A stretch of DNA of 64,000 nucleotides from Avibacterium avium (GTDB lineage Bacteria; Pseudomonadota; Gammaproteobacteria; Enterobacterales; Pasteurellaceae). Positions 1 to 64,000 of the stretch are shown one piece after another. Numbering within the stretch: the first letter of the stretch is position 1; each line of letters begins with the position of its first letter. Under the pieces are notes generated by a model, which did not search any database, had not been told where the DNA came from, and saw only the letters and a list, made by a program, of their open reading frames with translations. The translations under genes were made by a program, and so were the position numbers. The DNA lies in NCBI RefSeq assembly GCF_900454535.1, contig NZ_UGSP01000001.1, positions 538,501 through 602,500 on the forward strand, given 5' to 3'.

Positions 1-347
1 ATTTAGAGCAAAATGAAACAATCCTTGCCGGCGCAATACGCGAATTGCGTGAAGAAACAGGGATTGACGCAACGCCAAGCAAGCTGATCAAAATCTACCA
101 ATGGCACGCCCCACGCAGCCAAAAAGATTATTTGCGTTTTGTATTTGCTGTAGAGCTTGAAGAACAACAGCCTATCCGTCCAAGTGATCCTGATATTGAG
201 GGCGGTTTATGGCTCACTCCCGCAGAATTTCAGCATTATATCCAACAAGACGGACAAGCAGAACGCAACCCACTCGTCAGCCAAGCCCTGCAAGATTATT
301 TAAACGGTGAAAGCGTGAGTTTAGATGTGTTGAAGGTGTTTGAATAA
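1..347 (+). CDS. nudJ: Phosphatase NudJ (Nudix hydrolase), 5'-truncated by window edge
   Basis: This Nudix hydrolase is read in the frame that starts at base 3; its start codon lies outside the window. NudJ-type enzymes dephosphorylate nucleoside di- and triphosphates and HMP-pyrophosphate in the cytoplasm. The visible part begins just before the Nudix box core RELREETGI (about bases 39-65), followed by the family segments YQWHAP and DYLRFVFAVEL, which resemble E. coli NudJ. The C-terminal 114 residues remain of the roughly 150 usual for the family. It ends 131 bases before mobB, and an uptake sequence follows its stop (365-373). Confidence 0.82.
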   Translation, partial: LEQNETILAGAIRELREETGIDATPSKLIKIYQWHAPRSQKDYLRFVFAVELEEQQPIRPSDPDIEGGLWLTPAEFQHYIQQDGQAERNPLVSQALQDYLNGESVSLDVLKVFE

Positions 348-406
348 AAATGGGTGAAATTTACACCGCACTTTATTATCGTAGTAGATATTTGAATAAA
401 TGAATC

Positions 407-422
407 TGTGATATTCTTCACA
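407..422 (+). promoter_or_regulatory. Candidate CRP (cAMP receptor protein) operator upstream of mobB
   Basis: TGTGATATTCTTCACA matches the CRP consensus TGTGA-N6-TCACA in all ten defined positions. Its centre (414.5) is 64 bases before the mobB start. An AT-rich -10-like TTTAAT lies at 441-446, which would put the site close to the class II position. It is the canonical rather than the competence-type (CRP-S) form. Binding is inferred, not shown. Confidence 0.6.
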
Positions 423-478
423 AAAAAGATCATTATTAAATTTAATTGCTGAATTAACTCTCAAATAGAGGACATAAA

Positions 479-979
479 ATGCGCCCGATGCTTGGCATTA
501 CAGGATACAGCGGCAGTGGCAAAACCACCTTGCTGGAAAAACTTTTACCTCAGCTTGCCGATCTCGGTTTGCGCGTGGCGGTGATTAAGCACAGCCATCA
601 TAACGCGCAGGTGGATAAAGAGGGCAAGGATAGCTGGCGAATGAAAGAAGCAGGTGCGAGCCAAGTGGTAATGGCTTGTGATAACCGTTGGGCATTGATG
701 ACGGAAACCGCACAGCCCGTGAGCTTAGGCTATTTGGCGGCGCAATTTGATCCGCAGCTGACGGATTTGATTTTGGTGGAAGGTTTCAAACACGAACCTA
801 TTGCAAAGATTTTATTGCATCGCAAAACAATGGAGAAAGCCTTGCCTGAGCTTGATGAAAAAGTGATTGCGCTCGCCACCGATTACCCTTTAAGCTGCAC
901 TGTGCCACATTTGGACATCAATCAGGTTGAGCAAATTGCCACATTTATTTTTCATTGGTATCAACAACAAATGAAATAA
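479..979 (+). CDS. mobB: Molybdopterin-guanine dinucleotide biosynthesis adapter protein MobB
   Basis: MobB is a GTP-binding accessory protein that helps MobA attach GMP to molybdopterin, giving the MGD cofactor of enzymes such as NapA. The P-loop GYSGSGKT is at residues 9-16, followed by the family segments VAVIKHSHH and DLILVEGFKHE. At 166 residues it has normal family length. The start at 479 follows GAGGA (469-473) at good spacing. A perfect CRP-type operator lies upstream. mobA is in the same window but 5 kb away and not in the same operon. The gene is followed closely by the efflux pump gene, with an uptake sequence at its stop. Confidence 0.9.
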   Translation: MRPMLGITGYSGSGKTTLLEKLLPQLADLGLRVAVIKHSHHNAQVDKEGKDSWRMKEAGASQVVMACDNRWALMTETAQPVSLGYLAAQFDPQLTDLILVEGFKHEPIAKILLHRKTMEKALPELDEKVIALATDYPLSCTVPHLDINQVEQIATFIFHWYQQQMK

Positions 980-1006
980 AGTGCGGTGCAAAATCGCAGA
1001 ATTTTT

Positions 1007-2407
1007 ATGACAGAAACGAAAAATTATACAGGCTTGGCGTGGATTGCCGCCGTTGCCTTTTTTATGCAAACCTTAGACGCGACCATTTTGAATACGGCGT
1101 TGCCGACTATTTCGCGCAGTCTAAATGAATCGCCGCTGAATATGCAGTTGGCGATCATTAGCTATGCTTTGACGGTGGCGTTGTTTATTCCGTTAAGCGG
1201 TTGGGCGGCGGATAAATTTGGTACGCGTAAGGTTTTTCGTGCTGCCATTGGTGTTTTTGTACTGGGATCGGTGGCGTGTGCTTTATCGCAATCTTTGCCA
1301 CAATTGATCTTTGCCCGTATTTTACAAGGGCTTGGCGGTGCGTTAATGATGCCTGTTGCGCGCCTTGCGATAATCCGTAGCGTGCCGAAAAATCAGCTGT
1401 TAAATGCGTGGAATATTATGGCGATGGCAGGCCTTATTGGGCCAATCCTTGGGCCTGTGTTGGGTGGCTTAATCGTAACTTATATGAGCTGGCATTGGAT
1501 TTTCTTAATTAATATTCCCATTGGGCTGGCAGGGATTTTCCTTGCAGGCATTTATATGCCAAATATGAAAGGGCAGGTGAGCCGTTTAGATAAATGGGGT
1601 TTCGTGCTGTTTGCGGGCGGGCTTGTGGGCTTGACCTTGGGGCTGGATCTAGTGGCAGAACACTTCACCGCAACTTGGATTGCGTTAGTGGTGCTGGCGG
1701 TGGGAATGGCATTTCTGGCTTGCTATTATCTTTATGCCAAACGCGTTCACAATCCGCTAATGCCTCTTTCTTTGTTTCATATTCGCACTTTTCGTTTAGG
1801 CTTTATTGCCAATTTATTTATTCGTCTGTGTGGCTCGGGCGTACCGTTTTTGCTACCGCTAATGCTCCAAGTGGTATTTCATTACAGCGCAGAAGTGGCA
1901 GGCTGGCTAATGGTGCCAATTGCCGTGAGTTCAATGGCGTTCAAGCCGCTGATTCGAGGCATTCTTTCTCGTTTTGGTTATAAGAAAACGCTGATCAGCA
2001 CCGCCATTGTGATGACTTTCGTGATTGCCGCAATGAGCTTACTGCAACGCCATACGCCAATTTGGCAGATGGTGCTGATTTTATTGGCATACGGCGGTTG
2101 TATGTCGGTCAGTTTTACCGCGATCAACACCTTAACCGTCGGCGATTTATCCGACAACAACGCCAGCGCAGGCTCAACAATGCTGAGCGTGATCCAGCAA
2201 GTGGGAATTGGCATTGGCATTGCGGTTTCTTCGGTGATTTTAGGCTTATACCGCAACGCCCTTGGGGAAACTGTCGAACAGCTACAACAAGCTTTTAGCT
2301 ATACCTTTCTAACGTCCAGCTTATTCGGCTTAATTCTGGTACTCATTCTTTCTGGTTTAAGAAAGCAAGATGGCGAGAATTTGCAAATAAGAGCGGTGAA
2401 AAAATAG
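1007..2407 (+). CDS. DHA2-family MFS multidrug transporter (MdtD-like)
   Basis: This is a proton-driven efflux pump of the major facilitator superfamily, inner membrane, 466 residues. The N-terminal part carries the drug:H+ antiporter motifs: LDATILNTALPTI in the first helix, GWAADKFGTRKVF (motif A) in the loop after helix 2, and RILQGLGGALMMPVARLAI; GLIGPILGPVLGG corresponds to motif C. Hydrophobic segments fit 13-14 membrane helices. It most resembles MdtD/EmrB-type proteins, but the substrate cannot be read from the sequence. I chose ATG 1007 over GTG 986 because the latter lies inside an uptake sequence; neither has a strong ribosome binding site. The gene follows mobB by 27 bases and is probably cotranscribed with it. 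Confidence 0.82.
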   Translation: MTETKNYTGLAWIAAVAFFMQTLDATILNTALPTISRSLNESPLNMQLAIISYALTVALFIPLSGWAADKFGTRKVFRAAIGVFVLGSVACALSQSLPQLIFARILQGLGGALMMPVARLAIIRSVPKNQLLNAWNIMAMAGLIGPILGPVLGGLIVTYMSWHWIFLINIPIGLAGIFLAGIYMPNMKGQVSRLDKWGFVLFAGGLVGLTLGLDLVAEHFTATWIALVVLAVGMAFLACYYLYAKRVHNPLMPLSLFHIRTFRLGFIANLFIRLCGSGVPFLLPLMLQVVFHYSAEVAGWLMVPIAVSSMAFKPLIRGILSRFGYKKTLISTAIVMTFVIAAMSLLQRHTPIWQMVLILLAYGGCMSVSFTAINTLTVGDLSDNNASAGSTMLSVIQQVGIGIGIAVSSVILGLYRNALGETVEQLQQAFSYTFLTSSLFGLILVLILSGLRKQDGENLQIRAVKK

Positions 2408-2422
2408 CAAAATTTTTACCGC
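2393..2422. terminator. Bidirectional terminator between convergent MFS gene and rsmJ
   Basis: GCGGT (2393-2397) pairs with ACCGC (2418-2422), with A-rich and T-rich arms between them. The right arm is part of an uptake sequence. The hairpin overlaps the end of the MFS gene and serves convergent genes. Confidence 0.6.
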
Positions 2423-2436
2423 ACTTGTGTTGTTTC

Positions 2437-3207
2437 TTATTCTGCAAGATAAATATCAAAGCGATGATTTTTGGTTTCGCGGCTAAAGTGCGGGGCTTTT
2501 TCAGCGAGAAATTGGGCGTAGTCGGGGCGTTTTACCACCACACGTTTTTGTGCGATTTGTAAGGCGGGGGCGAGCAGGTCGTCTGCGTCTTCATCTGCGC
2601 CCACTAAATGCTGAAAAACGCGCATTTCTTTTTTCACCAAGGCACTTTTTGCCTTGTGGGGGTACATCGGGTCAAGGTACACCACGTCTGCTTTCGTGCC
2701 TTGTTGAGCAAGTTCATCAATCTGTTTTATGGGCAATAACTGCATATTTTGCTGCATCATTGCGCCGATTTCTGCGTCTTGATAAGCCCGTTGCAAGCCG
2801 TCTTGCAGCAATAAATAGACCACAGGGTGGCGTTCTACTAAGCGCACTTGGCAGCCAATAGCAGCAAGGACAAAGGCATCACGCCCTAGCCCAGCGGTAG
2901 CATCAATGACGCTAGGCAGATAATCTTTTTTAATGCCAACGGCCTTGGCGATGGCTTCGCCACGTCCGCCGCCGAACTTGCGCCGATGCGCCATTGCACC
3001 GCTGACAAAATCTACATACACCGCGCCTAATTTGGGTTCGTCTAATTTGCGTAATTCTAAACGTTCAATGCCGTTTTGTTCCGTTTGCACCAAGGCCAGC
3101 GGGCTGTATGGCTGGTGGATTAAGCCTTGCTGTTCACAAAGTGCGGTGAAATTTTGCGAATTTTTTGTTTCGCAAATCAGTTGCACGGCTATTTTCGGAT
3201 CAACCAT
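2437..3207 (-). CDS. rsmJ: 16S rRNA (guanine-1516-N2)-methyltransferase RsmJ
   Basis: RsmJ methylates G1516 of 16S rRNA using SAM. The 256-residue protein shows the SAM-binding segment [14 protein letters not shown] and the catalytic-type motif LDPMYP, plus the conserved [15 protein letters not shown] stretch of the YhiQ family. Length is normal. Its start lies inside the end of trmA (19-base overlap), so the two RNA methyltransferase genes are translationally coupled or at least cotranscribed. Confidence 0.92.
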
Positions 3208-4283
3208 ACACCGGATTCCATATGTTCAGTATAAGGGAACTGATCAAACAGCGCCGCACGCGCAATGCGGTGGGTTTGACATAGGGTTTGCAAGTTGTCG
3301 CATAGAGTGTACGGATTGCAGGAAATATACAAAATGCGATCATATTGTTGCACCAATTTTACCGTGTCAGGATCAAGCCCTGCCCGTGGCGGATCAACAA
3401 AAATGGTATTGCAATCATAAGCTTGCAAATCAATGCCTTTTAAACGATTAAAGGCACGCACGCCGTTCATTGCTTGGGTAAATTCTTCTGCCGACATTCT
3501 GATAATCTGTAAATTATCAATCTGGTTCGCGGCGATATTAAATTGCGCAGCAGCAACAGATGGTTTGGCGATTTCTGTTGCTAGCACGTTACGAAAGTTC
3601 TGCGCCAGCGCAATGGAAAAATTGCCGTTGCCACAATAAAGCTCGAGCAAATCCCCTTGGCTGTTTTGGGTGCAATCAATCGCCCATTGCAACATTTTGC
3701 CATTTACCACCGCATTAGGCTGCGTGAAACTGTTTTCCACTTGGCGATAAATATAGTCTTTGCCGTTTACAGGCAGAATTTCGTCCACATAATCCTGATC
3801 TAAACAAATTTTTTGTTTAGAGGCACGCCCGATGATCTGCACGTCAAAACCTTGTTGTTGCAGGGTTTGGCGTAATGCTACCGCCGCCTGTTGCCATTGT
3901 TCATCTAAGACTTTGTGATAAAGCAGGCTGACGATAATTTTATTGCTCAGGGTGCTGAGATAATCAATTTGGAATAAACGATGCTTGAGAATGGTTTGCT
4001 GTTTGAGCAGGGGCAGCAAGGCTTGCATCATTTCATTGATAAGCTGGCTGGCAATGGGGAAACGATCAATGCGATAAGGCTTGCGCGTTTGGCGGTCAAA
4101 CATAATATGATAAAAATCATCATCTTGATGCCAAACACGAAATTCAGCACGCATACGATAATGTTGTTTTGGCGAATCAAATACCGCTAATTCTGGCGCA
4201 TCAAAGGGTGCTAAAAGTGCGGTCAATTTTTGGCGTTTTTCTGCCAATAATTCATCATATTTTTCGATAGGTAAGGCTTGCAT
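3189..4283 (-). CDS. trmA: tRNA (uracil-5-)-methyltransferase TrmA
   Basis: TrmA forms 5-methyluridine at position 54 of the T-loop in tRNAs. The 364-residue protein has the SAM-binding segment [16 protein letters not shown], the [10 protein letters not shown] motif, the nucleophile cysteine in YISCNP and the C-terminal catalytic-base motif [10 protein letters not shown]. Length matches E. coli TrmA. It is the first gene of a two-gene unit with rsmJ. An uptake sequence lies inside its 5' part (around 4213). Confidence 0.95.
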
Positions 4284-4311
4284 TGATAGTTCTCATTATT
4301 CGTTGCCAACA

Positions 4312-4340
4312 AAAAGAAAAGGCTTGATTGCTCAAGCCTT
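4312..4340 (-). terminator. Rho-independent terminator of maoP
   Basis: AAGGCTTGA (4319-4327) pairs perfectly with TCAAGCCTT (4332-4340) across a four-base loop. Read on the minus strand it is followed by TTTTCTTTTTG. It lies 18 bases after the maoP stop. Confidence 0.8.
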
Positions 4341-4358
4341 ATGATCTTGCTAGGCAGA

Positions 4359-4688
4359 TTAATCCGCGTTGCTCATCTCTTCTAGGTTATCCGCTACCAC
4401 ACCAGATAAAGTATAAACACGTTTTGTGGTGCTGGTTAAAGTGCGGTATTTATTCCACGTTTTTTCAAAGAAGGTTTCTGGCTGACGCTCACCTTGACAA
4501 AATGCCACAAAGGCTTTTTCTTCTTCTGTTACAGGCGCACGCTCACCACTATCTAAGGCTTTGAAAGCCTGACCATATTGCTCTAAAGCTTGGGATTCTT
4601 TGATTGTATAATCACCGTGGCGAGCAAAACCGCGGGGATAGTTTTTATCGTCAAAAAAGCGACGCGTTACGCTAAAACTTTCTGCCAT
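4359..4688 (-). CDS. maoP: Macrodomain Ori organization protein MaoP (YifE family)
   Basis: In E. coli MaoP (formerly YifE) acts with the maoS site to organise the Ori macrodomain. This 109-residue protein keeps the family's opening MAESF, the segment NYPRGFARHGDYTIKE and the VTEEEKAFVAFCQGER stretch. Length is normal. GAGGA stands before the start. Whether a maoS-like site exists here cannot be seen from this window. It is single, between dsbA and trmA, and has its own terminator. Confidence 0.9.
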   Translation of the reverse strand: MAESFSVTRRFFDDKNYPRGFARHGDYTIKESQALEQYGQAFKALDSGERAPVTEEEKAFVAFCQGERQPETFFEKTWNKYRTLTSTTKRVYTLSGVVADNLEEMSNAD

Positions 4689-4761
4689 AATATCCTCAAT
4701 ATTGCGAATTCAAAATCGGCACGCATTAAACCAATTTTTGCCTAGTTTTGCAATTTATTTG

Positions 4762-5394
4762 TTACTTTTGTAGCAAGGCTTTCACGGTTTCTACATAATC
4801 TTGAATGAAACCTTCTTCACTGTGCGATAGCCCTTCAGGGTTCACACGATATTTACCATTTACATAGAAATCTGGCACACCGTGTACATTAAAACGCTCA
4901 GCCGCTTGCACTTGCTGATTGTACAAACCCGTTACCGCAAAGCTGTTAATACCGCCATCAAATTGTTCTGCACTTACCCCGCTATCGATAAAAATTTGAC
5001 GAATCGCGTCTAAACTTGGCGCACTTTGATCACGATTTTTCACCGCAGTTTGCGCAGCTTCAAATAATGGTGCTTTGACTTTCTCTTCTACGCCTAAGGC
5101 CATTGCTAATGCCCAAGCGCGAGTGAGATTTTCTGATTGAAAACCTAAGAAATTCACGTGATATTGCTTAAATTTTGTGCCTTCAGGCAGGGCGGCTTTC
5201 ACTTTCTCAGGAATGTGATAATCCATTTCAAAAGCATAACAATGAGGGCAATAAAAAGAGAAAAACTCAATCACTTCAGGCTGAACTGCGCGTTCAGTGT
5301 TTAACGCAATGTATTGTTTTCCTTCGGTTAAATCCGCGGCTTGTACATTCGCTACAAAAAATAATGATGCTAAGGCAACAAGAAATTTTTTCAT
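4762..5394 (-). CDS. dsbA: Thiol:disulfide interchange protein DsbA
   Basis: DsbA is the periplasmic oxidase that introduces disulfides into exported proteins. A signal peptide (residues 1-19, cleavage after VQA) precedes the thioredoxin fold. The active site CPHC is at residues 49-52 and the cis-proline loop VHGVPDFYVNG lies near residue 170. At 210 residues it has usual length. AAGGAAA precedes the start. It follows yihD by 11 bases and is probably cotranscribed with it, as in enterobacteria where yihD lies upstream of dsbA. Confidence 0.95.
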   Translation of the reverse strand: MKKFLVALASLFFVANVQAADLTEGKQYIALNTERAVQPEVIEFFSFYCPHCYAFEMDYHIPEKVKAALPEGTKFKQYHVNFLGFQSENLTRAWALAMALGVEEKVKAPLFEAAQTAVKNRDQSAPSLDAIRQIFIDSGVSAEQFDGGINSFAVTGLYNQQVQAAERFNVHGVPDFYVNGKYRVNPEGLSHSEEGFIQDYVETVKALLQK

Positions 5395-5405
5395 TACAAC
5401 TTTCC

Positions 5406-5672
5406 TTATTCAATAATGCCACGCGCTTTTAGCAACGCAGTTTTAAAATCTTCTTCATAATCTTTTTTAATCCCAGGGATCGGCTCGTGCTTATCTGTGC
5501 CATACATTTTCAAATGATAGATAATCACTTCGTCCGTTAATTCTGCCACAGGTTTATCAAACCCCGCTTCATCAGCGATTTTCTGCAAAATCTGGGTTAA
5601 GCTCAAATCAGGATCTTGCGACCAATAAGGTTGCAACAATTCCAACACCTCATTTAGACGATGACATTTCAT
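5406..5672 (-). CDS. yihD: YihD family protein (DUF1040)
   Basis: A small cytoplasmic protein of 88 residues and unknown function. It matches E. coli YihD along its whole length: [15 protein letters not shown] at the start, [13 protein letters not shown] in the middle and the conserved [21 protein letters not shown] at the end. It heads a unit with dsbA. The 194 bases upstream form a divergent promoter region shared with mobA. Confidence 0.9.
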
Positions 5673-5761
5673 AACAGTTCCTTACCTTGGATAATAAAGG
5701 GCTAAATAATACTGTAATTGCGGGGAGAAAGGAATAAGCTGGCGGAAAAAAGCACTTTAAT

Positions 5762-5800
5762 AAGTGCGGTAGAAAAACGCACAATTTTTCCACCGCACTT
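5762..5800. repeat. Inverted pair of DNA uptake sequences between divergent genes
   Basis: AAGTGCGGT (5762-5770) and ACCGCACTT (5792-5800) face each other. The bases inside also pair (GAAAAA with TTTTTC), giving about 15 base pairs with one mismatch and a 7-base loop. Such pairs often act as terminators, but here they lie between the divergent yihD and mobA, so a termination role is unlikely unless it limits read-through upstream of a promoter. Confidence 0.85.
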
Positions 5801-5866
5801 TTTTATTTGCGGATTTATCAAGTAGAATAAGGCCATTTGATAGGCTAAAAAGCAAAGTGAGGGCAA

Positions 5867-6472
5867 ATGAAAATCAGTGCAGTGATTCTTGCTGGTGGTC
5901 GGGCAAGGCGAATGGGTGGTGTGGATAAAGGGTTGCAGCTTTTTCGTGGGCAGCCGTTGGTGTGGCATTGTTATCAGCGCTTGAAAGATCAGGTGGCGCA
6001 GGTGGCGGTGAATGCCAATCGCAATCAAGAGCGCTATGCGCAGCTTGGTTTGCCCGTGTTTGCCGATGAATTGGCGGATTTTCAAGGGCCGTTGAGTGGC
6101 ATTTTAACGGGGCTAAAACGGGCGGAGAGCGATTTTGTGCTGTTTGTGCCTTGTGATTGCCCCTTTTTACCCTTGAATTTATTGGAAAAATTGCAGCAGC
6201 CCATTTTTCAATCTTTGCAAGATCGTCAAAGTGCGGGGGAAAATTCGTCAGTTTTACTCACTTATGCTACCGATGGTGAGTGTGAACACCCGACATTTTG
6301 TTTGGTTTCCACCTTGCTGGCGGAAAAGCTCGCTGCTTATTTACACAGCGGTGAGCGGCGAATGTTGCAGTTTATGCGAGAAAATGGCGCGATTGCGGTA
6401 GATTTTCGCGATCAGAAAGAGGCTTTCCAAAATTTTAATACGCTGGCGGATTTAGAAAGCGAAGTGCGGTGA
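5867..6472 (+). CDS. mobA: Molybdenum cofactor guanylyltransferase MobA
   Basis: MobA transfers GMP from GTP to Mo-molybdopterin, making the MGD cofactor used by NapA and formate dehydrogenases. The nucleotidyltransferase signature LAGGRARRMGGVDKGL is at residues 8-23; the metal-binding segment FVPCDCPFLP follows in the middle. At 201 residues it has normal length. Its stop is embedded in an uptake sequence (AAGTGCGGTGA), a common position in this genome. No clear terminator follows. Confidence 0.93.
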   Translation: MKISAVILAGGRARRMGGVDKGLQLFRGQPLVWHCYQRLKDQVAQVAVNANRNQERYAQLGLPVFADELADFQGPLSGILTGLKRAESDFVLFVPCDCPFLPLNLLEKLQQPIFQSLQDRQSAGENSSVLLTYATDGECEHPTFCLVSTLLAEKLAAYLHSGERRMLQFMRENGAIAVDFRDQKEAFQNFNTLADLESEVR

Positions 6473-6554
6473 AAAAATCACGGAAATTTGGCTTTTTATT
6501 CAAATTATAATCAGTATAATAAGAAAAATCTGATTAACAAAAAACGGATAAGTT

Positions 6555-7079
6555 ATGTTCAAAATTATTTCAATTTCAGTGTTAAGTGCCTTTTTAGTGG
6601 CGTGTTCTTCTTTGACTTCTTATGTGCCGTTTATGGACAACGAGAAAAAAGTGATCGATTTAGATAAAGAGAAAATCGATAAAAAATCCTATGCCTCTGC
6701 GTATGCAGCAACGGTGCAAACCTATTCAGGGCGTGTAAATGAAGATTATGATGTGAATTCTTTTGCCAGTGGCGTGAATGATTGGTATCTCAACCGTATT
6801 TTAGTGCCGATTGAAGAAGTGAAAGCGAAATTATACCAAGGCGGTGGCGTGGATAGCCAAGTTTATGCTTATTATAGTGGTGTAGTGTTCGCGTCTGAAT
6901 TACAGAATAATTTCAATCGCTTAAGTGCAAATTGTTGGTCGCAAATCAGCCAGCCAAGTGCAACGCAAGGGATTTATGATGCAATGCGAGATCTACAAAA
7001 AGGGCAGCCGCGTTCCTTAGATGAAGGTTATATCGCAGAAGGTAGCGATCAAGTGTTGAAAGTCTGTACAGGAAAATAA
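6555..7079 (+). CDS. Uncharacterised small lipoprotein
   Basis: I do not recognise a functional family. The N-terminus is a lipoprotein signal peptide with lipobox LVAC, so Cys17 should be lipidated and the protein anchored in a membrane facing the periplasm. The mature part of about 158 residues begins with a lysine/aspartate-rich stretch and is otherwise soluble, with two further cysteines (NCW near the middle of the C-terminal half and VCTGK at the end) that could form a disulfide. A -10-like TATAAT is at 6515-6520, GGATAAG precedes the start, and a strong terminator follows, so it is a single-gene unit. Confidence 0.75.
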   Translation: MFKIISISVLSAFLVACSSLTSYVPFMDNEKKVIDLDKEKIDKKSYASAYAATVQTYSGRVNEDYDVNSFASGVNDWYLNRILVPIEEVKAKLYQGGGVDSQVYAYYSGVVFASELQNNFNRLSANCWSQISQPSATQGIYDAMRDLQKGQPRSLDEGYIAEGSDQVLKVCTGK

Positions 7080-7084
7080 TGTGT

Positions 7085-7124
7085 AAGGTTACTGATGTTT
7101 AATCAGTAACCTTTTCTTTTTTTA
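7085..7124 (+). terminator. Rho-independent terminator of the lipoprotein gene
   Basis: A perfect 12-base-pair stem (7085-7096 with 7102-7113) encloses a 5-base loop and is followed by a T-rich run. Confidence 0.9.
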
Positions 7125-7141
7125 TTTAAGCTGAAAGGTTT

Positions 7142-7184
7142 TTGCTTAACGTTCAGCAAGCGTTTTAATAAAGCGTTAAGCAAA
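7142..7184 (+). promoter_or_regulatory. Candidate repressor operator region of the fru operon
   Basis: TTGCTTAACGTTCAGCAA (7142-7159) is an 18-base palindrome with one mismatched pair and a central CG, as in operators of LacI-family regulators such as FruR/Cra. A second half-site, CGTTAAGCAAA, is at 7174-7184, so the two outer arms also form an 11-base inverted repeat. Downstream are a TTGGTT/TAGTAT promoter-like pair (7209-7214, 7231-7236) and GTGA-N7-TCAC (7225-7239), which misses the CRP spacing by one base. No regulator gene is adjacent. Confidence 0.45.
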
Positions 7185-7278
7185 TCATCAGTAAAACGTA
7201 TCGCCAAATTGGTTTTGCGAAGAAGTGAGCTAGTATCACAACGCCATTTGGTATTCAAACCAATATTCTGGAGGGAAA

Positions 7279-8811
7279 ATGCTTAACTTATCAGAAAAAA
7301 ATATTCACTTATCGGCACAAGCCGAAAATAAACAGCAAGCCATTGAATTGGTGGCGCAAGCGCTTGAGCAAGCGGGCAATGTGGAAGCAGGATATTTAGC
7401 AGGAATGTTGGCGCGCGAAACGCAAACGTCCACCTTTTTAGGCAACGGCATTGCCATTCCACACGGCACGTTGGAAACACGTCCAATGGTGAAAGAAACG
7501 GGCGTGCAAGTGTTTCAGTTTCCACAAGGGATTGAATGGGGCGACGGCAACAAAGCCTATGTGGTGATTGGCATTGCTGCCCGTTCAGATGAGCATTTAA
7601 CCTTGCTGCGTCAGCTTACTCAAGTGCTAGGCGATGAAGAAAAAGCGGCGAAATTGGCGACATTACAAGAGGTAGAAAAATTCCGTGCCATTTTAATGGG
7701 CGAAGAAACGCTGGAAGTGAAAAGCGAAGATCTGAGCCTTGATGTGGATACTGAAAGCCTGCTTACTTTAATTGCGATTAATGCCGGCAAATTGCAAAAC
7801 CAAGGCGCGGTGAATAATCAATTTGTGGCAGAGGTGATCGCCTCTCCTGCATTGCCACTGGGCGGCGGCTTATGGCTTACCGATTCGGTGCAAGGCAACG
7901 AGAAAAATGCCCTTGCGTTCAGCCGCGCAAAGCAAGCTTTCCAGCATAATCATAAAGAAGTGAAAGGCGTGCTAACGGTGGCTTGCGTGAATGAGCAAAT
8001 TGATGAGCTACTCGCACGATTACTAGAAAATTCCGTGCAGCAAGCCTTATTAAACGGAAATTCTCAGCAAATTTTGACCGCACTTAATGGTGGTGAGGTG
8101 AGCGTTGAAAGCCCAGCGCCTGCCAATACCAGTAGCGAAAATGCAGGCACGGTTATCGGTACATTCACCGTGCGTAATGAACACGGCTTGCACGCGCGCC
8201 CTTCGGCTGTGTTAGTGAATGAAGTGAAAAAATTCGCCTCAAAAATTACGGTGGAAAATCTCACCCGTGGCGGTGAAGCCATTAGCGCTAAAAGCCTGAT
8301 GAAAATCGTGGCATTGGGCGCAACTCTTGGACATCGTTTACGTTTTAGCGCGGTGGGTGAAGATGCCAAACAAGCCATTGAAGCCATTGGTAAAGCCATT
8401 GCGGACGGCTTGGGGGAAGAAGTGTCCTCTTTATCGCCGAAAGAGCCAGATCACATTGAAGTGATTAGCGAAAGTAACACAGCTAGTGGAAAAACTGCAG
8501 AAAAAACCACCGCACTTGATAATCAAGATCCAAGCGAAAGTGTTGAAGCGGTGTTTGTGGTGCGTAACGAACACGGTTTGCACGCACGCCCTGCCGCCGT
8601 ATTAGTTAATGAAGTGAAGAAATATAACGCCTCAGTAGCAGTGCAAAATGTGGATCGCGATAGCCAATTAGTTAGCGCTAAAAGTTTGATGAAAGTAGTG
8701 GCGCTTGGTGTGGTGAAAGGACATCGTTTACGTTTCGTAGCAACTGGTGAAGAAGCACAAAAAGCCCTTGATGGCATTGGTGCGGCGATTGAAGCTGGCT
8801 TGGGTGAGTAG
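7279..8811 (+). CDS. fruB: Fructose PTS diphosphoryl transfer protein FruB (EIIA-M-HPr-HPr)
   Basis: This fusion carries phosphate from Enzyme I to the fructose permease FruA. Domain order: EIIA-Fru at about 1-145 with phospho-histidine His62 in IAIPHG; a middle M domain to about 285; then two HPr domains at about 291-380 and 422-510. Both HPr copies keep the active-site motif HGLHARP (His305 and His435) and the regulatory-type serine motif SAKSLMK. E. coli FruB has only one HPr domain (376 residues against 510 here). GGAGG lies just before the start. It heads fruBKA. An uptake sequence lies in each linker (around 8077 and 8507). Confidence 0.93.
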   Translation: MLNLSEKNIHLSAQAENKQQAIELVAQALEQAGNVEAGYLAGMLARETQTSTFLGNGIAIPHGTLETRPMVKETGVQVFQFPQGIEWGDGNKAYVVIGIAARSDEHLTLLRQLTQVLGDEEKAAKLATLQEVEKFRAILMGEETLEVKSEDLSLDVDTESLLTLIAINAGKLQNQGAVNNQFVAEVIASPALPLGGGLWLTDSVQGNEKNALAFSRAKQAFQHNHKEVKGVLTVACVNEQIDELLARLLENSVQQALLNGNSQQILTALNGGEVSVESPAPANTSSENAGTVIGTFTVRNEHGLHARPSAVLVNEVKKFASKITVENLTRGGEAISAKSLMKIVALGATLGHRLRFSAVGEDAKQAIEAIGKAIADGLGEEVSSLSPKEPDHIEVISESNTASGKTAEKTTALDNQDPSESVEAVFVVRNEHGLHARPAAVLVNEVKKYNASVAVQNVDRDSQLVSAKSLMKVVALGVVKGHRLRFVATGEEAQKALDGIGAAIEAGLGE

Positions 8812-8834
8812 GATTAGGTGAGTAGGAGTTGATA

Positions 8835-9776
8835 ATGGCAAAAGTGGCAACCATCACGTTAAATACCGCCTATGATTTAGTGGGGCGGTTAAAACGTATT
8901 GAGCTGGGTGAAGTGAATACGGTGGAAACCTTGGGCTTATTCCCTGCAGGCAAAGGCATCAACGTGGCAAAAGTGTTGAAAGATTTAGGCGTTGATGTAG
9001 CGGTGAGTGGTTTCCTTGGTCGTGATAATCAAGGGGATTTCAACACAATGTTTGCGGAGCTAGGCTTAGAAGATCGCTTTCAGCGTGTGGCGGGTAAAAC
9101 TCGCATAAACGTGAAAATCACCGAAACAGAGGCCGATGTTACGGATCTCAATTTCCTAGGCTATGAAATTTCACCACAAGATTGGCAAAATTTTGTGCAG
9201 CAATCCTTGTTGTTATGCAAAGATTTTGACATTGTCGCAGTGTGTGGCAGCTTGCCGCGCGGTGTTAGTCCAACAGATTTTGCAGATTGGCTCAAACAGC
9301 TACAACAAGCTGGCGTAAAAGTGGTGTTAGACAGCAGTAATGCAGCACTCAGTGCGGGGTTATCCGCCAATCCTTGGCTAGTGAAACCCAATCATCGTGA
9401 GCTTGAGGCTTGGGCAGGGCATTCCTTACCAACCCTAGAAGACATCATCGCTGCCGCAGAAAAATTACGCGCACAAGGCATTGCTAATGTGATTATTTCA
9501 ATGGGCGCGGACGGTTCTTTGTGGTTAAGCGAACAAGGTGTGATCCAAGCGAAGCCACCAAAATGTGAACAAGTGGTTAGCACCGTGGGCGCGGGCGATT
9601 CGATGGTGGCAGGGCTAATTTATGGCTTGAGTAAATCACTTTCACAGCAAGACACCTTGGCGTTTGCCAGTGCGGTGTCTGCCTTTGCGGTATCGCAAAG
9701 CAATGTGGGCGTGAGTGATCCTGCGTTATTAACACCAATCTTAGAAAAAGTAGAAATTTCAGTGATTAAAGGGTAG
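8835..9776 (+). CDS. fruK: 1-phosphofructokinase FruK
   Basis: FruK phosphorylates fructose 1-phosphate to fructose 1,6-bisphosphate with ATP. It belongs to the PfkB sugar kinase family: GLFPAGKGINVAKVL is the N-terminal substrate signature and TVGAGDSMVAGL the C-terminal anion-hole motif with the catalytic aspartate; KPNHRELEAW is also typical. The start at 8835 is chosen because AGGAG (8823-8827) precedes it; an in-frame TTG two codons upstream is unlikely. 313 residues is normal. It sits between fruB and fruA with short gaps (23 and 4 bases). Confidence 0.95.
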   Translation: MAKVATITLNTAYDLVGRLKRIELGEVNTVETLGLFPAGKGINVAKVLKDLGVDVAVSGFLGRDNQGDFNTMFAELGLEDRFQRVAGKTRINVKITETEADVTDLNFLGYEISPQDWQNFVQQSLLLCKDFDIVAVCGSLPRGVSPTDFADWLKQLQQAGVKVVLDSSNAALSAGLSANPWLVKPNHRELEAWAGHSLPTLEDIIAAAEKLRAQGIANVIISMGADGSLWLSEQGVIQAKPPKCEQVVSTVGAGDSMVAGLIYGLSKSLSQQDTLAFASAVSAFAVSQSNVGVSDPALLTPILEKVEISVIKG

Positions 9777-9780
9777 AACA

Positions 9781-11487
9781 ATGAAGATTTTTTTGACAAA
9801 CACACAACAATTAGGCAATGCCAAAGCCTTTTTGATTAAACAGGTGCTGGCTGCGGCAGCAAAACAGCAAGGCGATGACGTGGTGGCAGAAGCTAACCAA
9901 GCGGATTTAGTGATCGCCTTAGGTGGTGCGCCAAATAACAGCGCATTACGAGGCAAAAAACTGTTTGTGGCAGAGGTGGAAAACGCCTTTAATGCACCAG
10001 AAGCGACCTTGAAACAGGCACAGGCGGAAGCGGTGGAATATCAGCCTGCGGAAAATTCAAATGGGGCGGAAAATAAAAGTGCGGTACAAAATGCGCCAGA
10101 TTTTTCTAATCAAACGAAAAATATTGTGGCAGTTACCGCTTGCCCAACAGGCGTGGCGCATACTTTTATGTCTGCGGAAGCCATTGCTGAATATGCCAAA
10201 AAGCAAGGCTGGAATGTGAAAGTGGAAACCCGTGGACAAGTGGGTTCGAGCAATATCATTTCCCCTGAAGATGTGGCGAATGCGGATCTTGTTTTTATTG
10301 CTGCTGATATTGATGTGGATTTAAGCAAGTTTGAAGGCAAGCTGATGTATCGCACCTCCACTGGGCTTGCGCTGAAGAAAACAGCACAAGAATTTGAAAA
10401 AGCCTTCAAAGAAGCGAAAATTTACACAGGGGCAAATGCAGCTAAAGTACAAGTCAGCGAAGAAAGCACGGGTGAGCGTAAAGGCTTGTATAAACACCTG
10501 ATGACAGGGGTTTCCCATATGTTGCCATTGGTGGTCGCAGGGGGCTTGCTAATCGCTATTTCTTTTATGTTTGGGATTGAAGCCTTTAAAGATCCGAATA
10601 TTGCAGGTGGTTTACCAAAAGCCTTGATGGATATTGGTGGCGGTGCAGCATTCCACTTAATGATTGCCGTGTTCGCAGGTTATGTGGCGTTTTCTATCGC
10701 TGATCGTCCCGGATTAGCCGTGGGTTTAATTGGCGGTATGCTCGCTACCACCGCAGGTGCAGGGATTTTAGGCGGGATTATTGCCGGCTTGCTTGCAGGT
10801 TATGTGGTGAAATTCTTAAACCAAGCCATTCAATTACCAGCCAGCTTAAGTTCATTAAAACCGATTTTAATTTTGCCATTGCTCGGTTCTGCGATTGTCG
10901 GTTTGGTGATGATTTATCTGATCAATCCACCAGTAAAAGGCTTAATGGACGCATTAGTGGAATGGCTCAACACAATGGGACAAAGCAATGCGTTGTTATT
11001 AGGCGCGGTGCTGGGTGCGATGATGTGTGTGGATATGGGCGGCCCAGTGAACAAAGCGGCTTATACTTTCGGCACAGGTTTAATCGCTTCTGGCGTTTAC
11101 ACCCCAATGGCTGCGGTAATGGCAGCGGGTATGGTGCCACCGATTGGAATGGCAATTGCTACATTATTAGCACGCAAAAAATTCACTGCTAATCAACGTG
11201 ATGCAGGTAAAGCCTCTTTCGTATTAGGTTTATGCTTTATTTCTGAAGGTGCATTGCCATTTGTGGCGGCTGATCCTGTGCGCGTAATTGCATCAAGCAT
11301 TATTGGTGGTGCAGTGGCTGGCGCGATTTCTTTAGGCTTATCCATCGGCTTACAAGCCCCACACGGTGGTTTATTCGTGATTCCATTTGTAACTCAGCCA
11401 TTAATGTATTTAGCGGCAATTGCTATTGGTGCGGTGCTAACAGGCGTGATTTATGCAGTTATTAAGCCAAAACTTACGGAAAAATAA
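9781..11487 (+). CDS. fruA: Fructose-specific PTS permease FruA (EIIB'BC)
   Basis: FruA imports fructose and phosphorylates it to fructose 1-phosphate in the inner membrane. A degenerate IIB' domain (about 1-95, no active-site cysteine) is followed by the working IIB domain (about 115-215, Cys121 in VTACPTGVAHTF) and a membrane IIC domain (about 235-565) with LPLVVAGGLLIA and the conserved DMGGPVNKAAY segment. The 568-residue length matches the family. An uptake sequence sits in the linker between the two IIB domains. A strong terminator follows. Confidence 0.95.
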   Translation: MKIFLTNTQQLGNAKAFLIKQVLAAAAKQQGDDVVAEANQADLVIALGGAPNNSALRGKKLFVAEVENAFNAPEATLKQAQAEAVEYQPAENSNGAENKSAVQNAPDFSNQTKNIVAVTACPTGVAHTFMSAEAIAEYAKKQGWNVKVETRGQVGSSNIISPEDVANADLVFIAADIDVDLSKFEGKLMYRTSTGLALKKTAQEFEKAFKEAKIYTGANAAKVQVSEESTGERKGLYKHLMTGVSHMLPLVVAGGLLIAISFMFGIEAFKDPNIAGGLPKALMDIGGGAAFHLMIAVFAGYVAFSIADRPGLAVGLIGGMLATTAGAGILGGIIAGLLAGYVVKFLNQAIQLPASLSSLKPILILPLLGSAIVGLVMIYLINPPVKGLMDALVEWLNTMGQSNALLLGAVLGAMMCVDMGGPVNKAAYTFGTGLIASGVYTPMAAVMAAGMVPPIGMAIATLLARKKFTANQRDAGKASFVLGLCFISEGALPFVAADPVRVIASSIIGGAVAGAISLGLSIGLQAPHGGLFVIPFVTQPLMYLAAIAIGAVLTGVIYAVIKPKLTEK

Positions 11488-11557
11488 CTGCACTTTATTT
11501 GCGCTATGAGTATAAACATTAGGTTTTATAGCGTTTAGATAAAGAAATTAGATGAAT

Positions 11558-11610
11558 AAAATGGATTATTTTTGACGATAAATTAATTTGTCAAAATAAT
11601 CCATTTTTTA
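11558..11610 (+). terminator. Terminator of the fruBKA operon
   Basis: Long arms at 11558-11576 and 11590-11607 pair over 18 base pairs with one bulged T and a 13-base loop. The right arm runs into TTTTTT. It separates the fru operon from the ribosomal operon. Confidence 0.88.
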
Positions 11611-11622
11611 CGAAGACTGTTG

Positions 11623-12095
<473 letters not shown>

Positions 12096-12105
12096 GGAGT
12101 AAGAA

Positions 12106-13295
<1,190 letters not shown>

Positions 13296-13331
13296 TTTAC
13301 TACTTTATTTTGGAATCGGAGTAAAAGCACA

Positions 13332-13724
13332 ATGAGTATGCAAGATCCAATCGCAGATATGTTGACCCGTATTCGTAACGGTCAAGCTGCGAATAAAATT
13401 GTGATCAGTATGCCTTCATCCAAGCTAAAAGTGGCAATTGCCAATGTATTAGCTGAAGAAGGTTATATTGAAAGTGTTAAAGTTTTAGAAGGTGCTAAAC
13501 CTGAACTGGAAATCACTTTAAAATATTTCCAAGGGAAACCAGTTGTAGAAAGCATTCAACGCGTAAGCCGTCCTGGTCTTCGTATTTATAAACGTAAAGA
13601 CGAATTACCAAAAGTTATGGGTGGTTTAGGTGTAGCTGTAATTTCTACATCTCAAGGTGTAATGACTGATCGCAAAGCTCGTCAAGAGGGCTTAGGCGGT
13701 GAAGTTATTTGTTATGTAGCTTAA
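13332..13724 (+). CDS. rpsH: 30S ribosomal protein S8
   Basis: S8 binds helix 21 of 16S rRNA and is the translational repressor of the spc operon. The 130-residue protein begins [18 protein letters not shown] and ends with the typical [13 protein letters not shown] precedes the start. Confidence 0.98.
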
Positions 13725-13739
13725 TAGAGAGGTAGGAAA

Positions 13740-14273
13740 ATGTCTCGTGTTGCAAAAGCACCTGTTAGTATTCCTGCCGGCGTTGAGGTAAAACTTGACG
13801 GACAGCTACTAACAGTTAAAGGTAAGAATGGCGAGTTATCTCGCACTATTCATAACTCAGTTGAAGTTAAACAAGATAATAATGAATTAACTTTCACTCC
13901 TCGTGAAGGCGTGGTTGGTGCTGACGCACAAGCGGGTACAGCGCGTGCATTAGTTAATGCAATGGTTATCGGTGTTACTGAAGGCTTCACTAAGAAGTTA
14001 CAATTGGTGGGTGTTGGTTATAGAGCACAAATGAAAGGCAACGTAGTTGCATTAAGTTTAGGTTTTTCACACCCTGTTGAGCATACATTACCTGCAGGCG
14101 TTACTGGTGAATGTCCATCACAAACAGAAATCGTTCTGAAAAGTGCAGACAAACAGTTAATCGGTCAAGTAGCCGCAGATATTCGTGCTTATCGCCGTCC
14201 TGAGCCTTATAAAGGTAAAGGTGTACGTTACGCTGATGAAGTTGTACGTACAAAAGAGGCTAAGAAGAAATAA
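13740..14273 (+). CDS. rplF: 50S ribosomal protein L6
   Basis: L6 binds 23S rRNA near the sarcin-ricin loop. The 177-residue protein has the two tandem L6 domains and the C-terminal signature [15 protein letters not shown]. Normal length and position in the operon. Confidence 0.98.
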
Positions 14274-14286
14274 TTAAGGTAACACT

Positions 14287-14640
14287 ATGGATAAGAAATC
14301 AGCTCGTATCCGTCGTGCAGCTCGCGCTCGTCATATGATGAGAGAGCAAGGTGTAACTCGTTTAGTAGTTCACCGTACTCCTCGCCATATCTATGCGCAA
14401 GTAATCGCACCAAACGGTTCAGAAGTGCTTGCCGCTGCTTCTACAGTTGAGAAAGCAATCAGTGAGCAAGTTAAATATACCGGTAATAAAGATGCTGCTG
14501 CAGTAGTTGGTAAAATTGTTGCAGAAAGAGCCTTAGAAAAAGGCATCAAAGACGTAGCATTCGACCGTTCCGGTTTTAAATATCATGGTCGCGTCCAAGC
14601 TTTAGCGGATGCTGCCCGTGAAGCTGGTCTACAGTTCTAA
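14287..14640 (+). CDS. rplR: 50S ribosomal protein L18
   Basis: L18 brings 5S rRNA to the large subunit. The 117-residue protein shows the basic N-terminus ([16 protein letters not shown]) and the conserved end [22 protein letters not shown]-type sequence (positions 14572-14637). Normal length. Confidence 0.98.
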
Positions 14641-14655
14641 TAGAGGTAATTTTAG

Positions 14656-15156
<501 letters not shown>

Positions 15157-15162
15157 TGGACA

Positions 15163-15342
15163 ATGGCTAAAACTATTAAAGTAACTCAAGTTCGTAGTTC
15201 TATCGCTCGTTTACCGAAGCATAAAGCTACCTTGCGTGGACTAGGTCTTCGCCGTATGCACCATACTGTTGAGTTAATCGATACTCCTGCAGTACGTGGA
15301 ATGATTAACCAAGTTTCATATATGGTTAAAGTGGAGGAATAA
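15163..15342 (+). CDS. rpmD: 50S ribosomal protein L30
   Basis: A short gene of 59 codons between rpsE and rplO. Its product begins [14 protein letters not shown] and contains the L30 core [20 protein letters not shown] (15229-15288), ending MVKVEE. The start ATG at 15163 is 6 bases after the rpsE stop. Length equals E. coli L30. Confidence 0.97.
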
Positions 15343-15346
15343 GAGA

Positions 15347-15781
15347 ATGCGTTTAAATACTCTATCTCCGGCTGAAGGTGCTAAACATAGTGCAAAACGC
15401 TTAGGTCGTGGTATTGGTTCAGGCTTAGGTAAAACAAGTGGTCGTGGTCATAAAGGTCAGAAATCTCGTACTGGTGGCGGTGTTCGTCGCGGGTTCGAAG
15501 GTGGTCAAATGCCTTTATATCGTCGTTTACCAAAATTTGGTTTTACCTCAATGAAATCAGCGGTAACTGCGGAAGTTCGTTTGAATGATTTAGCAAAAGT
15601 TGAAGGTAATGTTGTAACATTAGACACTTTAAAAGTGGCTAATGTATTAACTAAAGATATTCAATTTGCAAAAGTTATTCTTTCAGGCGAAGTTAAAGGT
15701 GCTGTAACTATTCGTGGCTTACGCGTAACTAAAGGCGCTAAAGCAGCGATTGAAGCAGCTGGCGGTTCAGTTGAGGAATAA
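15347..15781 (+). CDS. rplO: 50S ribosomal protein L15
   Basis: L15 is a late-assembly 23S rRNA-binding protein. The glycine- and arginine-rich N-terminal half ([19 protein letters not shown]) and the C-terminal signature around [21 protein letters not shown] are typical. 144 residues. Confidence 0.98.
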
Positions 15782-15788
15782 TTAATAA

Positions 15789-17114
15789 ATGGCTAAACAA
15801 CCAGGTTATCAAAGTAGAACCACACAAGGTGGAACAGGAGAGCTAAGATCTCGATTACTATTTGTATTGGGCGCTCTTATTGTTTTTCGTATCGGTTCTT
15901 TCATTCCGGTTCCTGGTATTGATGCAGCTGTTTTAGCTCAATTGCTTGAGCAACAAAAAGGTACCATCATTGATATGTTCAATATGTTTTCTGGTGGTGC
16001 CTTGAGTCGTGCGTCAGTTTTTGCATTAGGTATTATGCCGTATATTTCGGCATCTATTATCATTCAATTGCTGACAACGGTTCATCCAGCATTAGCTGAA
16101 TTAAAGAAAGAAGGTGAAGCAGGTCGCCGTAAAATTAGTAAGTACACTCGTTATTCAACGTTAGTACTTGCTACTATTCAGGCAATTGGTATTTCAACTG
16201 GTTTACCAAATATGCTACCAGGTTTAGTGCCAAACTTAGGTTTTGGTTTCTACTTTACTGCGGTAATTAGCTTAGTAACAGGTTCAATGTTCTTGATGTG
16301 GTTAGGTGAGCAAATTACAGAACGCGGTATTGGTAATGGTATCTCTTTAATTGTTTTTGCTGGTATTGTTGCAGGATTACCATCAGCGATAGGAGCAACA
16401 ATCGAACAAGCTCGCCAAGGGCAAATACATTTGTTAGCGCTTCTGTTAATCGCTGTAATTGTTTTTGCAGTAGTTTTCTTTGTTGTCTTTGTTGAAAGAG
16501 GACAACGTAGAATTAAAGTTGAGTATGCTAAACGTCAACAAGGTCGTCAAATTTTAGGTGGGCATACTACTCATCTTCCACTGAAAGTGAATATGGCAAG
16601 CGTAATGCCGGCAATTTTTGCTTCAAGTGTAATTTTGTTCCCAGCAACATTAACCTCTTGGTTTGGACAAGGAACAAATTTTGATTGGCTAACTGATCTT
16701 TCAATGCTATTGCATCCAGGTCAGCCGTTATATCTCATCGTTTATGCTATCGCAATTATATTCTTCAGCTTTTTCTATACTGCGATGCAATTTAATCCAC
16801 GTGAAACAGCAGACAATTTGAAAAAATCTGGTGCATTTATTCCAGGGATTAGACCAGGTGAACAAACATCACGTTATATTGATAAAATTATGACTCGCTT
16901 AGCTTTAATTGGCGGTCTATATATTACGTTTGTATGTTTAGTTCCTTATATTATGACATCAGCTTGGAACGTTCGTTTTGATTTTGGTGGAACTTCTTTG
17001 TTGATTGTTGTAGTTGTAATTATGGATTTCATCGTTCAGATTCAAAGTTATTTAATGTCAAATAAATATGAATCTGCGCTGAAAAAAGCAAACCTTAAAG
17101 GTTTAGGGCAGTAA
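15789..17114 (+). CDS. secY: Protein translocase subunit SecY
   Basis: SecY is the channel of the SecYEG translocon in the inner membrane. The 441-residue protein has ten membrane segments; SecY signature 1 ([20 protein letters not shown]) lies near residues 70-90 and [17 protein letters not shown] is in the helix 5 region. It follows rplO by 7 bases, as is usual for spc operons. Confidence 0.98.
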
Positions 17115-17138
17115 TGCCATATAGATAAGGGATAAGCA

Positions 17139-17252
17139 ATGAAAGTTCGTGCTTCCGTAAAGAGATTATGTCGTAACTGTAAAATTGTTAAACGTGAAGG
17201 TGTTGTACGTGTATTGTGCAGCGATCCTAAGCATAAACAACGTCAAGGTTAA
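17139..17252 (+). CDS. rpmJ: 50S ribosomal protein L36 (zinc-binding form)
   Basis: A 37-residue ribosomal protein. The zinc ribbon is intact: Cys11, Cys14, Cys27 and His32 in the pattern CX2CX12CX4H. The start ATG is at 17139, 24 bases after the secY stop. It closes the spc operon; 141 bases separate it from rpsM. Confidence 0.96.
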
Positions 17253-17315
17253 TTCATAATTTTTCTTGCAAAGAACCAGCTGGGCATATATAATGCTCAG
17301 CTCATTTATGTCCTT

Positions 17316-17401
17316 GATATACTGTTTGAGTATCCTGAAAACGGGCTTTTCAAGATCAGTATATCAATTTAGTTAAAATAATAGGAGTGCATAGTGGCCC
17401 G
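17316..17401 (+). promoter_or_regulatory. Alpha-operon ribosome binding site (S4-binding mRNA pseudoknot)
   Basis: This matches the E. coli S4 autoregulatory leader of the alpha operon. Three helices can be read directly. GATATACTG (17316-17324) pairs with CAGTATATC (17357-17365). TGAAAA (17336-17341) pairs with TTTTCA (17347-17352). The loop CGGGC (17342-17346) pairs with GCCCG (17397-17401) across the GTG start of rpsM, forming the pseudoknot. The outer stem differs in sequence from E. coli but keeps pairing. Bound S4 should trap the ribosome and repress rpsM-rplQ. Confidence 0.9.
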
Positions 17402-17750
17402 TATTGCAGGCATTAACATTCCTGATCAAAAACATACTGTAATTGCATTAACTTCAATTTACGGTATCGGCAAAACTAGAGCAAAAGCTATTTGTGCTGC
17501 AACAGGAATTGCTGAAGACGTTAAGATCAGAGAATTGTCTGAAGAGCAGATTGATAAACTGCGTGACGAAGTTGGTAAATTTACCGTTGAAGGTGACTTA
17601 CGTCGTGAAGTAACACTTAACATTAAACGTCTATTAGACTTAGGTTGTTATCGTGGTTTACGTCATCGTCGTAGCTTACCGGTGCGTGGTCAACGTACTA
17701 AAACTAATGCGCGTACCCGTAAGGGTCCACGTAAGCCGATCAAGAAATAA
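17394..17750 (+). CDS. rpsM: 30S ribosomal protein S13
   Basis: S13 sits in the 30S head and contacts the P-site tRNA and L5. The 118-residue protein starts [13 protein letters not shown] and has the S13 signature [19 protein letters not shown]. The start is GTG, preceded by AGGAG, and is part of the S4 pseudoknot. First gene of the alpha operon. Confidence 0.98.
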
Positions 17751-17765
17751 GTCGGGGTAAATTAA

Positions 17766-18155
<390 letters not shown>

Positions 18156-18183
18156 GACGTATTAGGATAGTTGGAGAAAGAAA

Positions 18184-18804
18184 ATGGCAAGATATTTGGG
18201 TCCAAAACTCAAGCTAAGCCGTCGTGAAGGTACTGACTTATTCCTTAAGTCAGGAGTACGCGCGATTGATTCAAAATGTAAAATTGATACAGCACCCGGT
18301 CAACACGGTGCTCGTAAACCGCGTTTGTCAGACTATGGTAGTCAATTACGTGAAAAACAAAAAGTTCGTCGTATCTATGGTATTTTAGAACGTCAATTCC
18401 GTAACTACTATAAAGAAGCAAACCGTTTAAAAGGTAATACTGGTGAAAACTTACTAGTATTATTAGAAGGTCGATTGGATAACGTTGTTTATCGCATGGG
18501 ATTTGCAGCTACTCGTGCTGAAGCTCGCCAATTAGTGAGCCATAAATCAGTAGTTGTGAATGGTCGTGTTGTTAACATTCCATCATTCCAAGTTTCAGTT
18601 AATGATGTTGTAGCTATTCGTGAAAAATCTAAGAAACAAGCTCGTATTAAAGCGTCATTGGAACTAGCAGAGCAAAGAGAAAAACCAACTTGGTTAGAAG
18701 TTGATTCTGCAAAAATGGAAGGTGTGTTCAAACGTGTTCCTGAACGTTCTGATTTATCAGCAGATATTAACGAACATCTGATCGTAGAGCTTTATTCTAA
18801 ATAA
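18184..18804 (+). CDS. rpsD: 30S ribosomal protein S4
   Basis: S4 nucleates 30S assembly and represses the alpha operon by binding the leader before rpsM. The 206-residue protein has the S4 RNA-binding domain in its second half ([19 protein letters not shown]). Length equals E. coli S4. Confidence 0.98.
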
Positions 18805-18836
18805 TAGTTAAAGCTTCGTAGCAAAGAGAGGATAAA

Positions 18837-19826
18837 ATGCAGGGTTCTGTTACAGAATTTTTAAAACCACGTTTAGTTGATATTGAGCAAATTAGCCCAA
18901 CTCATGCTAAAGTGATCTTAGAGCCGTTAGAGCGTGGTTTTGGCCATACTCTAGGTAATGCATTACGCCGAATTCTTCTTTCTTCAATGCCAGGTTGTGC
19001 TGTAACTGAAGTAGAAATTGATGGTGTTTTACATGAGTATAGTAGTAAAGAAGGTGTTCAGGAAGATATTCTTGAAGTGCTTCTTAACCTAAAAGGCCTA
19101 GCGGTTAAAGTTCAGAATAAAGATAACGTATTTCTGACACTACATAAATCTGGAATTGGCCCTGTTGTTGCAGCTGACATTATCCATGATGGTGATGTTG
19201 AGATTGTGAATCCTGAGCATGTAATTTGCCACCTAACAGACGAAAACGCATCAATTGATATGCGTATTCGTGTTCAGCGTGGCCGAGGTTATGTGCCAGC
19301 TTCTTCACGTGCTCATAACCAAGATGAAGAGCGTCCTATTGGTCGTTTATTGGTTGATGCTTGTTATAGCCCTGTTCAACGTATTGCTTATAATGTAGAA
19401 GCGACTCGTGTTGAACAACGTACTGATTTAGATAAATTAGTTATTGAGCTTGAAACAAATGGCACTATTGAGCCGGAAGAATCGATTCGCCGTGCAGCAA
19501 CAATTTTAGCAGAGCAACTAGATGCATTCGTTGATTTGCGAGATGTTCGTCAGCCTGAAGTCAAGGAAGAAAAACCGGAATTTGATCCGATTCTTTTACG
19601 TCCTGTTGATGACTTAGAGCTGACAGTTCGTTCTGCTAACTGTTTGAAAGCAGAAACAATTCACTATATCGGTGATCTAGTACAACGTACAGAAGTTGAG
19701 CTATTAAAAACACCTAATCTTGGTAAGAAATCACTTACTGAAATTAAGGATGTGCTAGCTTCTCGTGGCTTATCACTTGGTATGCGCCTTGAAAATTGGC
19801 CACCAGCAAGTATTGCTGAAGATTAG
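18837..19826 (+). CDS. rpoA: DNA-directed RNA polymerase alpha subunit
   Basis: RpoA dimerises to start RNA polymerase assembly. The 329-residue protein has an N-terminal domain (to about 235; [20 protein letters not shown]) and a C-terminal domain (from about 248; [19 protein letters not shown], then [18 protein letters not shown]) that binds UP elements and activators such as CRP and FNR. Encoded between rpsD and rplQ as usual. Confidence 0.98.
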
Positions 19827-19865
19827 TGGTCATTGGGTTAAGATTTTTCTGAGAAGGATAAGATC

Positions 19866-20252
19866 ATGCGCCATCGTAAGAGTGGTCGTCAACTGAACCG
19901 TAATAGCAGCCATCGTAAAGCGCTGTTCCGTAATTTAGCAAGTGCATTAGTTAGTCATGAAATCATCAAGACAACATTGCCAAAAGCAAAAGAATTACGT
20001 CGTGTAGTTGAGCCGTTAATCACATTAGCAAAAGAAGACAGTGTTGCAAATCGTCGTTTAGCTTTTGCGCGTACACGTAACATTGAAACTGTTGCGAAAT
20101 TATTCAACGAATTAGGTCCACGTTTTGCACAACGTGCTGGAGGATATACCCGTATCCTTAAATGTGGTTTCCGTGCTGGGGACAATGCACCAATGGCATA
20201 CATTGAGTTAGTAGATCGTCCAGCAGCTGAAGAAGCTTCAGCATCTGAATAA
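19866..20252 (+). CDS. rplQ: 50S ribosomal protein L17
   Basis: L17 is a 23S rRNA-binding protein near the peptide exit. The 128-residue protein starts [20 protein letters not shown], typical of the family. Last gene of the alpha operon; two consecutive hairpins follow. Confidence 0.98.
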
Positions 20253-20257
20253 TATAT

Positions 20258-20290
20258 AAAAATATAGCGGTTTTTACCGCTATATTTTTT
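20258..20290. terminator. Bidirectional terminator after rplQ
   Basis: A perfect 14-base-pair stem (20258-20271 with 20276-20289) and TTTT loop begin 6 bases after the rplQ stop. Runs of A and T on both sides allow termination in both directions, which suits the convergent rplQ and selB. Confidence 0.9.
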
Positions 20291-20296
20291 AGTTCC

Positions 20297-20335
20297 AAAT
20301 TGGCTTTAGCTATAAAATAGCTAAAGCCAATTTTT
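20297..20335. terminator. Second hairpin between rplQ and selB
   Basis: A perfect 17-base-pair stem (20297-20313 with 20317-20333) with a three-base loop, followed on the plus strand by TTATTAT. It ends 10 bases before the selB stop. Together with the previous hairpin it isolates the ribosomal operon. Confidence 0.8.
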
Positions 20336-20342
20336 ATTATCA

Positions 20343-22202
20343 TTACAAATCAAACAAATCCCTATCGCGCAATAAATGCACATTGCCTTTACGGCGTAAA
20401 AATCCGCATCGATCAAAATATTCCATTAATTGCACCGTCATTTTTCTGCCCCATTGCAATTCATCACGCAGCTGATTAACGGAAATCTCCCCCTGTTGCA
20501 GAATAAATGCTTTGATCCAGCGAGCATAAGCATAAAGGGTTTCGGTGAGCATAAAACGATCACGCACGATGGGGGTGAGATAGCCTAGTTTGCCTGCTTT
20601 GTAGAGAAAGTTACGCATTTCACTTTCTTCAAGATCGAGCAAATTAGCCAGATCGCGTACCCAAAGGGCTTGTCCTTGTTGCTGCTCAAAATGGGCTAGC
20701 ACTTTTTGCCATAAGGCTTGTTCTTCTGCGGTGAAACGAATTTTATGCTCAGGAAGATGTAACCAGCCGCGTGTTTGCTGAATTTTATTTTGCTCCAAAA
20801 GCTTTTCAATAAAATGATAAATCAAGGTTTCTGGCTGATTAATGGCCGCAATGCGATATAAACGCGCTTTGCTTAATCCCAGCTGGTCTGGCTGCTGTTG
20901 ATGATAATTTGCCAAGGTTTCAATAAGTCTATCGGATTGCCTTTGTTGATAGTCTTGGCTAAACGCGCAACCTTGCCAAGCCAGCTCCTGATTATCGGCA
21001 ATCAAGGCGTTGAGCTGGGTTTCTTCCATTTGTTCCAGCCAAGCTAATTCAGCCAACTGCATAGGACGATGCTGTAAATAGTAGCTTAAGCGTTGAGCGG
21101 AATGTTGTGCGGTGAGTAAATTTTGCAAAAAATTCAACCGCACTTCGGTTCGCTTATAACGTTTTGGTGAATGGATTTCAACCACTTTACCACCCGCCAA
21201 TAAGGATTTTGCATCGCCTGTGCGTAAAATTAATTTATCGCCATAGGTTAAAAATAGCGGTTCTTGCAAAATTAGCTCAGCCAAGGCTTTTTGTTGTGGG
21301 GCAAGCTGTTTAGCTTGTAATAATGTGAGTTTTCCCGTGGTGCGAGATGCCGCGTGATAAATATGCACTGCTTGGCTTTCTTGCAAGTTTTGCGCAGCCT
21401 CGACTTCAATGGTAATCCTATCCGTTGGCGAGCGTGGCGGTTGAGAAAAAAGCCAATCCCCACGCTGAATCGCCTCTCTCGAAACCTCGGTTTGAATATT
21501 TAACGCCAAGCGCTGTCCAGCTTCACCAAGCTCAGCTTGGCTATCTTGGCTGTGGATATTCTTTACGCGTACTTTTTGCCCTGTGGAAAGATAAAGCTCA
21601 TCATTGATTGCAACCTGTCCACTAAAAGCCGTACCCGTTACCACCGTTCCAGCCCCTTTAATGGTAAAAATTCGGTCAATGGCATAACGGAAAGGTTTGT
21701 TGCGGTCTGCCAGTTCAGGCAAATTGGCTAAATAATGTTGTAATTCTGCGATGCCTTGTCCTGTTTGGGCGGAAGTAATAAAAAATGGGCTTTCTGTCAA
21801 GAATGGATATTGCTGAATAAGCGATTGTTTTACTTTATTAATTTGAGATTCGCTGGCTTTATCCGCTTTCGTCAGCACTACAATGATTTGCTCAAAATGC
21901 AATAAACGCAAAATGGCTAAATGTTCCGCTGTTTGTGGTTGAATGCCTTCATCTGCCGCCACAATCAACATTGCGTAATTTACGCCACCTAAGCCGGCGA
22001 GCATATTAGAAAGAAATTTTTCGTGGCCGGGGACATCAATAAAACCAAGCGTTTTCTCTTGCAACGGCAAATAGGCATAGCCCAAATCAATGGTCATTCC
22101 ACGCTTTTTTTCTTCAGGTAGGCGATCGGCATTCGTGCCTGTTAAAGCCCGTAGTAACGCGGTTTTACCGTGATCAACGTGGCCTGAGGTAACAATAATC
22201 AT
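20343..22202 (-). CDS. selB: Selenocysteine-specific elongation factor SelB
   Basis: SelB carries Sec-tRNA-Sec to the ribosome at UGA codons next to a SECIS hairpin. The 619-residue protein starts with a GTPase domain: GHVDHGKT at residues 7-14, DVPGHE in switch II and a TKAD base-recognition motif. EF-Tu-like domains follow, then C-terminal winged-helix repeats that bind SECIS mRNA. Its start overlaps the selA stop by 4 bases (ATGA type), so the two are cotranscribed and translationally coupled. Confidence 0.96.
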
Positions 22203-23584
22203 AGTTGCTCCAAGGTATTTAGTAGGCGCTCAAAATTGGCAAGGCTACGCAAATCGAGCCAAAGTTTATTTTGTTCCACGCGACCAATAATTGGTTGGGG
22301 AAGTTGTTTGAAGCGCTGGATAAGTGCGGTCAATTTTTGCGAGTTTTTTTCTTCAAGGGTTACCGCCACAGAGGGAATTTTCGCTAAAGGCTGCGCGCCG
22401 CTGCCAATCTGTGCTTGGCTTTCTTCCACGCGGATTGTGTAGGCAAAATTTAACTGATTTTCCAACCGCACTTTGAGTATTTCCGCCTGTTGGCGTAATG
22501 CCGACACAGGCTGCGTGAGCAAATGCAAACTGGTGAGTTTTTCCGCTAATTTTTCAGGCTGAAGATATAAACGCAAGGTCGCCTCTAAGCCCGCTAAAAT
22601 CACTTTATCGCAACGTAATGCCCGCTTTAGCGGGTGAGATTGTAATTGATCAATAAAATATTTTTTCCCAACAATAATACCAGCCTGTGGGCCACCTAGT
22701 AATTTATCCCCAGAAAATGAGATTAAATCCACACCCAGCTGCCATTTTTCCTGTACAGTAGGCTCAGCGGGTAAGCCATATTGGCTGAGATCGACTAACG
22801 CACCGCTGCCTAAATCCGTCATCACAGGTACATTCATTTCCTTGCCAAGTTGTGCTAATTCCGCTTCGCTGACAGAATGTGTAAAGCCACAAATTTGATA
22901 ATTGCTGCTATGAACTTTCATTAAAAAGGCGGTATTTTCGTTGATCGCACGGCGATAATCCGCCAAATGGGTGCGATTTGTTGTTCCCACTTCCACCAGT
23001 TTACACCCTGCTTGCTGCATAATATCTGGAATACGGAATGAACCGCCAATCTCAACGAGTTCACCACGCGAAATCACTACTTCTTTGCCTGCCGCAAAGG
23101 TGGCTAACATCAGCAATACTGCCGCTGCATTGTTGTTCACCACGCAAGCGGCTTCCGCCCCCGTGAGTTCACATAATAATTCGCTAATATAATTATCTCG
23201 ATGGCTACGCTTGCCTTCCGCCAAATCATATTCCAATGCCACATTCTCTTGCATCGCCAATAACGCCGCTTGCTGCGCAGCATTCGCCCACAACGCACGT
23301 CCTAAATTAGTATGCAGCACGGTGCCTGTTAAGTTATGCACAGGCTGAATTTTCACTTGCTGCTGGGCTTGTAATTGTTTTTGAATTTCCGCGATTAGCG
23401 TGGAATTATTGTGAAAAAAGTGCGGTATTTTTTGCGTGTTTTTTATTTCAGTGCGTGCATTTTCAAGCAAATTGCGGCAAATTTTTACCACCGCACTACG
23501 CCCAAATTCTGCGATCAAAGACGCAATTTCAGGCTGCTTTAGCAATTTATCAATGGAAGGAAGTTGTTGGAATAGGCTGTTCAT
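22199..23584 (-). CDS. selA: L-seryl-tRNA(Sec) selenium transferase SelA
   Basis: SelA is a PLP enzyme that converts Ser-tRNA-Sec to Sec-tRNA-Sec with selenophosphate. The PLP lysine is Lys294 in [12 protein letters not shown]; other family segments are [13 protein letters not shown] and [12 protein letters not shown]. 461 residues, normal length. It is the first gene of selAB and lies next to selC, read in the opposite direction. Four exact or near-exact uptake sequences lie inside the gene. Confidence 0.96.
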
Positions 23585-23733
23585 AGTGCTGTCCTATTTT
23601 CATTTATGCCATTCTAGGAAAATTAGCCTTAATCATACTGTTTTTTTGTTGAAAATTCAGCCCTAACTTATCAAGTGTGCTGTATTGATTAAATTTCCCT
23701 AGCAACACCTTGAATAATCAGCCGATTTCCTTT

Positions 23734-23749
23734 AAAGTGAACGCACTTT
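23734..23749 (+). repeat. Small inverted repeat just upstream of selC
   Basis: AAAGTG (23734-23739) and CACTTT (23744-23749) flank AACG and end one base before the tRNA. It looks like a degenerate uptake sequence pair. Any role in selC expression or processing is unknown. Confidence 0.5.
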
Positions 23750-23750
23750 C

Positions 23751-23845
23751 GGAAGATAGGCGTTTCCGGTGAAACGGCAGGACTTCAAATCCTGTTAAGG
23801 TTGCCAGCAATCTTGGGTGGGTTCGACTCCCATTGTCTTCCGCCA
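23751..23845 (+). tRNA. selC: tRNA-Sec (anticodon TCA)
   Basis: A 95-base selenocysteine tRNA with encoded CCA end, the same length as E. coli selC. The long acceptor stem pairs GGAAGATA with TGTCTTCC (one G-T pair). The anticodon loop reads CTTCAAA with TCA at 23785-23787, and a long variable arm follows. The T loop GGTTCGACTCC is present. It reads away from selAB. The foreign-looking helicase-modification island starts within 100 bases of its 3' end. Confidence 0.96.
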
Positions 23846-23940
23846 CTTTTCAGCATATAAAATCAAATCAATAAATTATCTTTTTTTCCGTATCTTAGTT
23901 GTTATAATTAATCTTAATTCTTATTCTTTTGGTATATAAA

Positions 23941-26811
23941 ATGCAATTGACTCCTCATCAATCCCAATATATAGCTTGGCAGCTAAGTAAGCAAACGGCT
24001 TCTAATAATGTTGATGATTTTGGCGCAACTTTAGTTGATGCCAAAATTGATATTAATCCACATCAAATTGATGCGGCAATTTTTGCTTGCCAAAATCCCT
24101 TGTCTCGCGGTGTTTTGCTGGCAGATGAAGTTGGATTGGGTAAAACCATTGAAGCGGGTTTGGTCATTGCTCAACGTTTTGCGGAACGAAAAAGAAAAAT
24201 ATTAATTATTACACCAGCAAATTTGCGTAAGCAATGGCATCAAGAACTACAAGAAAAGTTTGGTATTGAATGTATTATATTAGAAACTAAAAGTTACAAT
24301 GAATTAAAAAATCAAGGAAAAAAGCCGTTTGAACAAAATATTCCTGTTATCTGTTCTTATCAATTTGCAAAAAGTAAATATAAAGATCTTGAAAGTATTC
24401 CTTGGGATTTAGCAATTATTGACGAGGCCCATCGCTTACGTAATGTTTACCAGAAAAAGAATGTACTGAGTAATACCTTAAAGAAGGCTTTAAATCATGT
24501 TCGATCAAAGGTTTTACTTACAGCAACACCTTTACAGAATTCAATTTTGGAGCTTTATGGGCTTTCTAGCATTATCGATGAGCAAATATTTGGTGATTTA
24601 GAAAGTTTTAAAAATAAATTTGCGAATAGGAGTGGAACCAATTTTGAACAATTGAAAAAACGTATTCAACGTTTCTGTCAAAGAACTTTGCGTAGAGATG
24701 TTGCAACTTATGTACCTTATACTAAACGGATTCCTATGGTGCAAGAGTTTACGCCTAGTCTAAATGAACAGGCTTTTGCTGATTTAGTGAGAGAGTATTT
24801 ACGACGAGATGAAAGCTATGCCATTCCCACTAGACAAAAGCATCTTATTCGTATGGTGTTGTGGAAACAATTAGCCTCTAGTCCAAGAGCAATAGCAGGA
24901 GCTTTTCGTACCATTATAAAAAGATTAGAAAATTCATTGGGTGACTTTGATGAGCCAGAAGATATAGATGGGTTTATTGATGATATAAGTGGTGATTATG
25001 AAACTTTTGATGAGACTGCCGAGGAGTGGGAAGATGAACAAGAAAGTAATTCTCCACTAAAAGCTCAAAATATTATTCAAGAGGAAATTGAAGAATTAAG
25101 ACGTTACATTGAGTTAGCAGAACAAATTGATAAAGATGAAAAAGGGAAAGCATTATTAGCTAGCTTAGAAACTGCCTTTATAAAACTATCTGAATTAAAT
25201 GCGCCTCAAAAAGCTATTATTTTTACAGAATCTAAGAGAACCCAAGAATATCTCTTTGAGTTGTTGAAAAATAGCCCTTATGGTGGTGAAAATGGGGACG
25301 AGATAGTTCTGTTTAATGGCGATAATAATAGTAAGGAAGCAAGGAAAATTTACCAAGACTGGCTTAAAAAGCATCAGGGATCGGATAAGATTACGGGATC
25401 GAAAACTGCAGATACCCGTGCAGCATTAGTTGAATATTTTAAAGAAAAAGCAACCATTATGATTGCAACAGAAGCAGGAAGCGAAGGGATAAACTTGCAA
25501 TTCTGTTCATTAATTGTCAATTATGATTTGCCTTGGAATCCACAGCGAGTAGAACAACGTATTGGACGCTGCCATCGTTATGGACAGGAATATGATGTTG
25601 TCGTTGTCAATTTTATCGACAAAACGAATGAAGCAGATCGCCGAGTTTATGAACTTTTAGCTCAAAAATTTCAATTATTTGATGGTGTTTTTGGTGCTAG
25701 TGATGAAATTTTGGGGCGCATAGGGTCTGGTATTGATATTGAAAAGCGCATTGTTGAGATATATCAGACTTGCCGCACTAAAGCAGAAATTCAGACGGCC
25801 TTTGATAAACTTCAAAATGAAAATGCAGAGATGATAGATGAAAAAATGCGTGAAACTAAACAAAAACTGCTCGAACATTTTGATGAAGAAGTGCAGAAAC
25901 GTCTGCAAGGTATTAGTGATCAAACAAATGACATCAAAAATAAATATATCAGTTTATTGATGCAGCTCACTCAAAGTGAACTAGCAAATGATGCAGAGTT
26001 TGATAGCGAGGGCTTCACGCTCAAACAGCTACCAGACTATCTAATAGGGAAAACGGATTTACTTGGACGATACGTTTTACCTGATAGTCAAGGGGCTGAG
26101 GCTTACACTTATCGTATAAGTCATCCACTCGCACAAGCAGTAATTGAACAGGCTAGAAATCGTCAATGTCCACCAGCTAAACTAAAATTTGATTACGATG
26201 CTTATGGTAAGAAAGTGAGTACGCTTGAATCTTATCGAGGTAAAAAGGGGCAGCTTACAGTGCACTTACTCACGTTACAATCCACTGTTCAAACAGAGCA
26301 ACAGCTGATTGTTAGTGCGTGTACAGAAAATGGTGAGCTTTTGCAAGACGATGATCCAGAAAAGCTGCTGAAATTACCAGCTCAATCCATAGTGTTACCT
26401 GGGATTATATCGTTACCAGTATTTGAGTCTGATTTAAAAATACGAGGAGAAAACTGTCAGAAAATTGCTAAAAATAGAAATTTAAACTATTTTAATCAAG
26501 AAACAATTAAGCTTGATGGTTGGGCAGAAGATTTAAAAAACAATCTTGGACGCGAGCTAGAAAGTCTTGATAAACAAATTCGAGATGCTGAAAGGCAATC
26601 TTCCGAAGCTGATGATTTAGAAGAAAAAATTGATTTAGAAGAAAAAATTGGCAATCTAAAACGGGAACGTAAGAGACAACGTCGTTTGATAGAGTATAAA
26701 GAAGAAGAGATTGACGAAGAGCGTGATCACTTGAAAAAGAAAATGCGTGAGAGCTTAAACCAAAAAGCAGAGGAGCGAGAATTATTTGTAATCGAGTGGG
26801 AAATAATATAG
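23941..26811 (+). CDS. SNF2/RapA-type DEAD/DEAH helicase, first gene of accessory island
   Basis: A superfamily 2 ATPase of 956 residues expected to move on double-stranded DNA. Motif I GLGKT has Lys68; motif II is DEAH at residues 161-164 (IIDEAHRLRN); LLTATPLQN is motif III; the second RecA domain holds EAGSEGINLQF (motif V) and QRIGRCHRYGQ (motif VI, 540-549). A charged coiled-coil-like tail rich in Glu, Lys and Arg spans about 855-945. This type occurs in defence loci with DNA methyltransferases; the closest described relatives by layout are DrmD-like and RapA-like helicases. ATG 23941 is preferred over TTG 23929. A full 12-base Neisseria uptake sequence lies inside at 25790. The exact role is inferred. 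Confidence 0.85.
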   Translation: MQLTPHQSQYIAWQLSKQTASNNVDDFGATLVDAKIDINPHQIDAAIFACQNPLSRGVLLADEVGLGKTIEAGLVIAQRFAERKRKILIITPANLRKQWHQELQEKFGIECIILETKSYNELKNQGKKPFEQNIPVICSYQFAKSKYKDLESIPWDLAIIDEAHRLRNVYQKKNVLSNTLKKALNHVRSKVLLTATPLQNSILELYGLSSIIDEQIFGDLESFKNKFANRSGTNFEQLKKRIQRFCQRTLRRDVATYVPYTKRIPMVQEFTPSLNEQAFADLVREYLRRDESYAIPTRQKHLIRMVLWKQLASSPRAIAGAFRTIIKRLENSLGDFDEPEDIDGFIDDISGDYETFDETAEEWEDEQESNSPLKAQNIIQEEIEELRRYIELAEQIDKDEKGKALLASLETAFIKLSELNAPQKAIIFTESKRTQEYLFELLKNSPYGGENGDEIVLFNGDNNSKEARKIYQDWLKKHQGSDKITGSKTADTRAALVEYFKEKATIMIATEAGSEGINLQFCSLIVNYDLPWNPQRVEQRIGRCHRYGQEYDVVVVNFIDKTNEADRRVYELLAQKFQLFDGVFGASDEILGRIGSGIDIEKRIVEIYQTCRTKAEIQTAFDKLQNENAEMIDEKMRETKQKLLEHFDEEVQKRLQGISDQTNDIKNKYISLLMQLTQSELANDAEFDSEGFTLKQLPDYLIGKTDLLGRYVLPDSQGAEAYTYRISHPLAQAVIEQARNRQCPPAKLKFDYDAYGKKVSTLESYRGKKGQLTVHLLTLQSTVQTEQQLIVSACTENGELLQDDDPEKLLKLPAQSIVLPGIISLPVFESDLKIRGENCQKIAKNRNLNYFNQETIKLDGWAEDLKNNLGRELESLDKQIRDAERQSSEADDLEEKIDLEEKIGNLKRERKRQRRLIEYKEEEIDEERDHLKKKMRESLNQKAEERELFVIEWEII
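25790..25801 (-). repeat. Neisseria-type DNA uptake sequence (AG dialect), exact 12-mer
   Basis: TTCAGACGGCCT is the reverse complement of AGGCCGTCTGAA, the AG-DUS used by several Neisseria species. It is foreign to the Haemophilus-type uptake system and lies inside the helicase gene. Confidence 0.8.
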
Positions 26812-26869
26812 AACTGTCTACGATAGGTAGTGTTTATAAAAATTAAAGTAATTAAGTTGTCTTCATATT

Positions 26870-27760
26870 ATGAAAGTTTACCAATCTTCTGTATCTACAG
26901 ATAATATACCCGTTTTGGGGCATTTTAGTACCGTTCCAGAAATTTGCGCGATGCGAATATCTAGTATGTTCTCTAATAAAAATAGAGCTGTTATATCGAA
27001 AAATAAGAAAAACACTTTATTAGTTGTTAATATTTTTTCTAGTATGGGACGGGAAATGAGACTTCAAGATTATTTTATTGAATTTTCCCATTTTGCTAAT
27101 GAGTTTCTGATTCAAGAATATATTTTAGACGTAAAGAAACCATTAAAGTTGATTGATTGCTGGCAAGATGATCCTATTGGGAGCGTTGGCATTAAAGCAA
27201 TTGATGCAGGGCAAATAGATAAGACTTCTATTGATGTATTGAAGAAAGACTTATTGAAATATTCTCCATATTTGGGATTGGCTCTTCCACCTGTTTTTCC
27301 ATCTAATCAGATGTCTAATCATATTTTAGACAAAAGGCAATCAGACAAAGTTTTTCATCAAGAACTTTCAAAAAGAATAAATCGTTCAAAACAGCTTGGT
27401 GAAGATTTTGAGAAAATGAGAACATTAGAGTTAGTCTGGTTAGAAAGCACATTTTTGATTAAAGAATGGGCAGAAAAACTTGGTTACGATAGTTTCTTTT
27501 ATTCAAATAGTGCTGAAGGAAATGGACAATCTTGCTTTATGCCTTTGAAAGAAGAACAAATAAAAAAGACTGGGAAATATTTTTCTTTTATTATTGATAA
27601 GTATCAGAGAAATATTCCTAAATTAACAAAAGATGTAGACAATAATGCTTATAAAGAAAATAGATATTTTTTGTGGGGAGATTGCGATGCCCCTATGAAA
27701 TATTGGAAATGTAAAACGAAAATTTTATCCAAATTGCGTTCATATTTTTTCTTTTGGTGA
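26870..27760 (+). CDS. Unrecognised 296-residue protein with ADP-ribosyltransferase-like motif layout
   Basis: No family is certain. Soluble, no signal peptide. The pattern resembles ART domains of phage and plasmid polyvalent proteins: an opening VYQSS (usual form YHGT) with GHFST-VPEICAMR at 17-29 (usual HFGT..AA..R), KKPLKLIDCW in the middle (usual NPLRL-D-G-W), and near the end GYDSFFYSNSAEGNGQS (205-221) followed by EEQIKKTG (228-235), which recalls GYDGIVYRN.EG..S and PEQIKS. The first catalytic histidine of the YHGT motif is replaced by Gln. The gene is AT-rich, starts 58 bases after the helicase and ends 27 bases before the mod start, so it sits within the operon. It could instead be an unrelated operon-specific protein. 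Confidence 0.45.
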   Translation: MKVYQSSVSTDNIPVLGHFSTVPEICAMRISSMFSNKNRAVISKNKKNTLLVVNIFSSMGREMRLQDYFIEFSHFANEFLIQEYILDVKKPLKLIDCWQDDPIGSVGIKAIDAGQIDKTSIDVLKKDLLKYSPYLGLALPPVFPSNQMSNHILDKRQSDKVFHQELSKRINRSKQLGEDFEKMRTLELVWLESTFLIKEWAEKLGYDSFFYSNSAEGNGQSCFMPLKEEQIKKTGKYFSFIIDKYQRNIPKLTKDVDNNAYKENRYFLWGDCDAPMKYWKCKTKILSKLRSYFFFW

Positions 27761-28222
27761 TTGAAATTTAAACAAGGAAACAAAACCATGCACCATCTCC
27801 CCCAACTTACCCAAAAGCTCCAAGAAATCTTCCAAACTGACCGTGCGGATTTGGATTTTGGTATTTACCGCATCTTAAACAGCCGAGCGGAAGAGATTAA
27901 CCAATACCTTACTCACACGCTGCCGCAAAAAGTACGGCAAGCCTTTCACCAAGCCAATCAAGGGCAAAACGAGTTAGCAGAAGCCGAACAGCAAGCCCAA
28001 GCCCAAAAAGCAGGCAGCCACAGCGAGGCAGTGATTTTTTCCCATCTCTATACCTTCTTTTCCCGCTACTATGAGGAAGGCTGATTTCATCAGCCAACGC
28101 CGTTACAAAGGCGACACCTATGCCATTCCCTACAGCGGCGAAGAAGTGCTATTACATTGGGCAAACAAAGACCAGTACTACACCAAATCAGGCGAAAACT
28201 TTAGCAATTACCGTTTTAAACT

Positions 28223-28234
28223 TTCAGACGGCCG
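28223..28234 (-). repeat. Neisseria-type DNA uptake sequence, exact 10-mer core
   Basis: TTCAGACGGC (28223-28232) is the reverse complement of the classical neisserial GCCGTCTGAA. Extended to 12 bases it matches the AG dialect at 11 positions. It lies in the GC-rich 5' part of mod. Confidence 0.8.
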
Positions 28235-28556
28235 AGAAGTGTTTTTCCGTCTTATCGCCGCCGACACCGCCAAAGACAACCGCAAAGATAATGATAATAA
28301 ACGTTTATTTGCGTTGGCAGAGCCAAAAACGATTGAAAAACAAGATGAAGACGGCGAGACTTACCAAGAACAAATAGAAACACTGGTGCAAAGCGAAGAC
28401 GGCAAGACCTTAACCATTCATTTTGAATACCGTCCTGCCGACAAAAAAGACAAACAAGACCAAGAAAACGCCCGCACCATCGCCGCCTTAAAAGCACAAA
28501 TTTCCGACAGCTGGGCTGCCGTTTGGGAAAAGTCCCCGACCGACAAAAATCCCGAC

Positions 28557-28565
28557 CGCACTTTG
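28557..28565 (-). repeat. Only exact Haemophilus-type uptake sequence inside the island
   Basis: ACCGCACTT is the reverse complement of AAGTGCGGT. It is the single exact copy I find between about 23.5 and 34.8 kb, whereas comparable lengths of the protein-coding chromosome outside the ribosomal operon carry many. Confidence 0.75.
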
Positions 28566-30678
28566 CTGGAAAAACACCTTAGCGATTACACCCAAAAAAA
28601 TACCGCCGACTATTTCATCCACAAAGATTTAGGCGGATTCTTACGCCGTGAGCTGGATTTCTACATCAAAAACGAAGTGATGCACCTCGACAACATCCAG
28701 CACGCCGACAGCTTTGAACAAATCAAAAACAGCCTGCGGCAAATCCAAGTCTTGCGCGAAATTGCCCACGACATCATCACCTTTTTGGCACAACTGGAAG
28801 ATTTCCAAAAGAAACTTTGGCTGAAGAAAAAATTTGTTGCCCAAACGCATTACCTCATCACACTGGATAAAATTCCAGCCGAAATGCTGCCTGAAACCCT
28901 TGCCAATCCTGCTCAACAAGTACAATGGAAAAATTTATTTGATATCAATGAGTTAGAGCGATTTTGGGGTAGCCTTGATGAACAAAATCTAAAAAAATTC
29001 CAACAAAATCAACCGCATTTGGTGGTGGACACCTCCCTTTATCCGCCCCGCTATCAACAAAAACTGCTCACCTTGCTCACTGAAGCAGTGGATTTAGACG
29101 CAAACACAGACGGCGTTTTAATTCATTCTGATAATTTCCAAGCCTTAAACCTTTTGCAAGCCCGTTATCGGGAACAGGTGAAATGTATCTATATTGATCC
29201 GCCTTTTAATTTAGAAAAAAATGGAGATTTTCTATATAAAACTGAATACAAAGATTCATCATGGTTAACTTTATTAGATAATAGACTGATTTTGGCAAAA
29301 AAATTATTGTCAAGTAACGGCTTTTTATATTTGAGATGCGATCATAATGGAAATTATATTATCAAAAATATCCTTAATAATATTTTTGATAAAAGTAACT
29401 TTGAGGGGGAGATCTTAGTTAAGAGAATTAGAAAAAATATAACTTCACAAGGGAGAATATCACTGCCGCTATCTAATGATTCACTTTTTCTTTATAGAAA
29501 TAGTGATAATGCTTATTTTGAAAACCCTTATTTGAAATTAAAAGAAAAAAGAGAATCTTATTGGCGAAGAATGGATGATTCTGCTGGGTTTAGAAATCCG
29601 CCTGAAAGGAATATATTTGGTGCTATATTCAAACCTTATAAATATGATGCTCATTTTAAATTCTCACAAAAATCTATTGAAGAATTAATAAAAGAAAATA
29701 GAGTGAGATTGGTATGTAAAAATTGTAAGTACACCCATTATTCAGGAGAATGGAATGCTTGTCCTTCATGTGGAAAAAAAGATGCAACCCCTCAATATTT
29801 AGTATTGGAAAGTGATAAGCAAGTATTAGATACTAATTGGATGGATATTTCTGGATATGCTCATACCACAGGTTTTTCAACTGAAAATGCTGAAGTACTG
29901 CTAGATAGAGCAATAGACGTTACTAGCACAGAAAATAATCTTGTAATGGATTTTTTTCTAGGAAGTGGGACTACAGTAATATCCGCTTTAAAAAATAATA
30001 GAAAATGGATTGGTATTGAGCAAAGTGAATCTTTGGAATCTATTGTTGTCCCAAGAATATATAGAAAGCTTGTTGAATATGAAAAAACACAAATCGTCAA
30101 AGTATTAAAACTGGAAAGTTATGAAGACACTTTAAATAATATTGTTTTAAAAGGGCAGGACGATTTTTTAAAAACCTTACCTGAAAACGTGCGCGAAGAG
30201 TATTTATTGCGTTATTTGCTCGACACCGAAAGCAAAGCGGCTTTATTAAACAGCGATGATTTTCGCCATCCCTTTGATTACCGCCTGAATATCGCCACTG
30301 ATTCCGCAGGGGCGTATCAATCCACCGTCATTGATTTAATCGAAACCTTTAATTATCTTTTGGGCATCCGTGTGCAGGGCATTACCGATGAACGGGAAAA
30401 ACGCGCTTATGTGACGGTAGAAGGCATTTTGCCCAATGGCGAACGGGCGTTGATTGTTTGGCGTGATGTGGAAAAAATGGGCTATGCCGAAGTGGCAGAA
30501 TTTTTTGATAAACACAACATTAATCCCCACAGCGAACAATATGATGTGGTTTATCTAAACGGCGACCACGACATGGCGAACCGTTGGCAAAACGAAGATA
30601 ACAGCGAAAGCCAATTGAATTTGCGTGCCATTGAACCCGAGTTTTTAAATCGTATGTTTACGGAAAAGGGGGAATAAG

Positions 30679-33600
30679 ATGGCAAAGCAAGCAAAAATCC
30701 ACCGCTCTTTTCACGAGCATTTGATTTTAAACCGTTGGGTGCTATCTTTATTGGGGCAGGGCAGTTTTACCGATTTAAAAAGTTTTTTAAATCATGATCG
30801 CTTAATTGGCTTAAATGAAGACGGTCAAACCCATTTTTTTGAGGCGCTTCAGCTTGGGGCTTTATTTCCGTTTTCTGAAAAAATCAGCGAGGAAGATGTT
30901 CGCCGTTATGATTTAAATATTGTCCGCCATTGGCAGCAAATCACCGCTAAACGCAATCAAGACAGCGGCCATCAATTGCAGATGAAATATTTCCAATATC
31001 TCTCTTTGTTATTTACCGAGATTTATTTGGATTGGTTTTTTAACCGTCAAGCAGAAATGTTGGCAGGTTTAAATGAAACGCTGGCAAATTATCAAAAAGA
31101 AAAGGGGCATTTGGATTTATCCGATTATCAGACGGCAGATTTAAATAAAATTGCTTTTTGGAATGCCACTGGTTCGGGCAAAACCTTATTAATGCACGTC
31201 AATATTTTGCAATATCAGCATTATTGTCCTGAAAAAATAGATCAGATTATTTTATTAACGCCCAATGAAGGATTAAGCCACCAGCATTTGCAAGAGTTTT
31301 TAAATTCAGGTTTTCAGGCTACTTTTTTAATAAAAATAATCAAAGTGGCGATTTATTAAATTCAGTACAAGTCATTGACATAAATAAATTGGCAGATAAA
31401 CACGGTGATAAGACGGTGGCAGTGGAAAGCCTAGCAGGGCGAAATCTGGTACTGGTGGACGAAGGGCATCGCGGCACCTCTGGTGATACGTGGTTCAAAC
31501 GCCGTGAGCAGTTAATCGGAGATGGTTTTGCTTTTGAATATTCAGCGACTTTTGGGCAGGCAGTGAGTAAGGGAAAAACCGTTAAAGAGCAAACAGAAGA
31601 ATGGCAAAAGAAAAAAGCCCATCTGTTCTTTGGCAAAAAAAGCCTAAAAGGGCTGGATGAGGCTCAATTAGCACAATTGCGGCCTGATGTATTGAACTTG
31701 CAGACGATTCGCCAATCAGCGATGTTGGAAGTCTATGCCAAAGCGGTGTTATTTGATTATTCCTACAAATATTTTTATGCAGACGGTTATGGCAAAGAAA
31801 GCCAAATTCTGAATTTACGCGATGAGGATTATGCACCGCACGGCGATATGTATTTAACTGCCTGTTTGCTGGTGTTTTATCAGCAATTGTATTTGTTTGA
31901 CCGTCATCAAAAAGCTATCAGTGCTTTTCAGATTGAAAAACCGCTGTGGGTGTTTGTGGGTAACAAAGTGGCAGATGACGACAGCGATATTTTAAAAATT
32001 TTGAGATTCTTGGCGCATTTTTTAAATAACCGTGCCGTGATTGAAAACCGCTTGAAGCAATTATTAAGCGATACCGCTGTGTTAACCAATAAAGACGGCG
32101 CAAATATTTTTGCAGGGCAATTTACGCCGTTAATGGGCTTTTTGGGCAAAGAAAGCGCGCTGTATGACGATATTTTGCAAAAAGTATTTAACACTGCCAT
32201 TGATGGAAGATTGCAAGTTACTTTGCTAAAAAACAAAGCTGCGGAAGGTGAGTTGGCTCTGTCGATAGGCAATGCTAAGCCGTTTGGCGTGATCAATATA
32301 GGTGATGCTAATAGTTTTGCAAAAACAGCGGAAAAAGAAAGTGATTTTGACACTGTGCAGGACGATTTTTTGTCGTCTTTATTTCAGGAAATAAACCGAA
32401 AAGATAGTCACATTCATTTGTTGATCGGCTCTAAAAAATTTACTGAGGGCTGGTCAAGCTGGCGTGTTTCTACTTTAGGTTTGCTCAATATGGGCAGAGG
32501 TGAGGGAAGTCAGATTATCCAATTATTTGGCCGCGGTGTACGATTAAAAGGGCAGGGCTATTCTCTTAAACGTAGCCGAAAAGACGAGCGTCCAGAAGGC
32601 GTATTTTTAGAAAAACTGGAGACGCTCAATATCTTTGGTATTGCCGCAAATTATATGGAAGAATTTAAAAAATACCTCAAAGAAGAAGGTATTACACCAC
32701 CAGATGAAATGCTGACGGTAGATTTTAAAGTGAAGCCCAATTTGCCTGCTACCAAACTCAAAACTTTGCGCCTTAAAGATGGTTACAAAGACAATCAAAA
32801 AAATGGCTTTAAACGCAAGGAAAAAGAGATTATATTTTTTGAAATGCCTGAGAAATATCAAGGAAAGGGTAAGCGCTTACAAGTGGATTTGGATTTGTAT
32901 CCTAAAATTGATATGGCGGGAACAGTCGGCGAACGTACCCCATTGGATAAGCGTGAGAAAAATACGCTGGATAAGAGTTTATTTGCCTTTTTTGATTGGG
33001 AGGCGATTTATCTGGCGCTATGGGAATACAAATGGCAACGCTCTTGGTGGAATTTACAACTTAATAAAACCGTCATTCAGAAATTCGCTCAGACGGACGG
33101 TTGGTATCAGTTATGGATACCCAAAGACCGACTCACCGTCCGAACCTTTGCCGATATTCACTATCAGCAAGGGATTTTGATTGAGCTGCTGAAACTGTAT
33201 ATGCAGCGATTCTATCAAAACCTTAAAGCTATGTATGAAAGTGAGTTTTATGAAACCGCGTGGGTTGATACAGATTATCCTGCTTTGCAAAATAGCTACC
33301 AATTCCGTATTGAGAATCATGATGACGGCAGGGAATATGCGCAAAAACTCTTGCAATTAAGAGATTTTATTGAGTCAGGACGGTTAAAAGAAGTATTGGG
33401 CTGGCAGGCGGCAAACATCACCGCTATTTGCTTTGAACCGCATCTTTATTATCCCATCATGACGTTGGAAAATGCCGAAGCCTTACCACTGACCATGAAG
33501 CCAATGGATATGAACGAAGCGAGTGAAATCCGTTTTGTACAGGATTTGCAAGCGGCGCATGAAGACGGTCGCTTAAAAAACTGGATTGGCGATAAGGATT

Positions 33601-33962
33601 TGTATTTGCTGCGCAATGCCGCCAATAAAAAGAAAGGGCTGGGTTTTGCGCTGGCGGGCAATTTTTATCCTGACTTTTTGCTTTGGCTGGTGGATCGGGA
33701 AACGGGCAAGCAATGGCTAAGTTTTATCGACCCTAAAGGCATTTTGCATATGGGCATTAACGATCCTAAATTTGGCTTGGCGGAGGAGGTTAAAAATCTG
33801 CAGAAGAAAAATAGCTTAGATATTCAATTGAATGCGTTTATTCTTTCCATCACTCGGCGAGAAGATTTATTGCATACGGATATAGAAGATTATGCCGAGA
33901 AGAATATTCTGTTTATGCAGGATGGGGATTATTTGCAGGAGATGTTTGAGAGAATATTGTAA
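30679..33962 (+). pseudogene. Type III-like restriction helicase-nuclease (Res), interrupted by a frameshift
   Basis: Res subunits combine an SF2 translocase with a PD-(D/E)xK nuclease and cut DNA together with Mod. Visible parts: Walker A ATGSGKTLLMHV (near 31170), DEGH box VDEGHRG (near 31460), motif VI-like GRGVRLKGQG (near 32530) and a C-terminal nuclease core YPDF (33666-33677) followed by FIDPKG. A T6 run at 31323-31328 breaks the frame: the first piece ends at 31359 and the second is open from 31389. One more T would give a continuous protein of 1094 residues joined as ATFF-NKNNQSGDLL. It starts one base after the mod stop. Loss of the helicase continuity should abolish cleavage unless corrected by slippage. 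Confidence 0.82.
31128..31136 (-). repeat. Partial Neisseria-type uptake sequence (9 of 10 core bases)
   Basis: TCAGACGGC is nine bases of the reverse complement of GCCGTCTGAA. It lies in the 5' part of res. An 8-base fragment (TCAGACGG) also occurs at 33089-33096. Confidence 0.55.
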
Positions 33963-34052
33963 TAATAAACTCAATAACCAGAAAACTCATTAAAAAATAC
34001 CGCTCTTTGATCTGAACCGCCCAAAAATCCTAGACACCTAGGAAGTTAAATA

Positions 34053-34079
34053 TTGAGCTCTGTATTGTACAGAGCTCAA
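34053..34079. terminator. Perfect 12-base-pair hairpin after res
   Basis: TTGAGCTCTGTA (34053-34064) pairs with TACAGAGCTCAA (34068-34079) around a TTG loop, 90 bases after the res stop and followed by GTTGTTT. It probably terminates the island transcript, but the T-run is weak. It could also be an island-border element. The rest of the 262-base gap to greB shows nothing recognisable except the greB terminator. Confidence 0.5.
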
Positions 34080-34177
34080 GTTGTTTAATGTGTAAAAGAT
34101 CAATTAGAACTAATCTGACAAATCTCAATAAAAAGTAAGAGTTTTCCATTTAGAATATAAAAGCCAAAATCATCTAA

Positions 34178-34206
34178 ACAAAAAAACCAATGGCATAAAT
34201 CATTGG
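34178..34206 (-). terminator. Terminator of greB
   Basis: CCAATG (34187-34192) pairs with CATTGG (34201-34206); on the minus strand the stem is followed by TTTTTTTG. It lies 19 bases after the greB stop. Confidence 0.8.
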
Positions 34207-34224
34207 CTATTGATTGTTTCATAC

Positions 34225-34704
34225 TTACTTTTTCTCATACCAAATCTGATTAATATATAAAGTTACCCAGCCTGAGGGGGTGCTTACTTTTACTTCATCA
34301 TCAACTTCTTTGCCAATTAAGGCGCGAGCTACGGGGCTATCGATGGAGATCCAATTTTTGGCTGGATCGAATTCATCACAGCCCACAATGCGGTATTGAT
34401 GTTCTTCGCCCTGTTCATTTTCTAAGGCGACCCAAGCGCCAAAAAAGACTTTGCTCTCCTGTCTTGGGTGGTAATCAACAATTTGCAGCACCTCTAAACG
34501 CTTGGTTAAGAAACGAACGCGGCGATCAATCTCGCGCAGGCGGCGTTTACCATAAATATATTCTGCATTTTCACTTCTATCCCCCAATGCTGCCGCATCA
34601 GATACTGCTTGAGTTACTTTTGGACGCTCTTCTTTCCATAAAAACTTTAGCTCTTGATCAAGGGTATTCCAGCCATCTCGGGTGATGTAATTTGATTTTG
34701 TCAT
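34225..34704 (-). CDS. greB: Transcription elongation factor GreB
   Basis: GreB enters the RNA polymerase secondary channel and stimulates cleavage of backtracked RNA. The N-terminal coiled coil (about 1-77) has the acidic tip motif LGDRSENAEY with the catalytic Asp and Glu. The C-terminal FKBP-like domain contains KVFFGAWVALEN and the conserved ISIDSPVARALIGKEVDD. The sequence follows GreB (LKFLWKEERP, LREIDRRVRFLTKRLE) rather than GreA. 159 residues, normal length. Confidence 0.95.
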   Translation of the reverse strand: MTKSNYITRDGWNTLDQELKFLWKEERPKVTQAVSDAAALGDRSENAEYIYGKRRLREIDRRVRFLTKRLEVLQIVDYHPRQESKVFFGAWVALENEQGEEHQYRIVGCDEFDPAKNWISIDSPVARALIGKEVDDEVKVSTPSGWVTLYINQIWYEKK

Positions 34705-34791
34705 AGGTTGCTAATTTGTGCTGTTGTTTGTGGCAAAGGAAATATTATAGCAGTGAAAAGCAAGGGAATAAAAATGGTGAGAAGCGTACAG

Positions 34792-34828
34792 ACAAAAAAA
34801 TAGGGCTTGTTATCTAGCCCTATTTTTT
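34792..34828. terminator. Bidirectional terminator after rpoH
   Basis: A 13-base-pair stem (34795-34807 with 34816-34828) with an 8-base loop ends 1 base before the rpoH stop codon region. A-rich and T-rich flanks permit termination in both directions. Confidence 0.88.
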
Positions 34829-34829
34829 A

Positions 34830-35678
34830 TTAGAAAGTTACCGCACTTTTAAGTTTTTTCAATGCGTTAGTTTCAAGTTGGCGAACACGCTCAGCGGAAA
34901 TATTATATTTCGCTGCTAAATCTTGCAAGGTGGCTTTGTTTTCATCTAACCAACGTGCTTTGATAATGTCTTGGCTACGTTCGTCCAAACCTTCAAGAGC
35001 AGTAGCAACTTGATCTGCCGCCTGGGTTTCATAATTTTCATTTTCAAGTTCTGCGGCAAAGTTTGAGCTTTTATCTTCAAGGTAAAGCGCTGGTGCAAAG
35101 CTTTCATCATCATCTTCATTAGAAAGATCAAAGCCAACATCTGCTCCAGTCATACGGCTTTCCATTTCAATGACATCTTGTTTAGATACACCAAGCTCTT
35201 CGGCGACCATATCCACTTCATTATCATTGAACCAACCTAAGCGCTGTTTGGTTTTGCGTAGGTTAAAGAACAATTTACGTTGTGCTTTCGTGGTTGCCAC
35301 TTTCACGATACGCCAGTTGCGTAATACATATTCGTGGATTTCCGCTTTGATCCAATGCACTGCAAAAGATACAAGGCGAACGCCCACTTCTGGATTAAAA
35401 CGTTTTACGGCTTTCATTAAGCCGATATTACCTTCTTGAATTAAATCTGCTTGTGGCAATCCATAACCAGAATAGCCACGCGCAACGTGGATCACAAAGC
35501 GAAGATGAGACAAAATCAATTTTTTTGCCGCCTCAAGATCTTCTTTATAATACAAACGTTCCGCTAATTCCTTTTCTTCCTCTGCGCTTAGCATAGGATA
35601 TTCGTTCGCAGCACGGATATAGCCTTCTAAGCTGCCTTGAGGAACTAACATTAGGGTTTGTGTATCTTTGTTCATCAT
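34830..35678 (-). CDS. rpoH: RNA polymerase heat-shock sigma factor RpoH (sigma-32)
   Basis: Sigma-32 directs transcription of heat-shock genes, which probably include hslR-hslO in this window. The 282-residue protein has region 2 ([18 protein letters not shown]), the RpoH box QRKLFFNLR involved in FtsH-dependent turnover, and a region 4.2 helix-turn-helix ([16 protein letters not shown]). An uptake sequence is part of its last codons. It is transcribed alone, ahead of greB on the same strand but separated by a terminator. Confidence 0.96.
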
Positions 35679-35862
35679 ATTCCTTCTTATTTTACGCCCA
35701 ACTTTAGGGCTATTTATAACATAATCTATAATAAGGTCAATCGATTATAACGATTAATCTATCCTTTTCTTGTAGGTTTAGACTATGGACTTTTAAGAAA
35801 GTTCGTATCTTCTGATTAAATTTTTACGCTATAAAATAAATCTATTTTAACCTATTGAAAAA

Positions 35863-36813
35863 CTACGGAATTCGCTTAGTAATTAGTAAGCCTAAGGTAG
35901 CTACAATAAAAAATCCAATGCACAGGCTAGCAAATATAAACATTGTTAATCCTAAATGCTGTAAGGCAGGAGTAACATTTTCGCCTTTGTCATAAAGGCG
36001 AATACCTACGCTAGCCATTGAAGCCAAGCCGAACGAAAATGCCCAATAAGCAAGGCTAAATTGTTTACCGATCCAAGGGAGTAGGCGAATTAAAAACAAT
36101 AATTGTAATAAGCCGTACCCGATCAAGCCTTTTACTACCCAATCAATATTGCCGCCATTTAAAGCAAGATAGGCGGAACAGCAAACAAAAGCTGGGGCGA
36201 GTTGGATACCAATCGTTGGGCGAATAGCGTTTGGCAGCTCAGTCAAATTGCGTAAACGTTGTTGTACAGCTGGTTCAAGAATGAACCATGCTATCACACC
36301 AGCACCAAAAAATAATGTTCCTATTTCTTGATAGCCTAACAAACCTAATGCTGTTGCACTGACGAAATTCGCAGCAACAGTGGGTAAATATAGCACGGGC
36401 GTGGTGGCATCTTGTGGGTGGATACCGCGCCATAATCCGCCGTAGCGATAAGCCGAAAATGCAAGTTGCCCCGTAATACCAAGCCCAACCAAAATTTGCG
36501 CCAAGCCTTTGTTATAAGGCAATAATCCCATTGCGATCAATAAAAGTGTAATGGGGATCAAGCTAACAAAACAGCCTAAAATGGGGTGATTTAACTCTGC
36601 TTTTGCTTGGCTAGGATAGCGTATCCATTTATACACATAAATAGAAAATAACAGCCCCCAAAGTAAGGCTGAAAAGGCGATTAAGCTTTCTGCAATGACC
36701 GTTGGTACTGAGAATATATTCGCTGCATAACGCCACGCGATGCCGAGTGCGGAAATACCTAATACGATGCTGAAATAATTCACTCCAATAGGAAAGGGCT
36801 TGGCTTGTGGCAT
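35863..36813 (-). CDS. tehA: TehA-type transporter/anion channel (SLAC1 family)
   Basis: A 316-residue inner-membrane protein with ten hydrophobic helices, of the tellurite-resistance/dicarboxylate transporter family whose Haemophilus member is the structural model of the plant anion channel SLAC1. The helix with YWAFSFGLASMASVGIRLYD carries the conserved phenylalanine-type pore segment. The start codon overlaps the DUF2322 stop by one base, so it is the last gene of narQ-murB-DUF2322-tehA. tehB, often paired with it elsewhere, is not next to it. The substrate cannot be deduced. Confidence 0.85.
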   Translation of the reverse strand: MPQAKPFPIGVNYFSIVLGISALGIAWRYAANIFSVPTVIAESLIAFSALLWGLLFSIYVYKWIRYPSQAKAELNHPILGCFVSLIPITLLLIAMGLLPYNKGLAQILVGLGITGQLAFSAYRYGGLWRGIHPQDATTPVLYLPTVAANFVSATALGLLGYQEIGTLFFGAGVIAWFILEPAVQQRLRNLTELPNAIRPTIGIQLAPAFVCCSAYLALNGGNIDWVVKGLIGYGLLQLLFLIRLLPWIGKQFSLAYWAFSFGLASMASVGIRLYDKGENVTPALQHLGLTMFIFASLCIGFFIVATLGLLITKRIP

Positions 36814-37136
36814 TATTTTTCCTCTGCCATTTCAGGCTCAAGGCGGTATTCCTTGTCCTGTTCAATCACCGTAAATAACAGATCAATATTCGGGTGTTTG
36901 CCGGGGAATTGTTTGGCGTCTTGCGTGTGTTCAGCAAAAAGTTGCAAGCCTTTTTCTGCGCAAGTGCGGTCTAATTTTCCGTTAAATTCTTGTGCAAGGG
37001 CGTTGTACACGCGCAATGAGCCAAGTTTACCTGCAATGGCAGGAATGTGATGAATTTGCGTTTCACCGTCAAATACGCTTAAGCCTGCAAGGTGATCGAT
37101 AGTTGGTAAGGTTTCTAAAATTGTTTTGAAATCCAT
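36813..37136 (-). CDS. DUF2322 family protein
   Basis: A 107-residue soluble protein of unknown function beginning MDFKTILETLPTIDHLAGL; I recognise it as the DUF2322 family common in Pasteurellaceae. Start 37136 is chosen because AAGGAAAG precedes it; an upstream in-frame ATG would overlap murB coding sequence. It ends with a one-base overlap into tehA and lies 31 bases after murB, so it is part of the narQ-murB run. An uptake sequence lies inside the gene. Confidence 0.72.
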   Translation of the reverse strand: MDFKTILETLPTIDHLAGLSVFDGETQIHHIPAIAGKLGSLRVYNALAQEFNGKLDRTCAEKGLQLFAEHTQDAKQFPGKHPNIDLLFTVIEQDKEYRLEPEMAEEK

Positions 37137-37167
37137 TTTGCTTTCCTTGTTTAAGTAAGAATAATGA

Positions 37168-38202
37168 TTAATGTTGTGATGAGATAAATTGTTCGCTGTC
37201 AATTTCGCCTTTCGCGCCGATAAAACGCACTTCTGGCTGTAAATACACAGCAAATTTTTCTGCTACCTTTTGGCGAATATGATGGGCAAGATTCGCTACA
37301 TCTTTACCGCTTGCGTTTGCTTTATTCACTAGCACTAAGGCTTGGTTTTGATGCACCGCCGCACCACCAAGTTGATGGCCTTTTAGGCCACATTGATCAA
37401 TCAACCAACCTGCGGCGAGCTTCACTGTACCGTCTGGCTGCGGATAGCTCGGCATTTCTGGATATTGGCTTTTTAATTGTTCAAAAAGTGCGGTGGAAAT
37501 CACAGGATTTTTGAAAAAACTTCCCGCGTTGCCCAATTCTTGTGGATTTGGCAATTTTGCGCTACGCACGGCACAAACTTCTGCGAAAATTTCCTCCGCT
37601 GTTACCGTGGCAGGATCAAAACGTGAAAGCGTGCCATAACTTAGCACAGGCTGCCAATCTTTGGCGAGCTTTAATCCCACAGCGACAATCATATAACCGT
37701 CTTTATATTGATGTTTAAACAGGCTTTCACGGTAGCCAAATTGACATTCCGCTTTACTTAAACGAAAAATCTCCCCAGTATTCAGATTCAGCACGTCCAC
37801 ATAATCGCATACATCTTTAAATTCTACGCCATAGGCCCCGATATTTTGGATTGGCGCCGATCCCACACAGCCGGGGATTAAGGCTAGGTTTTCCAAGCCA
37901 TAAATGCCTTGTTTTAAGCTCCATTGCACTAGCTCGTGCCAATTTTCGCCGCCTTGAACGTGAAGATAATGAAAGTGGTCATCTTGACGATGTTCGATAC
38001 CTTTGAGTGCATTTACCAGCACGATCCCGTCAAAATCTTCCACAAACAATACATTACTGCCTTGTCCGAGAAAAAGCACGGGAAGTTGCTGTTGTTGAGC
38101 TTGTTGCCAAAGGGGCAGAATTTGTTCAAGTGCGGTGATTTTTTTCACCATTTTTGCTTGTGCATTGGTTCCAAATGTATGAAATGGTTGAAGATTTTCC
38201 AT
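37168..38202 (-). CDS. murB: UDP-N-acetylenolpyruvoylglucosamine reductase MurB
   Basis: MurB is the FAD- and NADPH-dependent enzyme that makes UDP-N-acetylmuramate for peptidoglycan. The 344-residue protein is the type I form, with [10 protein letters not shown] and [16 protein letters not shown] as FAD-binding segments and [10 protein letters not shown] with the catalytic serine. It lies 15 bases downstream of narQ, a gene order also known from Haemophilus. Confidence 0.95.
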
Positions 38203-38217
38203 TATGTTCCTTAATCT

Positions 38218-39945
38218 CTATAATTTATTCGGCAGCGTGATTTTCACTTCTGTGCCGCCTTCAGGACGATTATTGATGCGTAGTATAGCATTGAGTTGGG
38301 CGCTACGTTCATTCATTATATTCAAACCGTAATGCCCCGCAGGCTCATCAAGGCTTGGAATGCCCACGCCGTTATCGCGCACTAACAACTCATATTCACC
38401 GTCATCATTGGTGTGTGCAATCACTTCGATTTCCGTGCCTTGGGAATGTTTAATCGCGTTTAACGCCGCTTCACGCACAATTTGCAAGGCGTGTACTAGC
38501 TGTTGCGCATTGAAAGTGTGGGACGGCAAACTGCATTCCACGCGCATTTTCATTTCTGTTTGATTGCGTAAAGAATCGATCACTTGTTCAAGAGCGAGTT
38601 GTAAATTGGCTTCTTGCACCGTTAAGCGGAAAGTGGCGAGCAATTCGCGCAGTTGAACATAGCCGTCATTCAAGGCCTGCTCGAAATCTTTAATAATCGT
38701 TAGGCTTTTTTCCTTATTTTGCTCGCCTTCTTTATTCAAATTGTGCTTCAACAAAGTGAGCTGAATTTGCAGATAGGCCAGCACTTGTGCTAAAGAATCG
38801 TGTAATTCTCGCGCAATAATTGACCGCTCTTCCATTAATAAGAGCTGTTGTTGCTGGCGTTGTGTATGATGGAAATAAAGCGAACGGCTCAACATTTGCG
38901 ACACGTTGTGCATTGTGCGCAAATCTGGGCAAGGTAAGCCTGCTTGCCAATATAGCGTGCCAAGTTTATCTCCCTCCACGCAAAGATCGGTTTTTTGTAA
39001 AGAGAAGTTCGCATCATTTTCGCCTAAATAAATATGCCAATGCTCCGCGCCGTAAACGCTCAATTCAATATAGCGTAAATGCTCATTCACTTTAATTTGG
39101 TTTAGCACCTGCTTTAGCACCGTAGGATCAATATTATTGGTGGTAACTAATTGAGAACATTGATAAAGCATTGATAAAGAGCGGTTGGCTTGGCTGAGTT
39201 TTTGCGTTTTTTCATTCACTTTTTCTTCCAGCCCAGCATAGAGCTTTTGCAAATCACTGGCCATTTGGGTAAATACGGAAGAAAGTCTCCCGATTTCGTC
39301 ATCGTTATTCACATCAAGGGGAATATGATTAAACTGTCCAATTTGGACCTGTGTACTTGCTAAGGCTAATTTTTCCAGTGGGCGAACCATTTGCTTTTTG
39401 GTAAACCACACCACATAAGACACCATTGCAACAATCGACAACATTGTGAAAAGAATAAATAACACCGCAAAATCGTGCTTTTTCTCCGCAAACTCTTGCA
39501 AGTTATAAACAAATTGATCGACTTGCTCAACATAATTTTTCACTTCTTTTTGATAGGCTTGGTAGTCTAATTGCTTGGCATAAACTTCCATTATTTCCCA
39601 ACGTGCAACCAAGTTTTTATAAGCCTGTTTTACATCAGAAGGTACGAAAAATTGCTGGTTAATATCCGCTAAGGTGCTGGAATATAAGGTCGCGCGGTAT
39701 TGTTGTAAATTTTCTGCCACCAACTGCGGTTCGTGTTCAATTTCATATAAAATGCGATAACTTTGCATTCGCAATGAACCCGATACATTGATTAATTCCG
39801 CATCAGATTTGTTACTTTGCATCACAATCAAACTGAGCAAGCTGATGAATGCGGCAAAGATGATAATGAGCAATAAATAATTGGCGATTTTTGTCGCTAC
39901 CGAATGTTTTTTATTTTTCACAATGTTCACGCTTGGCAAAGGCAA
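38218..39945 (-). CDS. narQ: Nitrate/nitrite sensor histidine kinase NarQ
   Basis: NarQ senses periplasmic nitrate and nitrite and phosphorylates a NarP/NarL-type regulator. Order: membrane helix at about 17-44; periplasmic four-helix sensor beginning with the P-box VSGSLRMQSYRI; second helix at about 158-183; HAMP; signalling helix and GAF-like region; HisKA_3 domain with phospho-acceptor His382 in ARELHDSLAQ; ATPase domain with N-box EAALNAIKHS and G-box DNGVGI. 575 residues. It is read divergently from the nap operon, which it probably controls. The partner regulator gene is not in this window. Confidence 0.93.
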   Translation of the reverse strand: MPLPSVNIVKNKKHSVATKIANYLLLIIIFAAFISLLSLIVMQSNKSDAELINVSGSLRMQSYRILYEIEHEPQLVAENLQQYRATLYSSTLADINQQFFVPSDVKQAYKNLVARWEIMEVYAKQLDYQAYQKEVKNYVEQVDQFVYNLQEFAEKKHDFAVLFILFTMLSIVAMVSYVVWFTKKQMVRPLEKLALASTQVQIGQFNHIPLDVNNDDEIGRLSSVFTQMASDLQKLYAGLEEKVNEKTQKLSQANRSLSMLYQCSQLVTTNNIDPTVLKQVLNQIKVNEHLRYIELSVYGAEHWHIYLGENDANFSLQKTDLCVEGDKLGTLYWQAGLPCPDLRTMHNVSQMLSRSLYFHHTQRQQQQLLLMEERSIIARELHDSLAQVLAYLQIQLTLLKHNLNKEGEQNKEKSLTIIKDFEQALNDGYVQLRELLATFRLTVQEANLQLALEQVIDSLRNQTEMKMRVECSLPSHTFNAQQLVHALQIVREAALNAIKHSQGTEIEVIAHTNDDGEYELLVRDNGVGIPSLDEPAGHYGLNIMNERSAQLNAILRINNRPEGGTEVKITLPNKL

Positions 39946-40073
39946 TCAGAATTAAGGGCTATTCTAGCAAAAAATCCCATTGCTGTTTTAGCTCTCGAAC
40001 AGGAAATTTTCACAAAAATTCCACCGCACTTTATTTTGTATCTAATGAATAAAATTAATGCGCGGTGATAATT

Positions 40074-40087
40074 TTGATCTAACGCAA
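40074..40087 (+). promoter_or_regulatory. Candidate FNR site of the nap operon
   Basis: TTGATCTAACGCAA matches the FNR consensus TTGAT-N4-ATCAA at 8 of 10 positions. A -10-like TAAATA lies at 40108-40113, which puts the FNR centre near -40, the usual activating distance. Anaerobic nap control by FNR is known in relatives. No convincing NarP 7-2-7 heptamers were seen. Confidence 0.42.
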
Positions 40088-40192
40088 CAAAAGCGTGATT
40101 TTCTGCCTAAATACTCAATTCAGGTTATTAAAAACCTTGCTTTACCTTTAGACAATAGCGAACCTAGTAAAAAACCATTTTGGATCGTGAAA

Positions 40193-40717
40193 ATGTCAGA
40201 AACCGCATTACCTAGACGCCGTTTTTTGCGTGGAGAGTTTCTGCATTCATTACAAAGCGAAACGGTAAAAGTACAAGGTTTTCAGGGCGTGCGTCCACCT
40301 TGGGCGGTGAGTGAAGCGCGATTTATTCAACACTGCACCACTTGTGGCGATTGTGTTAAAGTCTGCGAAACGCAGATTTTAGTGCAAGGGCAAGGCGGAT
40401 TTCCTGAAGTGCAGTTTGATAAAGGTGAATGTACCTTTTGTCAAAAATGCGTGGACGTGTGCCAGCAGCCTGTTTTTCGCCCAGTCAGTGAAGTGGCTTG
40501 GCGGCATAAAATTGACATTACCAATGAATGCTTAACGCAAAAACAGGTGGAATGTCGTGCCTGCCAAGACAGTTGTGAAATGCGTGCGATTCGTTTTGTG
40601 CCGCAGCTTGGTAAGGTGGCGCAACCAAGCCTGAACTTGGCGGATTGTAATGGTTGCGGTGCGTGCATTAGTGCCTGCCCAGTTTCTGCGATTAAACTTG
40701 ATTATCCACAGGAATAA
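40193..40717 (+). CDS. napF: Ferredoxin-type protein NapF
   Basis: NapF is a cytoplasmic iron-sulfur protein that helps mature NapA before export. The 174-residue product starts MSETALPRRRFLRGEF and has three clusters of cysteines of the 4Fe-4S type: CTTCGDCVKVC, CTFCQKCVDVC and CNGCGACISACP. The start at 40193 is chosen from the family N-terminus; an in-frame ATG-less extension upstream to 40058 is not likely to be translated. First gene of napFDAGHBC. Confidence 0.93.
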   Translation: MSETALPRRRFLRGEFLHSLQSETVKVQGFQGVRPPWAVSEARFIQHCTTCGDCVKVCETQILVQGQGGFPEVQFDKGECTFCQKCVDVCQQPVFRPVSEVAWRHKIDITNECLTQKQVECRACQDSCEMRAIRFVPQLGKVAQPSLNLADCNGCGACISACPVSAIKLDYPQE

Positions 40718-40719
40718 CT

Positions 40720-41007
40720 ATGTCAGAACAAGAAATTATCCCAATGGATAAAGCGGAAGAATGGCACGTTTGTGGCGTGATTGTTCAATGTAATCCGCAA
40801 AAAATTGAAAAAATTAAGACCGCACTTTTAGCGCTGCCTTATGCTGAAGTGCCTGCCGAAGATGTAGAAAAAGGCAAGTTGGTGGTGGTGATGCAATCTC
40901 ACGATCAACATCTTTTGCTCGAACAAATGGAGCAAGCGCGCAATATTGATGGCGTGATTACGGTATCTTTGGTCTATCATCAACAAGATGATGGCAATGA
41001 TGAATAA
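40720..41007 (+). CDS. napD: NapA signal-peptide chaperone NapD
   Basis: NapD binds the twin-arginine signal peptide of NapA and holds it until the cofactor is inserted. The 95-residue protein begins with an acidic extension and then [18 protein letters not shown], typical of the ferredoxin-like NapD fold. It lies 2 bases after napF and 26 before napA. An uptake sequence is inside the gene. Confidence 0.92.
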
Positions 41008-41033
41008 TTAATCATACTCGTGGGGGAAATGAG

Positions 41034-43514
41034 ATGAATTTAAGTCGCCGAGACTTTATGAAAGCCAATGCAGCCGCCGCTGCAGCAGCTGTCGCTGGAT
41101 TAAGCATTCCAGTGAAAAACGTGGAAGCCGCACAGGATAACAGTATCAAATGGGACAAAGGTGTTTGTCGCTTCTGTGGTACAGGTTGTGGCGTATTAGT
41201 GGGAACACAAAACGGACGCGTTGTGGCATCACAAGGTGATCCAGATGCAGAAGTAAACCGTGGTTTGAACTGTATTAAAGGTTACTTCTTGCCGAAAATT
41301 ATGTACGGAAAAGACCGTTTAACCCAACCAATGTTGCGTATGAAAGACGGCAAGTACGACAAAAATGGTGAATTTACCCCTGTTACTTGGGATACTGCGT
41401 TCAAAACAATGAAAGAGAAATTCTTAAACGCAATGAAAGAACGTGGCCCGAATGGCGTGGGAATGTTCACTTCTGGACAAAGCACCATTTTTGAAGGTTA
41501 TGCCAAAGCGAAACTTTGGAAAGCAGGTTTCCGTTCTAACAATATCGATCCAAATGCGCGCCATTGTATGGCCTCTGCCGCGGTGGCATTTTTGCGTACC
41601 TTTGGTATTGATGAGCCAATGGGCTGTTATGATGACATTGAACACGCCGAAGCCTTTGTTTTATGGGGTTCAAATATGGCGGAAATGCACCCAATTTTAT
41701 GGTCGCGTATTTCTGATCGCCGTTTATCTAACCCTGATGTAAAAGTGGCCGTGCTTTCTACCTTTGAACACCGCAGCTTTGAGCTAGCAGATAACGGTAT
41801 GGTGTTCACACCGCAAGCTGACTTGGTGATTCTCAACTACATCATCAACTATCTCATTCAAAACGATGCCATTAACTGGGATTTCGTGAATAAACATACC
41901 AAATTCAAACGTGGTGAAACCGACATTGGTTATGGCTTGCGTGATAGCGATCCGCGTCAAAAAGCAGCGAAAAATGCCAATAGCGGTAAAATGTACGACA
42001 GTAACTTTGAAGAACTCAAAGCGCTTGTGTCTGAATATACCCTTGAGAAAGCCCACGAAATGTCTGGAGTGCCAAAAGATCAATTAGAAAGTTTGGCGCA
42101 GCTTTATGCCGATCCAAAACGCAAAGTGGTGTCTTTCTGGACAATGGGCTTTAACCAACATACCCGCGGTGTATGGGCAAACCACTTGATTTACAACATT
42201 CACTTATTAACCGGTAAAATTTCTATCCCAGGTTGTGGCCCATTCTCCTTAACCGGTCAGCCATCTGCTTGTGGTACAGCGCGTGAAGTGGGGACATTTA
42301 TCCACCGTTTACCGGCAGATATGGTGGTTACCAAGCCAGAACATCGTGCAATTGCAGAGAAAACTTGGAAAATCCCAGCTGGCACGATCACAGATAAATT
42401 AGGCTATCACGCCGTGGCACAAAGCCGTGCGTTAAAAGACGGCAAAATGCGTGTGTTATGGCAAATGTGTACGAACAATATGCAAGGTGGCCCAAACATC
42501 AACGAAGAAACTTTCCCAGGCTGGCGTAACCCTGAAAACTTCATCGTGGTTTCCGATCCATACCCAACAGTATCAGCCTTAGCGGCGGACTTAATGTTAC
42601 CAACCGCAATGTGGGTGGAAAAAGAAGGGGCTTATGGTAACGCAGAGCGCCGCACACAAGTATGGCGTCAGCAAGTAAAAGCACCGGGCGAAGCGAAATC
42701 TGACTTATGGCAATTAGTGGAATTTTCTAAATACTTCACCACTGATGAAGTATGGCCAGCAGAGCTTTTAAATGCGAACCCAGAATTTAAAGGCAAAACC
42801 TTATACGAGGTGTTATACCGCAACGGTAATGTAGATAAATATTCTAACGCTGAACTCAATGATCGTCTTAACGATGAAGCTTACGATTTCGGCTTCTACA
42901 TTCAAAAAGGCTTGTTTGAAGAATATGCGTCATTTGGTCGCGGCCACGGCCACGATTTAGCCGAATACGATCTTTACCACAAAGCGCGCGGTTTACGTTG
43001 GCCAGTGGTAGAGGGCAAAGAAACCCTATGGCGTTACCGTGAAGGTTACGATCCTTATGTGAAATCAGGCGAAGAAGTGTCTTTCTATGGTCAGCCAGAT
43101 AAACGTGCGGTGATTTTAGCCGTGCCTTATGAGCCACCTGCAGAAGTGCCTGATGAAGAATACGATTTATGGTTATCCACTGGCCGTGTGTTAGAACACT
43201 GGCATACAGGGACAATGACTCGCCGAGTGCCTGAATTACACCGTTCATTCCCGAACAATGTAGTTTGGATGCACCCGAACGATGCGAAAAAACGTGGTTT
43301 ACGCCACGGTGATAAGATCAAAGTCTCATCACGCCGTGGGGAAATTATTTCCTATGTGGATACCCGTGGACGTAATAAATGTCCTGAAGGTTTAGTTTTC
43401 ACCACCTTCTTTGATGCTGGCCAGTTGGTAAATAAATTAACTTTAGATGCCACTGACCCAATTTCAAAAGAAACGGACTTCAAAAAATGTGCCGTTAAAG
43501 TGGAAAAAGCCTAA
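41034..43514 (+). CDS. napA: Periplasmic nitrate reductase catalytic subunit NapA
   Basis: NapA reduces nitrate to nitrite in the periplasm with a Mo-bis-MGD centre and one 4Fe-4S cluster. The twin-arginine signal SRRDFMK is at residues 4-10 with an alanine-rich helix after it. The cluster cysteines are in [12 protein letters not shown] plus a fourth in RGLNCIKG. The molybdenum ligand is Cys178 in RHCMASA, so this is a cysteine, not selenocysteine, enzyme. 826 residues, normal length. Cofactor supply depends on mobA and mobB, both in this window. Confidence 0.97.
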
Positions 43515-43530
43515 AAACTTAGCAAAAAAG

Positions 43531-43565
43531 CACCGCACTTTCTTTTAAATAAACAAAGTGCGGTG
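43531..43565 (+). repeat. Inverted uptake-sequence hairpin inside the nap operon
   Basis: CACCGCACTTT (43531-43541) pairs perfectly with AAAGTGCGGTG (43555-43565) around a 13-base loop, between napA and napG. No T-run follows, so a complete stop is unlikely. It could stabilise the upstream napFDA mRNA or partly reduce expression of napGHBC. Confidence 0.8.
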
Positions 43566-43574
43566 AAAAATAAA

Positions 43575-44327
43575 ATGAAAAAATTAACCCAAACACCGGA
43601 ACGCCGTAAATTTTTTAAGGACGCAGCTCGCACCGCGGGCGGATTAGCAGGCCTTGGCATTTTACTCGGTCTTCAACAAGAGCAAAGCCTTGCGCGTCAA
43701 GGCGTGGCATTACGTCCACCCTTTGCCATTGAAGATGAGAAAAAATTCTCCGCCGCCTGCATTCGTTGCGGACAATGTGTGCAAGCCTGCCCTTATGAAA
43801 TGTTGCACCTTGCTTCCTTGCTTTCGCCAATGGAAGCTGGCACACCTTATTTCATCGCACGGGATAAACCTTGCGAAATGTGTGAAGATATTCCTTGTGC
43901 AAAAGCCTGTCCGAGCGGGGCGTTAGATTCCACACAGGATAATATTAACGATTCCCGAATGGGCTTATCGGTGCTGTTAGATCACGAAACTTGCCTAAAC
44001 TGGCAAGGTTTACGCTGTGATGTGTGTTATCGCGTTTGTCCGCTTATCGACAAAGCCATCACCTTAGAAATGCAGCGTAATGATCGTACGGGCAAGCACG
44101 CGGTGTTTATTCCAACGGTACATTCCGATGCCTGTACAGGTTGCGGAAAATGTGAAGAAGCCTGCGTACTGGAAGAGGCCGCGATTAAAGTATTACCGCT
44201 ATCCTTGGCGAAAGGAATGTTGGGTAAACATTATCGCCTTGGTTGGGAAGAAAAAGAAAAGGCAGGGCATTCCCTTGCACCTGACGATATTATTTCTTTA
44301 CCCGTACGCAAACCGGAGGGCTTTTAA
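43575..44327 (+). CDS. napG: Ferredoxin-type protein NapG
   Basis: NapG is a periplasmic-facing 4Fe-4S protein that with NapH forms a quinol-oxidising route to NapC. The 250-residue protein has a twin-arginine-like signal ([20 protein letters not shown]) and four cysteine clusters: [35 protein letters not shown] and [14 protein letters not shown] 43575 is preferred to GTG 43563, which is part of the uptake-sequence hairpin. Its stop overlaps the napH start by one base. Confidence 0.93.
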
Positions 44328-45190
44328 TGGCAAATTCACCGAAATATGCAGGTAGAGAAGCAAGAGAAAAGCTGGGCTTGTGGCGCGCTAATCGCTTTTT
44401 ATTTTGGCGGCGTTTAACTCAGTTAAGCATTCTCGCAATGTTTCTGAGCGGCCCTTGGCTTGGTGTATGGATTCTGCGTGGTAATTATAGCGGTAGCTTA
44501 TTTTTAGATTTAATTCCAATGAGCGATCCACTCATCACCGCAGAAAGCCTTGCAACGGGTCATTTGCCTAACTTCACCACCTTACTGGGTGCTGGCATTG
44601 TGATCGCCCTTTATGCCTTATTGGGAAGCAAAGTGTTTTGCGGTTGGGTGTGTCCGTTAAATCTGGTTACCGACTGTGCGGCTTGGTTAAGACGTAAATT
44701 AGGTATTCGTCAAAATGCCAAAATTCCGCGTGGCTTACGCTACGGTATTTTATTGATGATTCTCATCGGCAGTGCGTTAAGTGGCATTATGTTGTGGGAA
44801 TGGATCAATCCTGTGAGCGCATTTGGACGCGCCTTAATTTATGGTTTCGGTGCAACCACCTGGTTAATTTTAGCTATATTTTTATTTGATTTATTGATTG
44901 CAGAGCACGGCTGGTGCGGGCATTTATGCCCTATCGGTGCGACCTATGGCTTAATTGGCGCCAAAAGCATTGCGCGCATTAAAGTGATTGATCGCGCACG
45001 CTGTGATAATTGTATGGATTGCTACAACATTTGCCCTGAACCGCAAGTGTTGCGCAGCCCACTGCACGGCAAAAAAGACGAAAGCCTGCTCGTGCTTTCT
45101 AAAGATTGTATCAGTTGCGGACGTTGCATTGATGTTTGTGCTGAAAATGTATTTACTTTTACCACTAGATTTAATCATTCGGGGGAATAA
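44327..45190 (+). CDS. napH: Quinol dehydrogenase membrane component NapH
   Basis: NapH is an inner-membrane iron-sulfur protein that oxidises quinol together with NapG. The 287-residue protein has four membrane helices, two CxxxCP motifs facing the cytoplasm (CGWVCPLN and CGHLCPIG) and two C-terminal ferredoxin clusters (CDNCMDCYNICP and CISCGRCIDVC). The start overlaps the napG stop. Confidence 0.94.
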   Translation: MANSPKYAGREAREKLGLWRANRFLFWRRLTQLSILAMFLSGPWLGVWILRGNYSGSLFLDLIPMSDPLITAESLATGHLPNFTTLLGAGIVIALYALLGSKVFCGWVCPLNLVTDCAAWLRRKLGIRQNAKIPRGLRYGILLMILIGSALSGIMLWEWINPVSAFGRALIYGFGATTWLILAIFLFDLLIAEHGWCGHLCPIGATYGLIGAKSIARIKVIDRARCDNCMDCYNICPEPQVLRSPLHGKKDESLLVLSKDCISCGRCIDVCAENVFTFTTRFNHSGE

Positions 45191-45191
45191 A

Positions 45192-45623
45192 ATGATTAAA
45201 AAAACCTTATTAATTTTAACCGCACTTTTTGCCACCAGCGTAATGGCTGCGGAAGACAAAATCGACAACTATCTGCAAGGGGCGGCCGAAGATGTGAAAC
45301 CAGCTTTTCACAATGTACCAAAACAAAGTGAGCTACCACCACTTAACTATGTGAATCAGCCGCCAACGATTCCACATAGCGTGAAAAATTATCAAGTCAC
45401 GAAAAATGTGAATCAGTGCTTAAACTGCCACAGTGTGGAAGCTTCTCGCATTACTGGTGCAACACGCATTAGCCCAACACACTTTATGGATCGTAATGGT
45501 AATATCGTAGGTGGTGAAACCTCACCACGCCGTTATTTCTGCTTACAGTGCCACGTTTCACAATCTGATGTTGAGCCAATCGTGCCAAATGAATTCAAAC
45601 CGATAAAAGGTTACGGAGAATAA
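45192..45623 (+). CDS. napB: Periplasmic nitrate reductase electron-transfer subunit NapB
   Basis: NapB is a small periplasmic dihaem cytochrome c that passes electrons to NapA. The 143-residue protein has a Sec signal peptide (cleavage after VMA, about residue 19) and two haem sites, CLNCHS and CLQCHV. The start at 45192 is set by the signal peptide, 1 base after the napH stop. An uptake sequence lies inside the signal-peptide region. Confidence 0.95.
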   Translation: MIKKTLLILTALFATSVMAAEDKIDNYLQGAAEDVKPAFHNVPKQSELPPLNYVNQPPTIPHSVKNYQVTKNVNQCLNCHSVEASRITGATRISPTHFMDRNGNIVGGETSPRRYFCLQCHVSQSDVEPIVPNEFKPIKGYGE

Positions 45624-45625
45624 AA

Positions 45626-46225
45626 ATGTTGAAATTAATCAAGAAGTTTTGGCATTGGTTTCGTTCACCAAGCCGTATTGCCGTGGGCGTGCTAATCACC
45701 CTTTCTTTCATTGCGGGGATTATTTTCTGGGGCGGTTTTAACACCGCGCTGGAACACACCAATACGGAAGAGTTTTGTTCTAGCTGCCATATGAACGATG
45801 TGGTGCCTGAATATCGTCAATCTGTGCATTATGTCAATCGCACTGGGGTAAAAGCCACTTGTGCGGATTGCCACTTACCACACGAATTTATTCCTAAGTG
45901 GGTGCGTAAAATCAAAGCAGCAACAGAAGTTTATGCGCATATTACAGGTAAAGTGGATACCAAAGAAAAATTTGAAGCGGCACGTTTAGAAATGGCAGAG
46001 CGTGAATGGGCAAGAATGAAAGCCAATAATTCACAAGAATGCCGCAACTGTCATAATTTTGATGCAATGGATTTCACTTTGCAAAAAGGCGTAGCAGAAA
46101 AAATGCACACAATGGCAATTAAAGACGGCAAAACCTGTATTGATTGCCATAAAGGGATTGCTCACCACTTGCCAAATATGAAAGACGTGAAATCTGGCTT
46201 TTTACCACCAGAAAAAGCAGAATAA
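45626..46225 (+). CDS. napC: Tetrahaem cytochrome c NapC (NapC/NirT family)
   Basis: NapC is a membrane-anchored quinol dehydrogenase that feeds electrons to NapB-NapA. The 199-residue protein has one N-terminal membrane helix (about 17-37) and four haem-binding motifs: CSSCH, CADCH, CRNCH and CIDCH. It ends the nap operon and is followed by a terminator. Confidence 0.95.
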   Translation: MLKLIKKFWHWFRSPSRIAVGVLITLSFIAGIIFWGGFNTALEHTNTEEFCSSCHMNDVVPEYRQSVHYVNRTGVKATCADCHLPHEFIPKWVRKIKAATEVYAHITGKVDTKEKFEAARLEMAEREWARMKANNSQECRNCHNFDAMDFTLQKGVAEKMHTMAIKDGKTCIDCHKGIAHHLPNMKDVKSGFLPPEKAE

Positions 46226-46279
46226 TTAGGTAAGGTGAATAAACCTAAAATCAACGCATTTAGCGGTATCAATAAACAC

Positions 46280-46312
46280 AAAAGCCCTGTATAATAGCGG
46301 GGCTTTTCTTTT
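46280..46312 (+). terminator. Terminator of the nap operon
   Basis: AAAAGCCC (46280-46287) pairs with GGGCTTTT (46300-46307), followed by CTTTT. It lies 55 bases after the napC stop. Confidence 0.85.
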
Positions 46313-46407
46313 CCCGTTGGCGTGCGGCTATCAAAAATACTCTTACGCAACCCGACAAAGTGCGGTGCTTTTTGAGAGAATTTTTGCTAGTCGCAATTGG
46401 GAAAACA

Positions 46408-46469
46408 AGGTGAAATCAAGCAGTTAGCCTGTTATTTCGCCTAAAGCATTGAGTGCGGAATGTTCCGCA
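46408..46469 (+). promoter_or_regulatory. Structured pnp leader
   Basis: AGGTGAAAT (46408-46416) pairs with ATTTCGCCT (46434-46442, one G-T pair), with a further short CAG/CTG helix inside; a second hairpin, TGCGGAA/TTCCGCA, spans about 46454-46469. In E. coli the pnp leader hairpin is cut by RNase III and mediates PNPase autoregulation. This leader could play the same role, which is inferred from position only. Confidence 0.45.
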
Positions 46470-46500
46470 AATTATTCCATTTTATTTAAAGGAAAATATT

Positions 46501-48636
46501 GTGAATCCAATTGTTAAACAATTTAAATATGGTCAGCACACGGTAACCTTAGAAACCGGTGCAATCGCCCGTCAAGCCACAGCGGCAGTGATGGCGAGTA
46601 TGGACGACACTAGCGTGTTCGTAACAGTGGTAGCGAAAAAAGACGTTAAAGAAGGGCAAGATTTCTTCCCATTAACCGTAAACTACCAAGAGCGTACTTA
46701 CGCAGCAGGACGTATCCCAGGTGGGTTCTTTAAACGTGAAGGCCGCCCTTCTGAAGGGGAAACCTTAGTGGCGCGTTTAATCGACCGTCCAATCCGTCCA
46801 TTATTCCCTGAAGGATTTTTCAACGAAATTCAAATCGTGGCAACCGTGGTTTCGGTAAACCCACAAATTAGCCCAGATTTAGTGGCGATGATCGGTGCTT
46901 CAGCCGCACTTACTCTTTCTGGCGTGCCATTTAATGGCCCGATCGGCGCAGCACGCGTTGGCTTTATTGATGGTCAATTCGTCTTAAATCCAACCACTAA
47001 CGAACAAAAACAAAGCCGTTTAGACTTAGTGGTAGCGGGGACAGATAAAGCCGTATTAATGGTGGAATCTGAAGCAGATATTTTAACCGAAGAACAGATG
47101 TTGGCTGCGGTGGTATTTGGTCATCAGCAACAACAAGTGGTGATTGAAGCCATTAAAGAATTTGCCCAAGAAGCAGGAAAACCACGTTGGGATTGGCAGC
47201 CACCAGCACCAGATACGGCATTAATTGATAAAGTTAAAGCCCTTGCGGAAAGCCGTTTAGGCGATGCTTATCGTATCACCGAAAAACAAGCGCGTTATGA
47301 GCAAATTGATGCAATTAAAGCAGACGTGGTAAGCCAATTAACCGCTGAAGATGAAGCCCTGAGCGAAGGAAAAATCGTTGATATTCTGACCGCACTTGAA
47401 AGCCAAATCGTGCGTTCACGCATTTTAAACGGTGAGCCGCGTATCGATGGCCGTACCGTAGATACCGTGCGCGCATTAGACATTTGCACAGGCGTGTTAC
47501 CGCGCACACACGGTTCTGCGATTTTCACCCGTGGTGAAACACAGGCCTTAGCGGTGGCAACCTTAGGGACAGAACGTGATGCACAAATCATTGACGAATT
47601 AACCGGTGAAAAAACAGATCACTTCTTATTCCACTACAACTTCCCGCCATATTCAGTGGGTGAAACGGGTATGATCGGCTCACCAAAACGCCGCGAAATC
47701 GGTCACGGTCGCTTAGCAAAACGCGGTGTAGCTGCGGTAATGCCAAGCTTGAGCGAATTCCCTTATGTGGTACGTGTGGTGTCTGAAATCACCGAATCTA
47801 ACGGTTCATCATCAATGGCATCGGTATGTGGCGCATCATTAGCCTTAATGGACGCAGGTGTACCAATTAAAGCCGCTGTTGCGGGTATCGCAATGGGCTT
47901 AGTAAAAGAAGATGAAAAATTTGTTGTGCTTTCTGACATTTTAGGTGATGAAGATCACTTAGGTGATATGGACTTCAAAGTAGCGGGAACACGAGAAGGG
48001 GTTACTGCACTACAAATGGACATCAAAATTGAAGGGATTACCCCTGAAATTATGCAAATTGCCCTTAACCAAGCAAAAGGCGCGAGAATGCACATTCTTG
48101 GTGTGATGGAACAAGCTATTCCTGCACCGCGTGCGGAAATTTCTGACTTCGCACCGCGTATTCACACAATGAAAATCGATCCGAAGAAAATCAAAGATGT
48201 GATCGGTAAAGGTGGTGCAGTAATTCGTGCCTTAACGGAAGAAACTGGCACGTCTATTGATATTGATGATGACGGTACAGTGAAAATCGCCGCGGTAGAT
48301 AACAATGCAGTGAAAGAAGTGATGGCGCGTATTGAAGACATCACTGCGGAAGTAGAAGCTGGTGCAATCTATCAAGGTAAAGTAACTCGCCTTGCCGATT
48401 TCGGTGCGTTCGTTTCCTTAGTTGGCAATAAAGAAGGCTTGGTTCACATTTCACAAATCGCTGATGAACGTGTAGAAAAAGTCAGTGATTACTTAAGCGT
48501 GGGTCAAGAAGTTAGCGTGAAAGTAGTTGAAATTGATCGCCAAGGCCGTATCCGCTTAACAATGAAAGATATTGCTCCAAAACAAGAGGCAGCACCAACA
48601 GAAGAAGTTGTGGTTGCAGTGAGTGAGCAAGAATAA
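46501..48636 (+). CDS. pnp: Polyribonucleotide nucleotidyltransferase (PNPase)
   Basis: PNPase degrades RNA phosphorolytically from the 3' end. The 711-residue protein, the same length as in E. coli, has two RNase PH domains (about 1-210 and 310-545, the second with [16 protein letters not shown]), a KH domain near 553-610 ([20 protein letters not shown]) and an S1 domain from about 620 ([15 protein letters not shown]). The start is GTG 46501 behind AAAGGA and fits the family N-terminus [14 protein letters not shown]. nlpI and deaD follow, as in enterobacteria. Confidence 0.97.
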
Positions 48637-48643
48637 AAATACC

Positions 48644-48664
48644 GCTCCCTACTTATTAGGGAGC
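48644..48664 (+). terminator. Hairpin after pnp
   Basis: GCTCCCTA (48644-48651) pairs with TAGGGAGC (48657-48664) and is followed by AATTTT. A weak T-run suggests partial termination, so some transcripts may continue into nlpI. Confidence 0.6.
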
Positions 48665-48735
48665 AATTTTCCTTAACGGGAAATGGGCTGGCATTGCCAG
48701 TCAGGCATACTTGAGCTAACACCTAAGGCTAAACA

Positions 48736-49635
48736 ATGATGCAATGTAATTGGCGTATAAACTCTTTCAGATTGTTCTCAATCTGGTGTGTTGCCTTATT
48801 ACTTGTAGGCTGTGTCAATTCGCAACCATTTATGGCAAATAATAAATTGATTATTGCGGAGCAGACGCCGAATAGCCACATTGAGCAAGAAATAATGGTT
48901 GCTCGTATTAGCCAAGTATTGCAAATTGGCAGAATTGATAAAAAAGAACGTGCTGCCTTACATTTTGAACGAGGCGTGTTGTATGACGCCCTTGGGCTTT
49001 GGGGGTTAGCGCGTTATGACTTTTTACAGTCTTTAATTTTTCAGCCAAAAAACGCCGCACTTTATAATTATTTGGGCGTCTATCAGCTTATCAATGAAGA
49101 TTATGATGAAGCACTAGAAGCATTTAATGCGGCATTGGAATTAAATCCAAACGATGAATATAGCCTATTTAATCGTGGATTAGGTTTTTATTATATAGCG
49201 CGTTACCCACTTGCACAGAAAGATTTAGCGCAGTTTTATCAACAAGATAAAAGTGATGCTTACCGTGCATTGTGGTTATATCTCAATGAACTAGAAACCC
49301 ATCCTAAAAAGGCTAAACAGCAGTTAGCACAACAAGCGCCAACGCTCTCGCAAAAGCAATGGGGCAGTTATATTGTGCAATATTATTTAGGTCAGTTGTC
49401 GCTCACTGAGCTACAACAGCAAGGGGTGGAATTTGCGGAAAAGCAAAAAATGCCTTATGCCGAAGTATTGACCGAAACCTACTTTTATCTAGCAAAACAA
49501 CAACTCAATTTGGGTCAAAGGGAAAAAGCAGAAACCCTGTTTAAATTGGCCATAGCGAATCAGGTGTATAACTTTGTTGAGTATCGTTTTGCAGTGCTTG
49601 AACTGGCGAAATTAAAACGCACGCAAGCACAATAA
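48736..49635 (+). CDS. nlpI: Lipoprotein NlpI (TPR protein)
   Basis: NlpI is an outer-membrane lipoprotein that acts as an adaptor for murein hydrolases and the protease Prc. The lipobox LLVGC places the lipidated cysteine at residue 26. The mature part holds TPR repeats; one clear pair is AALYNYLGVYQLINEDYDEALEAF-type sequence (48 bases from about 49042) and the next helix pair. 299 residues, near the family's usual length. It lies between pnp and deaD as in E. coli. Confidence 0.9.
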   Translation: MMQCNWRINSFRLFSIWCVALLLVGCVNSQPFMANNKLIIAEQTPNSHIEQEIMVARISQVLQIGRIDKKERAALHFERGVLYDALGLWGLARYDFLQSLIFQPKNAALYNYLGVYQLINEDYDEALEAFNAALELNPNDEYSLFNRGLGFYYIARYPLAQKDLAQFYQQDKSDAYRALWLYLNELETHPKKAKQQLAQQAPTLSQKQWGSYIVQYYLGQLSLTELQQQGVEFAEKQKMPYAEVLTETYFYLAKQQLNLGQREKAETLFKLAIANQVYNFVEYRFAVLELAKLKRTQAQ

Positions 49636-49776
49636 ACTAGGCATCTGCCTAGATTTGGTGTTGTAAAACGTAAAACTTTTCAACAATGTTATCCGCAAAG
49701 CTGCGATTTTTCGCCACACCTAGGCTTTGTGCAACTGAAAGTAATTGAGCTTTCCTTTTTATATTCGAGTATTTTA

Positions 49777-51582
49777 ATGACTGAAACAAAAATCACCTTT
49801 AATGATTTAGGTTTACCTGAATTTATCCTTAATGCTGTAACAGATATGGGATTTGAATCCCCTTCGCCAATCCAACAAGCTTGTATTCCCCACCTTCTCG
49901 CAGGTGATGATGTGCTTGGAATGGCGCAAACAGGAAGTGGAAAAACTGCTGCGTTTTCTCTCCCTTTATTAGCCCAAATTGAGCCAAATAAAAAAATGCC
50001 ACAAATGCTAGTTATGGCGCCCACTCGTGAGCTTGCCATTCAAGTGGCTGATGCGTGCGAACAATTTATGAAATATGCCAAAGGGATCAACATCGTTACC
50101 CTTTACGGCGGACAACGTTATGACATTCAACTACGTGCCTTAAAACAAGGGGCGCAAGTGGTAGTGGGAACACCGGGACGTATTTTAGATCACCTTAGAC
50201 GCAACACCCTTGATCTTTCTGAATTAAAAGCCATCGTGTTAGACGAAGCTGATGAAATGTTGCGTATGGGCTTTATTGAAGATGTTGAAACCGTTATGGC
50301 AGCGTTGCCAGAACAGCACCAAACTGCGCTTTTCTCTGCCACAATGCCAGAACCGATTCGCCGCATTACCAAACGCTTTATGCACGACCCAAAAGAAGTC
50401 AAAATCCAATCAACACAACGCACTGCGCCTGATATTACGCAAAGCTGTTGGTATGTACACGGATTTCGTAAAAACGAAGCCTTATTACGCTTCCTTGAAG
50501 TGGAAGATTTTGACGCCGCAATCATTTTTGCACGCACCAAAACAGCCACCCTTGATATTACTGAATTGCTAGAAAAACACGGTTTCCGTGCCGCCGCTCT
50601 CAATGGGGATATGACGCAACAACTGCGTGAACAAACCTTGGATCGCCTGCGTAATGGTAGCCTAGATATTTTAGTGGCTACCGATGTTGCCGCACGCGGA
50701 CTTGATGTAGAGCGTATCAGCCTTGTGGTGAACTATGATATTCCACTTGACGCAGAAAGCTATGTTCACCGTATCGGGCGAACTGGGCGTGCAGGCCGCG
50801 CAGGACGTGCTTTACTCTTTGTTGAACCAAGAGAAAACCGCCTGCTGAAAAACATTGAGCGCTTAACCAAAAAGCCGATTGAAGAAGTCGAAATACCAAA
50901 CCACGAAGCGTTACAGGCTTGCCGCCGTAAAAAATTCGTGGCGCAAATCACCAAACAGCTGGAACATCACGATCTAGAGCAATATCGTAGCTTATTAGAA
51001 GATCTGTTTACCGCCGATCAGGATCAAGAAGATATTGCCGCTGCAATGTTAATGCTCTTACAAGGCAAACAAAAATTAATTCTTCCACCAGATCCTATCG
51101 TAGATAAACGCGCGCGCCGTGATCGTGGCAGCCGTAAAGAAAACCCACGTTCCGCTGAACGCCGTGGTTATGGCAATCCACAACCAATGGATTTATACCG
51201 CATTGAAGTGGGTCGCTTAGATGGCGTGGAAGTGCGTCATATCGTTGGCGCCATTGCTAACGAAGGGGATATTAACAGCCGTTATATTGGTCATATCAAA
51301 CTTTACGATAACCATTCCACCATTGAATTACCACAAGGAATGCCAAAAGAATTGCTCAATCATTTCGCTAAAACGCGCGTAATGAACAAACAAATGCAAA
51401 TGTCTTTCATTGGTGAAGCCAAAGGTGGCGAAGGCAAAGGAAAAGAAAAAAACTTTGGCGGAAAAGGCCGTGGACGCTCTGATGATCGCTTTGCCCGTGG
51501 CAAAGGGGATCGCAAATTTAAAGAAAAAAACCACCGCTCTTTTGACGAAGGTAGCTTTAAATCGCGTTCAAAAAGAAAATAA
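49777..51582 (+). CDS. deaD: ATP-dependent RNA helicase DeaD (CsdA)
   Basis: DeaD unwinds RNA in ribosome assembly and cold-shock RNA decay. The 601-residue protein has a Q motif, motif I AQTGSGKT, the DEAD box [11 protein letters not shown] motif LFSATMP and motif [17 protein letters not shown] DbpA-type RNA-binding domain (about 470-540) and a basic, glycine-rich tail (about 545-601) follow. ATG 49777 fits the family start [12 protein letters not shown] bidirectional terminator follows. Confidence 0.95.
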
Positions 51583-51615
51583 ACTTATTTTCTAATTTAT
51601 TTTTATAAAAAAGAA

Positions 51616-51646
51616 GACCGCTCTTAAAAAGAGCGGTCATTTTTTT
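51616..51646. terminator. Bidirectional terminator between deaD and pckA
   Basis: A perfect 10-base-pair stem (51616-51625 with 51629-51638) with a three-base loop, followed by T7 on the plus strand and preceded by A-rich sequence. It serves two convergent genes. Confidence 0.92.
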
Positions 51647-51664
51647 ACTTATTTTTTAATCTTA

Positions 51665-53281
51665 TTAGGCTTTTGGGCCTGCTGCGATCAAGGCTTTACC
51701 TTCTTCATTGGTCGCATATTTTTCAAAGTTTTTCACAAAGCGGTTTGCTAAGTCTTCCGCTTTGGCTTGCCATTGTGCTTTGTCTGCATAAGTATCACGC
51801 GGATCTAAAATCGCAGGATCAACCCCCGGCAAGGCTTTTGGAATCGCTAAGTTGAAGATTGGTAATTCAGACATTTCAGCTTTATCAATTGAGCCATCTA
51901 AGATCGCATCGATAATGCCACGAGTATCTTTAATTGAGATACGTTTGCCTGTGCCGTTCCAACCTGTATTCACAAGGTAGGCTTCTGCACCAGCGGCTTC
52001 CATACGTTTCACTAACACTTCTGCATATTGCGTTGGGTGAAGTGATAAGAATGCTGCACCAAAACAAGCTGAGAAGGTTGGCGTTGGCTCAGTGATACCA
52101 CGTTCTGTTCCCGCTAATTTTGCGGTGAAACCAGATAAGAAGTAGTATTTCGTTTGCTCTGGCGTTAATTTTGCCACTGGCGGTAACACACCGAACGCAT
52201 CAGCAGTTAAGAAGATCACTTTTTTCGCGTGGCCTGCTTTAGAAACTGGTTTTACAATGTTTTCAATATGATAGATTGGGTAAGAAACACGGGTATTTTC
52301 GGTTTTTGAACCATCATCATAATCCACTGAACCATCTGCACGCACTACCACGTTTTCTAACAAGGCATCACGTTTAATCGCGCGATAAATATCTGGCTCA
52401 CTTTCTTCAGAAAGTTTAATGGTCTTCGCATAGCAACCACCTTCGTAGTTGAATACACCGTCATCGTCCCAACCGTGTTCATCATCACCGATTAATTGGC
52501 GTTTTGGATCTGTTGAAAGGGTGGTTTTACCAGTACCTGATAATCCGAAGAACACCGCTACATCGCCATCTTCACCCACGTTCGCAGAACAGTGCATTGA
52601 GGCAATGCCCTTAAGCGGAAGGAAATAGTTCATCATTGAGAACATACCTTTTTTCATTTCGCCGCCGTACCAAGTACCACCGATTAATTGAATACCTTCT
52701 GTGATGTTAAACGCCACAAAGTTTTCAGAATTTAAGCCTTGTTCTTTCCAATTTGGATTGGTTACTTTTGAACCATTCATTACCACAAAATCAGGCTTGA
52801 AGTTTTCTAATTCTGCCGCTGACGGACGAATAAACATATTGGTTACAAAGTGCGCTTGCCACGCCACTTCTGTAATAATACGCACGGCTAAGCGAGTATC
52901 AGGGTTCGCACCACAGAATGCGTCCACCACAAATAGGCGTTTGCCTGAAAGTTGTTTAGTCACTAACTCTTTTAAACTTTGCCAAGTGGCTTGGTTCATT
53001 GGTTTGTTATCGTTTTTCGCCGCATCGCTTGTCCACCACACGGTGTCTTTGGTTTTCTCATCTAATACGATGTATTTATCTTTCGGTGAACGTCCTGTGA
53101 AAATCCCTGTATCCACCGCAACAGCACCAGATTGGGTAACCGTTCCTTTCTCAAAGCCTTCTAAACCTTCCTTAGTTTCTTCCTCGAAAAGCTGCTCATA
53201 ACTTGGGTTATACACCACATCTTTTACATCATAAATACCCAAGTTACCCAATTCTGCCACTAGTTTTTTTACATCAGTCAT
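51665..53281 (-). CDS. pckA: Phosphoenolpyruvate carboxykinase (ATP)
   Basis: PckA converts oxaloacetate and ATP to PEP and CO2; in capnophilic Pasteurellaceae it can work in the reverse, CO2-fixing direction. The 538-residue protein has the kinase motif [11 protein letters not shown], the substrate-site segment [10 protein letters not shown] and [16 protein letters not shown]-type metal-site sequence. Normal length. It is preceded by hslO on the same strand with a terminator between, so it has its own promoter. Confidence 0.96.
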
Positions 53282-53409
53282 AAGATATACCTCAATTAAG
53301 TTAATATTAAAAAAGATAGCGGTATTCTATGTGAAGTACGAAAAAAAAAATGTTAGGTAGATCTCAAAATCAGAAAAAAACCATTCCATTACTCAAAATA
53401 GTTAAGTTT

Positions 53410-53425
53410 TGTGATGTGAATCAAG
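53410..53425 (-). promoter_or_regulatory. Possible CRP site upstream of pckA
   Basis: TGTGATGTGAATCAAG has a full left half-site and three of five bases of the right half of TGTGA-N6-TCACA. The centre is 136 bases before the pckA start. CRP control of pckA is reasonable in this family, but the match is imperfect. Confidence 0.3.
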
Positions 53426-53440
53426 GAAAAGAGAGAGAAA

Positions 53441-53468
53441 TAAAAAAGCACGAACCGAAGTTCGTGCT
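53441..53468 (-). terminator. Terminator of hslO
   Basis: AGCACGAAC (53447-53455) pairs perfectly with GTTCGTGCT (53460-53468) around CGAA. On the minus strand it is followed by TTTTTTA. It begins 7 bases after the hslO stop. Confidence 0.92.
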
Positions 53469-53475
53469 AATCAAA

Positions 53476-54345
53476 TTATTGTGCGGAATCACGCAATTTT
53501 TCAATGGCTTCTTTATTAAAGAAATAATGCGTTCCACAACATTCGCATTGCATATCAATGCTGCCGTTGTGTTCGGCGAGAATTTCGTCAATTTCGTTTT
53601 CTGGTAATAACAGCAATGCACCGCCTGAGCGTTCTTGGGTACACCCACAGAAAAATTCCACATTTTGTGCAGGGTAAATTTCCACGGTTTCTTCGTGATA
53701 TAAACGGTAAAGCATTTCTTCTGCGCTTAGACCGAAAATTTCTTCATCTTTTACCGTTGCCGTAAGGGTAGCAAGATGTTCAAAATCTCCTTCTTCGCCC
53801 ACGCCGTCTGGCATCACTTGCAATAACATTCCCGCTGCTACAGGTTCGCCATTAAATTCGCCTGTACGGATAATTAACTGGGTTTGTAACTGCTCAGAAC
53901 GCACGAAATAATCTTCTAAACATTCCGTGATCGTTGGTTTATCTAAACCAATCACGCCCTGATAACGCTCGCCTTCATTTGGCGTGATGGTGATCACTAA
54001 CACCCCTTTGCCAATCATTTCGCTTAGGCTCATATCATCACGCACTTCCCCTTGTAAACGGGCTAGCGCACGCATTTTTTGATCATCAGAACCATTCACT
54101 AAAGCTAATGAAAGTGGGCCATCACCTTGAATTTGCACGGTAATGCTGCCGTCAAATTTTAATGTTGCGGTTAATAAACTGGTTGCCACCATCATTTCAC
54201 CTAGTAGGTTTTGCACCACTTTCGGATAATGATGGGTGTTTAAGGTATCTTTAAAACTTTGGTTTAAACGCACCCATTCACCACGCACCGCGCGGTTTTT
54301 AAATAAATAACGATACAGTTTGTCGTTGTCAGCTTGATATGTCAT
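53476..54345 (-). CDS. hslO: Redox-regulated chaperone Hsp33
   Basis: Hsp33 is a cytoplasmic holdase switched on by oxidation. The C-terminal zinc site that acts as redox switch is intact: FFCGC followed about 30 residues later by QCECCGTHY (pattern CxC...CxxC). 289 residues, normal length. It lies 145 bases after hslR and before pckA, the order known from E. coli. Confidence 0.95.
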   Translation of the reverse strand: MTYQADNDKLYRYLFKNRAVRGEWVRLNQSFKDTLNTHHYPKVVQNLLGEMMVATSLLTATLKFDGSITVQIQGDGPLSLALVNGSDDQKMRALARLQGEVRDDMSLSEMIGKGVLVITITPNEGERYQGVIGLDKPTITECLEDYFVRSEQLQTQLIIRTGEFNGEPVAAGMLLQVMPDGVGEEGDFEHLATLTATVKDEEIFGLSAEEMLYRLYHEETVEIYPAQNVEFFCGCTQERSGGALLLLPENEIDEILAEHNGSIDMQCECCGTHYFFNKEAIEKLRDSAQ

Positions 54346-54490
54346 TTTGTCCTCAATAAATCTTTAGGTTACGCCATTTGCTGAGTGAATTAAGAAAAGA
54401 ATAGATTTCGCTTTAGGAATATGCCCCCACGATGCCTACACTCAGCTTGGCAATGGGCTTAATATTGGGACGATTTTGTCAAACACAAGG

Positions 54491-54910
54491 TCAATCCTGA
54501 TATTTAAACTTAAGCAAATCTCGCCGCTCTTTTTTATTTGGGCGACGTTCTGGGTTGGGCATTGCTAACGCCTGATATTTACGAGCGATGGCGAATTTCT
54601 CACGTTTTTCTATGCTCTCGGGGGTTTCTTGATATAACAACTGAGCCTCTGGTGCACCTCGGCGTTGGTTGGAAAGGGCAAGCACTTGCACTTCTTTTTC
54701 CTCATTGCCTTGGCGTAATTTAATCAATGCCCCCACTTCCACGGTTTTGTTCGGCTTGGTACGCTGATTGTTATAATGCACCTTACCGCCGTCAATCATT
54801 TCTTTCGCAATGGTGCGAGTTTTATAAAAACGTGCCGCCCATAGCCATTTGTCTAAACGAACCTCGTTATCTTCTTGATTATCCCGTTGCTTTGCAGAAT
54901 TTTTTGCCAT
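54491..54910 (-). CDS. hslR: Ribosome-associated heat-shock protein Hsp15
   Basis: Hsp15 binds free 50S subunits that still carry a nascent chain and helps recycle them. The S4-type RNA-binding domain is at the start (VRLDKWLWAARFYKTRTIAKEMIDGGKV). The tail is basic (RRPNKKERRDLLKFK). 139 residues, normal length. It is divergent from the OPT transporter gene. Confidence 0.92.
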   Translation of the reverse strand: MAKNSAKQRDNQEDNEVRLDKWLWAARFYKTRTIAKEMIDGGKVHYNNQRTKPNKTVEVGALIKLRQGNEEKEVQVLALSNQRRGAPEAQLLYQETPESIEKREKFAIARKYQALAMPNPERRPNKKERRDLLKFKYQD

Positions 54911-55052
54911 TTTGCTTTTCCCCTTATATTTAAAGTGCGGTGGTTTTTTCCGTATTTTATGCTATAAGACAAGATTTAGACAAAAATTTGATCCGAACTA
55001 ATAAAATTCAGATAGAATGAAGCATTTTTATAACAAAATCGAGGAAAAAACG

Positions 55053-57074
55053 ATGCAACATTCAACTTCTTCGCCTAGTTTGAAAGAGCTGACCTTTCGC
55101 GGAATGTTCTTAGGGGCGTTAATTACGGTGATTTTCACCGCATCAAATGTTTATCTTGGGCTAAAAGTGGGGCTGACGTTCGCCTCATCAATCCCTGCCG
55201 CAGTAATATCAATGGCGGTGCTGAAAATGTTTTCAGGTTCAAATATCTTAGAAAATAATATGGTACAAACCCAAGCCTCAGCCGCGGGTACGCTTTCTTC
55301 AGTGATTTTTGTGATCCCGGGATTGTTGATGATGGGCTATTGGCAAGATTTCCCTTTCTGGCAAACCTTGTTAATTTGTGCCGCAGGGGGGATTTTAGGG
55401 GTGATTTTTACTGTACCGTTACGCCAAGTGATGGTGGCGAAAAGTGATTTGCCTTATCCAGAAGGCGTTGCCGCAGCGGAAATTCTCAAAGCCGGTAACC
55501 ACGAAGAAGGAAAAAGCGATAGTGGCATTAAAGAGATCGCAGCAGGTGGTGTGATTGCCGCGGTGGTGAGCTTTGCCACCAATGGATTACGCTTGATTGC
55601 CGATGGTGCAAGTCTGTGGTTTAAAGGGGGAAATGCCGTTTTCCAAGTGCCGATGGGCTTCTCCCTCGCCTTATTAGGGGCAGGTTATTTAGTGGGAATT
55701 GTAGGCGGTATCGCCATTTTAGTGGGAATTTTCCTCACTTGGGGCGTTGCAGTACCTTATTTCACCAGCACCTCATCAATGCCTGTGGACGCGGATATAG
55801 TGGGCTATGCGATGGGTATTTGGAAAAGTAAAGTGCGTTTCATCGGCGTTGGAACGATTGGCATTGCGGCGATTTGGACATTGCTGGTGTTAATGAAACC
55901 GATGATCCAAGGAATGGCACAATCTTTCCGTGCGTTAAAAGATCCTTCCGCACAAACCAATGATCGCACACAACTTGATTTATCCCCTAAATCAATGATT
56001 TATATCACAATCGCCGCAATCGCCTTGATTATGGTGGCACTTCACCACTTCATTGCACAAGCACCGATTGCCACAGAATATGCCTTATTATTTGTTATTG
56101 TGTGTACCTTCTTAGCGGTGTTTATCGGCTTTTTCGTTGCCGCAGCCTGTGGTTATATGGCAGGGCTTGTGGGATCATCATCTAGCCCAATCTCTGGTAT
56201 TGGGATTATTTCCGTGGTCATCACCTCCCTCACCTTATTCTTACTCGGCAAAATGACGGGCTTAATCGACTCACCAGAGGGAATGAAATTTCTCACTGCG
56301 TTGACCATTTTTACTGGCTCAATCGTCATCACCACTGCGGCGATTTCTAACGACAACTTGCAAGATCTCAAAACTGGATTGTTGGTGCAAGCCACCCCTT
56401 GGCGTCAACAAGTGGCATTAATTATCGGCTGTGTGGTAGGTGCGTTCGTCATCGCCCCCGTGCTAGAAATTCTCTACCACGCCTACGGTTTCACAGGGGC
56501 ATTACCACGTGCTGATATGGATCCAAGCCAAGCCCTTTCCGCCCCACAAGCCACTTTAATGACCACCATCGCAACGGGCATTTTCTCCAGCAATTTAGAA
56601 TGGCGTTATATCTTTATGGGGATCGGATTAGGCTTAGCCCTCATCATCATTGATACGCTATTGAAAAAAGCCAGCCAAAATCGCTTTGCCCTGCCTGCCC
56701 TCGCTGTGGGAATGGGGATTTATTTACCTCCAGTTGTAAATATGCCTATCATCATTGGGGCGGTGCTAGCTTGGTTTATCAACCGACACTTAACGGCTTA
56801 TGCACAACGCAACGGCAAAAATCTTAATGATGTGAAGAAAAAAGCAGAACGCTACGGCACCTTATTCGCCGCAGGTTTGATTGTGGGGGAAAGCTTAATT
56901 GGCGTAATTCTCGCCTTTATCATCGCCGCCTCCGTAACCTCTGGCGGCTCTGACGCACCACTTGCGCTTTCATTAGAAAACTGGGACAGCACCGCAGAAT
57001 GGCTCGGATTAGCCGTTTTCATTCTCGGCGTGATCATCTACGCCCTGCGCGTCCTACGTGCGAAAAATACATAA
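55053..57074 (+). CDS. OPT family oligopeptide transporter
   Basis: A 673-residue inner-membrane protein with about 15 hydrophobic helices, of the oligopeptide transporter (OPT) family. Family segments include LGALITVIFTASNVYLGLKVGLTF near the N-terminus (55104-55175) and PYPEGVAAAEILKAG. ATG 55053 is chosen because GAGGA (55041-55045) precedes it; an upstream in-frame ATG at 55017 has no such site. The substrate (peptide or metal-siderophore) cannot be deduced. It is a single-gene unit closed by an uptake-sequence terminator. Confidence 0.88.
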   Translation: MQHSTSSPSLKELTFRGMFLGALITVIFTASNVYLGLKVGLTFASSIPAAVISMAVLKMFSGSNILENNMVQTQASAAGTLSSVIFVIPGLLMMGYWQDFPFWQTLLICAAGGILGVIFTVPLRQVMVAKSDLPYPEGVAAAEILKAGNHEEGKSDSGIKEIAAGGVIAAVVSFATNGLRLIADGASLWFKGGNAVFQVPMGFSLALLGAGYLVGIVGGIAILVGIFLTWGVAVPYFTSTSSMPVDADIVGYAMGIWKSKVRFIGVGTIGIAAIWTLLVLMKPMIQGMAQSFRALKDPSAQTNDRTQLDLSPKSMIYITIAAIALIMVALHHFIAQAPIATEYALLFVIVCTFLAVFIGFFVAAACGYMAGLVGSSSSPISGIGIISVVITSLTLFLLGKMTGLIDSPEGMKFLTALTIFTGSIVITTAAISNDNLQDLKTGLLVQATPWRQQVALIIGCVVGAFVIAPVLEILYHAYGFTGALPRADMDPSQALSAPQATLMTTIATGIFSSNLEWRYIFMGIGLGLALIIIDTLLKKASQNRFALPALAVGMGIYLPPVVNMPIIIGAVLAWFINRHLTAYAQRNGKNLNDVKKKAERYGTLFAAGLIVGESLIGVILAFIIAASVTSGGSDAPLALSLENWDSTAEWLGLAVFILGVIIYALRVLRAKNT

Positions 57075-57080
57075 AAATCC

Positions 57081-57127
57081 CACCGCACTTTGAATGTTGA
57101 AAGGAAAACGAAAGTGCGGTGTTTTTT
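57081..57127 (+). terminator. Uptake-sequence terminator after the OPT gene
   Basis: Two uptake sequences in inverted orientation, CACCGCACTTT (57081-57091) and AAAGTGCGGTG (57111-57121), form an 11-base-pair stem followed by TTTTTT. Confidence 0.85.
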
Positions 57128-57229
57128 ACCGTTATTTTTGTATTGGGAAAATTAAGAAAAAATAGCGTTAAAAAGCACCGCACTATTTTTTTATTTTTAT
57201 AAAACAAGAATTATTCAACCAACTGCAGG

Positions 57230-57246
57230 GGCGTATCGCATACGCC
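57230..57246. repeat. Short intergenic palindrome
   Basis: GGCGTAT-CGC-ATACGCC is a perfect 7-base-pair hairpin in the gap before cysQ. It resembles GC-rich GGGCGTATNNNATACGCC elements that I recall as dispersed intergenic repeats in Pasteurellaceae genomes. I see only one copy in this window. Confidence 0.5.
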
Positions 57247-57348
57247 GCCATCATAAGGTCAAGCCACTATAGACTGCCCCCCCACTTTTGCCCTTTGCTA
57301 GCCCCTTTGTTATACTCTCCCTATTGTTTCATTGTTTAGGTCGCTGTT

Positions 57349-58155
57349 GTGTTACTTCATTCTTCTTTGTTGCAATCGGTATTAACGCTTGCCGAACAGG
57401 CGGGGGGGCATCTCAATCATTTTTATGGCAAAAATCTTCAGTCGGAACTCAAGGCGGACAATACGCCCGTAACGGAAGCGGATTTGTTTGTGAGCCAATT
57501 TTTGATCGAAAAACTCACCGCACTTACCCCTCGGCTTCCCGTGTTGTCAGAAGAAAGTTGCAAGATGCCTTTTGCTGAACGTCAACAATGGCAGACTTAT
57601 TGGCTGGTCGATCCGTTGGACGGCACTCAGCAATTTATTAATCGCACGGGCAATTTTTCGGTGTTGATTGCCTTGGTGCATCACAACCGCCCTGTGCTTG
57701 GGGTGATTCATTCCCCGCAATCGCAAAGCACTTATTACGCGACGCAAGGTGGCGGAGCGTATAAAAAAACCTCGCACAAAACCACCGCACTTTTACCGCA
57801 AACCCTTGATTTTACACAGCCGATCCGCATTGCCGTCGGTTCACACTCGGCGGCAAAGAAAGTGCGGTCTGTTTTGAACCCTGTTTTTTCTTATGATTTC
57901 CATATCATCGGCTCAAGTGGGATTAAAAGTGCGTTGGTGGCGGAGGGTTCGGCGGATTGTTATGTGCGATTGGGGGAAACCGGCGAATGGGACACGGCAG
58001 CGGCAGAAATTATTTTAGCGGAAATGGGCGGTGGTATTTTTGATCGCCATTTCCAGCCACTCACTTATAATCAACGTGAAACCTTGGTGAACCCTGATTT
58101 TGTGATGGTGGCAGACGCGCAGTTAAACTGGCACAACATCTTTCAATTTAATTAA
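57349..58155 (+). CDS. cysQ: 3'(2'),5'-bisphosphate nucleotidase CysQ
   Basis: CysQ removes the 3' phosphate from PAP, the by-product of sulfate assimilation, and belongs to the inositol monophosphatase family. The metal-binding motif WLVDPLDGTQQFI and the C-terminal WDTAAAEIILAEMGG motif are both present. 268 residues from a GTG start at 57349; the start is the least certain part, since no strong ribosome binding site precedes it. Three uptake sequences lie inside the gene. Confidence 0.88.
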   Translation: MLLHSSLLQSVLTLAEQAGGHLNHFYGKNLQSELKADNTPVTEADLFVSQFLIEKLTALTPRLPVLSEESCKMPFAERQQWQTYWLVDPLDGTQQFINRTGNFSVLIALVHHNRPVLGVIHSPQSQSTYYATQGGGAYKKTSHKTTALLPQTLDFTQPIRIAVGSHSAAKKVRSVLNPVFSYDFHIIGSSGIKSALVAEGSADCYVRLGETGEWDTAAAEIILAEMGGGIFDRHFQPLTYNQRETLVNPDFVMVADAQLNWHNIFQFN

Positions 58156-58225
58156 TGAGAACTATTGGTAATTTGCTAAGTTTGAGCATATTATTAACAC
58201 TCTTTTAAAAATGGATAGCAATCAT

Positions 58226-59719
58226 ATGACAAACCTCAACGCAGAAAAAAACTGTATCGTGATTTTTGGGGCTTCGGGTGATTTAACCCACCGTAAATTA
58301 ATCCCCGCACTGTACAATTTATATAAACTCGGGCGTTTAGCAGAGAATTTTTCCGTGCTAGGCGTAGCAAGAACAGAAATGACTGATGAGCAATTCCGCG
58401 AAAAAATGTGTCAAGCATTAATCAAAACGGAAAAAGCGGAAGGCGAAATGCTTGAGCATTTTTGTAGCCATCTGTATTACCAAACCATTAACACTTCTGA
58501 TGCGAAAGATTACGGCAAACTAGTGCCTCGTTTAGCAGAATTACACGAAAAATATCACACCGAAGGCAACACGCTTTATTATATGTCCACACCGCCAAGC
58601 CTTTATGGCGTGATTCCAGAATGCCTTGCCGCACACGGTTTAAATACCGAAGAACATGGCTGGAAACGTCTAATCGTGGAAAAACCTTTTGGTTACGACA
58701 TTAAAACAGCAAAAACCTTAGATATTCAAATTCACCGTTTCTTTGAAGAGCATCAAATTTACCGTATTGACCATTATCTTGGTAAAGAAACTGTGCAAAA
58801 CCTGTTGGTGTTGCGTTTTTCTAACGGCTTATTTGAACCTTTATGGAACCGCAACTTCATTGATTATATTGAGATCACTGGGGCTGAAAAACTTGGTGTA
58901 GAAGAGCGTGGTGGCTATTATGACGGTTCTGGCGCAATGCGTGATATGTTCCAAAACCACTTATTGCAAGTGTTGGCGATGATCGCGATGGAACCGCCTG
59001 CGATTATTAACGCCGATTCAATGCGTGATGAAGTGGCGAAAGTGCTACATTGCTTGCACCCATTGAGTGAAGAAGATGTGAAAAACAATCTCGTACTTGG
59101 GCAATACACACGCGGTTTCATTGATGGCAAAGAAGTGAAAGGCTATCTTGAAGAAAAAGGCGTGCCACCAGATTCCAATACGGAAACCTATATGGCGTTG
59201 CGTTGCGAAATTGACAACTGGCGTTGGGCGGGCGTGCCATTTTATGTGCGTACAGGAAAACGCTTACCTGCGCGCGTAACAGAAGTGGTGATTCATTTTA
59301 AAACCACACCACACCCAGTATTTAGCCAAAATGCGCCAGAAAACAAATTGATCATTCGCATTCAACCTGATGAAGGCATTTCAATGCGTTTCGGCTTGAA
59401 AAAACCGGGGGCAGGCTTTGAAGCCAAAGAAGTGTCAATGGATTTCCGCTATGCAGATCTGGCTCAACCAAGTTTATTAAGCGCTTACGACCGTTTATTG
59501 CTTGATGCAATGAAAGGTGATGCCACCCTATTTGCGCGTACCGATGCGGTACACGCCTGCTGGAAATTTGTACAGCCGATTTTGGATTACAAAGCTGCGC
59601 GTGGCCGTATTTACGATTACGAAGCTGGTACTTGGGGGCCAACAGAAGCGGATAAACTGATTGCTCGCACAGGGCGTGTTTGGCGTAAACCCAGCGGTTT
59701 AATGAAGAAAAAAGTCTAA
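58226..59719 (+). CDS. zwf: Glucose-6-phosphate 1-dehydrogenase
   Basis: Zwf oxidises glucose 6-phosphate with NADP+, the first step of the oxidative pentose phosphate pathway. The Rossmann motif [13 protein letters not shown] is at the start and the active site RIDHYLGKE lies near residue 187. ATG 58226 fits the family N-terminus better than ATG 58211, though the ribosome binding site is weak for both. 497 residues. pgl follows by 48 bases with a GC-rich hairpin in between (59727-59751). Confidence 0.95.
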
Positions 59720-59726
59720 CCCAATT

Positions 59727-59751
59727 CCCCCGCTCTTACGGGAGCGAGGGG
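59727..59751 (+). other. GC-rich hairpin between zwf and pgl
   Basis: CCCC and CGCTC (59727-59735) can pair with GAGCG and GGGG (59742-59751) with one bulged A. No T-run follows, so it more likely stabilises the zwf mRNA or tunes pgl expression than terminates. Confidence 0.5.
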
Positions 59752-59767
59752 ATCTTCGGAGAACAGA

Positions 59768-60466
59768 ATGAACAACGTTATTTTTGAAAATGCACAAAGT
59801 GCGGTGGAAAAAATCGCAGAAGAACTCAAGCAATACAGCCTTGAAGGTCGCCCTGTGCATATTTCGCTTTCAGGTGGCAGCACGCCAAAACTTTTGTTTA
59901 AAACCTTGGCAGCTGCGCCGTACAACAAGGCTATCCAATGGAAAAACTTGCATTTCTGGTGGGGCGATGATCGTATGGTTGCCCCTTCTGATCCTGAAAG
60001 CAATTACGGCGAAGTGCAAAAATTATTGTTTGATCATATTGAAATTCCAGCAGAAAACATTCACCGCATTCGTGGTGAAGCCCCTGTGGAGCAGGAGCTC
60101 GTGCGCTTCCAAAATGAACTGGCTGAAGTTGTGCCAAACGGCGAGTTTGATTGGATTATTTTAGGAATGGGCGCAGACGGGCATACCGCCTCATTATTCC
60201 CGCATCAAACCAATTTTGATGACGAAAATTTAGCGGTGATCGCCAAACACCCAGAAACAGGGCAAGTGCGAATTTCCAAAACCGCCAAATTACTTGAGCA
60301 AGCTAAACGCATTACCTATTTGGTAACTGGTGCAGCAAAAGCAGAAATCTTAAAAGAAATCCAAAGTACGCCCGCAGAAAATCTGCCTTACCCCGCGGCA
60401 AAAATCAAAGCAAAAAATGGCGTAACGGAATGGTATTTGGATAAAGACGCAGCGAAGTTGTTGTAA
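59768..60466 (+). CDS. pgl: 6-phosphogluconolactonase
   Basis: Pgl (DevB type) hydrolyses 6-phosphogluconolactone, the second step of the pathway. The substrate motifs SLSGGSTPKLL and ILGMGADGHTASLFPH are clear. 232 residues, normal length. It lies directly after zwf and is separated from gnd by a HEPN/MNT gene pair. Confidence 0.94.
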   Translation: MNNVIFENAQSAVEKIAEELKQYSLEGRPVHISLSGGSTPKLLFKTLAAAPYNKAIQWKNLHFWWGDDRMVAPSDPESNYGEVQKLLFDHIEIPAENIHRIRGEAPVEQELVRFQNELAEVVPNGEFDWIILGMGADGHTASLFPHQTNFDDENLAVIAKHPETGQVRISKTAKLLEQAKRITYLVTGAAKAEILKEIQSTPAENLPYPAAKIKAKNGVTEWYLDKDAAKLL

Positions 60467-60516
60467 TAAAATGAAAGTGCGGTGATTTTTTTAGGAAATT
60501 TTTATTGGGAAAATAA

Positions 60517-60951
60517 ATGGAGCAACTGGATCTTTCAGCGTTAGAAAAAGCGTTTCACTCACTTGAAATGACCTTAGCCAAACTGGCGGATAAGCAATGG
60601 TTTGCCGCACAAGAAAACATTGTGCAAGACACTCTTATCGCTGGTTGCATTCAAAAATTTGAATTTGTTTATGAACTAAGTATTAAGATGATGAAACGCC
60701 AATTAAAGCTGATTGCCGAAGCTCCCGATGAAATTGACAGTGCAGATTTCCGCGATATTTTACGTTTGAGTGCCAAAGCAGGCTTGATTGAGCAAGTGGA
60801 GGATTGGCTGCTCTATCGTAAAATGCGAAACATCACCTCGCACACTTACGATCAAAATAAGGCTCAGCAAGTTTATGGACAAATGATCGGTTTTTTAGCT
60901 TCTGCCAAAAACTTGCTCAACCAATTACAACAGCGTAATAACGATGATTGA
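60517..60951 (+). CDS. HEPN-domain nucleotidyltransferase partner (HI0074/HepT-like)
   Basis: A 144-residue helical protein of the nucleotidyltransferase substrate-binding family, related to H. influenzae HI0074. It carries the HEPN motif RX4HXY: Arg104, His109 and Tyr111 in RNITSHTY. In MntA-HepT toxin-antitoxin pairs such a protein is an RNase toxin whose tyrosine is AMPylated by the partner. Whether this copy is toxic or only a nucleotide-binding partner cannot be told. Its end overlaps the next gene by 8 bases. Confidence 0.82.
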   Translation: MEQLDLSALEKAFHSLEMTLAKLADKQWFAAQENIVQDTLIAGCIQKFEFVYELSIKMMKRQLKLIAEAPDEIDSADFRDILRLSAKAGLIEQVEDWLLYRKMRNITSHTYDQNKAQQVYGQMIGFLASAKNLLNQLQQRNNDD

Positions 60952-61255
60952 TATTCAACCCCAACATCTTGAAATTGTGGAAAAAATCCTCCGCACTTAT
61001 TTGAGTGAATATGAAGTGCGTGCTTTTGGATCAAGAGTAAAGGGCACGGCTCGCCCTTTTTCAGATCTTGATTTGGTGGTGATGACAGCACAGCCCCTTT
61101 CTTTAAGAACGCTATGCGAAGTAGAAAATGCGTTTTCAGAAAGTGATTTACCTTGGCAAGTGGATATTGTGGATTGGGCAGCAACATCAGTAGAATTTCA
61201 GCAAATTATTTTGCAGAAATCTGTTGTGATTCAACAACAGATTTCATCAACCTAG
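60944..61255 (+). CDS. MNT-type minimal nucleotidyltransferase (HI0073/MntA-like)
   Basis: A 103-residue minimal nucleotidyltransferase. The motif GSX10DXD is complete (Gly29-Ser30, Asp41, Asp43) and a third acidic residue, Asp74, is in VDIVDW. Such proteins can AMPylate the partner HEPN protein and neutralise it. The start overlaps the HEPN gene by 8 bases, so the pair is translationally coupled in the order HEPN then MNT. The pair lies between pgl and gnd. Confidence 0.85.
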   Translation: MIDIQPQHLEIVEKILRTYLSEYEVRAFGSRVKGTARPFSDLDLVVMTAQPLSLRTLCEVENAFSESDLPWQVDIVDWAATSVEFQQIILQKSVVIQQQISST

Positions 61256-61304
61256 CCTAAAAAGGCAAGCAACAGATTATAACGAAACAGGAGAAAGTAA
61301 AGTT

Positions 61305-62759
61305 ATGAGTCAAAAAGGCGATATCGGCGTTATCGGTTTAGCGGTAATGGGACAAAACTTAATTTTAAATATGAACGACCACGGCTTTAAAGTGGTGGCG
61401 TATAACCGTACCACCTCAAAAGTGGACGAGTTCTTAGAAGGACCAGCGAAAGGCACAAATATTATCGGTGCTTATTCCTTAGAAGATCTGGCGAACAAGC
61501 TGGAAAAACCTCGCAAAGTGATGCTAATGGTGCGTGCGGGTGAAGTGGTTGATCAATTCATCAACGCATTACTGCCTTATTTAGAAGAAGGCGACATCAT
61601 TATTGATGGCGGCAACTCAAACTATCCAGACACCAACCGCCGTGTGAAAGAATTAGCAGAAAAAGGTATCCGCTTTGTGGGTGCTGGCGTATCTGGCGGT
61701 GAAGAAGGCGCGCGCCACGGGCCTTCTATTATGCCAGGCGGTAACGCAGAAGCTTGGCCTTATGTAAAACCTATCCTACAAGCGATCTCTGCCAAAACAG
61801 ACAAAGGTGAACCTTGCTGTGATTGGGTAGGCCAAGAAGGTGCAGGGCATTTCGTGAAAATGGTGCATAACGGCATTGAATACGGCGATATGCAACTTAT
61901 CTGTGAAGCCTATCAATTCTTAAAAGACGGTTTAGGCTTAAGCTATGATGAAATGCAAAAAATCTTCGCTGAATGGAAAAAAACCGAGCTGGATAGCTAT
62001 TTAATTGACATTACCACCGATATTCTTGGTTATAAAGATGCCGATGGCGAACCATTGGTAGAAAAAATCTTAGATACTGCAGGACAAAAAGGCACAGGTA
62101 AATGGACGGGGATCAACGCTCTTGATTTCGGTATTCCATTAACCTTAATCACCGAATCTGTGTTTGCACGTTGTGTGTCTTCATTTAAAGATCAACGTGT
62201 TGCCGCAGCAAAATTATTCCACAAAACTATTCAACCTGTAGAAGGGGATAAACAAGTTTGGATCGAAGCGGTACGCAAAGCCCTGCTCGCGTCAAAAATT
62301 ATCTCTTACGCACAAGGCTTTATGCTCATTCGCGAAGCCTCAGAAAACTTTGGCTGGAATATTAACTACGGCGCAACGGCCTTATTATGGCGTGAAGGTT
62401 GTATCATTCGTAGCCGCTTCTTAGGCAATATCCGTGATGCTTATGAAGCTAACCCAGATCTGATTTTCTTAGGCTCAGATCCATACTTCAAAAACATCTT
62501 AGAAAATGCCTTAGGAGACTGGCGTAAAGTAGTTGCAAAATCTATTGAAGTGGGAATTCCAATGCCTTGTATGGCGTCTGCAATCACGTTCTTAGATGGC
62601 TACACTTCTGCTGACTTACCAGCCAACTTGCTACAAGCACAGCGTGATTACTTCGGCGCGCACACTTATGAGCGCAAAGACAAACAACGTGGTGAGTTCT
62701 TCCATACAAACTGGACAGGACGTGGCGGTAACACTGCATCAACTACTTATGATGTGTAA
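61305..62759 (+). CDS. gnd: 6-phosphogluconate dehydrogenase, decarboxylating
   Basis: Gnd converts 6-phosphogluconate to ribulose 5-phosphate with NADP+. The cofactor segment IGLAVMGQNLILNM, the catalytic lysine region GHFVKMVHNGIEYGDMQ and the C-terminal RTTYDV-type end (here TASTTYDV) are typical. 484 residues, normal length. AGGAG precedes the start. A terminator follows. Confidence 0.97.
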   Translation: MSQKGDIGVIGLAVMGQNLILNMNDHGFKVVAYNRTTSKVDEFLEGPAKGTNIIGAYSLEDLANKLEKPRKVMLMVRAGEVVDQFINALLPYLEEGDIIIDGGNSNYPDTNRRVKELAEKGIRFVGAGVSGGEEGARHGPSIMPGGNAEAWPYVKPILQAISAKTDKGEPCCDWVGQEGAGHFVKMVHNGIEYGDMQLICEAYQFLKDGLGLSYDEMQKIFAEWKKTELDSYLIDITTDILGYKDADGEPLVEKILDTAGQKGTGKWTGINALDFGIPLTLITESVFARCVSSFKDQRVAAAKLFHKTIQPVEGDKQVWIEAVRKALLASKIISYAQGFMLIREASENFGWNINYGATALLWREGCIIRSRFLGNIRDAYEANPDLIFLGSDPYFKNILENALGDWRKVVAKSIEVGIPMPCMASAITFLDGYTSADLPANLLQAQRDYFGAHTYERKDKQRGEFFHTNWTGRGGNTASTTYDV

Positions 62760-62769
62760 TTAAACTGAC

Positions 62770-62797
62770 AAGCGATGGGGGTTCTCATCGCTTTTTT
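62770..62797 (+). terminator. Terminator of gnd
   Basis: AAGCGATG (62770-62777) pairs with CATCGCTT (62786-62793), followed by a T-run. Confidence 0.88.
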
Positions 62798-62862
62798 GCA
62801 TAAAATAAAGTGCGGTGTAAAATTTCGCACTTTTTCCATTTATAAAAAATAGGAGTCATAAA

Positions 62863-63147
62863 ATGAAAAAAGAAAATCCCGTAGAATGCGTAGGTTGCAA
62901 CACCTTTGACGTTGGCACTATCATCGACAACAGCAACTGCACCAGCCACGTTGAACGTGTTTATGCCACAGAAGCCGAGGCTGATCTTGCCTTACAAGAG
63001 TTCACCCAAAAAGCGCGTGCTGCAGAAACCGAACCTTGCCAAATTCAAGCCTCAATCAGCCCAGTTGACGGTGGATTTTTACTCAGCGCTGATTTCACCT
63101 TCAGCTGCCAAGCGGAATCCTTAATTTTTGAATTAGGATTGCGTTAA
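62863..63147 (+). CDS. YfcZ/YiiS family protein (DUF406)
   Basis: A 94-residue protein of unknown function matching E. coli YfcZ: DVGTIIDNSNC near the start, KARAAETEPC in the middle and the end FTFSCQAESLIFELGLR. The conserved cysteines suggest metal binding or disulfide chemistry, which is inference only. AGGAG precedes the start. It is a single-gene unit. Confidence 0.85.
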   Translation: MKKENPVECVGCNTFDVGTIIDNSNCTSHVERVYATEAEADLALQEFTQKARAAETEPCQIQASISPVDGGFLLSADFTFSCQAESLIFELGLR

Positions 63148-63161
63148 TGAACCCGACCATA

Positions 63162-63181
63162 AGGGGCTAGATTTAGCCCCT
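63162..63181 (+). terminator. Hairpin after the yfcZ-like gene
   Basis: AGGGGCTA (63162-63169) pairs with TAGCCCCT (63174-63181). The following sequence is only moderately T-rich. Confidence 0.65.
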
Positions 63182-63203
63182 AAATTCACTCTTCGAGCAT
63201 CAA

Positions 63204-63557
63204 ATGAAATTTACCGTAAAACGCATTTACGACAAAGATTTTTCTCAAAATGATTTTCGTGTTCTGATTGATCGCCTTTGGCCAAGAGGCATTGCTAAAC
63301 TAGAAGCCCACATCGCCCTTTGGGAAAAAGATATCACCCCATCTTCCGAGCTAAGAACTCGCTATCACCACGCTGAAATCACCTACCCCGAATTTGCCCA
63401 ACAATACGCCCAAGAACTCCAACAAAACGCGCCATTAGTACAAGATTTCCTACAAAAAATCGCTAATCAAAAGGAAGTCGTATTAGTTACCGCAGTGAAA
63501 GATATTGAACACAGCCACGTGCCAATTTTGTTGGAGGTGTTGGAAAGGCAAGGATAA
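63204..63557 (+). CDS. DUF488 family protein (YeaO-like)
   Basis: A 117-residue cytoplasmic protein of the DUF488 family. The conserved segment VLIDRLWPRGI is at residues 20-30 and ALWEKDITPS follows. The function is unknown. No cysteine of a typical nucleophile is seen. Confidence 0.8.
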   Translation: MKFTVKRIYDKDFSQNDFRVLIDRLWPRGIAKLEAHIALWEKDITPSSELRTRYHHAEITYPEFAQQYAQELQQNAPLVQDFLQKIANQKEVVLVTAVKDIEHSHVPILLEVLERQG

Positions 63558-63619
63558 TTTTTTTGTGAATAGCTATGCTAAAATAGCACAATTAAAACAG
63601 AATAGAAGATCGAAAAATA

Positions 63620-64000
63620 ATGAAAAAACTCCTCGTTCTCCACACAGGTGGAACAATTTCAATGCACGCGGACAGCCAGGGGAAAGTGGCGCCAAATGCC
63701 ACTAATCCAATGACTAAAGTCGGGTTTGATTTGCATAATGTTGAAGTGGAATCGGTGGATTTTCTCAATCTTCCTAGTCCGCATATTCGCCTTGAGCATA
63801 TGTTGGCGTTGAGCCAGAAAATTAAAAAAGACGCTGCAAATTATGATGGCGTGGTGATTACGCACGGCACGGATACGCTGGAAGAAACTGCTTATTTTCT
63901 GGATACAATGCAGTTGCCGAAAATACCGATTGTGATTACGGGCGCGATGCGTTCCAATAATGAACTTGGTAGTGATGGTATTTATAATTACCTTTCCGCG
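63620..64000 (+). CDS. Asparaginase, 3'-truncated by window edge
   Basis: L-asparaginase hydrolyses asparagine to aspartate and ammonia. The first 127 codons are present. Both active-site threonine motifs are visible: HTGGTISM with Thr12, and HGTDTLEET. The start lacks a signal peptide, so this is a cytoplasmic type I-like form. ATG 63620 is the family start MKKLLVLHTGGT. The gene continues beyond the window. Confidence 0.9.
   Translation, partial: MKKLLVLHTGGTISMHADSQGKVAPNATNPMTKVGFDLHNVEVESVDFLNLPSPHIRLEHMLALSQKIKKDAANYDGVVITHGTDTLEETAYFLDTMQLPKIPIVITGAMRSNNELGSDGIYNYLSA

Follow-up and report, generated by a model that had tools for sequence, protein, structure and literature searches.

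The question raised by this locus, four genes read in the same direction in a 64,000-nucleotide stretch of Avibacterium avium DNA (hereafter the window), is whether they constitute a dedicated defence system beyond ordinary restriction-modification (R-M), as a sequence-only reading had proposed. The quartet encodes a SNF2 translocase, a 296-aa protein (gene 2), a methyltransferase (Mod), and a restriction subunit (Res), with spacings of 58, 27, and 1 bp as that reading had it, and is bounded by a tRNA-Sec gene (selC, 23751-23845, forward strand, detected with ARAGORN) on the left and by an ORF at 34225-34704, read by eye as greB from its sequence. Much of the proposal survives, since this is a defence-type operon with more than the two genes of a type III system and relatives conserve the SNF2 motor as a partner in it. 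What does not survive is the four-gene unit: the conserved core comprises three genes and the fourth is an exchangeable accessory, missing from most relatives.

The gene identities agree with the earlier reading. The first gene (23941-26811, forward strand) codes for a SNF2/RapA-type, DrmD-like translocase of 956-960 aa, recognized by Pfam (SNF2-rel_dom, 6.5e-36; Helicase_C, 4e-21), PADLOC (DrmD, 2.7e-196), and a PDB search (RapA, 6.6e-38), as well as by the NCBIfam model DISARM_DrmD_b (663.4 bits, below the cut-off of 950). A TTG codon at 23929 is a possible alternative start. By resemblance to RapA and to its DrmD relatives, this protein would act as a dsDNA translocase without helicase unwinding; the DrmD family resemblance suggests that it probably removes protein roadblocks or aids the loading or movement of Mod-Res. 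The mod gene is split into a 98-aa N-terminal fragment (27788-28084, forward strand; PADLOC MTase_III, 7.4e-23) and an 868-aa main fragment (28071-30677, forward strand; Pfam N6_N4_Mtase, 1.8e-28; PADLOC MTase_III, 7.4e-215). The latter contains a beta-class N6/N4 methylase domain, with motif IV (DPPF) preceding motif I (FxGxG) in the translation as is characteristic of that class. The target-recognition region of this fragment holds an insert resembling a C4 zinc ribbon, and the fragment matched the Mod subunits 6k0w (5e-15) and EcoP15I (3.9e-13) in the PDB search. The length of about 960 residues initially attributed to Mod exists only across the frame break. Res is likewise in two pieces, an N-terminal fragment with the Walker A motif (30679-31359, forward strand; PADLOC REase_III, 6.9e-64) and a C-terminal fragment (31389-33962, forward strand; REase_III, 6e-287, spanning profile positions 261-1124 of 1154) with the DEGH motif, helicase motif VI, and a PD...DxK nuclease motif. 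The nuclease noticed earlier is indeed there, and the two fragments of the broken gene together hold the SF2 ATPase and PD-(D/E)xK nuclease typical of a type III Res. Its single weak PDB match, to MutL (0.0072), was taken as chance. Only these parts match something already named, the PADLOC type III methyltransferase and endonuclease models covering approximately the full length of Mod and Res.

Gene 2 sits in what proves to be a variable slot. In related loci this position, between SNF2 and Mod or between Mod and Res, is often empty and otherwise holds very diverse genes: AbiD (L027), HEC-01A and HEC-01B (L030), AbiU/AIPR and VapC (L048), SIR2_2 and HerA (L050), PDC-S68 (L053), an OLD-type ATPase (L032), Abi_2 (L036), RhuM (L069), AAA_21 with a small second ORF (L070), PLD (L054), DUF262 (L051), a small ORF without family (L052), Ppl with a gene 2 relic (L034, a locus without SNF2), and, replacing Mod itself, a C5 methyltransferase, a PLD-like ORF, and Z1 (L033). 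The chief argument for treating gene 2 as an accessory outside the core comes from the backbones of the window, L032, and L033: their SNF2 proteins are 56-62% identical, yet each has a different slot content. DUF4391, which the sequence-only reading placed in the second position of related operons, was neither matched among the slot proteins scanned with Pfam nor named in the annotated loci.

Gene 2 itself (26870-27760, forward strand; 296 aa) has no family match in Pfam (at E values up to 10), PADLOC, or NCBIfam, which rules out DUF4391 as its identity, as had been suspected from its sequence. Its family is rare, being present in 2 of 140 Pasteurellaceae genomes and in 1 of 369 genomes of the class, and its members lie mostly at a distance from R-M genes, in a prophage, on a plasmid, and in marine gammaproteobacterial chromosomes. 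The closest intact relative by identity to the window protein (L062, 288 aa) is a prophage copy, with tail genes as its neighbours on a viral contig of 44 kb. Other relatives comprise a two-ORF copy beside an integrase on a Teredinibacter plasmid, a partial copy in genome G404, a gene downstream of an SF2 helicase gene in Glaciecola KUL10, and further members in G1024 and G1085. At the Glaciecola locus some ORFs resemble TnsA and TnsB by eye, with zero Pfam hits, and we do not claim a Tn7-like cargo there. A search of the phage collection gave no match to gene 2, and protein and alignment scans of the viral contigs gave nothing new, L062 having been found with a DNA pattern. The rarity of the family and the tail genes next to its closest intact relative would fit a gene of phage origin, either a passenger or directed against the host, that landed here by chance and plays no role in defence. 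We regard this as possible though doubtful, since a second, decayed member lies directly before Mod, beside a Ppl-type ATPase, in genome G138 and since known defence genes usually fill the slot elsewhere. Nevertheless, co-occurrence of the complete quartet is not general: SNF2, Mod, and Res are widely found together, but the same gene 2 accompanies Mod-Res in only one other genome, where it is decayed and SNF2 is lacking.

As to its biochemical nature, we lean towards gene 2 being an ADP-ribosyltransferase (ART)-like protein, an assignment that rests on approximately 34 C-terminal columns. The family has three conserved blocks (HFGT/HLGT..AA..R, NPLRL.D.W.DDPIGS, and GYDSF.YSN..EG.GE), and gene 2 contains the C-terminal ART-like motif, with GQ after EGNG in the window protein where its relatives show GE. 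We compared the gene 2 profile (A10) with an ART-like family (A11) made up of the protein L063 and four plasmid proteins found through it, one member of which matches PF18760 at 3.9e-4. The two profiles aligned with hhalign at 90.9% and a score of 47.7, against a maximum of 23.9 in 200 column shuffles. The match to L063, seen with BLAST and hhalign, is partly circular because this protein was fetched with a pattern from the C-terminal block; in a control without it, the score was 38.1 against a shuffle maximum of 19.6. The N-terminal half of the gene 2 profile gave a marginal 20.0 against A11 (shuffle maximum, 19.7), and an N-terminal HMM test gave no significant result on L063. Two AlphaFold models of gene 2 failed, with mean pLDDT values of 39 and 47.

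The other three genes form a recurrent association. Res homologues occur in 15 of 140 Pasteurellaceae genomes, counting that of the window, and a SNF2 gene is adjacent in 12 of the 14 other loci, in two gene orders: ten have Mod-Res-SNF2, with intergenic gaps of 5-46 bp, and the remaining two have SNF2-slot-Mod-Res (L032) and SNF2-slot-Res without Mod (L033). Gaps of 23-79 bp separate SNF2 from Mod in several loci of the SNF2-Mod type. Of 5,426 E. coli genomes searched, 186 carry a match to the locus, and both loci that we read have the order SNF2-Mod-Res with a SNF2-Mod gap of 23 bp and no slot gene, one of them adjoining a tRNA-Leu gene. Among 54 plasmid records with SNF2, all 11 inspected, from different genera, carry a methyltransferase and a DEAD/DEAH Res gene near it, of the window type in four cases and of a different, shorter Mod-Res subfamily in seven. 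In a phylum sample of 398 genomes, Res was found in five others, with SNF2 beside Mod in three (L069, L072, and L073), a stretch matching the C-terminus of SNF2 immediately upstream of Mod in L070, and a contig end falling inside Mod in L071. The linkage spans Proteobacteria, Deinococcota, Planctomycetota, and Bacteroidota, the trio being present on plasmids from four phyla. The conserved unit is a DrmD/RapA-like SNF2 protein together with a long type III Mod and Res.

These data bear directly on the simplest reading, namely a conventional type III R-M system of the long form, in which SNF2 and gene 2 are mere defence-island neighbours without part in restriction. Such a reading would account for the PADLOC type III models that cover almost all of Mod and Res, for the absence of SNF2 from the stretch fetched around two relatives (L031 and L034), and for the tendency of defence genes to gather at tRNA insertion sites. 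It nonetheless appears unlikely given the adjacency of SNF2 in 12 of 14 relatives, the short gaps, and the four phyla involved. Neither the trio nor its slot turned up in our search of the open literature, including among openly searchable papers dealing with SNF2 in connection with type III systems, Mod/Res, or DrmD; novelty is unproven because most subscription papers and REBASE lie outside that search.

Concerning its genomic setting, selC is the probable integration site of the operon, and it appears to serve as an insertion site within the genus, because an integrase-like ORF follows it in some genomes and chromosomal genes in others. Judging by eye, the first ORF past tRNA-Sec in G024, G027, and G026 starts with MARKTQQLTD and is tyrosine integrase-like, whereas in G028 and G023 EnvC-like and PGAM-like ORFs, apparently chromosomal, directly follow. 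The operon has a GC content of 35-40%, compared with mostly 41-47% in the rest of the window. No direct repeats of at least 9 bases are shared by the two operon ends, and in an empty-site comparison from the greB side the relatives showed no tRNA-Sec close to greB.

The copy in the window is most likely inactivated, with restriction switched off, because both Mod and Res are frameshifted; the intact Mod and Res frames that an active type III R-M system requires are absent from it. In mod, an extra T at 28082 (forward strand) changes the GGC-GAT found in 5 of 5 aligned relatives into GGCTGAT. In res, a T6 run (31323-31328, forward strand) is one base shorter than in L031 and L032, such that the first frame stops at 31357-31359 and the gene continues in a different frame, leaving Walker A and the DEGH motif on separate fragments. 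The SNF2 and gene 2 reading frames stay open. An ATG at 28071 overlaps the Mod stop and is a candidate restart; re-initiation there may partly bridge the break.

Might the operon instead be functional, its frame breaks reflecting either mistakes in sequencing or a switch that can revert? A T6 run is prone to indels, which suits the Res break, and relatives do have switch tracts in mod. The Mod break, by contrast, is due to one T that lies in no repeat, and frequent sequencing errors are disfavoured because the nearby selA, selB, greB, and sigma-factor-like ORFs run uninterrupted over their whole length, so that we hold a functional operon to be improbable. The switch tracts themselves are a consistent trait of the relatives. 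In each of the 12 Pasteurellaceae relatives whose mod can be read, there is exactly one phase-variation-type tract in or at this gene, either a pentanucleotide repeat at its start, (ACAGC)n or similar, or a run of 8-12 G/C inside it. Outside mod, the same loci contain 3 tracts per 183 kb, from which 0.6 would be expected in mod (Poisson, 3e-12, a post hoc value as the pattern was chosen once tracts had been seen). In the window, the interval 23901-34000 contains no tract of G/C8+, A/T10+, or four copies of a 4-7-base unit, and GGGG (28966-28969, forward strand) stands where the two closest relatives, L031 and L032, have a G11 switch tract. Phase-variable type III mod genes are already known in Pasteurellaceae according to the accessible part of PMC13076061, which contains no mention of a linkage to SNF2.

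Taken together, we consider it fairly probable that the window holds an inactivated member of a mobile, accessory-armed type III variant, horizontally acquired beside selC and provided with a second-line effector in its slot. The operon would have been gained horizontally and inserted beside selC. In intact relatives, Mod would read its site through a variable target-recognition domain and methylate host DNA, while Mod-Res would scan and cut unmethylated foreign DNA by type III logic. The slot next to Mod would house an exchangeable second-line effector acting once restriction fails or is inhibited, following the logic of PrrC-EcoprrI, and gene 2 would be its occupant in the window, possibly ADP-ribosyltransferase-like and then acting by ADP-ribosylation. 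A more ambitious version, in which SNF2-Mod-Res is a recurrent chassis with SNF2 working in restriction, swappable effectors respond once Mod-Res has failed or been inhibited, gene 2 founds a new ART-type effector family, and mod phase variation gates the whole in Pasteurellaceae, seems to us tentative and rather unlikely in its entirety. If a type III-like R-M backbone indeed combines a fixed second motor with an effector position open to exchange, two-tier defence, restriction followed by cell arrest, would become directly testable on one chassis with many natural inserts. In addition, gene 2 represents a rare family that Pfam does not model, and the switch tracts in relatives link the system to phase-variable methylation.

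Several known systems offer points of comparison. DrmD is the closest of the named defence families to the SNF2 protein, but a DISARM variant in which gene 2 replaces other Drm parts beside the DrmD-like SNF2 and the methyltransferase is extremely improbable, DISARM membership being ruled out by the SNF2 score, which falls short of the NCBIfam cut-off, and by gene content, with no drmA, drmB (DUF1998), or drmC ORF between selAB and greB and with a Mod and Res that are of type III. With EcoP15I-like type III systems the window operon has in common a beta-class Mod, a Res that joins an SF2 helicase to a PD-(D/E)xK motif at its C-terminus, and the order Mod before Res; it differs in the size of Mod (about 960 aa versus 644 in the 4zcf chain), in the zinc-ribbon-like insert of the recognition region, and in the fixed SNF2 gene. 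The 12 assessable Pasteurellaceae relatives, each with its single pentanucleotide or poly-G/C tract, resemble phasevarion mod genes, unlike the window copy, which is tract-free and broken elsewhere. Gene 2 shares the C-terminal motif GYDxxxYxNxxEGxGxxSY with ART-PolyVal (PF18760) and with the HFGT-type plasmid family A11, although much of its length is unmatched and it has no Pfam match of its own. ART-like enzymes have been listed in some R-M neighbourhoods (PMC3710099), and R-M operons with embedded HEPN genes have been proposed to carry these as a back-up (PMC3710099; PMC12707154). As in PrrC/EcoprrI and these HEPN-linked operons (PMC3710099), a second-line gene would here reside within an R-M operon; the difference is that a single position of the SNF2-Mod-Res backbone is filled, from locus to locus, by effectors of many unrelated types.

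All 12 of the Pasteurellaceae relatives that could be assessed have a repeat tract in or at mod, the gene for the type III methyltransferase Mod. Six of these tracts are homopolymers (L031 11635, L032 11351, L034 9543, L040 8485, L041 7960, and L044 11154) and six consist of pentanucleotide repeats (L035 16000, L036 7448, L037 9703, L038 5278, L042 9712, and L043 9168). Another Pasteurellaceae locus, L033, lacks Mod and has a Res that is short at its N-terminus; a C5 cytosine methyltransferase, a PLD-like ORF, and a Z1-domain protein (9702-13752) separate its SNF2 and Res genes.

In E. coli, most copies cover about 84% of the SNF2-Mod-Res locus L025, with flanks at 97%. They probably differ from L025 by the exchange of a single internal stretch, likely the Mod recognition domain.

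On a Planctomycetes plasmid, the variable slot between the SNF2 and methyltransferase genes is occupied by a complete two-gene defence unit, SIR2_2 and then HerA (L050 14861-17641). Gene 2, the slot occupant in the window, precedes, in genome G1085, an ORF of 197 aa (L068 8565-9158) that contains hydrophobic stretches and may encode a membrane partner. Retrieval via the gene 2 C-terminal motif yielded L063 (1231-1662), which together with L074-L077 constitutes one family, comprising small plasmid proteins and a domain from a phage contig, that has YHxT, HFGT, and EGGGDSY motifs and is close to the ADP-ribosyltransferase-like family ART-PolyVal (PF18760).
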